Assembly (NCBI GenBank): GCA_017994115.1
Contig: JAGOLK010000010.1
Span: 1-41,555, forward strand
Origin: Clostridia bacterium
GTDB lineage: Bacteria > Bacillota > Clostridia > Lutisporales > Lutisporaceae
Direction of reading: 5' to 3'
DNA length: 41,555 nt
Below, piece by piece: positions 1 to 41,555 of the stretch. How positions within the stretch are numbered: position 1 is the first letter of the stretch; each line of letters opens with the position of its first letter. Both the position numbers and the translations under genes were made by a program. The notes below the pieces were generated by a model. It was not told the DNA's origin. It was given only the letters and a program-made list of their open reading frames with translations, and made no database searches.

Positions 1-111
1 GGTAAAAAATTGTTGGTTTCTGAAAGTCCGGAGGAAATTATTGAAAAAATTATCGAATATAAAAAGAGGATTTTTGACCTTTCATCGCTAATTATTAAAG
101 ATAACTTCTAA
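1..111 (+). CDS. flbD: FlbD family flagellar protein, C-terminal fragment
   Basis: An open frame runs from base 1 to a TAA at 109-111 and encodes 36 residues, cut by the window start. It contains a GKKLLVSES stretch followed by an EEIIEKIIEYKKRI helix. This resembles the end of the short FlbD/SwrD protein that in Firmicutes lies just upstream of motA in the fla/che operon. FlbD/SwrD in B. subtilis is reported to increase flagellar motor power. The motA ribosome binding site follows directly. The assignment rests on the short tail and on position, so confidence is moderate. Confidence 0.7.
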   Translation, partial: GKKLLVSESPEEIIEKIIEYKKRIFDLSSLIIKDNF

Positions 112-127
112 AGTGAGGTGCAAATAA

Positions 128-919
128 TTGGATTTAGCTTCAGTATTTGGTCTGGTAGGCGGAATAGCTGTTATTCTTATAACCATACTCCTCAGCGGTG
201 ATCTAATTGGATATGTAGATATACCTTCGATAATTTGTACTTTCGGCGGAACGATTGCTATGACATTTATGGCATTTCCGATTAAGAAGCTTAAGGAAGG
301 CTTTGCCGCTTTAAAGTATGTATTTGTATATAAGGAGACAGACGCTGAATATATTATAAAATCCATAATTGATCTGGCAAATACAGCACGAAAGGAAGGA
401 CTGCTTGCTTTGGAGGAGGCTGCTCAGCAGCTAAAAGATGACTTTCTGCAGAAAGGAATACTGCTGATTGTAGACGGTACCGATCCTGAACTTGTAAGAA
501 ATATTCTTGAAACAGAGCTGTCTTTTATTGAAGAAAGACATAAGAGCAATCAAGGGGTATATGAGTTTATGGCTGCCATAGGCCCGGGTTTTGGAATGCT
601 TGGAACACTTATCGGCTTGATAAACATGCTTGCAAACCTGTCGGATCCTTCAACAGTTGGTCCCAATATGGCAGTGGCAATTGTAACTACATTATATGGT
701 TCACTTATTGCAAACGTACTATGTAATCCTGTAATAAGCAAGCTTAAGATACGCAGTTCCCAGGAATCTCTTATGAAAGAGGTAATGCTGGAGGGAATGC
801 TGTCGATACAGGCAGGGGAGAATCCGAGAATAATTGAAGAGAAGCTTAAAGCCTTTATGTCGCCAAAACTTAGGAGCATGCTTGATTCATCAAAGGCACC
901 AAAAGAGGGAGAGGAATAA
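128..919 (+). CDS. motA: Flagellar motor stator protein MotA
   Basis: This 263-residue protein is a MotA/TolQ/ExbB family proton- or sodium-channel stator subunit. It has N-terminal membrane segments (about 1-50), a cytoplasmic loop with charged residues (about 60-145) and two C-terminal membrane segments beginning at AIGPGFGMLGTLIGLI. P153 lies in the conserved Pro-Gly motif that couples ion flow to torque. The start is TTG at 128, placed 8 bases after a GTGAGGTG ribosome binding site; no ATG fits the family start better. It is followed by motB after 2 bases, so the two are translationally linked and form the MotA5B2 stator. Confidence 0.96.
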   Translation: MDLASVFGLVGGIAVILITILLSGDLIGYVDIPSIICTFGGTIAMTFMAFPIKKLKEGFAALKYVFVYKETDAEYIIKSIIDLANTARKEGLLALEEAAQQLKDDFLQKGILLIVDGTDPELVRNILETELSFIEERHKSNQGVYEFMAAIGPGFGMLGTLIGLINMLANLSDPSTVGPNMAVAIVTTLYGSLIANVLCNPVISKLKIRSSQESLMKEVMLEGMLSIQAGENPRIIEEKLKAFMSPKLRSMLDSSKAPKEGEE

Positions 920-921
920 GT

Positions 922-1644
922 ATGGCCAGAAAAAGAGTTCAAGATGAGCCAAGTCCCGGAGCACCTGCGTGGATGTCTACTTACGGAGATATGGTAACCC
1001 TTCTTTTGTGTTTTTTTGTATTACTTTTTTCATTTGCAACTCTTGATGTTCAGAAATTTGAAGCTATAAAACAATCTATGAGCGGCTCTCTCGGTATTTT
1101 GGATTCAGGAATGACCTTGAGCATGGAACCCCTTGCTAATGCCTTTCCGGCTGATTCTCCTACGGAAGAAGTGGAAGAATTCAAGAAGCTCTATGAGCAA
1201 ATGAGTGAATATATTAAGGAAAATAATCTGGAAGCGAGTATTACTCTTCGCCTGGATGAACGGGGACTGCTGGTGAGATTTATGGATAATGTTCTTTTCG
1301 ACTCCGGCAAGGCGGACTTAACTCCCAAGGCCAGGGATATTATCAATAAAGTGGCTGAGATAATCAGGCAGAACGACAAAAATATCAGAATTGAAGGACA
1401 TACCGACAATGTACCGATTAATACCTTCAGATTTCCGTCAAATTGGGAGCTTTCGACTACCAGGGCAGTAAATGTGGTTAAATATCTTATAGAGGAAAAT
1501 GGGATATATGCGTACAGATTGTCCGCATCCGGTTATTCTGATCAGCATCCCGTTGATGATAATAATACGGCTGAAGGCCGGCAAAAAAACAGAAGAGTCG
1601 ACATGGTGATACTCAGAGACGATATTAAGGATTTAAATCCATAA
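922..1644 (+). CDS. motB: Flagellar motor stator protein MotB
   Basis: This 240-residue protein anchors the stator to peptidoglycan. A short cytoplasmic N-terminus is followed by one membrane helix (about 24-40). Just before it lies the ion-binding aspartate D23 in YGDMVTLLL, equivalent to D32 of E. coli MotB. A linker leads to a C-terminal OmpA-like domain (about 115-235) containing VLFDSGKADL, EGHTDNVPI, NWELSTTRA and GRQKNRRVDM. The length is typical. It starts 2 bases after motA, and its ribosome binding site (GAGGAATAAGT region) lies inside the motA end. Confidence 0.96.
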   Translation: MARKRVQDEPSPGAPAWMSTYGDMVTLLLCFFVLLFSFATLDVQKFEAIKQSMSGSLGILDSGMTLSMEPLANAFPADSPTEEVEEFKKLYEQMSEYIKENNLEASITLRLDERGLLVRFMDNVLFDSGKADLTPKARDIINKVAEIIRQNDKNIRIEGHTDNVPINTFRFPSNWELSTTRAVNVVKYLIEENGIYAYRLSASGYSDQHPVDDNNTAEGRQKNRRVDMVILRDDIKDLNP

Positions 1645-1663
1645 TTCTTGGGAGGGAGACGGA

Positions 1664-2089
1664 ATGAAACGAAATATTATCCTAATAGCGGCTATTGTGC
1701 TTTTACTTTTGGTTATAGTATCAGGTATAATAATATATATGTTTTTTAATAAGCCAAAAGTAGCAGAAGAGGAACCTATAAAAATCGACAAAAAACTCAT
1801 GATGTTGTCATTGGGTGATTCTTTTGTGAATAATGTAAAAGACAGCAAAAAAATATGCAAATTGACATTCAAACTGGAGGTCGACAAAGAAGTTGCCGAA
1901 TTGGTTACCTACAGGGAGTCAGAAATCAGAGACAGAATAAATGCACTTATAAGGTCCAAGACCGAAGCAGATCTGGAAGGAAAAGAAGGGCAGGAAAAGC
2001 TTCAAAAGGAAATTGTTGAAATTATAAAAAAGATTATTAATTCAAAGAAAATAAGAAATGTGTATTTTGACGAGTTTATAGTGCAGTAG
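1664..2089 (+). CDS. fliL: Flagellar basal body-associated protein FliL
   Basis: This 141-residue protein has a single N-terminal membrane anchor (about 5-27) and an extracytoplasmic domain. The C-terminal end reads KKIINSKKIRNVYFDEFIVQ-like, the conserved FliL tail. FliL surrounds the MotAB stator and modulates torque and stator stability. The ATG at 1664 follows a GGGAGGGAGA ribosome binding site. Its place between motB and fliM is the usual Firmicutes order. Sequence outside the tail is weakly conserved in this family, so the call depends on topology, length, tail motif and position. Confidence 0.9.
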   Translation: MKRNIILIAAIVLLLLVIVSGIIIYMFFNKPKVAEEEPIKIDKKLMMLSLGDSFVNNVKDSKKICKLTFKLEVDKEVAELVTYRESEIRDRINALIRSKTEADLEGKEGQEKLQKEIVEIIKKIINSKKIRNVYFDEFIVQ

Positions 2090-2105
2090 AGAAGGAGGTG
2101 GCTTT

Positions 2106-3101
2106 GTGTCCGAGGTTCTTTCGCAGAATGAAATAGATGCGCTTCTTAGTGCACTGAATTCTGGAGAAATAGATGTTCAAGAGATAAAAGAAGAAAAAGA
2201 AGAAAGAAAAGTCAGGGACTATAACTTCAAGATACCGAACAAGTTTGCAAAGGACCACACAAGAACTCTTCAAATCATGCACGAGAATTTTTCAAGACTG
2301 TTGCAGACATATCTTTCGGGGTATCTTAGGGCATTAGTTCAAATAGAAGTTATTTCGGTTGATCAGCTGACATATAATGAATTCACCAACTCTATGCCAA
2401 ACCCGTCAGTGCTTGGCATTGTGGAATTTGCCCCACTTACCGGATCAATAATAGTTGAAATGACACCGACGATTTCCTTTGCTATGATTGAGAGGATTCT
2501 TGGAGGTGCGGGGCATGCCTTCGAAAGAGTGAGAGGTTTTACCGAAATTGAGCTTAGCCTCCTGGAAAAAATAATCGGACAGATTATCAACTTTTTTAAA
2601 GACCCATGGAAAAATGTAATAGAATTGAGGCCAAGACTTAAGAAAATAGAGACAAACCCGCAGTTTGCACAAATTCTGTCACCTAATGAAACAGTAGCGC
2701 TTATAACATTAAATACCAAAATCGGAAATATTGAAGGAATGATTCATATTTGTATTCCGCATCTGGTTATTGAACCGGTAATTCCCAAGCTAAGCACCAA
2801 GTTTTGGTTCTCAGGCATTACCAAGGAAATAACAGGCAGTGATTTAAAGATAATCGAAAAGAAAATACAGAGCACTCTGCTTCCCATAAGAGTTGTACTG
2901 GGGGACAGCGAGATTACCGTAAGAGACTTCCTGGAGCTTGGAGCGGGTGATGTAATACAGCTTAATACATCAGTAAATGATGACCTGAAAATATATGTAG
3001 GCAATTTAAAGAAATTCAGCGGTAAGCCCGGATTGAAGAAGAACAAGGTGTCAGTGAAAATTACACGAATAGAAAAGAAAGGAGATGATTATGATGAGTG
3101 A
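2106..3101 (+). CDS. fliM: Flagellar motor switch protein FliM
   Basis: This 331-residue C-ring subunit bridges FliG to FliY/FliN and binds phosphorylated CheY. The N-terminus carries the CheY-P binding peptide [13 protein letters not shown]. The middle CheC-like domain begins near FARLLQTYL-type residues ([17 protein letters not shown]) and includes VDQLTYNEF. The C-terminal SpoA/FliN-like domain lies at about 255-325 ([22 protein letters not shown]). The start is GTG at 2106 behind GAAGGAGGTGG. Its 3' end overlaps the fliY start, indicating translational coupling. Confidence 0.96.
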
Positions 3102-4272
3102 GATGCTGTCACAGGAAGAGATAGACGCCCTGCTTAAGGGAGATAGCGCAACAGCGCCTCAAGATAATTCATCTTCTCAAGCCGGTCATGATAGTGTTCT
3201 TACAACGGAAGAAATAGATGCTCTGGGTGAGATAGGAAATATCAGCATGGGGACTTCAGCTACGACATTATTTACTCTTCTGAACAACAAAGTAAGCATA
3301 ACCACGCCAAAAGTGTCGGTTGTTACATGGGAAGAGCTTTCAATACAATATCCAATTCCGTATGTTGCGGTGCAGGTTCAATATAAAGAGGGCCTGGAAG
3401 GGTCTAACCTGCTTATATTAAAAGAAGATGACGTAAAAATAATTACAGATTTGATGATGGGCGGGCCGGGGGAGATAAGCCCCGATTCGGTAGGCGACCT
3501 TCAGCTTAGTGCCATAGGGGAAGCCATGAACCAAATGATTGGTTCATCCTCAACTTCGTTATCTTCAATGTTCAATAAGAGAATAGATATTTTCCCTCCC
3601 CGTGCGTTTATATTATACTTTCAGAACTTAAGCGAACTTGAACAGTTCAATTCAGTCGATAAAGTGGTTAAAATTGCTTTTAAGATGGAAGTAGGAGATA
3701 TAATAGACAGTGAAATAATGCAGCTTATACCGATAGATTTTGCAAAAGAGCTTGTAAGAAGCCTTATGGATAACATTTCAACTGAGTCTGAACCCATATT
3801 CGTAGGCAAAGCCGAAGAGCCTCAAGTGAAGCAGCCGGCTGTTAGCGATCCCGGCACTCAGCCCAAAAAGCCGGAAAGCAATACAATACTTAGCAAAGGG
3901 TATGAAGAAAGAGAGGAGAATGAGCCTGCTGCAAGAAGAGAGGAACGTAAAGTTGTCAATGTTCAGCCCGTACAATACCAGACCTTTGATGTCGAAAAAT
4001 TGAACGCTGAAAAAGAAAGCATTGAGCTTATTATGGATGTTCCGCTTGAAATAACAGTCGAGTTGGGACGGACAAAAAAATTGATAAGAGATATTCTTGA
4101 GTTCAGCCCGGGTACAATTCTTGAGCTGGACAAGCTTGCAGGAGAACCTGTGGATATAATGGTAAACGGTAAATACATTGCCAAGGGCGAAGTAGTCGTA
4201 ATCGACGAAAGCTTTGGTGTAAGAATCACTGATATTGTAAGTGCATCGAAGCGTCTTAGCAGAATTCAATAG
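3091..4272 (+). CDS. fliY: Flagellar motor switch phosphatase FliY
   Basis: This 393-residue protein combines three parts. First is a CheY-P binding N-terminal peptide ([13 protein letters not shown]). Second is a CheC-type phosphatase domain with two active-site motifs, DALGEIGN (about 45-52) and SAIGEAMN (about 143-150), each followed 22 residues later by Pro as in the D/S-x3-E-x2-N-x22-P consensus. A charged linker leads to a C-terminal FliN/SpoA domain (about 315-390). FliY dephosphorylates CheY-P at the motor switch. ATG codons lie at 3085, 3091 and 3094; the AAAGGAG at 3078-3084 favours 3091 or 3094. It overlaps the fliM end. Confidence 0.94.
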
Positions 4273-4307
4273 TCAATATTTTACATTTACAAGGAGGAAA
4301 TAATCAA

Positions 4308-4670
4308 ATGGCTAACGGTATACTGATTGTTGACGACGCGGCATTCATGAGAATGATGATTAAGGATGTATTGTCAAAAAACGGTTTTGAAATCAGCGGA
4401 GAGGCTGAGAATGGCGCAAAGGCTATAGAAAAGTACAAGGAAATCAATCCTGATTTAGTTATAATGGATATTACTATGCCTGAAGTTGACGGGATACAAG
4501 CCGTAAAGGAAATCAAAAAAATAAACAGTGCCGCAAAGGTTATTATGTGTTCCGCCATGGGACAGCAGGCTATGGTCATAGAAGCAATACAAGCAGGAGC
4601 AAAAGATTTTATTGTTAAGCCCTTCCAGGCAGAAAGGATTATTGAGGCAGTTAAGAAGGTATTGGGATAA
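4308..4670 (+). CDS. cheY: Chemotaxis response regulator CheY
   Basis: This is a stand-alone 120-residue receiver domain. The acidic pair D9-D10, phospho-acceptor D54 (in VIMDITMPEVDG), the Ser/Thr switch position in MCSAMG and the conserved Lys in IVKPFQ are all present, so it should be phosphorylatable. It has no output domain. In this operon it would be phosphorylated by CheA, bind FliM and FliY N-terminal peptides and be dephosphorylated by FliY and CheC. The ATG at 4308 follows AAGGAGGAAA. Position after fliY and before fliO matches Bacillus. Confidence 0.96.
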   Translation: MANGILIVDDAAFMRMMIKDVLSKNGFEISGEAENGAKAIEKYKEINPDLVIMDITMPEVDGIQAVKEIKKINSAAKVIMCSAMGQQAMVIEAIQAGAKDFIVKPFQAERIIEAVKKVLG

Positions 4671-4685
4671 GAAGGAGCAGGTTTT

Positions 4686-5087
4686 ATGAATACAGGCAGT
4701 ACAATATACGGAATACTATACTTCCTGTTTATGTCAGCTGTTATTCTGGCTGCCGCTTATTATGCAACAAGATTTTTGTCAAAAAGAAGCCTCAGAAATG
4801 CCGGAAGTAAGAATCTTAAGATAGTGGAAGCAGCACCTCTTGGTATTGACAAAAGCATTTTACTTGTTAAGGTAGGAGAACAATATCTTCTGCTGGGAAG
4901 TACACAGAAGAGCATAACCCTGCTTACGGAGGTAGACCCTGAAAAACTGACTGTTGGAGATGATGAAAGTATTGAAGTTTATATGAGCAGCTTTCAGGAT
5001 GAAAACAAAAAAATCGGGATGAACTCAATAAAGGATAATCTAAACAAGCTGAAATCAATTGTTAGAGGTAACAGAACAGATGTATAA
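4686..5087 (+). CDS. fliO: Flagellar biosynthetic protein FliO
   Basis: This 133-residue protein has one N-terminal membrane helix (about 9-30) followed by a small cytoplasmic domain. That domain carries the family pattern of a basic patch (RFLSKRSL), then KIVEAAPLGIDKSILLVKVGEQYLLLGST, which is the FliO/FliZ core. FliO assists assembly of the FliP-FliQ-FliR export gate. The ATG at 4686 follows AGAAGGAGCAGG. Its last 8 bases overlap the start of fliP, which supports co-translation and the FliO assignment. Confidence 0.92.
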   Translation: MNTGSTIYGILYFLFMSAVILAAAYYATRFLSKRSLRNAGSKNLKIVEAAPLGIDKSILLVKVGEQYLLLGSTQKSITLLTEVDPEKLTVGDDESIEVYMSSFQDENKKIGMNSIKDNLNKLKSIVRGNRTDV

Positions 5088-5844
5088 GAAAAATGGTATT
5101 ATAAAAATTATACTGATTTTGGCATTAATAATTTTAATGGGAATTATTGATGTTTGGTGCGAACCGCTTCCGATACCCAAAATAGGACTTGATATCGAAA
5201 CTGCCGAAAATCCTCAGGATGTGGCACTGAGCATGCAGATACTTTTTATACTTACTATTATTTCCCTTGCACCGTCAATACTGATTATGCTTACTTCTTT
5301 TACCAGGATAATAATTGTGCTTTCATTTACAAGAAATGCCCTGGGTACGCAGCAGATGCCGCCTAATCAAGTGCTTATAGGGCTGGCACTGTTTCTAACA
5401 TTTTTCATAATGTCACCGGTAATTACAGAAATCAATGAAAATGCATTCACACCGTTTACAAATGGTGAGATTACTCAAGAGGCCGCGATAGAAAAGGCTG
5501 AAGAGCCTATACGCAATTTTATGTTTAAGTACACAAGAGAAAAGGATCTTGCATTGTTCCTGAATCTAAGCCAGGTGAAACAGCCCTTGGCCATGATCGA
5601 TATACCAACCTCTGCGCTTATACCGGCATTTATTATAAGCGAGCTTAAAACAGCCTTTGAGATTGGTTTTTTCTTATATATACCTTTTTTGATGATAGAT
5701 ATGATTGTATCAAGTACACTTATGTCAATGGGTATGATGATGCTGCCGCCGATTATGATTTCAATGCCTTTTAAAATATTACTTTTTGTAATGGTTGACG
5801 GCTGGAATCTGATTGTAAGATCTCTTATTTTGGGATTTAAATAA
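5080..5844 (+). CDS. fliP: Flagellar type III export gate protein FliP
   Basis: This 254-residue protein starts with a cleavable-type signal peptide (about 1-25, ending near the WCEPLP residues). Four membrane segments follow. The FliP core motifs include APSILIMLTSFTRIIIVLSFTRNALGTQQMPPNQVLIGLALFLTFFIM in pieces (TSFTRIIIVLSFTRNALG and QQMPPNQVLIGLALFLT) and a C-terminal PPIMISMPFKILLFVMVDGW stretch. FliP forms the core of the FliPQR export pore. I chose ATG 5080, which overlaps fliO by 8 bases and has GAGG upstream. A longer TTG start at 5059 would lengthen the signal peptide with polar residues and is less likely. Confidence 0.95.
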   Translation: MYKKNGIIKIILILALIILMGIIDVWCEPLPIPKIGLDIETAENPQDVALSMQILFILTIISLAPSILIMLTSFTRIIIVLSFTRNALGTQQMPPNQVLIGLALFLTFFIMSPVITEINENAFTPFTNGEITQEAAIEKAEEPIRNFMFKYTREKDLALFLNLSQVKQPLAMIDIPTSALIPAFIISELKTAFEIGFFLYIPFLMIDMIVSSTLMSMGMMMLPPIMISMPFKILLFVMVDGWNLIVRSLILGFK

Positions 5845-5858
5845 TTGAGGTGTAACCT

Positions 5859-6128
5859 ATGGATCAAGCAATAGTAATTGATGTTGCACGGGAAGCAATA
5901 AAATCTGTTTTGCTGGTTTCAGCGCCAATACTGGGATTGGGGCTTCTGGTCGGCCTTATAGTAAGCATAGTGCAGGCAACTACACAGATACAAGAACCTA
6001 CTTTATCGTTTATACCGAAGATAATAGCCGTTTCCTTGACTATGCTGGTCTTTGGCCCATGGATGATGAACATAATGTATGAGTTTACCGTAAGGCTGTT
6101 TGAGAATATCCCTGTTTATATTAAATGA
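5859..6128 (+). CDS. fliQ: Flagellar type III export gate protein FliQ
   Basis: This 89-residue protein has two membrane helices (about 15-38 and 50-75) separated by the conserved TQIQEPTLSFIPK loop, the FliQ signature. It forms part of the FliP5Q4R1 export gate. The ATG at 5859 follows TTGAGGTGTAACCT. The stop overlaps the fliR start as ATGA, a typical translational-coupling junction. Confidence 0.96.
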   Translation: MDQAIVIDVAREAIKSVLLVSAPILGLGLLVGLIVSIVQATTQIQEPTLSFIPKIIAVSLTMLVFGPWMMNIMYEFTVRLFENIPVYIK

Positions 6129-6916
6129 TTATGGATAGTATTAGTGTTATTTTGGTCGATAGATTCCTGGTACTGCTGCTGGTTTTTATAAGAATGACCG
6201 CTCTTTTCGTAGTAACACCGGTATTCGGAAGGAGAGAGATGCCGGCATATTTAAAAATTGGACTTGCATTTTTCTGTTCTTACATAATGGTTCCTTTGCT
6301 GGGAGATGTCCGGATTGAATATTCCAACATATTTAGTTTTTCAGCGATTATAGCCAAGGAATTTATGGTGGGAATAATAATTGGATTTGTAAGCTTTATG
6401 GTTTTTTCAGCCCTTTATTTGGCAGGACAGATAATTGACATGCAGGTTGGCTTCGGAATGGTGAATGTTCTTGACCCGACCACGAATACTCAGGTTCCTT
6501 TGATAGGCAACTTTATATATATTATGACTACAATACTTTTTCTGGCAATTGACGGGCATCATGTACTTCTGGCAGCATTATACAAAAGCTATAGTGTTTT
6601 GCCTATTGACGGCTTTGCTTTTACCGAAGCTATGACAAATAATATTGCTTCAATTTTTGCCGAGGTATTCCTAATAGGGTTCAAAATAAGCATTCCGGTA
6701 ATGGCTGCTACTCTGCTTGCCGAGGTAGCCCTTGGAATACTTTCAAGAACTGTTCCTCAGATGAATGTATTCATAGTAGGCCTTCCCTTGAGAATTGGTA
6801 TCGGCCTTATTACACTTTACATAATGATTCCTGTGTTTATACAGATTATCACGGTTACCTTTGACAGGATGTACGGCTATGTCTACTTGATAATAAGGAG
6901 TATGGCTAAAGGATGA
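6125..6916 (+). CDS. fliR: Flagellar type III export gate protein FliR
   Basis: This 263-residue membrane protein has about six hydrophobic segments. It carries FliR motifs such as TPVFGRREMPAYLKIGLAF (about 35-53), AGQIIDMQVGFGMVNVLDP and a C-terminal RTVPQMNVFIVGLPLRIGIG stretch. FliR completes the export-gate helical pore with FliP and FliQ. Two in-frame ATGs, 6125 and 6131, are possible. 6125 overlaps the fliQ stop. The 3' end overlaps the flhB start as ATGA. Confidence 0.95.
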   Translation: MIMDSISVILVDRFLVLLLVFIRMTALFVVTPVFGRREMPAYLKIGLAFFCSYIMVPLLGDVRIEYSNIFSFSAIIAKEFMVGIIIGFVSFMVFSALYLAGQIIDMQVGFGMVNVLDPTTNTQVPLIGNFIYIMTTILFLAIDGHHVLLAALYKSYSVLPIDGFAFTEAMTNNIASIFAEVFLIGFKISIPVMAATLLAEVALGILSRTVPQMNVFIVGLPLRIGIGLITLYIMIPVFIQIITVTFDRMYGYVYLIIRSMAKG

Positions 6917-8004
6917 AAGATTATGCTTATTTAAAGATAAATCTTCAGCTGTTCGGAGAAAAGACCGAACCCGCAACTCCAAAGAGAAGACAGGAGCTGC
7001 GGCAGAAGGGCCAGATTCCAAGGAGCAGGGAGTTAGTGACAGCGGTAGTGCTGTTGATTTCATTCTTTAGCATGAGGTTTCTTTCAAAATTTATATTCGG
7101 TGATTTGATATTTGCCGTAAGGAATTCCCTGAGTTTTCCCAAGGATATTGATTCCAGGTTTACCACTAATGAAATTATGCTTATATTTCTGCAAAACCTC
7201 TTAATATTTGCAAAGATACTTGCGCCAATACTGCTGATAGTTGCTCTTTGCGTAATAATAATGAACTATGTTCAGATTGGTTCTGTATTTACAGCCAAGC
7301 CCTTAATGCCGAATTTGAATAAAATTAACCCGGTTGAAGGCTTCAAGAGGCTGTTTTCAAAAAACGCTTATGTGGAATTGCTTAAATCCATTTTAAAAAT
7401 AGGGATTATAGGATTCATCATTTATGATTATCTCGTTGATAATTACAGGGTAATTCCTGAATTGCTGAATATGAATGTTGAAAGTACAATGATATTCATC
7501 GGAAATACAATTATCAGCGTTGGCATTAGGGCTGCTGCGGTGCTGCTTATCCTCTCGGTTTTTGATTATGCCTTTCAGAAATGGAATTTTGAAAAAGAGA
7601 TAAGGATGTCAAAGCAGGAGATAAAAGACGAATACAAGCTTACTGAAGGCAATCCTCAAATAAAATCAAAAATTAAAGAAAAGCAGAGGCAGCTTTCACT
7701 AAGAAGAATGATGGCAGAGGTTCCGTCTGCCGATGTAATAATAACAAACCCTACGCATTTTGCTATTGCCGTCAAATATGAAGAGGCTGTTTCGGAAGCC
7801 CCGGTGGTAATAGCAAAGGGAAAAGACCTTATTGCAGAAAAAATCAAGGATACGGCAAAAAAGAACAATGTACCGATAGTAGAAAACAAACCCCTTGCTC
7901 AAGCCTTATATAAAAGCGTAGAAATAGGACAGCAGATACCCAGTGAACTGTACAAGGCAGTGGCAGAGGTACTGGCATATGTATACAGTTTGAAAGACAA
8001 ATAG
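6913..8004 (+). CDS. flhB: Flagellar type III export switch protein FlhB
   Basis: This 363-residue protein controls substrate specificity of the flagellar export apparatus. The N-terminus has [18 protein letters not shown] and [10 protein letters not shown]-type residues, then four membrane segments (about 35-215). The cytoplasmic domain contains [20 protein letters not shown] and the autocleavage motif NPTH at N279-P280. Cleavage there normally switches export from rod/hook to filament substrates. All expected residues are present. ATG 6913 overlaps the fliR stop. Confidence 0.96.
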
Positions 8005-8018
8005 AAGGAGACCTATGT

Positions 8019-10046
8019 ATGGGCAGATATAGTGATGTAATAGCAGTTTTGATTGTAGCTTTAATAATTCTTATAGTAATACCGGTTCCTACTATTTTGA
8101 TTGACATACTGCTTACATTGAATATTTCATTGTCACTGGTTATTTTCCTGTTATCCATGTATATAAAGGAATCGCTGCAATTTTCGATTTTTCCGACAAT
8201 ACTGCTGATTACGACGCTGTTCCGATTGTGCCTTAATTTCTCCACAACAAGGCTGATACTGGGCAAGGGATATGCAGGTGAAGTTATAAATGCCTTTGGC
8301 AGCTTTGTAACAGGCAGTAATCCTATAGTTGGTTTTATAATGTTTCTTATACTTGTTATAGTACAATACATAGTTATTACAAAGGGTGCAGAGAGGGTTT
8401 CCGAGGTTTCCGCAAGATTCACGCTGGATGCAATGCCGGGCAAGCAAATGGCCATAGACGCGGATTTGAATTCCGGCCTGATAAATGAAATGGAAGCCAA
8501 GGAAAGAAGAAAAGCAATACAGCAGGAAGCTGACTTTTACGGAGCTATGGACGGAGCCAGCAAGTTTGTAAAGGGTGACGCAATTGCAGGTATTATAATT
8601 ACAGTAATAAATATTGTAGGCGGTTTTGCAATTGGAATGCTGCAAATGGACTTGGACTTTATCGAATCCCTTTCAACATTTACTAATCTGACTATAGGAG
8701 ATGGTTTGGTTTCACAGATTCCGGCACTGCTTGTTTCAATTGCGGCAGGCATGGTTGTGACAAGGGCGGCTTCAAATTCAGACCTGGGAACTGATATCCT
8801 GGCACAGCTTTTATCAGAGCCAAAAGTACTTTATATCGCATCGGGGGCATTGTTTATATTGGCATTCACCGGATTGCCTCCTTTACCGAATATTATACTG
8901 GCATGCTTACTGGGGTTTATGGGGTACAACCTTAGAAAGACTATAAAGGAAGCACAGAAGGAAGAGGAAATAAAAGCCCAGGATTTTGAAGTCGAAGAGA
9001 TTAGAAAACCTGAGAATGTTATGTCGCTGCTGCAGGTGGATCCGATAGAACTTGAGTTCGGATACGGGATTATACCCTTGGCGGATGTGAATCAGGGCGG
9101 AGATCTTCTTGACAGGGTTGTAATGATAAGAAGACAGTGTGCTCTGGACTTGGGCTTGATAGTACCGGTCATAAGGCTGAGAGACAATATACAACTTAAA
9201 CCCAATGATTATATAATTAAAATAAAAGGCAATGAGGTAGCAAGCGGAGAACTGATGTTCGACAATTATCTGGCAATGAACCCCGGCACCGCTGACGGTG
9301 AATTGGATGGAATAAAGACCACGGAACCGGCTTTTGGCCTGCCGGCAGTGTGGATTAGCGAAAACCAGAAGGAGAGGGCAGAAATGATGGGATATACCGT
9401 GGTGGATCCGCCTTCTGTAATAGCCACACATCTTACAGAAATCATAAAAACTCATGCCCATGAACTATTGGGCAGACAGGATGTTCAAAAAATTATTGAT
9501 AATGTGAGAGAAAACTATCCGGCACTGGTGGAAGATGTTATTCCCAAACAGCTTAGCATCGGAGATGTTCAGAAGGTTCTTGCCAACTTGCTGAAGGAAG
9601 GCGTATCCATAAGGGATATGGTTACCATATTGGAGACCCTTGCGGATTATGCACCTATGACAAAAGACACCGACATGCTTACCGAATACGTAAGGCAGTC
9701 AATGAGAAGAAATATTACCAAACGCTTTATAGTTGAAATGCAGGCAAAGGTAATAACATTGGATGCGGTTCTTGAACAAACCATATTGGATTCAGTGCAG
9801 CAGACAGAGTACGGTTCATATTTGAACCTTGAACCCAATACAGCACAGCGCATAATAAATAATCTTCTTAAGGAGATGCAGAAGCTGACGTCATTGGGAG
9901 AACAACCCATAATACTGGCTTCACCTGTCGTAAGGCTGTACTTCAAGAGACTGACCGAACAGGTTGCTCCGGGACTAATAGTGCTGTCATATAATGAGCT
10001 TGACCCATTGGTTGAGATACAATCCGTAGGGGTGGTGAGTATATAA
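8019..10046 (+). CDS. flhA: Flagellar type III export protein FlhA
   Basis: This 675-residue protein has about eight N-terminal membrane helices (about 5-310) and a large C-terminal cytoplasmic domain. The FHIPEP-family signature region appears as [21 protein letters not shown] (about 145-165). FlhA forms the nonameric export ring that docks chaperone-substrate complexes and conducts protons. The C-terminal domain shows the expected [16 protein letters not shown] and TDPP-type ([12 protein letters not shown]) segments. ATG 8019 follows AGAAGGAGACC. It ends one base into flhF (overlap ATAATGA). Confidence 0.96.
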
Positions 10047-11254
10047 TGAAAGTAAAAAGATATGTTGGGGAAACAGCCCAGGAAGCGATGCAGAAAGTAA
10101 AATCCGACTTGGGAAGAGACGCAATAATACTAAACACGAGGAAGATAAGAAAAAAAGGCCTGGCAGGTTTGTTTTCAAAGCCTCTTATTGAAGTAGTTGC
10201 AACAATAGATAATGACATCTCTTCAGGGGCAAGGGCAAATAATGCCAGAAATGAGCATACCATTGAAACAAATGAATTTATAAAGGAACTTAATGAGAAT
10301 TTGCAGGGCCAGAAGAATTCATTAAAGGACAATACAAAAAAACATAGTCATGCCGACGAAAAAGAGCTTATACAACAGGACTTCATGGAAATTAAGAACA
10401 TGCTGAACAAGGTTTATGACGCCGTAAAGGTGGATTATGAGAATACAAAATTATCGGATGTAGTGAAGAAGTATCTTAAAACCCTTGAGGACAATGAGGT
10501 TGACAAGGTAATCGTAAATGAGATTAAAGAGAAGCTTATGGAGACTTTGGACTCTGAAAAACAGCAAAGTGATGCAATTGTCAGAAATACTGTTTATAAC
10601 ATATTGATGAAATATGTTAAAGAACCGGAACCCTTTTCATTTGCGGGAGGAAAGAAAGTCATTATAGTCATAGGGCCTACAGGTGTAGGTAAGACAACCA
10701 CTCTTGCAAAGCTTGCAGCCAATATGGTTCTGAATGAGAAAAAAAGAGTAGGGCTTATTACTTCGGATACTTATAGAATTGCGGCGGTTGAGCAGCTTAA
10801 GACCTATAGTGAAATAATCGGAGTACCCCTATCAATAATATACACTCCGGGAGAGATTCTTAATGCCATAGAAAGCTATGCGGATAAAGATCTGATACTT
10901 GTTGATACTGCAGGCAGGAGCCATAAGGACAAATACCAGCTTATGGAATTAAAAACTCTTATAAAATCAAGCATCAACTATGAAGTATATTTGGTAATCA
11001 GTGCAACCACCAAGTTTTCCGATTGCATAGAAATAATAAAAAATTACAGTTTCCTGGATGACTATAAGCTGCTTTTTACAAAACTTGATGAAACCTCAGC
11101 CTTCGGAGTGATACTAAATGTTGCTTATATCACTAAGAAGCCGATTTCATATATCACCACCGGACAAAGTGTGCCTGATGACATTGAAATTGCCGATAAC
11201 GGCAAGATAATAAACTGTTTGTTGGGAGATAAGCTATATGAAAGATCAAGCTGA
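10046..11254 (+). CDS. flhF: Flagellar biosynthesis GTPase FlhF
   Basis: This 402-residue SRP-family GTPase helps set flagellar number and position. A basic N-terminal B domain ([19 protein letters not shown]) leads into a charged linker with coiled-coil character (about 70-160), an N domain and the NG GTPase domain. The P-loop GPTGVGKTTT is at about 210-219, followed by TSDTYRIAAVEQL and DTAGRS. The final FTKLDET motif supplies guanine recognition. ATG 10046 overlaps the flhA stop. The 3' end overlaps flhG by 17 bases, consistent with the FlhF-FlhG regulatory pair. Confidence 0.95.
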   Translation: MKVKRYVGETAQEAMQKVKSDLGRDAIILNTRKIRKKGLAGLFSKPLIEVVATIDNDISSGARANNARNEHTIETNEFIKELNENLQGQKNSLKDNTKKHSHADEKELIQQDFMEIKNMLNKVYDAVKVDYENTKLSDVVKKYLKTLEDNEVDKVIVNEIKEKLMETLDSEKQQSDAIVRNTVYNILMKYVKEPEPFSFAGGKKVIIVIGPTGVGKTTTLAKLAANMVLNEKKRVGLITSDTYRIAAVEQLKTYSEIIGVPLSIIYTPGEILNAIESYADKDLILVDTAGRSHKDKYQLMELKTLIKSSINYEVYLVISATTKFSDCIEIIKNYSFLDDYKLLFTKLDETSAFGVILNVAYITKKPISYITTGQSVPDDIEIADNGKIINCLLGDKLYERSS

Positions 11255-12140
11255 GAGATTAAGAGAAATAATTAGCAGCATAAAAAACTATAAAGACGAA
11301 GAAAATAGGACAGGCATACTTACAAATAAACCTGGTTCAAGAGTGATTGCAGTAACAAGCGGAAAAGGCGGGGTAGGAAAGACGAACTTTACTGTGAACC
11401 TCGGCATAAAATTTGCACAGATGGGCCTGAGGGTGGTAATAATCGATGCGGACCTGGGCCTTGCCAACGTGGATGTTGTTATGGGCAAAATGTCCAAGTA
11501 TAATTTGTCCGATGTAATAAACAGCAACAAGAACATACTTGAAATACTTGAAGAAGGTTATGAAGGGGTAAAATTCGTTTCCGGAGGATCCGGAGTTCAA
11601 GAGCTGGTGAAGCTGAACAGAACTCAGCTGGTGGACTTGCTGATGAAGCTGGGAAGGCTGGATGAGGAAGCAGATATTATATTAATTGATACGGGAGCAG
11701 GGCTTTCCGAAAACGTTATAAGCTTTGTGCATGCTGCACGGGAGGTCATATTGGTAACTACGCCGGAGCCCACCTCCATAACGGATGCTTATGCTCTGAT
11801 AAAAACCATTACCCACAAGGATAAAACAAAAAATATCAAAGTTGTGGTGAATAGAGCTGACAATGCGGCTGAAGCCTTCAACATCCTTGATAAACTAAAT
11901 GTCGTAACTCAAAAGTTCCTTGGAGTAAGACTGCAAAAACTCGGCTACATACTGAATGATACTTGTGTAACAAAGGCAGTCAAGATTCAGCAGCCATTTG
12001 TAATAAGCTTTGCCAGGAGTGAGGCATCAAGAAATATGAATGATATTGCCTTAACTCTGATGGATAATAAAGAACTGAATCCCAGCTCGGTTTCAGGAAT
12101 AAAAATGTTTATAAACAAACTTACCAGCTTATTCAATTAA
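11238..12140 (+). CDS. flhG: Flagellar number regulator FlhG, MinD-like ATPase (YlxH)
   Basis: This 300-residue ParA/MinD-family ATPase has a deviant Walker A motif (SGKGGVGKTN, from residue 41), then DADLGLANVDV and DTGAGLS. The N-terminal extension (residues 1-35, containing LREIISSIKN) resembles the FlhG segment that stimulates FlhF GTPase activity. FlhG antagonises FlhF and limits flagellar number. A hydrophobic-basic C-terminal helix (IKMFINKLTSLF) could be the MinD-like membrane targeting sequence. ATG 11238 lies inside the flhF end behind GGGAGATAAG. Confidence 0.94.
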   Translation: MKDQAERLREIISSIKNYKDEENRTGILTNKPGSRVIAVTSGKGGVGKTNFTVNLGIKFAQMGLRVVIIDADLGLANVDVVMGKMSKYNLSDVINSNKNILEILEEGYEGVKFVSGGSGVQELVKLNRTQLVDLLMKLGRLDEEADIILIDTGAGLSENVISFVHAAREVILVTTPEPTSITDAYALIKTITHKDKTKNIKVVVNRADNAAEAFNILDKLNVVTQKFLGVRLQKLGYILNDTCVTKAVKIQQPFVISFARSEASRNMNDIALTLMDNKELNPSSVSGIKMFINKLTSLFN

Positions 12141-12170
12141 TTAATCTGCTTTGTCAATTGCAGCTATGAA

Positions 12171-12199
12171 TTTACACACCATTTATTTGCACTTATAAT
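12171..12199 (+). promoter_or_regulatory. Candidate SigA promoter before the PilZ gene
   Basis: A TTTACA box at 12171-12176 and a perfect TATAAT at 12194-12199 are separated by 17 bases. This is the best -35/-10 pair in the fla/che part of the window, and it lies in the only sizeable gap there (12141-12216). The predicted transcription start, near 12206, falls within the AAGGAGA ribosome binding site of the next gene. A transcript from it would have almost no leader, which lowers confidence that it is the real start. Confidence 0.45.
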
Positions 12200-12216
12200 T
12201 CATAAGGAGAATTATT

Positions 12217-12891
12217 ATGAAGTACTTAAAGAAATATTTCAATATAGGAGATAAAGTACAGATAGAATATTGGGATCCGGTAGGGGAATTAAGGCAATAC
12301 GTAAGCCAGGTAGTTGATATTCATGACGGTCAAGATGAAAAATTTATTGATGTACTGATACCGATATATAAGAACATGGATGTGAATATCAGGCAGGGCA
12401 CTATTCTGAAGCTTATCGTATTTAAGGGAGATGCAATTTATGAAATCAGAACCATATTATTTAAAAAGCTTTTTGGAAGTATTCCCCTTCTTAGGCTCAA
12501 GGCGACTTCTGAAGTAATAAAAAAACAGAGAAGAGACTATTACAGGCTGAAAATATTCAGAGAAATAGAAGCCAGGCTGGTGATTGACCCTGAAGAGAAA
12601 AAGTATGGTGAAAAGTTTAAATGCAATATCCAGGACATAAGTGCAGGAGGGCTTATGTTCAGTTCAAGAGAATATTTCAATCAAAATGATTTATTGGAGT
12701 TTGCCCTCGACCTTAATGGAATGATAAAGGTTGTGAAGGGAGTAATCGTACGCCGAACCCTTAACGAGAGCTACAGAGCCCCCTATTCCTATGGAGTACA
12801 GTATGTAGATTTGAATCCGGCAGACATTAATGCAATTACAAAGTTTATATTTGAAGAACAGCGCAGATTGATTAAAAAGGGGTTGATTTAA
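12217..12891 (+). CDS. PilZ-domain c-di-GMP binding protein, YcgR/YpfA-like
   Basis: This 224-residue protein has an N-terminal YcgR-like beta domain (about 5-95) and a C-terminal PilZ domain (about 104-215). The PilZ c-di-GMP signature is complete: the RRDYYR stretch gives RxxxR, and DISAGGLMF gives the D/NxSxxG motif. By family knowledge such proteins bind c-di-GMP and act as a flagellar brake on the stator or switch. Its location between flhG and cheB supports motility control. ATG 12217 follows ATAAGGAGAATT. One base separates it from cheB. Confidence 0.9.
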   Translation: MKYLKKYFNIGDKVQIEYWDPVGELRQYVSQVVDIHDGQDEKFIDVLIPIYKNMDVNIRQGTILKLIVFKGDAIYEIRTILFKKLFGSIPLLRLKATSEVIKKQRRDYYRLKIFREIEARLVIDPEEKKYGEKFKCNIQDISAGGLMFSSREYFNQNDLLEFALDLNGMIKVVKGVIVRRTLNESYRAPYSYGVQYVDLNPADINAITKFIFEEQRRLIKKGLI

Positions 12892-12892
12892 T

Positions 12893-13975
12893 ATGCTTAC
12901 CCAAAAAGAAAAGATAAGAGTACTTATCGTAGACGATTCAGCATTTATGAGAGTAATGATTTCCGACATGCTTAAAAGCGATGCTGATATTGAAGTAGCA
13001 GGTACAGCACGAAACGGCAAAGAAGGGTTGGAAAAAGCAATACTATTGAAGCCGGATATTATCACGCTTGATATTGAAATGCCGGTAATGAATGGGCTTG
13101 AGGCTCTTGTTGAGCTTATGAAGCTTAAGCCTGTACCAAAGGTTATAATACTGTCCAGCCTTAGCTATGAAAGCGGAGAAGCTGCGATTAAAGCATTTGA
13201 ATTGGGTGCTCTTGATTATGTTGTAAAACCGGTTCGATCATTAATAACAATTGATGCGGAACAGATGAGGGAAGAGTTAATCAATAAAATAAAATCCATA
13301 TGCTGGTCAAAGACGGGGTATTTCCCTCAGATAAAACCAGAATACAAGCTGCCTTCTGTTGACAAGAAGGTTAAACATAAAAGCAGATCCGATGAATACC
13401 TGAAATACATTGTAGCCATAGGTACTTCCACAGGAGGGCCCAAAGCGCTCCAGGAGGTCGTGACAAAGCTTCCTGAGGATATACCTGCCGCAGTACTTAT
13501 AGTACAGCATATGCCTCCGGGCTTTACAAAATCCCTTGCAAACAGGTTGGATAGCTTGTCGGAGATAAATGTAAAAGAGGCGGAGGACGGTGATGTACTA
13601 ACGTCAGGTTGGGCTTATGTAGCTCCGGGTAACTATCATATGCTTGTAAAAAGCCATGAGGATAATAAGTACAAAATTCTTCTGAACAGTGAGGCACCGG
13701 AAAATGGGCACAGGCCTTCAGTAAATGTTATGATGAAATCAGTGGCAGAAACAGGGCATGACAAAATTATTGCGGTCATTATGACAGGTATGGGAAGTGA
13801 CGGAAGTGAAGGAATTTTGGAAATAAAGAACGCAGGAGGAAAAACAATTGCACAGGATGAAAGAACCTGCGTGGTTTACGGAATGCCAAAATCAGCAGTT
13901 AATACAGGCGCTATCGATACTATAGCTCCTTTACACGGGATTACGGGAGAAATATTAAAATGCATGGGGGTGTAA
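12893..13975 (+). CDS. cheB: Chemotaxis response regulator protein-glutamate methylesterase CheB
   Basis: This 360-residue two-domain enzyme has an N-terminal receiver (D14-D15 acidic pair, phospho-acceptor D60 in ITLDIEMPVMNG). A linker leads to a C-terminal methylesterase/deamidase (about 165-355). The catalytic residues are visible as the Ser in GTSTGGPKAL, the His in VQHMPPGFT and the Asp in MTGMGSDG. It removes methyl groups from chemoreceptors when phosphorylated by CheA. No cheR is seen in the window. ATG 12893 follows AAAAAGGGGTTG. Confidence 0.96.
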   Translation: MLTQKEKIRVLIVDDSAFMRVMISDMLKSDADIEVAGTARNGKEGLEKAILLKPDIITLDIEMPVMNGLEALVELMKLKPVPKVIILSSLSYESGEAAIKAFELGALDYVVKPVRSLITIDAEQMREELINKIKSICWSKTGYFPQIKPEYKLPSVDKKVKHKSRSDEYLKYIVAIGTSTGGPKALQEVVTKLPEDIPAAVLIVQHMPPGFTKSLANRLDSLSEINVKEAEDGDVLTSGWAYVAPGNYHMLVKSHEDNKYKILLNSEAPENGHRPSVNVMMKSVAETGHDKIIAVIMTGMGSDGSEGILEIKNAGGKTIAQDERTCVVYGMPKSAVNTGAIDTIAPLHGITGEILKCMGV

Positions 13976-13979
13976 TACT

Positions 13980-15995
13980 TTGGACGTGAATCAGTACTTG
14001 GAAATATTTATTGAAGAATCCTTGGAACACTTGCAGGAATTGAATCAAAACCTGTTGAGCCTGGAAACAAATCCTGGCGATATGAAAACACTTAATGAGA
14101 TCTTCAGAGTTGCTCATACATTAAAGGGTATGGCCGGTACAATGGGATTTACAGGGATTGCTAATCTGACTCATCAGATGGAAAACGTTCTGGATGCAAT
14201 AAGAACCGGTAATATTGAAGTGAATTCCTCTATGATTGACATTCTGTTTGAATGCCTTGATTATCTTAGTAATTCCATAAATACCATATCCGCTACCGGA
14301 AAAGAAAGCAGCAGTAATGTAAATTCTATTATCGCAGGCCTTAATGGTATGCTGGCGAAAAAGCCTGAAGCAGAAGCATCTGACACAGCCGATAAGAAAG
14401 AACCTGAGGAAAGCAAAATGAAGTTTAATCAATATGATGATAATATTATCAGGAAGGCTGTGCAGCAAAACCATGGAGTATATAAAATTACGGTGGTGCT
14501 GGCCAAAGACTGCATGCTGAAATCAGCAAGAGCTTTTCTGGTATTTCAGACAGTTGAGAGATATGCGGAGATTTTCAAGTCAGAGCCGAAGGTTGAAGAT
14601 ATTGAAGACGAAAAATTCGATAACGAATTTACAATTGCAATAATTACCAAAGAAACTGAGGCTTTGATCAGGAAAGAGCTTGAATCCATTTCCGAAGTAA
14701 CCGAAGTCATATTTGAAAGGATTGAAGTTTCTGAAGAACTAGACGTTAAAGATATCGATGAGATTACTAATGAAGAAAAGGAGACATTAAAGTACTCAAT
14801 TGAAGACAAAGAAAACGGAGATTACATACAAGGCAAAAAGGCCAGAATGGGAAAGACAGTAAGGGTGGATATCGACAGGCTGGATAAGCTTATGAACCTG
14901 GTAAGCGAACTGATAATTATAAAAACCAGACTTGAGGGAGTTGGAACTGATTCAAAGAATCAGGATATGATAGAAGCAGTGGAATACCTTGAAAGGATTA
15001 CTACCAACCTGCATGATGCAGTAATGAAAGTAAGAATGGTTCCCATAGAAAGAGTGTTCAACAGGTTCCCCAGAATGGTAAGAGACCTTGCGAAGAGCCT
15101 TTCCAAGGATATTATCCTTAACATGTCGGGTGAAGATACAGAACTGGACAGGACTGTCATAGACGAAATAGGCGACCCGCTTATACATTTGATAAGAAAC
15201 TCCATCGATCATGGAATTGAAGAAAAAGAAGAAAGGATTAAAAATAACAAGCCGGCTAACGGAACAGTCAACCTAAGGGCATATCAGGACGGCAACAGCG
15301 TAGTTATAGAAGTGGAAGACGATGGAGCAGGAATAGACATTGAAAAGATAAAACGAAAGGCAGTAGAAAGAGGCATTTTGACAAGCAGTGAAGCAGATGA
15401 CCTGGATGAGAAAAGTGCAATTGAACTGCTTTTCAATCCCGGCTTCAGTACTGCAGACAAGGTTTCAGGCCTTTCCGGCAGAGGAGTGGGACTGGATGTT
15501 GTCAAGACAAAAATCGAATCTCTTAACGGATTGGTTGAGGTTGAGAACTATAGGGGAAAAGGAAGCAAATTTATTATCAGATTGCCTTTAACACTTGCAA
15601 TTATACAGGCACTGCTTGTAAATATCGGTGAAGAGAAATTTGCAATACCTCTCAATGTAATAAGGGATATAATTGATATTGAAGCATCTACAATCAGAAA
15701 TGTACATGGACAGGATGTAGTATTAAACAGGGGCAATGTTCTGCCGATAGTAAGGATTGCAAAGATGCTTGGTGTTATAAATGCATCCAGTGATGACAGC
15801 GATCAATTGACTGCCGTAGTTGTAAAAAAAGGCGAAAAGAATGCTGCATTTATTGTGGACAGCCTTATGGGGCAGCAGGAAATAGTCATAAAAACTCTTG
15901 GAAAGTTCTTGTCAGGTATTAGAAATATAGCAGGGGCAACTATACTTGGGGATGGACAGGTTGCACTGATAATTGATTCAAATTCACTGATATAA
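13980..15995 (+). CDS. cheA: Chemotaxis histidine kinase CheA
   Basis: This 671-residue kinase has the full P1-P5 layout. The P1 HPt domain carries the phospho-acceptor H46 in AHTLKGMAG. A P2 CheY/CheB-docking domain spans about 145-255. P3 dimerization begins near VDIDRLDKLMNLVSELII. The P4 ATPase has LIRNSIDHGIE, DDGAGID and GRGVGLDVVK. The P5 CheW-like domain covers about 535-670. It autophosphorylates under receptor control and passes phosphate to CheY and CheB. The start is TTG at 13980, 4 bases after the cheB stop, with GGGGGTG upstream. Confidence 0.96.
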   Translation: MDVNQYLEIFIEESLEHLQELNQNLLSLETNPGDMKTLNEIFRVAHTLKGMAGTMGFTGIANLTHQMENVLDAIRTGNIEVNSSMIDILFECLDYLSNSINTISATGKESSSNVNSIIAGLNGMLAKKPEAEASDTADKKEPEESKMKFNQYDDNIIRKAVQQNHGVYKITVVLAKDCMLKSARAFLVFQTVERYAEIFKSEPKVEDIEDEKFDNEFTIAIITKETEALIRKELESISEVTEVIFERIEVSEELDVKDIDEITNEEKETLKYSIEDKENGDYIQGKKARMGKTVRVDIDRLDKLMNLVSELIIIKTRLEGVGTDSKNQDMIEAVEYLERITTNLHDAVMKVRMVPIERVFNRFPRMVRDLAKSLSKDIILNMSGEDTELDRTVIDEIGDPLIHLIRNSIDHGIEEKEERIKNNKPANGTVNLRAYQDGNSVVIEVEDDGAGIDIEKIKRKAVERGILTSSEADDLDEKSAIELLFNPGFSTADKVSGLSGRGVGLDVVKTKIESLNGLVEVENYRGKGSKFIIRLPLTLAIIQALLVNIGEEKFAIPLNVIRDIIDIEASTIRNVHGQDVVLNRGNVLPIVRIAKMLGVINASSDDSDQLTAVVVKKGEKNAAFIVDSLMGQQEIVIKTLGKFLSGIRNIAGATILGDGQVALIIDSNSLI

Positions 15996-16008
15996 GGAGG
16001 TGTTTCTT

Positions 16009-16452
16009 TTGGAAACAGCAACATTTGCACGGCAATTTGTAATATTCAAATTGGAGAATGAAGAATATGGAATTGACATACTGAGGGTAAAAGAAATCAA
16101 AGAAATGATGAGTATTACAAGAGTTCCGAATACCGCTCATTATGTGAGAGGCGTTATTAACCTAAGAGGAGAAGTGATACCGGTAATTGACCTGCGCAAA
16201 AGATTCAACCTGCCCGAAGGAAAAGACAGCAACAATACCCGTATAATAATAGTATCAGTGGATGATATTATCGTAGGGTTTACAGCCGATTATTCATCCG
16301 AAGTGGTTGAGATAAGCAGCGATGCGATAGAAGAAGCACCGGATGGTGTCGGCAGCGTGGATCAAGGTTATATATCCGGTATAGGTAAAGTGGGTGAGAG
16401 GCTTATCATATTGTTGGATATCGTGAAAATAGTCACTAATCCGGCTGTTTAA
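16009..16452 (+). CDS. cheW: Chemotaxis coupling protein CheW
   Basis: This 147-residue single CheW domain couples receptors to CheA. Recognisable segments are FVIFKLENEEYGIDI, VKEIKEMMSITRVPNT and GVINLRGEVIPVIDLRKRF. The AAGGAGGTG at 15994-16002 is the ribosome binding site. I therefore place the start at TTG 16009, 6 bases downstream, rather than at the GTG (16000) embedded in the site itself. The gene is 13 bases after cheA. Confidence 0.95.
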   Translation: METATFARQFVIFKLENEEYGIDILRVKEIKEMMSITRVPNTAHYVRGVINLRGEVIPVIDLRKRFNLPEGKDSNNTRIIIVSVDDIIVGFTADYSSEVVEISSDAIEEAPDGVGSVDQGYISGIGKVGERLIILLDIVKIVTNPAV

Positions 16453-16466
16453 AAAGGGTGAGTAAA

Positions 16467-17081
16467 ATGGGAATATCAATTGAAGAACTTAATAGCCTGC
16501 AAATTGATGTTTTAAAGGAAATCGGAAACATCGGTGCCGGAAATGCAGCAACAGCCTTGTCAAAAATGATATCAAAGAGAATTGATATGGACGTTCCCAA
16601 GGTAAATATCCTTGAGTTTAAGAATGTTGCGGAGTTAGTCGGAGGGCCCGAGACGGAGGTAGTCGGCATTTATTTTAAAGTAAATGGGGATATTACCGGG
16701 AGCATTATGGTTCTGGTTGACAAAAAATCGGCAAAAATGCTTGCAAACTTGCTTATGGGCAGAGATAGCAACGGAGATGACCTGGATGAGATGGATTTAT
16801 CAGCATTGCAGGAAGTGGGGAACATACTTTCGGGTTCCTATCTGTCCTCATTGTCAACTTTGACAAATTTGAACCTGACTATGTCTGTGCCTTCTTTGGC
16901 AATAGATATGGCAGGAGCAATAATAAGCGTACCCGTTATACTTTTCGGACAGGTCGGCGACAGGGTAATGCTTATTGAAACTGACTTATTTGAAGGTACA
17001 TACCATGTAAAGAGCAATTTCTTTTTAATACCTGACGAGGATTCTTTTGAGATTCTTCTTAAGAGCTTGGGAGTATTTTAA
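16467..17081 (+). CDS. cheC: CheY-P phosphatase CheC
   Basis: This 204-residue protein has two pseudo-symmetric phosphatase motifs, DVLKEIGN (about 12-19) and SALQEVGN (about 112-119). Both are followed at the correct 22-residue spacing by Pro, so both active sites look intact. CheC dephosphorylates CheY-P and binds CheD, which links adaptation to CheY-P level. ATG 16467 is chosen because AAAAAGGGTGAG lies just before it; an in-frame GTG at 16458 falls inside that site. The stop is followed one base later by the cheD ATG. Confidence 0.95.
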   Translation: MGISIEELNSLQIDVLKEIGNIGAGNAATALSKMISKRIDMDVPKVNILEFKNVAELVGGPETEVVGIYFKVNGDITGSIMVLVDKKSAKMLANLLMGRDSNGDDLDEMDLSALQEVGNILSGSYLSSLSTLTNLNLTMSVPSLAIDMAGAIISVPVILFGQVGDRVMLIETDLFEGTYHVKSNFFLIPDEDSFEILLKSLGVF

Positions 17082-17082
17082 T

Positions 17083-17568
17083 ATGATCGATATAGTTAAG
17101 GTTGGGATGGCAGATTTGAATACGACATTTTGTCCCGGAGTGCTTACTACCCTGGGGCTTGGTTCTTGTGTAGGAATCTGCCTGTATGACCCTTCAACTA
17201 AGATTGCAGGGATGGTGCATATTATGCTCCCCAGCAGCGCTCAGATAAAGAACAACAGCAATGAAGCGAAATTCGCAGATACAGGTATTGTAAAATTAAT
17301 GACAGAAATGATAAAAATCGGTGCAAAACGGAACAAGCTTGTCAGTAAGATAGCCGGAGGGGCGCAGATGTTCAATTTCAATGATACCAGTGAAGTAATG
17401 AGAATAGGTTTAAGAAATGTCACAGCTACAAAGGAAACTCTTAAAATGTTGAATATTCCGCTTATTTCGGAGGACACCGGAGGGAACTATGGGCGTACTA
17501 TTGAATTATATTCAAAAACTGGTATATTATTAATAAAAACCATAGGCTATGGAACGAAGCAGATTTAG
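17083..17568 (+). CDS. cheD: Chemoreceptor glutamine deamidase CheD
   Basis: This 161-residue enzyme deamidates receptor glutamines and is the partner of CheC. The catalytic Cys is C29 in LGLGSCVGICLYD, with H46 in GMVHIMLP and T23 nearby. This matches the Cys-His-Thr set known for Thermotoga CheD, offset by two residues. ATG 17083 follows GGGAG at about 9 bases. Longer in-frame starts inside cheC lack a suitable ribosome binding site. CheB, CheC and CheD together indicate the Bacillus-type adaptation system. Confidence 0.95.
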   Translation: MIDIVKVGMADLNTTFCPGVLTTLGLGSCVGICLYDPSTKIAGMVHIMLPSSAQIKNNSNEAKFADTGIVKLMTEMIKIGAKRNKLVSKIAGGAQMFNFNDTSEVMRIGLRNVTATKETLKMLNIPLISEDTGGNYGRTIELYSKTGILLIKTIGYGTKQI

Positions 17569-17601
17569 ATATGTCCGGTATTGTGAATGTGGGGTTTCAA
17601 T

Positions 17602-17970
17602 ATGAGAATATCTGATTTTATACCAATTTTAATAGTTATAACCGCACTTATTGTTACTGTAACACTAGGTATATGCAACAATATAGATTTTTCCGAACTG
17701 ATGATAAGATGTATGGCTGTTACCATAGTATTTGGTATATTTGGTTCATTGATAACAAAAACTGTTTTGAATCTTATTGAATATTACAGAGTGAGCATAC
17801 ATATCCAGGATAAAGGCGGAACGGTGTCGGCAACGGGAAGTAAACTGGACATAAAAGTGCCTCCTTTGGATGATGAAGCACTGGAAGCAATCGATTATGA
17901 CAGTGACAATGAATTTATTGAAGTTAATCCTGCCGATTTGAGCAAATACATCAATAGCAATACGGATTAA
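17602..17970 (+). CDS. Small membrane protein of the fla/che operon, unknown function
   Basis: I do not recognise a named family. The 122-residue product has two membrane helices (about 7-26 and 35-57). A soluble tail follows with a short beta-like segment (VSIHIQDKGGTVSATGSKLDIKV in pieces around 66-88) and a strongly acidic end containing LDDEALEAIDYDSDNE. I chose ATG 17602 because TGTGGGGT precedes it; an upstream ATG at 17587 lacks a site. Its place between cheD and sigD suggests a motility-linked role, but no activity can be read from sequence. Confidence 0.75.
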   Translation: MRISDFIPILIVITALIVTVTLGICNNIDFSELMIRCMAVTIVFGIFGSLITKTVLNLIEYYRVSIHIQDKGGTVSATGSKLDIKVPPLDDEALEAIDYDSDNEFIEVNPADLSKYINSNTD

Positions 17971-18001
17971 CTTATACTACTGCACGGAGGTAATAACCGA
18001 A

Positions 18002-18736
18002 ATGGTCAATCTTTGGGAAGTATATTCCAGGACGAAAGCTGCGGAAATTAGAGAGGAATTAATACTTAAATATACATATATAGTTAAATATGTTGCGGGA
18101 AGACTATATTCAAGTTACGGAAACAATGTAGAATTTGATGACCTTGTCAGCTATGGTATATTTGGATTAATAGATGCAATTGACAAATATGATATTGCAA
18201 GAGGAGTTAAATTTGAAACTTATGCACAGCTTAGAATAAGAGGTTCTATTATAGATCACTTGAGGGAAATAGACTGGCTTCCCCGTTCGATAAGACAAAA
18301 ATCCAAAGAACTGGAGAAATCATACAATGACTTGGAAAGCAGGCTTGGCAGGCCTGCTACCGATGAGGAGATGGCGGAAAGCTTTGGATTATCGGTGGAA
18401 GAATTCCAAAAGAAGATACAGAATATCACCACTTATTCTGTAGTATCCCTGGATGATTTGCTGGAACAGAAAAGAGAAATTATCAGCAATGAAGCGGACA
18501 AGCATTCCGAAACTCCTGAAAATGTGATTGAAGATAAGGAAATGAAAGAGATACTTGCAGATGCAATAAGCGCTTTACCAGAAAAAGAAAAAAAGGTAGT
18601 ATCACTATACTACTATGACGAGCTTACATATAAAGAGATAGGAAAGCTGTTGAATATTTCGGAATCAAGAGTTTCACAACTTCATACAAAAGCAATCATT
18701 CGGCTTAAGAACAAGTTAAAAATTGCATTTGAATGA
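18002..18736 (+). CDS. sigD: RNA polymerase sigma factor for flagellar genes, SigD/FliA (sigma-28)
   Basis: This 244-residue sigma-70 family protein belongs to the FliA/WhiG type. Region 2 contains VEFDDLVSYGIFGLIDAIDKYD and FETYAQLRIRGSIIDHLRE-type residues. Region 3 follows, with RPATDEEMAESFGLS. Region 4 ends in LTYKEIGKLLNISESRVSQLHTKA. It directs late flagellar and chemotaxis promoters and is normally held by FlgM, which is not in this window. ATG 18002 follows CACGGAGGTAATAACCGA. The position near the end of the operon matches B. subtilis. Confidence 0.96.
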   Translation: MVNLWEVYSRTKAAEIREELILKYTYIVKYVAGRLYSSYGNNVEFDDLVSYGIFGLIDAIDKYDIARGVKFETYAQLRIRGSIIDHLREIDWLPRSIRQKSKELEKSYNDLESRLGRPATDEEMAESFGLSVEEFQKKIQNITTYSVVSLDDLLEQKREIISNEADKHSETPENVIEDKEMKEILADAISALPEKEKKVVSLYYYDELTYKEIGKLLNISESRVSQLHTKAIIRLKNKLKIAFE

Positions 18737-18752
18737 TAGGATGGTGATAATA

Positions 18753-20561
18753 ATGAGCAATGAGTACATAATACTCGAAGGCAAGGATTATGAAAAGTTA
18801 ATAGCAAAAGGAATGGAGCATTTTAATGCCAGGAAGGAAGAACTCAATATTGAGATTCTGGAAAGCAAAAAGAACCTGTTTTCCTCTTACTACAAAGTGA
18901 AGATAGCGAAGGGGGAAAATAAAACCCTGGAGATAATTGAGAGCAATATTGACAGTATTCTGAATGAGAATCTGAAAGCAAACACCAAAAGTATAGATTT
19001 TGATTTTAGAGAAGACGGAGTATATATTAAGGCGGATAAAGATGTTACAATAGTGGATATTGTAACAAAAATTGACCTGCGAAGAATTCAGAGCGTGGAT
19101 CTGACAAAAATAAAACAAATGCTGGAAATCGGAAGCCTTGATAATTGGATAAAAATAGCCGAGCCCCAGATGGAAAAGAAGATAGACAGTGAATGCCTCG
19201 TAAAAACGGCTAAGGACAAAATGAAGGCTTTTATTGTTATCAGCAAACCCATCGGCGGAAAAGATATTACAATAGAAGTAATAAATGAAGCACTTAAGCA
19301 GGAAGGTGTAAAATTCAACATTAAAGAAGATGTGATTGAAAAGGCGGTTTCTCAAAAGGCATATGACAAAGAAATTCTTGTGGCTGAAGGAATAGAACCG
19401 CAGCCGGGGAAGGATGCGGAGCTTGTATACCATTTTGACACTTCCGCCGAAAAGTCAATAAGTATAGACAAAGACGGAAAAATTGACTACCATGAACTGT
19501 CCCTTATAAAAAATGTCAAAGCCGGAGAGAAGCTGGTAACCCTTATGCCGCATACCGAAGGCATACCCGGAAAGAATGTTTCCGGTGAAGATGTTCCCGG
19601 AAAGGATGGAAAGAAGCTTGCCTTGCCAAGGGGAAAGAATGTTGTTGTAAGCGAAGACGAACTTGAGCTTGTCGCAGCAATTGACGGTGAAGTAAAAATC
19701 ATTGACGGAAAGGTAAATGTTTTCTCCGTTTATGAAGTAAAGAATAATGTGGATAACTCTACAGGCAACATAAGGTTTAACGGAAAAGTAATAGTAATGG
19801 GCAATGTTCTGACAGGCTTTTTAATCGAGGCCGAAGGAGATGTGGAAGTTTATGGTGTTGTTGAAGGGGCTCAGATAAAATCCAAAGGCAATATAATACT
19901 TCACAGAGGAATACAAGGTATGAACAGAGGAGAGCTTTACTGCGAAGGGGATCTTGTAGCCAAGTTTATAGAAAACAGCAAGATAGATGTAAAAGGAAAC
20001 ATCCAGAGCGATGCAATAATGCACAGCCAGGTTACCTGCGGAAAGAAGCTGGAGGCAACCGGCAGAAAAGGCTTGCTGGTTGGCGGTACTTTTAAGGTAG
20101 GCGAAGAAATAAAAGCAAAGGTTGTAGGTTCTCCGATGGCTACGATTACAGAACTGGAAGTCGGCGTCAACCCTGAAATGAGAAATAAATTCGAAGAATT
20201 AAAGAATGAATTGAAGCAGGTTACGGATAACCTGGACAAAACAAGCAAGGCGGTTGATCTTCTGACAAAAATGAGCAAAAGTATGGAACTGCCGGAGGAT
20301 AAAAAGGCACTTCTGGCAAAATCCTTACAGCTTAAGCTGCAGCTTAAGCAGAAGCAAGATCAGTTATTAAACGAGCAGAATGAATTGGAGGTTTATTTCG
20401 AAGAATTATCAAAAGGAAAAGTAAAGGTATATGATATTATTTATCCCGGCAGCAGGATAATAATCGGAAGCAGCTTGATGTATATCAAGGATTCTATAAA
20501 GTTTGTTTCCTTTTGCAGAATGCATGCTGAGATAAAAATGCTTTCCTATAATGATATATGA
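18753..20561 (+). CDS. fapA: FapA family protein (DUF342) with N-terminal Jag_N-like domain
   Basis: This 602-residue protein begins with a Jag_N-like fold (about 1-55, GKDYEKLIAKGMEHFNARKE). It then carries the FapA region with the KAGEKLVTLMPHTEGIPG motif. A right-handed beta-helix-like part (about 349-455) is rich in GNVLTGFLIEAEGDVEVYG-type turns. A coiled coil (about 475-550) and a short C-terminal beta region follow. FapA/DUF342 proteins are linked to polar flagellum assembly in Vibrio and are common downstream of sigD in Clostridia; the biochemical role is not established. ATG 18753 follows GGTGAT. Confidence 0.88.
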   Translation: MSNEYIILEGKDYEKLIAKGMEHFNARKEELNIEILESKKNLFSSYYKVKIAKGENKTLEIIESNIDSILNENLKANTKSIDFDFREDGVYIKADKDVTIVDIVTKIDLRRIQSVDLTKIKQMLEIGSLDNWIKIAEPQMEKKIDSECLVKTAKDKMKAFIVISKPIGGKDITIEVINEALKQEGVKFNIKEDVIEKAVSQKAYDKEILVAEGIEPQPGKDAELVYHFDTSAEKSISIDKDGKIDYHELSLIKNVKAGEKLVTLMPHTEGIPGKNVSGEDVPGKDGKKLALPRGKNVVVSEDELELVAAIDGEVKIIDGKVNVFSVYEVKNNVDNSTGNIRFNGKVIVMGNVLTGFLIEAEGDVEVYGVVEGAQIKSKGNIILHRGIQGMNRGELYCEGDLVAKFIENSKIDVKGNIQSDAIMHSQVTCGKKLEATGRKGLLVGGTFKVGEEIKAKVVGSPMATITELEVGVNPEMRNKFEELKNELKQVTDNLDKTSKAVDLLTKMSKSMELPEDKKALLAKSLQLKLQLKQKQDQLLNEQNELEVYFEELSKGKVKVYDIIYPGSRIIIGSSLMYIKDSIKFVSFCRMHAEIKMLSYNDI

Positions 20562-20583
20562 TAAATAATTGGGAGTGATTGTA

Positions 20584-20904
20584 ATGTCTTTGCGGCCTGT
20601 TGACTTACAAACAATTATACCAAAGCTGCCTGAGGTACAGAAGGCAAAAAACGCAGAAAACGAATTGGAAAAGAATAATCTCAGTATAAATATGCACAAA
20701 GAACAACAGCAGCAAGATAAAAACACACAGCAGATAATTGAAACGAAAAAGGCACAGGAAGCCAGGATTAACAGGGATGGGAAGCAAAACAGAGGGCAAG
20801 GGGATCAGAAGGGCGAACATAAGGACAGCAGGCCTGAAGATAATGAAGGCCAGGAAAATAAGAAAAAAAAGGACCCCATGTCAACAATAGATATAAGGAT
20901 ATGA
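20584..20904 (+). CDS. Small hydrophilic Q/K-rich protein, unknown function
   Basis: The 106-residue product has no membrane segment. It has a conserved-looking N-terminus (LRPVDLQTIIPKLPEV), a central Gln/Lys/Asp/Glu-rich low-complexity helix, and a short hydrophobic end STIDIRI. The layout of a defined N-terminus, variable disordered middle and fixed IDIRI-like tail suggests a tether or adaptor. I know of similar small proteins in clostridial flagellar operons but no function. ATG 20584 follows GGGAGTG. It is between fapA and the SwrB-like gene. Confidence 0.75.
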   Translation: MSLRPVDLQTIIPKLPEVQKAKNAENELEKNNLSINMHKEQQQQDKNTQQIIETKKAQEARINRDGKQNRGQGDQKGEHKDSRPEDNEGQENKKKKDPMSTIDIRI

Positions 20905-20917
20905 ACGAGGTGCTCAG

Positions 20918-21427
20918 ATGATTAACTATGTATTAATGGCTATTGGAGTATTTGTCATACTGGCTGCTTCAATAATGATTTTTCTTGATAAAGTAAAGGG
21001 CGAAGATATATATTTCAGCATGGACGTTAAAGAGCAGGAGATAAAGAAGGTTATTGAAGATGCTGATGAAATAATATCCGAGCTTAATTACACATCAGAA
21101 ATGGTAGTGCAGGAAATTGAAGAGAAATTAAGCAGCTTCAGGGAAGAATTGAAGAGCCTCAATAATCAGGTTCCCGGCACCTCATCGGCAGAAAATAAGC
21201 CTGCTGCCCCTGTCGTACCAAATGTCAGCGCGGCAAATAAAAAGAAAAAGATAATCAATGACAATTCTGATTTGGATAAGCCTGTTGATGAAAAGCTCAG
21301 TCAAAAGCAGTTAAAGGTTTTTGAATATGCAGCTCAGGGCATGAGTGTTACCGATATTGCAAAGCAGATGAATATAGGGCAAGGAGAGGTTATGCTTATA
21401 TTGTCCTTGAAAAATGAGGTAGAATAA
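20918..21427 (+). CDS. DUF6115 membrane-anchored HTH-like protein, SwrB-like
   Basis: This 169-residue protein has an N-terminal membrane helix (about 3-22), a coiled-coil stretch (about 30-80), a Pro/Ala-rich linker (about 85-110) and a C-terminal helix-turn-helix-like segment (about 128-165). That segment contains KVFEYAAQGMSVTDIAKQM. Length, topology and position just downstream of sigD parallel SwrB of B. subtilis, which promotes basal body maturation and swarming. The SwrB relation is inference from layout. ATG 20918 follows GAACGAGGTGCTCAG. The stop overlaps the next start. Confidence 0.8.
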   Translation: MINYVLMAIGVFVILAASIMIFLDKVKGEDIYFSMDVKEQEIKKVIEDADEIISELNYTSEMVVQEIEEKLSSFREELKSLNNQVPGTSSAENKPAAPVVPNVSAANKKKKIINDNSDLDKPVDEKLSQKQLKVFEYAAQGMSVTDIAKQMNIGQGEVMLILSLKNEVE

Positions 21428-21828
21428 TGGGGAACTATAACCTGAAAAATATAATGCTTGGTTTGGGAATAGGCCTTGTACTTGCATCAATGATGAATAT
21501 AAGCATGGGAAACAAGGAACTGACATCGGAAGAAATAAAGAAAGAGGCGCAAAAACACGGCCTTGTTGTTTTTTCAAAAGAGGAGATTATAGACAGCCGG
21601 AATCAGGAGAATACTGCTCCAACGGAGAAGGTCACTGTAGAAATCAAAAGCGGTATGAGTTCCGAGAGTATAGCCGCTCTTCTCCGGCAGAAGGGTATTA
21701 TTGACGATACGGGAGCTTTTATTGATAAGCTTAAAGAGACAAATAATGAGACAAAGCTTAAGGAAGGCACTTTTGAGATACCCAAAGGCTCCGGTTATGA
21801 TGAAATAATAAGCATACTTACAAAATGA
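21427..21828 (+). CDS. YceG/MltG-like small membrane protein
   Basis: This 133-residue protein has an N-terminal membrane helix (about 7-27) and a C-terminal segment (about 62-133). That segment resembles only the LysM-like N-terminal subdomain of MltG/YceG: KSGMSSESIAALLRQKGII, then LKEGTFEIPKGSGYDEIIS. The catalytic Glu-containing transglycosylase domain of full MltG (about 340 residues) is absent, so it probably does not cut peptidoglycan. It may bind cell wall near the motor; that is speculative. ATG 21427 overlaps the previous stop (TAATGG). It is the last gene of the flagellar block. Confidence 0.8.
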   Translation: MGNYNLKNIMLGLGIGLVLASMMNISMGNKELTSEEIKKEAQKHGLVVFSKEEIIDSRNQENTAPTEKVTVEIKSGMSSESIAALLRQKGIIDDTGAFIDKLKETNNETKLKEGTFEIPKGSGYDEIISILTK

Positions 21829-21897
21829 CATTACATAAATTTTGTATAAATAGATAGAATAAATACGAGATATCAGGCACCGATTTTAAAAAAATTA

Positions 21898-21926
21898 TTG
21901 CCAATAAATATGTTATATGATAAACT
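21898..21926 (+). promoter_or_regulatory. Candidate SigA promoter for rpsB
   Basis: TTGCCA at 21898-21903 (five of six consensus bases) and TAAACT at 21921-21926 are 17 bases apart. The -10 is preceded by TGA, giving an extended -10 (TGnTAAACT). The predicted start is near 21933, about 100 bases before rpsB, leaving room for the structured leader. No terminator is visible between the flagellar operon and this promoter. Confidence 0.6.
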
Positions 21927-21945
21927 GTTTAAGGTGAAAAACACA

Positions 21946-22005
21946 CATGGCCTGATCCTTCGGGGGAGTGCTTTTACAAAGTCCTCAAAGGATATGACGG
22001 TCATG
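21946..22005 (+). promoter_or_regulatory. Structured rpsB leader RNA, possible S2 autoregulatory element
   Basis: The leader folds by eye into one long imperfect hairpin. 21946-21952 pairs with 21999-22005 (7 bp, one G-U). 21955-21960 pairs with 21988-21993 (6 bp). 21963-21967 pairs with 21982-21986 (5 bp, one G-U). 21971-21974 pairs with 21978-21981 around a TAC loop. Unpaired TG versus ATGAC, CG versus A, and a GTG bulge interrupt the stem. It ends 13 bases before the AGGAGGTGA ribosome binding site. Ribosomal protein leaders often mediate feedback; S2 binding here is inference. Confidence 0.55.
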
Positions 22006-22033
22006 GAGGAAAAACTATAGGAGGTGAAACATT

Positions 22034-22732
22034 ATGTCAGTAATTTCAATGAAACAGCTATTGGAAGCAGGAGTGCACTTCGGCCACCAGACAAGAAGAT
22101 GGAATCCGAAGATGGCGGAGTATATCTTTACTGAAAGAAACGGCATATACATCATCGATCTTCAGAAAACAGTAAAGAAGGTCGAAGAAGCGTACAACTT
22201 CATAAAAGAAGTGGCAGCTTCAGGCAAGGATATACTTTTCATAGGAACTAAGAAGCAGGCACAGGAGTCAATCGAATCTGAAGCAATAAGAGCCAATATG
22301 TTCTATGTGAACCAAAGATGGCTAGGCGGGATGCTAACCAACTTCAAGACCATCAGAAAAAGAATTGTAAGACTTAATGAACTGGAGAAAATGGAAGAAG
22401 ACGGCACTTTTGAAGTACTTCCGAAGAAGGAAGTTATCAATCTGAGAGCTGAAAAGGAAAAGCTTCAGAAGAATCTTGGCGGTATCAAGAATATGGGTGA
22501 GAATCCGGGAGCGATTTTTGTGGTTGACCCCAGAAAAGAAAAAATTGCAATTCAGGAAGCGCACATTCTCGGGATTCCGATAGTTGCAATAGTTGATACC
22601 AATTGTGATCCTGAAGAAGTAGACTATCCGATTCCCGGCAACGACGATGCTATTAGGGCCGTAAAACTTCTTACTTCAAAAATTGCAGATGCGGTTATTG
22701 AAGCTAGACAAGGTGAACAGCTTGCTGAGTAA
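22034..22732 (+). CDS. rpsB: 30S ribosomal protein S2
   Basis: This 232-residue protein shows the S2 signatures [22 protein letters not shown] near the N-terminus and [22 protein letters not shown] near the C-terminus. It is part of the 30S body and is needed for S1-type functions on mRNA entry. Length is normal for Firmicutes. ATG 22034 has an excellent AGGAGGTGA site. The gene is flanked upstream by a structured leader and downstream by a terminator-like hairpin before tsf. Confidence 0.98.
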
Positions 22733-22749
22733 CTGCTTGGTAAGCATAT

Positions 22750-22772
22750 AAGGCGGCGACAGCCGCCTTTTT
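22750..22772 (+). terminator. Intercistronic hairpin between rpsB and tsf
   Basis: AAGGCGGC at 22750-22757 pairs with GCCGCCTT at 22762-22769 (8 bp, GC-rich) around a GACA loop, followed by T residues to 22772. The form is that of an intrinsic terminator with a short U-tract. Because tsf has no obvious promoter in the remaining gap, it probably acts as a partial terminator or mRNA-end stabiliser that sets the rpsB to tsf ratio. Confidence 0.75.
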
Positions 22773-22798
22773 CATAAATATCATAGGAGGCGAAGAAA

Positions 22799-23446
22799 AT
22801 GATTTCAGCTTCAGCTGTTAAGGAATTAAGAGAAAGAACCGGTTCAGGCATGATGGACTGTAAAAAAGCTCTTACCGAAAGCAACGGAGACATGGAGAAA
22901 GCAATAGAAATACTAAGAGAAAAAGGGCTTGCCGCTGCCGCAAAAAAAGCAGGCAGAATAGCAAGCGAAGGAATAGTTGACTCATACATACACGGAGGCG
23001 GAAGAATCGGAGTACTAATTGAAGTAAATTCCGAAACAGACTTTGTTGCAGCCAACGAAGAATTCAGACAGTTTGTAAAGGACATGGCAATGCAGGTTGC
23101 TGCTTCCAATCCTTTATACGTCAAAAGGGAAGATGTTGATCCCAAGGTTATAGAGAAAGAGCGTGAAATATACAAAGCCCAGGCTTTGAATGAGGGAAAA
23201 CCTGAGAAAATTATTGAAAGGATGGTCGAAGGCAGAATAGAGAAGTACTACAAGGAAATATGCCTTCTGGAACAGCCCTTCATTAAGGATACAGACAAGA
23301 CAGTGCAGGAAATACTTACGTCACTGATAGCAAAAATCGGAGAAAATATTACGATAAGAAGGTTTGTCAGGTTTGAAAGAGGCGAAGGCCTTGAGAAGAA
23401 AGAAGACAACTTCGTTGATGAAGTAATGAGTCAGGTGAATAAATAG
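22799..23446 (+). CDS. tsf: Translation elongation factor Ts
   Basis: This 215-residue guanine nucleotide exchange factor recharges EF-Tu. The N-terminal UBA-like domain has [19 protein letters not shown] (about 5-23). The core has [17 protein letters not shown] (about 67-83). The C-terminal part includes EQPFIKD. It is of the short Firmicutes/Thermus-like form rather than the roughly 280-residue E. coli form. ATG 22799 follows ATAGGAGGCGAAGAAA. Confidence 0.97.
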
Positions 23447-23472
23447 GGAACACTTAGTGTTCTCTTTTTTTT
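23446..23472 (+). terminator. Intrinsic terminator after tsf
   Basis: A stem formed by GGGAACAC (23446-23453) and GTGTTCTC (23457-23464), with one G-U pair and a TTA loop, is followed by eight consecutive T residues (23465-23472). This is a convincing rho-independent terminator that starts at the last base of the tsf stop codon. It should end or strongly reduce transcription before pyrH. Confidence 0.85.
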
Positions 23473-23487
23473 GAAAAACAGAAGGAT

Positions 23488-23516
23488 TTTTATTGGATTT
23501 GTAGAAATTTTATACT
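23488..23516 (+). promoter_or_regulatory. Weak candidate promoter for pyrH
   Basis: TATACT at 23511-23516 is a good -10. The best box 17 bases upstream, TTTATT at 23488-23493, matches -35 consensus poorly. A promoter is expected here because a strong terminator precedes pyrH, but the sequence evidence is thin. Confidence 0.3.
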
Positions 23517-23557
23517 TATACATGCCGTGTTGCAAAATACTTGGAGGTATAATATAT

Positions 23558-24271
23558 ATGAGTGACGTGAAATATAAGAGAGTGATACTTAAAATAAGCG
23601 GTGAAGCTTTGGCGGGAGAAAAATCATTCGGATTGGATCATGACATGCTCCTGGACGTTGCGGAAAGAGTCAAGCTGTTAAGGGAGCTTAATGTGGAAGT
23701 TGCGATAGTAGTCGGCGGAGGCAATTTCTGGAGGGGCAGAACCAGTGAGGGAATGGACAGAACAACAGCCGATCATATGGGAATGCTTGCGACTGTCATA
23801 AACGCCCTTGCACTTCAGGATGCATTGGAAGGAATAAATGTGCCCACCCGCGTTCAGACGGCAATTGAGATGAGACAGATAGCTGAACCCTATATCAGAA
23901 GAAGAGCAGTCAGGCATCTTGAAAAGGGAAGGGTAGTAATATTTGCATCCGGAATCGGCAACGCTTACTTCTCCACTGATACTACTGCCGCTCTTAGGGC
24001 AGCGGAAATAGAAGCGGATATAATCCTTATGGCAAAAAAAGTTGATGGTGTATATGACAGTGACCCCGTTATAAATAAAGAAGCAAGAAAATATGACAAG
24101 CTTTCATATATGGAAGTAATCAACAAAGGATTGGGCGTAATGGATAGCACGGCTGCATCCTTATGCCGTGATAATAAAATTCCCATACTTGTATTTGACT
24201 TGAAAAACCCCGATAATATAATTAAGGCAATTATGGGGGAAAAGATAGGTACAGTAGTAAAGGAGGATTAA
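23558..24271 (+). CDS. pyrH: UMP kinase
   Basis: This 237-residue amino acid kinase-family enzyme phosphorylates UMP to UDP. Motifs are [10 protein letters not shown] near the N-terminus, [10 protein letters not shown] (UMP/ATP binding), [19 protein letters not shown], and the late [12 protein letters not shown] segment. Length is standard. ATG 23558 follows CTTGGAGGTATAATAT. An upstream ATG at 23471 would add a hydrophobic stretch translated from the terminator region and is rejected. Confidence 0.97.
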
Positions 24272-24275
24272 CGGT

Positions 24276-24833
24276 ATGATAAAGGATATCGAAAAGAACA
24301 TTCAGGAGAAAATGGAAAAGACCCTCACGGTGTTTAAGCATGAACTTTCTACCCTTAAAGCGGGACGAGCAAATCCAAGTCTTCTGGACAGAATTACTGT
24401 TGAATACTATGGAGCCCCAACACCTTTGAATCAACTGGCAAACATTGCTGCACCGGAACCCAGAGTTCTTACTATAAGTCCGTGGGATGCAAAATCTATT
24501 CCCGTCATTGAAAAAGCCATACTAAAATCCGATCTGGGTATTAACCCCTCCAATGACGGTAAGATGATAAGGCTTGTAATACCGCAGCTTACAGAGGAAA
24601 GAAGAAAAGAACTGGTGAAAGTGGTTAAAAAGCTTGGTGAAGAATCAAAGGTAGCAATTAGGAATATACGGCGGGATGCAAATGAACATCTTAAGAAGCT
24701 TAAGAAGGACGGAGACATTACTGAAGACGACCTCAAAAAATCAGAGGGAAGCATACAGAAAATAACGGACAAGTTTATCAAAGAAGCTGATAAAGCTATA
24801 GAAGCGAAGGAAAAAGAAATTTTGGAGGTTTAG
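24276..24833 (+). CDS. frr: Ribosome recycling factor
   Basis: This 185-residue protein has the exact family length. It shows [23 protein letters not shown]-type residues (split [12 protein letters not shown] and [16 protein letters not shown]), then [14 protein letters not shown] and a C-terminal long helix with [17 protein letters not shown]. It splits post-termination ribosomes with EF-G. ATG 24276 is 4 bases after pyrH and follows AAAGGAGGATTAACGGT, so the two are probably co-translated. Confidence 0.98.
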
Positions 24834-24839
24834 AGCATA

Positions 24840-25040
24840 TTGGACAATATACCTCTGGTAATAGGATATACGCTGGATCATGCACTGCAGATAATCGGTG
24901 AAAAACATGATATCATTATTGATTCAACATCAACACCCTTCGAAGATAAAAAGAAAGAAAGACGGGGAAATTCACCTATTGTTGTCAGGCAGAAGGCTGA
25001 GTGTGACAAAATAATACTTACGACATCGTGTTTTAAATAG
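24840..25040 (+). CDS. Small PASTA-like hypothetical protein between frr and uppS
   Basis: The 66-residue product starts at TTG 24840, 13 bases after GGAGG at the frr end. The N-terminal half (PLVIGYTLDHALQIIGEKHD) resembles the start of a PASTA-like repeat. A charged middle (EDKKKERRGNS) leads to IVVRQKAECDKIILTTS, a phrase typical of such small proteins. It has two cysteines and no signal peptide. I have no experimental function to cite. Tight packing between frr and uppS suggests a real gene. Confidence 0.7.
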   Translation: MDNIPLVIGYTLDHALQIIGEKHDIIIDSTSTPFEDKKKERRGNSPIVVRQKAECDKIILTTSCFK

Positions 25041-25042
25041 TT

Positions 25043-25068
25043 TCCCTCACCAGGAGGGATACTTTTTT
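25043..25068 (+). terminator. Terminator-like hairpin before uppS
   Basis: TCCCTC (25043-25048) pairs with GAGGGA (25054-25059) around an ACCAG loop, followed by TAC and six T residues (25063-25068). The 6 bp stem and offset T-run make it a weak terminator or attenuator. The uppS ribosome binding site starts directly after the T-run. Confidence 0.5.
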
Positions 25069-25082
25069 GAGGAGGTTCTCTG

Positions 25083-25805
25083 ATGCTTGGAGATATTGAT
25101 AAGGGCAAGCTTCCTGTACATATAGCCATAATAATGGACGGAAACGGCCGCTGGGCACAAAAAAAAGGCTTGCCAAGAGTAATGGGGCATAAAGCAGGCA
25201 TGGAAGCTTTAAAGAAGACGGTTAAGAGCTGCAGCGACCTGGGAATTAAGATATTGACCGTATATGCCTTTTCGACAGAAAACTGGAACCGGCCGCAGGA
25301 TGAAGTGAACTATCTTATGGACCTGCTGGTGGAATATATGAGAAAAGAAGTGAATGCGCTCCATAAGAATAAAGTAAAGATAAAATTATTGGGTGAGGTT
25401 GATATGCTTCCTGACCAAACGAGAACTGAGATAGAAGAGGCTATCGAGCTTACAAAGAATAATGAAGGGCTTCAATTCAACATAGCGCTGAATTACGGAG
25501 GCCGGGCAGAAATACTGAGAGCCTGCAGAAACCTTATTAAGGACTTGGAGGCCGGAAAACTTGACATGGATTCCGCTGACGAAAAAGTGTTTTCAAGTTA
25601 TTTATACACAAGCAATGATCCTGATCCCGACTTGATAATACGAACAAGCGGCGAACAGCGTATAAGCAATTTCCTGCTATGGCAGGGGGCATACAGTGAG
25701 CTGCTGTTTGTAGACAGACTCTGGCCGGACTTTGATGAGGCGGTGCTTCACAGTGCTATATTGGAATATAAAAACAGGAACAGGCGTTTTGGTGCATTGA
25801 AGTAG
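25083..25805 (+). CDS. uppS: Isoprenyl transferase, undecaprenyl diphosphate synthase
   Basis: This 240-residue cis-prenyltransferase makes the C55 lipid carrier for peptidoglycan and wall polymers. The first catalytic motif is IIMDGNGRWAQKKGLPR, with D19. Later motifs are TVYAFSTENWNRP, LNYGGRAEI and IIRTSGEQRISNFLLWQ. All expected substrate-binding residues are present. ATG 25083 follows TTTGAGGAGGTTCTCTG. It overlaps the region read into cdsA, so uppS and cdsA are probably coupled. Confidence 0.97.
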   Translation: MLGDIDKGKLPVHIAIIMDGNGRWAQKKGLPRVMGHKAGMEALKKTVKSCSDLGIKILTVYAFSTENWNRPQDEVNYLMDLLVEYMRKEVNALHKNKVKIKLLGEVDMLPDQTRTEIEEAIELTKNNEGLQFNIALNYGGRAEILRACRNLIKDLEAGKLDMDSADEKVFSSYLYTSNDPDPDLIIRTSGEQRISNFLLWQGAYSELLFVDRLWPDFDEAVLHSAILEYKNRNRRFGALK

Positions 25806-25816
25806 TGGAGGTAAAA

Positions 25817-26623
25817 ATGCTGAAAACAAGGGTATTAAGTGCGCTGCTCGGTATACCGCTTATAATATTTATATTGTATTCAGGAGGGCTGTATCTTTAC
25901 CTGTTTACAGCGGCAGTCTCTTTGACAGGATTATTTGAATATTACAGGGCACTGAGCAACATAAATATAAGCACAAACAAAATATTCGGATATACTATAG
26001 TTATTTTGTACTATATTATGTTTCTTCTTCCAATTGCCTTTAACAGGCCCGGGTTTTTGATTGCGCTTTCTGTCATCACATTGCTTATATATGAAATCAT
26101 AAGCCAGAAACACAGTTTTACTGAGATATCGATAAACATTTTCGGAATAGCATATATACCTTTTCTTTTCAGCCACCTGCTTTTCATCGAAAACCTCAGG
26201 TACGGCAATATAATATTGTGGCTTCCTTTCCTGACTGCATGGTTTACCGATACCTTCGCATATTTCATAGGCATATATATGGGCAGGAGAAAATTGTGCC
26301 CCGCGATCAGCCCAAAGAAGACTGTGGAAGGTGCTCTGGGCGGAATTGCGGGTTCTGTTACATTCAGTATATTCACAGGTATTATATTAAATAATTACGG
26401 AATTGAAATAAGGCTGATTCATTTTATAATAACAGGTTTTCTCTGCGGTATTGCTTCAGAGATCGGCGACTTGGCTGCCTCATATATTAAAAGATATGCA
26501 GGAGTCAAGGATTTTGGAAACATAATTCCGGGGCACGGCGGAATACTGGACAGGTTCGACAGCATTCTCTTTACCGCGCCGATCATTTATTATTATTTCG
26601 TTCTGATTGGGGATTTGATATAG
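25817..26623 (+). CDS. cdsA: Phosphatidate cytidylyltransferase
   Basis: This 268-residue integral membrane protein has about seven to eight hydrophobic helices. The CdsA signature appears near the C-terminus as SYIKRYAGVKDFGNIIPGHG followed by GILDRFDS. It makes CDP-diacylglycerol for phospholipid synthesis. I chose ATG 25817 because GGAGGTAAAA (from 25807) precedes it; the GTG at 25805 is part of that site. The stop overlaps the dxr start. Confidence 0.95.
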   Translation: MLKTRVLSALLGIPLIIFILYSGGLYLYLFTAAVSLTGLFEYYRALSNINISTNKIFGYTIVILYYIMFLLPIAFNRPGFLIALSVITLLIYEIISQKHSFTEISINIFGIAYIPFLFSHLLFIENLRYGNIILWLPFLTAWFTDTFAYFIGIYMGRRKLCPAISPKKTVEGALGGIAGSVTFSIFTGIILNNYGIEIRLIHFIITGFLCGIASEIGDLAASYIKRYAGVKDFGNIIPGHGGILDRFDSILFTAPIIYYYFVLIGDLI

Positions 26624-27780
26624 TGAAAGTATTATCAGTTCTGGGGTCTACAGGCTCAATAGGCACACAGACCTTGGATATTATAAGAGAAAATAAGGAA
26701 GAATTCAAAATAGATGCACTGGCAGCCAATTCGAATATTGACTTGCTGGAAGCCCAGGTAAGGGAATTCAGGCCAAAGATTGCTGCCATAGGAGACATGT
26801 CAAAATACAAAGAATTTAAAAGCCGTGTGGGAGGAATGACTTGTGTTGCCGCAGGCCTTGAAGGAGTGGTGGAAGCAGCAACTTTGGAAAGCTGCGATAC
26901 CGTAGTTTCGGCGATTGTTGGTATAGCAGGGCTCATTCCTACATATAATGCCATAAAAACAGGTAAGAATATAGCACTTGCAAATAAGGAAACCCTTGTT
27001 ACCGCAGGCAGGATTATAACCCGGGAAGTTAAAAAGAATAATGTGAACATGCTTCCGGTTGACAGTGAGCATTCTGCAATATTTCAATGCCTTGCCGGCA
27101 GCAGGCATAATGAAATATCAAAAATAATACTTACAGCTTCAGGGGGGCCTTTCAGGAACAAGACCCTGAAGGAATTGGAGAGCGTTACGGTGCAGGATGC
27201 ATTGAAGCATCCCAATTGGTCCATGGGCAGGAAAATAACAATAGATTCAGCAACTCTCATGAACAAGGGGCTTGAAGTCATAGAAGCCAGATGGCTGTTT
27301 GGTATAATGCCCGAATCAATAGAAGTATGCGTGCATCCCCAAAGCATTATCCATTCGGCGGTAGAATTTGTGGACGGCGCAGTTATTGCACAACTGGGAC
27401 TGCCCGATATGAAAGTTCCCATTCAATACGCCCTGACATATCCGGAAAGGCTGCCGATGAAGAGTGCAAAACTCAGCCTGACCTCAGTTGGAGAGTTGAC
27501 CTTTTACAAGCCGGATACGGAGAAATTCAAATGCCTGAGGCTGGCATTCAGGGCTCTGGATATGGGAGACAGCGCCTGTGTGGTATTAAACGGCGCCAAT
27601 GAAGAAGCGGTAAAATTATTCCTCTCGGGCAAAATCAGCTTCCTTGATATAGGAAACCTTATAGAAAAGACTCTTGATAAACATAAAATAATTGAGAATA
27701 TGGATATAGAAGAAGTCTCAGAGCTTGACCGCTGGTCAAGAGAGACACTGGCCTATTTGTATGAAACGGGGTGTAAGTAA
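26623..27780 (+). CDS. dxr: 1-deoxy-D-xylulose 5-phosphate reductoisomerase
   Basis: This 385-residue enzyme converts DXP to MEP in the non-mevalonate isoprenoid pathway. The NADPH-binding motif LGSTGSIGTQTLDI is at the N-terminus. NKETLVTAG, PVDSEHSAIFQCL and TASGGPFRNK mark the active-site and metal-binding regions. NWSMGRKITIDSATLMNKG is also present. Length is standard. The GTG start at 26623 overlaps the cdsA stop (TAGTG). Confidence 0.97.
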   Translation: MKVLSVLGSTGSIGTQTLDIIRENKEEFKIDALAANSNIDLLEAQVREFRPKIAAIGDMSKYKEFKSRVGGMTCVAAGLEGVVEAATLESCDTVVSAIVGIAGLIPTYNAIKTGKNIALANKETLVTAGRIITREVKKNNVNMLPVDSEHSAIFQCLAGSRHNEISKIILTASGGPFRNKTLKELESVTVQDALKHPNWSMGRKITIDSATLMNKGLEVIEARWLFGIMPESIEVCVHPQSIIHSAVEFVDGAVIAQLGLPDMKVPIQYALTYPERLPMKSAKLSLTSVGELTFYKPDTEKFKCLRLAFRALDMGDSACVVLNGANEEAVKLFLSGKISFLDIGNLIEKTLDKHKIIENMDIEEVSELDRWSRETLAYLYETGCK

Positions 27781-28787
27781 TGACGTTAATTGCTGCGATA
27801 CTTGTATTTAATTTAATAGTATTTGTACATGAGGCGGGGCATTTCGCCGCCGCACGTCTCGGCGGCATAAAGGTTGTAGAATTCGCACTGGGTATGGGGC
27901 CGAAAATTATCGGCAAAAAATTCGGAGAAACAGTGTATTCACTAAGGGCATTTCCTATAGGGGGATTTTGCCTGATGCTGGGAGAGGATGAAGAAAATAA
28001 TGAACCGGGGGCCTTTAATAACAGCCCTATAATTTCAAAAATATCTTCTATTATATCCGGTCCGGTTTTCAATATCATTTTGACAATACTCATATATTCA
28101 CTGGTAATTGCCCCGGTGGCTGCTCCGATAGTCGGGCAGGTGACAAAAGGAATGCCTGCTGAAACGTCAGGTATTAAGGCCGGAGAAATGATAGTCGGTA
28201 TAAATGACGTAAAGATAAATGAATGGAAAGAAATGAAACCTGAAATAGCAAAGCATGAAGGCGAACAGATAACCGTAACGGTTGAGAAAAACGGAGTTCA
28301 AAGGGAAGTAATGCTTACTCCGGTTAAGAACCCCGGCACGGATGATATTGTAATAGGCATCACTCAGAAGGTTGGTATTTCGGGATTTTCCGTTAAAGAA
28401 GGAATAAATACGACTTTTGCCGTATCAAAAATGATGCTGAGTTTTCTGGGACAGCTGGTTGTAGGCAAAGCTGATGCAAATGAAGTGAGCGGGCCCATTT
28501 CAATACTTGTATACATAAATGAAGCTGCCAAGGCAGGTTTCATAAAAGTGCTTTACCTTACAGCCTTAATAAGCCTGAACCTTGGCATACTTAACCTGCT
28601 TCCTTTGCCGGCTCTTGACGGAGGAAGGCTGTTATTCCTGTTTATTGAGTTGATTAGAAGAAAGCCTCTTCCTGCCGAAAAGGAAGGCATGGTGCATTTT
28701 GTAGGCCTTGTGGCACTGATGGCTCTTTCATTATTCCTTATGTACAAGGATATTATTAGATTCAATTTAATAGATATTTTCAGGTAG
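27780..28787 (+). CDS. rseP: RIP metalloprotease RseP/RasP
   Basis: This 335-residue site-2 protease has the zinc motif HEAGH at residues 17-21 in the first membrane helix. A PDZ domain spans about 110-190 ([21 protein letters not shown]-type). The second catalytic motif [11 protein letters not shown] appears near residues 272-282. It cleaves anti-sigma factors and signal peptides within the membrane. ATG 27780 overlaps the dxr TAA. It is shorter than E. coli RseP because it has one PDZ domain, as in other Firmicutes. Confidence 0.95.
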
Positions 28788-28795
28788 GGCGGATT

Positions 28796-29857
28796 ATGGG
28801 CACATATACAAGGAAAATAAGAATAGGTGACAGATATATAGGAGGCGGAGAGCCAATCCTTATACAGTCTATGACAAATACCAGGACTCAGGATAAGACG
28901 GCCACCATAGAGCAGATAAAAAGACTGGAAGACGCAGGCTGTGATATTGTAAGAATCGCAGTTCCCGATATGGAAGCTGCAGAAGCAGTAAAAGATATTA
29001 AAAGCAAGATATCTATACCCTTGGTTGCCGATATTCATTTTGACTACAGGCTGGCTATACAATCAATTATCAACGGCGCCGATAAAATAAGGATAAATCC
29101 GGGGAATATTGGGGACAATGAAAGAGTAAAAAAAGTTATTGATGCAGCAAAAGAAAGGGATATCCCCATCAGAATCGGCATTAATTCAGGTTCCCTGGAA
29201 AAAGAGATTCTTGAAAAGTATGGAAGTCCTACAGCCGGTGCGCTGGTGGAAAGCGCCTTAAAAAATGTAATGCTTGTTGAGGCTATGGACTTTAACGATA
29301 TAGTAATTTCCATAAAATCTTCAGATGTGCTGCTGACAATAGACAGCTATATAAAAGCCTCCAAGGCCACCAACTATCCTCTTCACCTGGGTATAACCGA
29401 GGCGGGAACATTGCTTGCCGGTTCCGTAAAATCATCGGTTGGACTGGGTATACTGCTGTACAACGGTATAGGGGATACCATAAGGGTTTCCCTGACAGGA
29501 GATCCCACAGAGGAAATATATGCGGCAAAAGAGATACTCAAGAGCCTGAAGCTGATTAAAGAGGGCATAGAGATAATATCCTGCCCCACTTGCGGAAGAA
29601 CCTGTGTTGATCTTATCAGAATCGCGGAAGAGGTTGAAAAAAGAATAAAAGAAATAGAAGTTAAGAAGCCTATGAAGGTTGCCATTATGGGCTGTGCTGT
29701 AAACGGCCCGGGAGAGGCAAAAGAAGCTGATTTGGGTATTGCCGGGGGGCAAGGGGAGTTCCTGTTATTCCTGAAAGGCAAAACAGTCAGAAAGATACCT
29801 CAGGAAAATGTCATAGAAGAATTGCTCAAGGAGATAAAAGCTTTACAATCCGTATAG
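28796..29857 (+). CDS. ispG: 4-hydroxy-3-methylbut-2-enyl diphosphate synthase, flavodoxin-dependent type
   Basis: This 353-residue [4Fe-4S] enzyme catalyses the penultimate MEP-pathway step. The TIM-barrel part has [24 protein letters not shown] and [10 protein letters not shown]. The cluster-binding residues are in CPTCGRTC (C263, C266) and [11 protein letters not shown] (C300, E307), the expected three-Cys-plus-Glu set. It is 9 bases after rseP, in the same run as dxr. The weak site GGCGGATT precedes ATG 28796. Confidence 0.97.
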
Positions 29858-29907
29858 TTTTGCATGCTATGACAGAATAATGCGTAGTACCAAAAGGAGG
29901 AAACGCA

Positions 29908-30561
29908 ATGAATGTAACAGCGGTAATTCCTGCTTATAACGAAGAACAGACGATTGCAGACGTAGTAAAGTGTGTAAAAAGCATTGACAAAATTCAGAAG
30001 GTAATAGTAGTCAGCGACGGCTCCACCGACAGTACTGCAGAAATTGCAAGAGAATGCGGTGCGGATGTAATTGAGCTTGATGAGAATGTAGGCAAAGGCG
30101 GTGCAATCAGAGCAGGTATTAACGAATGCGGAACAGAAATAATATTGTTTCTGGATGCCGACCTTATAGGTCTTACGGAAAAGCATGTTTTGGATCTCAT
30201 AGAACCGGTAATTGACAACGAGGCAGATATGACAATAGGAATATTTAAGAACGGAAGAATGGTGACGGATCTGGCTCAAAAGGTAACGCCATACCTTTCG
30301 GGACAGAGGGCAATCAAGAAATCAATCGTTGATAAAATACCGAATATAGATATTACCAGATATGGTGTTGAGGTTGCTTTAACAAAATATGTCGATAAAT
30401 TCAATGTCAGGGTTCAGGAGGTAGACCTTCCTGACATGACTCATGTTACAAAGGAAGAAAAGCTTGGAATTATAAGGGGTGTGCATGCGCGCCTTAAAAT
30501 GTACTGGGATATTGTAAAGATACTAAGCAGCTATAATATAAAATCAGGCAGCAGTAAATAG
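29908..30561 (+). CDS. Family 2 glycosyltransferase
   Basis: This 217-residue GT-A fold enzyme has the GT2 N-terminus TAVIPAYNEEQTIADVVK, then VSDGSTDSTAEIA, VGKGGAIRAGI and the metal-binding motif FLDADLIGL (DxD). It resembles dolichol-phosphate mannosyl/glucosyl transferase-like or glucosyl-3-phosphoglycerate-type catalytic domains, but lacks membrane helices. Substrates cannot be read from the sequence. ATG 29908 follows AAAAGGAGGAAACGCA. It sits where B. subtilis has proS, between isoprenoid genes and polC, suggesting use of a polyprenyl carrier; that is inference. Confidence 0.88.
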   Translation: MNVTAVIPAYNEEQTIADVVKCVKSIDKIQKVIVVSDGSTDSTAEIARECGADVIELDENVGKGGAIRAGINECGTEIILFLDADLIGLTEKHVLDLIEPVIDNEADMTIGIFKNGRMVTDLAQKVTPYLSGQRAIKKSIVDKIPNIDITRYGVEVALTKYVDKFNVRVQEVDLPDMTHVTKEEKLGIIRGVHARLKMYWDIVKILSSYNIKSGSSK

Positions 30562-30583
30562 ACGGCAGCCTTCGGAGGTCAAT

Positions 30584-33500
30584 ATGCAAAATGATATGAA
30601 ACTGGACTCGAATCTTTTTCTTCAATATAAGGACAAGTTCGAACTGAAAAAAATAAGGGTTCTGAAAAAAACAAGGGAATGGGAACTGATAATAAGCTTA
30701 AAGGGCTTTATTCCTATTCCCGAGCTTGGAGAAATTGAATCAGCCATAGCAGAATACTTTAAACTGAATAAGGTACGAATAATCATTTATGAGTCATCTG
30801 TCAGCTTAAGCGCAGATGAGCTTGTTAAATCATACTGGGAGGACTTAATAAAAGCAGTTATTGCAAGCAACCCGTCTTTTACGGGTTTTATTATGGATTC
30901 AAATGTACAGCTTGAAAATAACGTCATCAGAATCACGGTAAAATCGGAGGAAGCTGCAAAATACCTCACCGCAAAAAAATGCAATGATATTATTGAACGG
31001 TATATTAATGACTATTTCAATATCAGCCTGCATGTATCAATATGTGCCGATAATGAAGAAAAGTACTGCGAGGATGAATATCTGAAGTGTTATTTTGAAG
31101 AGGAGAACAAAATAATATCCGAAGCCTTGAAGCCCATAAAAAGCGACAACAGCGGCAAAGCAAAGGAGAACAAGGATGAACTGATAATGGGCAAGCCTTT
31201 CAAAGACACTCCGGTCAGCATCGCTTCAATAACCGAGGATTCCGGAAGAGTTACAATCCAGGGCTGCATATTCAACACGGAAATAAAAACACTCAATAAC
31301 GGCAGAACAATTATAACCTTCAATATAACGGACAATACAAATTCAATAACGGCCAAAATTTTTTCAAAGGAAGAAAATGATTTCGCCAAATTGACTTCAA
31401 ACATCATCGACGGCAGGTATATTGCCTTAAAAGGGGATATCCAGTATGACAAGTTCATTAAAGAATTGGTAGTATTCCCAATCAGCATTGCGGCAGCGGA
31501 AAAATCAATACGCACGGATAATGCGGAAGTAAAAAGAGTTGAGCTTCATGCCCATACGGGAATGAGCGCCATGGACGGCATCTGTTCCGCATCGGATCTC
31601 ATTAAAAAGGCAAAATCCTGGGGGCATAAGGCAATTGCAATTACAGACCACGGAGTGGTTCAGGCATATCCGGAGGCCTATGAAGCGTCCAAAATCCATG
31701 GAGTCAAGGCAATATACGGAGTTGAAGGCTACTTTGTAAATGATGGAGTACCGATAGTTTACAATGCAGTAAACAGAAGCTTCGAAGAAGAATTTACAGT
31801 ATTTGATATTGAGACTACCGGCCTTTATCCAATAAAAGACAAAATAACAGAGATTGGCGCGGTTAAAATAAAACAGGGCAGGATAACGGACAGGTTCTCA
31901 GAACTTATCAATCCCGAAATTCCGATTCCCGATAATATTACAAAACTAACCGGAATAACTGACTCCATGGTTAAAGACAAACCCACAATCAGGGAAATAT
32001 TGCCGAAATTCCTTGAGTTTGCGGGCGATTCACCGTTAGTTGCCCATAATGCAAACTTTGACAGCGGCTTTATCAGGGCAAAGGCGGCGGAATTGGGCTT
32101 AATCTTTAATAATACAATAATCGATACCCTCCAGATGTCAAGGGTGCTGCTTGGCGGATTAAAGAGGCATAAGCTGGATATTGTATGCGAATACCTGGGC
32201 ATTGAACTGGAAAACCATCACAGAGCTGCCGATGACGCAAGAGCAACCGCAGAGATAATGCTCAAGTTTATTGAAATGATGAAGAACAAAGGAATAAATG
32301 ACGCAGCTGATATAAACAAGCTCTCTCTGTCAGGAAGAAGCCATAAGGCAGGTGAATCCTATCATATAATTCTCCTGGTAAAGAATATGACAGGCCTGAG
32401 GAACCTGTACAAACTGATATCGATGTCCCACCTGGACTTCTTTTATAAAAAGCCGCGGCTGCCCAAAAGCCTGCTTATGCAGTACCGGGAAGGCTTGTTA
32501 ATCGGTTCCGCCTGTGAATCGGGTGAAGTGTTCAGGAATATACTGAACAACCTGGATGAAAATACAATAGAAGAAAACGCCAGATTCTATGACTATCTGG
32601 AAATACAACCCAACGGCAACAACGAATTTCTCGTAAGAAGCGGAATTGTTGCAAATAAAGGAGAGCTTGAAGCTATAAACAGACGGATTGTTGAACTGGG
32701 CAAGAGGCTGAACAAAATGGTAGTTGCTACAGGGGATGTTCATTTTCTTGAACCGGAGGATGAGATATACCGGCGCATAATCATGGCAGGCCAGGGCTAC
32801 TCTGATGCTGATGAGCAGGCACCGTTGCATTTTAAAACAACCGATGAAATGATGGAGGAGTTTGAATATCTCGGCAGGGAAACCGCCTATTCGGTAGTGG
32901 TGAGGAACCCCAACAGAATACTGGAACAGATTGAGGAGATAATTCCTATACCGGAGAATACATATCCGCCAAAAATCGAGGGAGCAGAAGAGCAGATTAG
33001 GGAAATGACCATGAAAAAAGCCCATGAGCTTTATGGCGAAATACTTCCCGAGGTTGTTGAAAAGCGGCTTGATAAGGAACTTAACTCAATAATAAACAAC
33101 GGTTACGCCGTTATGTACCTTATAGCGCAAAAGCTTGTTGCAAAGTCAATGGCGGACGGTTACCTGGTAGGCTCAAGAGGCTCCGTAGGCTCTTCCTTTG
33201 TTGCTACAATGTGTGATATTACCGAGGTAAACCCGCTGCCCCCCCATTATTTGTGCCCGAAATGCAAGTACTCTCTTTTTTTCCTTGACGGATCAATAGA
33301 ATCAGGGGCTGACCTTAATGACGATAATTGCCCCCAATGCGGAACAGTACTCAGAAAAGAGGGCCATGACATACCTTTTGAGATGTTCCTGGGTTTTGAG
33401 GGAGACAAGGAACCTGATATTGACCTGAACTTTGCCGGAGAATACCAGCCTGAAGCTCATAAATACACTGAAGGATTATTCGGGAAGGGGAATGTTTTCA

Positions 33501-34858
33501 GGGCGGGCACCATCGGAACAATAGCGGAAAAAACGGCTTACGGCTTCATAAAAAAGTACTATGAAGAAAAAGGAATAAAAATAAACAATGCTGAAGCCAA
33601 CAGACTCATAAAGGGCTGTACCGGGATAAAGAGGACAACGGGGCAGCACCCGGGAGGAGTCATGATAGTACCGGATTACACCGATATATATAACTTTACT
33701 CCCATTCAGAGGCCGGCTGATGACCCAAGCTCCAATATAATAACCACACACTTTGACTATCATTCCATAAGCGGGAGGCTGCTTAAGCTGGATATCCTGG
33801 GCCATGATGTTCCGTCAATCATAAGAATGCTTGAGGACATAACAGGCTTCGGAGTTAATAATATACCCTTTGATGATTCCAGGACAATGAGCCTGTTTAC
33901 ATCTGCGGAGGCACTGGGAATAAGCCTTGAAGATATTGAATGCAAGGTCGGAAGCCTTGGAATACCGGAATTCGGAACAAAATTCGTTCGGCAGATGCTT
34001 ATGGACACACAACCCGGCACCTTTGCGGAGCTGGTGAGGATTTCAGGGCTTTCCCACGGCACCGATGTTTGGCTCAACAATGCACAGGAACTGATAAAAA
34101 GCGGTACCGCAACCCTTAAGGAAGTTATTGCCACAAGAGATGATATAATGCTGTACCTGATATACAAGGGAGTAAACCCAAGAACCTCCTTCAAGATTGC
34201 GGAAAATGTAAGGAAAGGCAAAGGTTTGACTCCCGAATACGAAGAGGCTATGAGGGAACAGAATATTCCCGAATGGTACATAGAATCCTGCAAGAAAGTC
34301 AAGTACCTGTTTCCGAAAGCTCATGCCACGGCATATGTCATGATGTCCTTCAGGGTGGCATATTACAAGGTGTACTATCCCGAGGCTTTCTATGCCACTT
34401 ATTATACAGTAAAACTGGAGGATTTCGATGCTGATTTGTTCATAAAGGGCAAGGAATCCATAAGGGCAAAATGGATAGAAATCGATAAATTGGGGAACAA
34501 TGCAACTGCAAAGGAAAAAAACCTTATGACCCTTATAGAGGTTGTTTATGAAATGTATCTCAGAGGTATAAAGCTTTTGCCAGTGGATATTTATAAATCC
34601 GATGTAAAAAAATTTATGGTTACAAAGGAAGGGATTCTGCCCCCATTGGCTTCCCTTCAGGGAGTAGGCGCAAGCGCCGCGCAGAATATAGCGTGCGCAA
34701 GGCAGGAATCATGCTTCATATCCATGGATGATCTTCGGGAAAGGGCAAGGTTATCCAAGACAGTAATAGAAATACTCAAGAATCACGGATGCCTTGAAGG
34801 TCTTCCTGAAAGCAACCAGCTAAGCCTGTTCTCAGCAGGCGGAAACCTTGGAGTATAA
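30584..34858 (+). CDS. polC: DNA polymerase III PolC-type alpha subunit
   Basis: This 1424-residue replicative polymerase is the Gram-positive type. In order it has an N-terminal domain (about 1-215), an OB fold (about 225-310), a PHP domain with HAH at 322-324, and an inserted DnaQ-like proofreading exonuclease (about 405-570). The exonuclease starts FDIETTG (D408, E410) and ends HHRAADDARAT. The PHP second part, a palm with catalytic DID at 945-947, a zinc-binding CPKC/CPQC segment from C891 and a C-terminal region follow. All catalytic residues are present. ATG 30584 follows TTCGGAGGTCAAT. Confidence 0.97.
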   Translation: MQNDMKLDSNLFLQYKDKFELKKIRVLKKTREWELIISLKGFIPIPELGEIESAIAEYFKLNKVRIIIYESSVSLSADELVKSYWEDLIKAVIASNPSFTGFIMDSNVQLENNVIRITVKSEEAAKYLTAKKCNDIIERYINDYFNISLHVSICADNEEKYCEDEYLKCYFEEENKIISEALKPIKSDNSGKAKENKDELIMGKPFKDTPVSIASITEDSGRVTIQGCIFNTEIKTLNNGRTIITFNITDNTNSITAKIFSKEENDFAKLTSNIIDGRYIALKGDIQYDKFIKELVVFPISIAAAEKSIRTDNAEVKRVELHAHTGMSAMDGICSASDLIKKAKSWGHKAIAITDHGVVQAYPEAYEASKIHGVKAIYGVEGYFVNDGVPIVYNAVNRSFEEEFTVFDIETTGLYPIKDKITEIGAVKIKQGRITDRFSELINPEIPIPDNITKLTGITDSMVKDKPTIREILPKFLEFAGDSPLVAHNANFDSGFIRAKAAELGLIFNNTIIDTLQMSRVLLGGLKRHKLDIVCEYLGIELENHHRAADDARATAEIMLKFIEMMKNKGINDAADINKLSLSGRSHKAGESYHIILLVKNMTGLRNLYKLISMSHLDFFYKKPRLPKSLLMQYREGLLIGSACESGEVFRNILNNLDENTIEENARFYDYLEIQPNGNNEFLVRSGIVANKGELEAINRRIVELGKRLNKMVVATGDVHFLEPEDEIYRRIIMAGQGYSDADEQAPLHFKTTDEMMEEFEYLGRETAYSVVVRNPNRILEQIEEIIPIPENTYPPKIEGAEEQIREMTMKKAHELYGEILPEVVEKRLDKELNSIINNGYAVMYLIAQKLVAKSMADGYLVGSRGSVGSSFVATMCDITEVNPLPPHYLCPKCKYSLFFLDGSIESGADLNDDNCPQCGTVLRKEGHDIPFEMFLGFEGDKEPDIDLNFAGEYQPEAHKYTEGLFGKGNVFRAGTIGTIAEKTAYGFIKKYYEEKGIKINNAEANRLIKGCTGIKRTTGQHPGGVMIVPDYTDIYNFTPIQRPADDPSSNIITTHFDYHSISGRLLKLDILGHDVPSIIRMLEDITGFGVNNIPFDDSRTMSLFTSAEALGISLEDIECKVGSLGIPEFGTKFVRQMLMDTQPGTFAELVRISGLSHGTDVWLNNAQELIKSGTATLKEVIATRDDIMLYLIYKGVNPRTSFKIAENVRKGKGLTPEYEEAMREQNIPEWYIESCKKVKYLFPKAHATAYVMMSFRVAYYKVYYPEAFYATYYTVKLEDFDADLFIKGKESIRAKWIEIDKLGNNATAKEKNLMTLIEVVYEMYLRGIKLLPVDIYKSDVKKFMVTKEGILPPLASLQGVGASAAQNIACARQESCFISMDDLRERARLSKTVIEILKNHGCLEGLPESNQLSLFSAGGNLGV

Positions 34859-34870
34859 ATAACATAAAAC

Positions 34871-34899
34871 TTGCATGTAATATAAAAGAGTGCTATAAT
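34871..34899 (+). promoter_or_regulatory. SigA promoter for the rimP-nusA-infB operon
   Basis: TTGCAT (34871-34876) and a perfect TATAAT (34894-34899) are 17 bases apart, and TGC before the -10 gives an extended -10. This is the strongest promoter match in the window. The predicted start is near 34906, giving a leader of about 140 bases before rimP. Confidence 0.8.
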
Positions 34900-34911
34900 T
34901 TTGTAATGGAT

Positions 34912-34930
34912 AGGGAAACAATGTTTTCCT
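34912..34930 (+). promoter_or_regulatory. 5' hairpin in the rimP leader
   Basis: AGGGAAAC (34912-34919) pairs with GTTTTCCT (34923-34930), 8 bp with one G-U, around an AAT loop. It lies within about 10 bases of the predicted transcript 5' end. It could stabilise the mRNA or take part in folding of the leader upstream of the terminator-like stem. Confidence 0.5.
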
Positions 34931-34970
34931 GCGAGTATGCAGCAAAGTATTTATTAATGACTTTATTACC

Positions 34971-34999
34971 AGAGTGGGCAAATCCCACTCTTTCGTATT
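34971..34999 (+). terminator. Leader terminator upstream of rimP, likely NusA-dependent attenuator
   Basis: AGAGTGGG (34971-34978) pairs perfectly with CCCACTCT (34984-34991) around CAAAT. The following tract TTTCGTATT is T-rich but interrupted by C, G and A. A strong stem with an imperfect U-tract is the hallmark of NusA-stimulated terminators. In B. subtilis the homologous operon is known to be autoregulated by NusA-dependent termination in its leader. Applying that mechanism here is inference. Confidence 0.75.
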
Positions 35000-35048
35000 A
35001 ATATAAGAAAAATTACTCAGAATATCACATAAAAGGAGAGTGGACGCC

Positions 35049-35510
35049 TTGGCAAAACGAAAAGTTGAAGATATTGTCTACGAGCTGGCAAAGCCTATAA
35101 TTGACAGAAACAACTTCGAGCTTGTAGAAATAGAGTACAAAAAAGAAGGGCCGGACTGGTATCTCAGAGTTTACATGGACAAAGAAGGAGGAATAACGAT
35201 AGATGACTGCCAGTCTGTCAGTGAAGAACTCAGCGATTTGCTTGATATAGCCGATCCGATAGAACAGTCATATATATTTGAAGTCTCTTCTCCCGGCCTG
35301 GATAGGCCTCTGAAGACGGACAGAGACTATAGGAAGAATATCGGAAAGCCGATTGAGATTAAACTGTTTTCCCCCTTGGAGGGCAAGAAGATTATTGAAG
35401 GTATCCTTAAAGGGCATACTGAAAGTTCAGTAGAAATTGAAGTTGAAGGTAAGGCTTTAAATGTAGAAAAGGCCTCAATTGCCTTAATACGGCCTTTAAT
35501 AAAGTTTTAA
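35049..35510 (+). CDS. rimP: Ribosome maturation factor RimP
   Basis: This 153-residue 30S assembly factor has the N-terminal alpha/beta domain with FELVEIEYKKEG and RVYMDKEGGITIDDCQSVS. It then has EVSSPGLDRPLKTDRDY, the family signature, and a C-terminal SH3-like domain. AAGGAG at 35033-35038 favours TTG 35049 (10 bases) over GTG 35040, which sits 1 base from the site. The resulting start MAKRKVEDIV matches the family. First gene of the operon. Confidence 0.95.
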   Translation: MAKRKVEDIVYELAKPIIDRNNFELVEIEYKKEGPDWYLRVYMDKEGGITIDDCQSVSEELSDLLDIADPIEQSYIFEVSSPGLDRPLKTDRDYRKNIGKPIEIKLFSPLEGKKIIEGILKGHTESSVEIEVEGKALNVEKASIALIRPLIKF

Positions 35511-35534
35511 TATATTTATAGGAGGGAGCATTAA

Positions 35535-36575
35535 ATGAATGGAGAGTTTCTCCAGGCACTGGAACAAATAGCAAAGGAAAAGGGTATTTCAAAGGAACTG
35601 CTCATAGATGCAATTGATGTTGCGCTGGTTTCGGCCTTCAAGAAAAACTTTGGAACCTCACAGAATGTCAAGGTTCAAATAAACAGGGAAACCGGAGAGG
35701 TTGACGTTTACGCACTTAAGACAGTAGTTGAAGAGGTCGATAATGAATTTATGCAAATAAGCCTTCAGGATGCAAAAGCAATAGATAAGAATTATGAAGC
35801 AGGAAATGTAGTTGAAACGAAGGTCACACCGAAGAATTTCGGAAGAATTGCGGCTCAGACAGCCAAGCAGGTGGTGGTGCAGAGGATTCGGGAGGCGGAA
35901 AGAGGCATCATATTTGATGAATATATAAGCAGGGAAAATGAAATAGTAACAGGACTTGTACAGAGGAAGGAAAAGAACAGTGTTTTCATTGACCTGGGCA
36001 AAACCGAAGCCATATTGGGGCCCGGGGAACAAACCCCGAATGAAGTGTATAATATAGGTGACAGGATAAAAACCTATATCGTGGAAGTAAAAAAGACCAC
36101 AAAAGGCCCGCAGATAATACTTTCAAGAACGCATCCCGGTTTGGTGAAGAGACTTTTTGAGCTGGAGGTTCCGGAAATACAAAGCGGAATTGTAGAAATA
36201 AAAAGCATAGCAAGAGAAGCAGGATCCAGAACAAAAATTGCCGTATATTCCCACGATGAGAATATTGACCCGGTCGGAGCCTGTGTAGGGCAAAGGGGCC
36301 AGAGAGTTCAAGTAATAGTTGACGAGCTTAAGGGAGAGAAAATAGACATCATTCAGTGGAGCAATGATCCTGAGATATTTGTAGGCAGCGCATTAAGCCC
36401 TGCAAAAGTAATAGAAGTATTTGCAGACAAGGAGACAAATGCCGCAAGAGTTGTCGTAGGAGATACACATCTCTCTCTCGCCATCGGCAAGGAAGGACAG
36501 AATGCAAGGCTGGCTGCCAAGCTTACAGGCTGGAAAATTGACATAAAGAGTCAATCACAGGCCTATGGTATTTAA
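35535..36575 (+). CDS. nusA: Transcription termination/antitermination protein NusA
   Basis: This 346-residue protein has an N-terminal RNA polymerase-binding domain (about 1-125), an S1 domain (about 133-200, [19 protein letters not shown]) and two KH domains. The KH domains include [17 protein letters not shown] and [19 protein letters not shown]. It lacks the acidic repeats of E. coli NusA, as is normal in Firmicutes. It would promote pausing and termination, including at its own leader. ATG 35535 follows TATAGGAGGGAGCATTAA. Confidence 0.97.
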
Positions 36576-36589
36576 AGGAGGCAGATTCT

Positions 36590-36859
36590 ATGCAAAGAAA
36601 AAGAAAAGTACCTCTGAGAAAATGTCTCGGCTGTAACGAAATGAAACCTAAAAGGGAACTAATCAGGATAGTAAGAAGCCCCGAAGGAAAGGTGGATATA
36701 GATAAGGTTGGAAAAGCACCGGGAAGAGGCTGCTATATATGTCCCGACCTGACGTGCCTGGAAGCTGCCATTAAGGCAAAAAGGGTGGAAAATGCACTGG
36801 AAGCACCGGTAGATGAAGATGTATTCAATAGATTAAGGACGCAGCTTTCCCATGAATAA
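36590..36859 (+). CDS. ylxR: YlxR family RNA-binding protein (RnpM)
   Basis: This 89-residue DUF448 protein contains RKVPLRKCLGCNEMKPKREL and GRGCYICPD, the conserved YlxR core with an exposed basic face. Four cysteines (CLGC and CYIC) are notable. In B. subtilis the family is reported to bind the RNase P RNA, hence RnpM. ATG 36590 follows TAAAGGAGGCAGATTCT. It overlaps ylxQ by 8 bases. Confidence 0.93.
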   Translation: MQRKRKVPLRKCLGCNEMKPKRELIRIVRSPEGKVDIDKVGKAPGRGCYICPDLTCLEAAIKAKRVENALEAPVDEDVFNRLRTQLSHE

Positions 36860-37193
36860 GGCATATTCGATGATAAGCCTTGCCAATAAAGCAGGCAAAC
36901 TGGTTACAGGCGAAGATGCAGTGAGAAACTCAATAAGAAACGGCAGAGTCAAGCTGGTAATAATTTCAGAGGATGCCTCTGATAATACAAAGAAGCGTAT
37001 GAGCAATTCAGCAGAATTCTACAGTATACCTTTTATAGTATGGGGATTGAAGGATGAATTCGGCATCAGTTTGGGAAAGAGTGCAAGGTCGGTACTGGGA
37101 ATAACTGACGAAAACTTCAGCAATGGAATCAAAGCCAAGCTTATTGATGAAGTTAGAAAAAAAGAAAAACCTGGGGGTGGTTTTATTGAATAA
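36852..37193 (+). CDS. ylxQ: L7Ae-family K-turn RNA-binding protein YlxQ
   Basis: This 113-residue protein belongs to the L7Ae/L30e/S12e family. It shows [37 protein letters not shown] and a late [15 protein letters not shown] segment. The family binds kink-turn RNAs; the physiological target of YlxQ is unclear. ATG 36852 lies inside the ylxR end. The C-terminus ([15 protein letters not shown]) is basic. Its stop overlaps the infB start by 8 bases. Confidence 0.93.
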
Positions 37194-39759
37194 AATAAGA
37201 ATATACGAATTGGCAAAGGAACTTGGAGTTCAAAGCAAAGAATTGATTGCGGCAGCCAAAGAGCTGAATATAAATGTTAATAACCACATGAGCAGTCTGG
37301 AGGATTCAGAAGCATCCGCAATTAAGAAGCATCTTAAAAAAGATGATAATGTTGAAACCCCAAAGCCAATTCAAGCTCAACAGCCCAAGAAGAGGACTCT
37401 TCCTCAGAAACCTCAGCAGCCTCAGCAAACTCAGCAGAAACCGCAGGCGGCACAGCAGCCTCAACAGGAACAGAAGGCTCAGAGGGCACCGCAGACTGCG
37501 CAGCAGCCTCAACAGGTGCAAAAGGCTCAGCGGGCGCCGCAGACAGTGCAGCAGCCTCAACAGGTTCAAAAACCTCAGCAGAAGCTTCAGCAGCCACAGC
37601 AGCCTCCGCAGGCTCAGAAACCGCAGCAGAAGCCGCAGACAGTGCAGCAGCCGCAGCAAAGGCCTCAGTCTGCGCAACAGCCTGTGAGGCCGGAACAAAA
37701 AAAGGACATCAGGCCGGCGGGTAAACCTCAGCAGCACCCCTCAGGGGATAAAAGAAATCCGTCTTCTGATATAAGGCCGGTCAGTGCTCCCAAGAACGTA
37801 TCCGCTCATGATGAAATAGAAGAAGATGCAATAACGCTTAGCACAAAAAAAGATTTTACAAAAGTTGAAAGAATAGGAAAGAAACTCCCGGGCAAATCCC
37901 CTCAGGGAAAACCTCCGTTCAGGCAACAGCAGCAGGGAAAGCCCTACAATAAGAATTTTAAGCATCGGGGCTTTGAGGCACCAAAAAAAGAAGAAGTCCA
38001 TGTCTCAAAGAAGCCTGTTAAAATAGGCGATATGATATCTCTGAAGGAACTTAGCGAAAGACTTGGAAAGCCTGTGACAGAAATAATCAAAAAGCTCCTG
38101 CTGTTGGGTATCATTGCAAACATTAATCAAATGCTGGATTTTGATACGGCGCAGCTGATATGTGAAGAATTCGGTTTTACCGTAGATAAGGTTATTGACA
38201 AGGAAAGCGAAGAAGTGCTTCTCAAGACTGAAGAAGACAGGCCAGAGGATTTGAGGCCGCGCCCTCCTGTTGTAACTATCATGGGGCATGTAGACCACGG
38301 AAAGACGTCCTTGCTGGATGCAATAAGACAGACTAATGTAATTGCAACGGAGGCCGGCGGAATAACACAGCATATAGGGGCGTATACAGTAACTATCGGT
38401 GACAGAAAAATAGCATTCCTGGACACTCCGGGCCACGAAGCCTTTACGGCAATGAGGGCCAGGGGGGCAAAGGTTACCGATATTGCAGTATTGGTCGTTG
38501 CAGCGGATGACGGCGTAATGCCGCAGACGGTAGAAGCAATAAACCATGCGAAAGCGGCAGATGTAGCATTGATTATAGCAATAAACAAAATTGACAAACC
38601 CGGAGCCAATCCCGACAGAGTAAAGCAGGAATTGACTGAATACGGCCTTGTTTCAGAGGAATGGGGAGGCGATACTATAATGGTTCCGGTTTCGGCAAAG
38701 AAAAGGGAAGGCATATCGGAACTTCTTGAAATGATATTGCTTGTTGCCGAAATGCAGGAATTAAAAGCCAATCCCAACAAAAAAGGAAAGGGTACAGTAA
38801 TAGAAGCAGAGCTGGACAAAGGAAAAGGCCCTGTTGCAACTGTGCTTATTCAAGACGGCTCCTTGAGCCTTGGAGATTACTTCATAGTTGGAAGCACTCA
38901 CGGAAAAGTAAGGGGCATGATAGACGATAAAGGAAAGAGAATCAAAAAAGTAGGCCCTTCAACACCTGTGGAAATACAGGGGCTTGATGAAGTTCCTGAT
39001 GCGGGGGATATATTCATTGTTGTGGATGATGAAAAGACAGCAAAGACTATTTCGGAAAAACGCAAGGAAAAACAACGCCTTTCACAGATGCAGAGCAAGC
39101 AGACGGTATCTCTTGAGGAACTCTTCAATCAAATACAGGAAGGCAAAGTCAAGGAGCTTAACATCATATTAAAAGCTGATGTGCAAGGTTCTGTTGAGGC
39201 TGTCAGGCAATCTCTTTCAAGACTGAGCAACGAAGAAGTAAAAGTGAATACAATACATGGCGGTGTAGGTGCAATAACCGAATCCGATGTAATGCTTGCT
39301 TCCGCTTCAAACGCGATAATTATAGGATTCAATGTCAGGCCGCAGCCTATGGCCATTGCCCTTGCCGAAAAGGAAAAGGTCGATATCAGGCTGTATAGGG
39401 TAATTTACAATGCAATTGAGGATGTAGAAGCTGCTATGAAGGGTATGCTGGAGCCCGAATATAAAGAAGTGTTATTGGGACACGCGGAAGTCCGCGCCAC
39501 CTTTAAAGCTTCTGCAGTAGGCACAATAGCAGGATGCTATGTCACTGACGGTAAAATAAACAGAAATAACGATATCAGGGTTATCCGCGACGGCATCGTA
39601 ATACACGAAGGAAAGCTGGCATCCCTGAAGAGATTCAAGGATGATGCAAAAGAAGTCAATGCAGGATACGAATGCGGCTTGAACATAGAGAAGTTTAATG
39701 ACATTAAAGAAGGGGACATTATTGAGTCCTATACGACAGAGGCAGTTCCGAGAAAATAA
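37186..39759 (+). CDS. infB: Translation initiation factor IF-2
   Basis: This 857-residue GTPase delivers initiator tRNA to the 30S subunit. The N-terminus has an IF2_N domain ([19 protein letters not shown]). A Pro/Gln-rich linker follows (about 62-175), then a second IF2_N domain (about 285-335). The G domain starts at GHVDHGKT (367-374), with DTPGHEAF and NKIDKPGAN. Domains II, III and IV follow to the C-terminus. I chose TTG 37186 behind GGGGGTGG; ATG 37123 would read 21 extra residues inside ylxQ without a site. Confidence 0.96.
37450..37593 (+). repeat. 48 bp tandem repeats in the infB linker
   Basis: Three 48 bp units (37450-37497, 37498-37545 and a diverged 37546-37593) encode [32 protein letters not shown] and [16 protein letters not shown]. 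They lie in a wider Pro/Gln-rich stretch from about 37369 to 37705 made of PQQ and AQQ blocks. The reading frame is kept. Such repeats can change length by slippage or recombination. Confidence 0.85.
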
Positions 39760-39792
39760 ACATATCCAAAATATACAGGCAGGTGATTAACG

Positions 39793-40158
39793 GTGGCTAA
39801 TCATAGAATAGACAGAATATCCGAAGAAGTGAAAAGGGTAGTCAGTGATATAATCAGAAACGACCTGAATGACCCAAGGATATCAACAATGTGCAGCGTA
39901 GTATCAGCAGAAGTAACCGCTGATTTGAGATATGCAAAGGTATTTGTAAGCATTCTTGGAAGTGATGAAGAAAAGAAGGCTACAATGAAGGGCCTTACCA
40001 ACGCCGCAGGATTTATCCGGCGTGAATTGGGAAGGAAGATTGAACTCCGATATTTGCCGGAGGTGATTTTTGAGCTTGACAGATCCATTGAACATGGAGC
40101 ATACATAAACAAGCTCTTGAATGAGGTAAAGAAAAAGGACGGAGGAGAGAACCTTTGA
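39793..40158 (+). CDS. rbfA: Ribosome-binding factor A
   Basis: This 121-residue KH-like protein shows HRIDRISEEVKRVVSDIIR, NDLNDPRISTMCSVVSAEVT and LRYLPEVIFELDRSIEHG, the RbfA core. It assists late 16S rRNA maturation in the 30S subunit. The GTG start at 39793 follows CAGGTGATTAACG. It overlaps nrnA by 4 bases. The usual Firmicutes ylxP between infB and rbfA is absent. Confidence 0.96.
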   Translation: MANHRIDRISEEVKRVVSDIIRNDLNDPRISTMCSVVSAEVTADLRYAKVFVSILGSDEEKKATMKGLTNAAGFIRRELGRKIELRYLPEVIFELDRSIEHGAYINKLLNEVKKKDGGENL

Positions 40159-41108
40159 TTTTTCAAAACATAATAAGCAAAATCAAGGAGAGCAGTAAAA
40201 TTGCCATATTATCTCATATAATGCCGGACGGTGACAGTATCGGATCCAGCCTTGCACTTTATAATGCCCTGAAGAAATGCGGAAAGGACGTAAGATTCAT
40301 TCTTGATGATGAAATTCCAAAGATATATGCTTTTTTGGAAGGAGCCGAGCAGGTTCAGAAGCCCGGTCAATTCGAAAACTTTGATGCGGTAATAGCCCTT
40401 GATTGCGGAGATGCTGAAAGACTGGGTAAATCCAGTCTTTACCTTAATGACAATTACGTAATCAATATAGACCATCATATAAGCAACAAGGAGTTCGGCA
40501 GTTTAAACCTTGTAGATACCGGTTCAGCCGCTTCAGGGGAGATAATATATGAACTGATAAAGTCTCTGGATATCGGCATGGACAGGGAGATATGCGAATG
40601 CCTATACACTGCAATTGTAACAGATACGGGTCAATTCCAATACAGCAATACAACCTCCGTAACGCACCAAATTGCAGGAGACCTAATAGACAACGGGGTC
40701 AGTGTGCCCCTTATGTTTGAAAGAATATACCAGAACAACTCAAAGGAAAAGGTAATGCTTATGAAGACAGCCCTCAGCACTCTGGAGTTCTTTCACAATG
40801 ATGCCGCATCCTGCATAAGCCTTTCATTGGAGCAGATGAAAGAGGCAAATGCATTGGAAGAGGATACAGACGGCATAATAAACCTTGCAAGAGATATTGG
40901 CTGTGTAGAGGTAGCCATGTTTCTCAAAGAAATCGAGCCCGGAATAATAAAAGTAGGACTGAGGTCAAAAAAGAAAGCCGACGTAGCAGCCGTGGCTCTC
41001 CGTTTTGGGGGCGGCGGCCATGTGCATGCGGCAGGATGCACAGTTCACGGCACAATTGCCGAAGTGAAAGAAAAGATACTGGAAGCAGTCGCAGAGGAAT
41101 TAAGGTAG
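40155..41108 (+). CDS. nrnA: DHH-family bifunctional oligoribonuclease / PAP phosphatase NrnA
   Basis: This 317-residue phosphoesterase has a DHH domain with SHIMPDGDSIGSS, VIALDCGDAERLG and the motif IDHHISN. A C-terminal DHHA1 domain has GGGGHVHAAGC. NrnA degrades short RNA and converts pAp to AMP. The start is TTG 40155, overlapping the rbfA stop, with GGAGGAGAG upstream. It lies between rbfA and truB, a common clostridial arrangement that differs from B. subtilis. Confidence 0.95.
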   Translation: MIFQNIISKIKESSKIAILSHIMPDGDSIGSSLALYNALKKCGKDVRFILDDEIPKIYAFLEGAEQVQKPGQFENFDAVIALDCGDAERLGKSSLYLNDNYVINIDHHISNKEFGSLNLVDTGSAASGEIIYELIKSLDIGMDREICECLYTAIVTDTGQFQYSNTTSVTHQIAGDLIDNGVSVPLMFERIYQNNSKEKVMLMKTALSTLEFFHNDAASCISLSLEQMKEANALEEDTDGIINLARDIGCVEVAMFLKEIEPGIIKVGLRSKKKADVAAVALRFGGGGHVHAAGCTVHGTIAEVKEKILEAVAEELR

Positions 41109-41117
41109 GGAGCCATT

Positions 41118-41555
41118 ATGAACGGAATCATAAATGTTTTGAAGCCGCCGGGAATGACCTCTCATGATGTGGTGTCCTATTTAAGGAAAGTACTGAATAT
41201 AAAGAAGGTTGGCCATACCGGAACTTTGGACCCTGAAGCCGCCGGAGTGCTTCCTGTCTGCGTGGGAAAGGCCACGAAGGCAGTCCAATACCTGACTGAC
41301 AAGCAAAAAAGCTACAGGGCCAATATCAAATTCGGCACTGTCACCGATACCTTTGACAGCTACGGACAGGTCATCAAAGAATATGAATCGGTGGTAATCG
41401 ACAAAAAAGCTTTGGAAGAAACATTGAAAAGCTTTACAGGAGCAATCAGCCAGAAGCCTCCCGTATATTCCGCAATAAAAATAAAAGGAAAGAAGCTTTA
41501 CCAATATGCCCTTGAAGGCAAAGAAATCCGGATAGCCGAAAGGCCTGTGGAAATA
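41118..41555 (+). CDS. truB: tRNA pseudouridine synthase B, N-terminal part
   Basis: The frame opens at ATG 41118 behind TAGGGAGCC and runs to the window end without a stop, giving 146 residues of about 290-300. It has NVLKPPGMTSHDVVSYLRK and GHTGTLDPEAAGVLPVCVG, in which D38 is the catalytic aspartate. QKPPVYSAIKIKGKKLYQYA is the next TruB segment. It makes pseudouridine 55 in tRNA T-loops. Position after nrnA in the rimP-infB operon fits. The 3' end lies outside the window. Confidence 0.96.
   Translation, partial: MNGIINVLKPPGMTSHDVVSYLRKVLNIKKVGHTGTLDPEAAGVLPVCVGKATKAVQYLTDKQKSYRANIKFGTVTDTFDSYGQVIKEYESVVIDKKALEETLKSFTGAISQKPPVYSAIKIKGKKLYQYALEGKEIRIAERPVEI

Follow-up and report, generated by a model that had tools for sequence, protein, structure and literature searches.

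Ahead of the rpsB gene in the 41,555-nucleotide stretch of DNA analyzed here (the window) lies a long, interrupted hairpin, which raises three questions: whether the structure is a genuine leader RNA, to which family it belongs, and how it could control the genes behind it. An earlier note on this DNA had read it as a structured ribosomal protein leader, possibly undescribed in Clostridia, placed between a good SigA promoter and the rpsB ribosome binding site. The reading favored here, with a probability of roughly 0.88, is that the element is the clostridial rpsB motif (t44), an S2-autoregulatory leader of the rpsB-tsf mRNA whose pseudoknot would block translation initiation.

The promoter, leader elements and genes described below are on the forward strand. 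A consensus scan identified a -35 box (TTGCCA, 21898-21903) followed after a 17-nt spacer by an extended -10 box (TG-A-TAAACT, with the hexamer TAAACT at 21921-21926), which together gave 9 of 12 consensus matches plus the extended TG. The promoter claimed earlier is present, and its strength taken alone is moderate rather than good. Among relatives, a -10 box in a similar position (median 17 nt ahead of the leader) matched the consensus in at least five of six bases in 61 of 62 cases and carried an extended TG in 59 of 62, counts that were obtained by picking the best-scoring hexamer and that stand without a chance control. This conservation lends support to the window promoter, from which transcription would start at about 21933, where the leader would begin. 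The Shine-Dalgarno sequence (SD) of rpsB, read from the sequence (AGGAGGUG, 22019-22026), and the ATG at 22034 are where the note had put them, the latter 29 nt downstream of the end of the hairpin. The rpsB ORF (22034-22732) encodes ribosomal protein S2 (232 aa, 95% identity with the S2 encoded in a related clostridial genome), the product of the regulated gene and the presumed repressor, and the second gene of the operon is the tsf ORF (elongation factor Ts, 22799-23446). Annotated records of Bacillus, Enterococcus, Legionella and Acinetobacter show the same gene order.

Folding reproduced all four stems (7, 6, 5 and 4 bp) that had been drawn between 21946 and 22005, with the GUG at 21968-21970. 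The basal stem P1 (7 bp, 21946-21952/21999-22005) had a pair probability of ~1.0. The upper long stem followed with 0.92-1.0 over 6 bp (21955-21960/21988-21993) and about 0.67-0.76 over a further 5 bp (21963-21967/21982-21986). The short apical stem P3 (CUUU/AAAG, 4 bp, 21971-21974/21978-21981) was weak, with a pair probability of ~0.3 in this register, and its length varied among relatives in an alignment of 62 leaders. The folding energy of 21946-22005 was -21.7 kcal/mol versus -13.9 ± 2.9 kcal/mol for shuffled sequences (z -2.7; matched or bettered by 4 of 200 shuffles), an excess that by itself is only suggestive; the reality of the hairpin is settled by the comparative (covariation) data and not by energy alone. 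P1 lies between two conserved boxes. The first, the rpsB motif's CACAC box on the 5' side (21942-21946), which recurs in the E. coli leader as well as in the t44 consensus, contains a CAC that is invariant across the 62 aligned leaders. The GGAGG box (22005-22009), directly 3' of P1 and sharing its last base, is also found in the E. coli leader; its first two G and last G are invariant in the same alignment, and its middle varies (GGAGG, GGCGG, GGTGG, GGAAG). This box is not the SD of the start site, as it is too distant from the ATG. The element as a whole runs from CACAC (21942) through the 3' strand of a pseudoknot (22014-22016), with rpsB beginning 17 nt after its end, and is larger than the bounds of 21946-22005 given in the note, although the hairpin within those bounds is real.

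For comparative analysis, S2-encoding loci were taken from 80 Firmicutes genomes, and 62 leaders were aligned using MAFFT on sequence alone, without structure input (alignment A1). The consensus of A1 comprised 15 stem pairs, 14 of which showed two-sided changes: six of seven in P1, where 95.4% of cells were paired, and eight of eight (consensus register) in the upper long stem (21955-21993), where 83.9% were. Across all stems, 89.2% of cells were paired, versus 56.1 ± 1.2% after shuffling and 43-50% when partners were slid by 1-3 columns, and the covariation score was 0.919 versus 0.255 ± 0.016 shuffled and 0.16-0.23 slid. The consensus structure was derived from A1 itself, which favors the true over the slid register in percentage paired, but this bias is insufficient to explain the gap in two-sided change cells (354 versus 74-122 in the slid versions). 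The covariation check across Clostridia that had been proposed was strongly positive, and the view of the element as a structured ribosomal protein leader of rpsB held up, with S2 encoded directly after the leader in each of the 38 Firmicutes loci checked, the window's own among them. That the hairpin is a product of chance or base composition without function, as its merely moderately unusual energy would allow, is a reading of negligible probability, already refuted, as judged from these comparisons, by massive compensatory change in stems and pseudoknot and by the detection of the element in genomes from across the phylum.

The "GTG bulge" of the note is no plain bulge and belongs mostly to the 5' strand of a pseudoknot that had been missed (AGU, 21967-21969). 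Its 3' strand (ACU, 22014-22016) is located 3 nt ahead of the SD GGAGG and 17 nt ahead of the rpsB ATG. In the columns of 21967-21969 the 62 leaders carried GGU (39), GUU (9), AGU (6), CGU (4) or UGU (4), and the two strands changed together among relatives (GGU/ACC, AGU/ACU, UGU/ACA, CGU/ACG, GUU/AAC). A Watson-Crick complement between GGAGG and the SD of the same leader was present in 55 of 62 leaders, versus 32.2 ± 2.7 when triplets were permuted among leaders, a count reached in 0 of 5000 rounds; with G-U pairs allowed, the complement was found in 61 of 62 leaders versus 45.5 ± 2.2 permuted. The signal was maximal at exactly these columns (z 8.4), with neighboring columns reaching at most 4.6. 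Within the window, the stem pair A21967-U21982 competes with the AGU strand of the pseudoknot.

The core of the pseudoknot is only 3 bp. Watson-Crick pairing at a fourth and fifth position (30/5000 and 14/5000 permutations, respectively) marginally supports a possible extension to 4-5 bp in a subset of leaders; as a general feature, 4-5 bp was dropped since the permutation support was only marginal, and no signal for positions 6-7 was obtained in the permutation test on the aligned leaders. Possible 5-bp pseudoknots (CUCGU/ACGAG, CCCGU/ACGGG) were seen in L048 (1407-1491), L064 (1406-1491) and L073 (1406-1492), where the putative 3' strand extends into the SD itself (GAGGAGG/GGGAGG). In 61 leaders, the 3' strand lies a median of 2 nt (IQR 1-3) from the SD, compared to 3 nt in the window, and a median of 15 nt from the start codon, compared to 17 nt in the window and 24 nt in E. 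coli. Tight spacing between pseudoknot and SD was considered as a hallmark of Clostridia and rejected as a clear-cut divide, as the Legionella pseudoknot also abuts the SD and those of Bacillus and Proteus are gapped.

To which family the element belongs was addressed using Rfam. At gathering scores no match was found in the window region. A permissive search returned RF00127 (t44) at 21924-22015 over the full length of the model (1-95), with 32.3 bits and an E-value of 5.2e-5 that refers to the 601 bases searched; at E-values up to 1, t44 was the sole Rfam family to match there. The t44 gathering score of 44 bits, which the window does not reach, is a curation limit of a model centered on the gammaproteobacterial form and not a biological feature. 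In E. coli K-12, t44 adjoins rpsB upstream and scores 83.5 bits. As defined by Meyer et al. (2009), the "rpsB motif" has a long P1 topped by a junction and a pseudoknot between the junction and a 3' extension; it was reported from Alpha- and Gammaproteobacteria, a small number of other Proteobacteria, Cyanobacteria and part of the Firmicutes, in the last with a pseudoknot given as 3 bp (PMC2704228). The window element presents the same architecture, namely a P1 between CACAC and GGAGG topped by a junction, a short or absent P2, a variable P3, and a pseudoknot, likewise 3 bp, from a GGUGCC-like apical junction (J2-3) to the 3' extension, and no essential difference from the published motif was identified. 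With t44 (the E. coli rpsB leader, gene tff) it shares its place before rpsB, CACAC, the interrupted long stem, the GGUGC junction, the GGAGG box and full-length model matches in both directions. It differs in its pseudoknot, which is GGGGU/ACCCC (5 bp) in E. coli and has the 3-bp core AGU/ACU in the window, and in the shorter distance from pseudoknot strand to ATG. In contrast, the L1, L10, L20, S15 and S4 leaders have autogenous ribosomal protein feedback in common with it, while their structures, genes and ligands differ. The window element, E. coli t44 and the rpsB motif are one homologous family, and the window element is a member of this known family falling below the Rfam threshold, not a new kind of leader.

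A covariance model built from A1, and thus from Firmicutes leaders only (R1), was used to assess the distribution of the element. In the window's own genome R1 gave exactly one match (21942-22026, E 1.9e-15). One copy each was found in 134 of 149 genomes of a phylum sample, and 129 of 196 genomes of a class sample had a match, single copy except for one genome with two equal-score matches. In the identical class sample, Rfam t44 at threshold found 0 of 196, an annotation gap that a Firmicutes seed would mend. No R1 match was found in 67 of the 196 class genomes and 15 of the 149 phylum genomes; families f2, f6 and f25, for example, were each sampled with two genomes and gave a match in neither, and in such lineages the element seems to be lost or diverged past the model. 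For a wider comparison beyond E. coli, rpsB loci came from misfiled chromosomes and chromids of a plasmid collection. R1 matched the E. coli leader over its full length (36.6 bits, E 6.5e-8) and scored 35.6 on Aeromonas, 30.6 on Proteus and 24.8 on Legionella; on the Firmicutes and Fusobacteria side, scores were 76.2 for Acetoanaerobium, 55.4 for Bacillus, 29.6 for Enterococcus and 23.2 for Fusobacterium. Scores were weak for Acinetobacter, Catenovulum and two Rhizobiaceae, and the Nonomuraea and Sulfurovum rpsB loci gave no match. The boxes CACAC, GGUGC, GGAGG and ACC recurred in most matching leaders.

These results bear on the suggestion that the leader is undescribed, which in its strongest form would make it a ribosomal protein leader specific to Clostridia and with no relation to that of E. 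coli. The failure of t44 to reach its cut-off in the window and in all 196 class genomes speaks for such a separate origin. This is outweighed by the full-length sub-threshold t44 match in the window, the recovery of the E. coli leader by a clostridial model, the intermediate R1 scores of Bacillus, Enterococcus and Fusobacterium, and the shared conserved boxes and pseudoknot. The rpsB motif had, moreover, already been described in some Firmicutes (PMC2704228), so the label "undescribed" does not stand and a separate origin is very improbable. A regulatory RNA known from E. coli occurs in the greater part of the Clostridia sample and also outside it; the present data carry the range of the rpsB motif through the clostridial phylum and point, marginally, to pseudoknots of 4-5 bp in a subset of leaders.

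The proposed action of the leader follows work on E. coli, which points to S2 as the ligand and translation as the controlled step (PMC10931766): there, surplus S2 represses rpsB-tsf translation via the leader, effective repression requires bS1 (PMC10931766), and the repression by this leader is translational and S2-dependent (PMC10931766; PMC2704228). In the window, the leader from about 21933 would fold into the long interrupted hairpin, and the unpaired AGU near the hairpin top would pair with the ACU just ahead of the SD to form the pseudoknot. When free S2 exceeds uptake by new 30S subunits, S2 would bind hairpin and pseudoknot and stabilize the latter against the SD, ~3 nt away. The stabilized pseudoknot would then prevent initiation by 30S subunits at rpsB, and tsf expression would fall too. 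Because the median distance from the 3' strand is 2 nt to the SD and 15 nt to the start codon, S2 on the pseudoknot would be expected to obstruct an initiating 30S subunit. Transcription attenuation within the leader was rejected and translational control favored, since a scan of the leader found no terminator-like site. S2 autoregulation as in E. coli, as the note had proposed, is the best explanation and probably correct, with S2 binding and repression in the window leader taken over by analogy.

The same conserved RNA could instead serve another ligand in Clostridia, such as another ribosomal protein or EF-Ts, or another outcome, such as mRNA stability or processing. In the literature searched, no S2-binding or repression experiments on Firmicutes rpsB leaders were found. 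In E. coli S2 needs bS1 (PMC10931766), and the S1-domain ORFs of the window's genome, among them a 718-codon ORF carrying four S1 domains, encode only putative ribosomal proteins. Conversely, the element precedes rpsB in 38 of 38 Firmicutes leaders checked, the E. coli version responds to S2 (PMC10931766), and the position of the pseudoknot at the SD favors control of initiation. A different ligand or outcome is therefore unlikely, if less so than a separate origin of the leader, and S2 autoregulation remains the preferred reading.

The details of S2 autoregulation could differ in Clostridia because the E. coli system needs bS1 and its S2 operator is said to leave out the ribosome binding site (PMC10931766); the mechanistic details of E. 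coli S2 repression were themselves described as unclear in a 2024 review (PMC10931766). It is conceivable, at odds clearly below even, that the clostridial pseudoknot acts directly on the SD, which would make the element a simpler, perhaps bS1-independent regulator. SD-overlapping pseudoknot pairing would be possible in some lineages, for example CUCGU/ACGAG-GAGG in L048 and L064. With its pseudoknot against the ribosome binding site, the clostridial leader may be a cleaner system than that of E. coli for the study of S2 repression, and the value of the present findings is modest, lying in annotation and in a test system for mechanism.

A terminator-like hairpin was also observed in the gap between rpsB and tsf (window 22750-22773), where AAGGCGGC-GACA-GCCGCCTT is followed by TTTC. 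In a loose scan without chance control, 47 of the 79 rpsB-tsf gaps from relatives had a comparable hairpin with a T-rich tail, and this intergenic hairpin may set the rpsB:tsf ratio.
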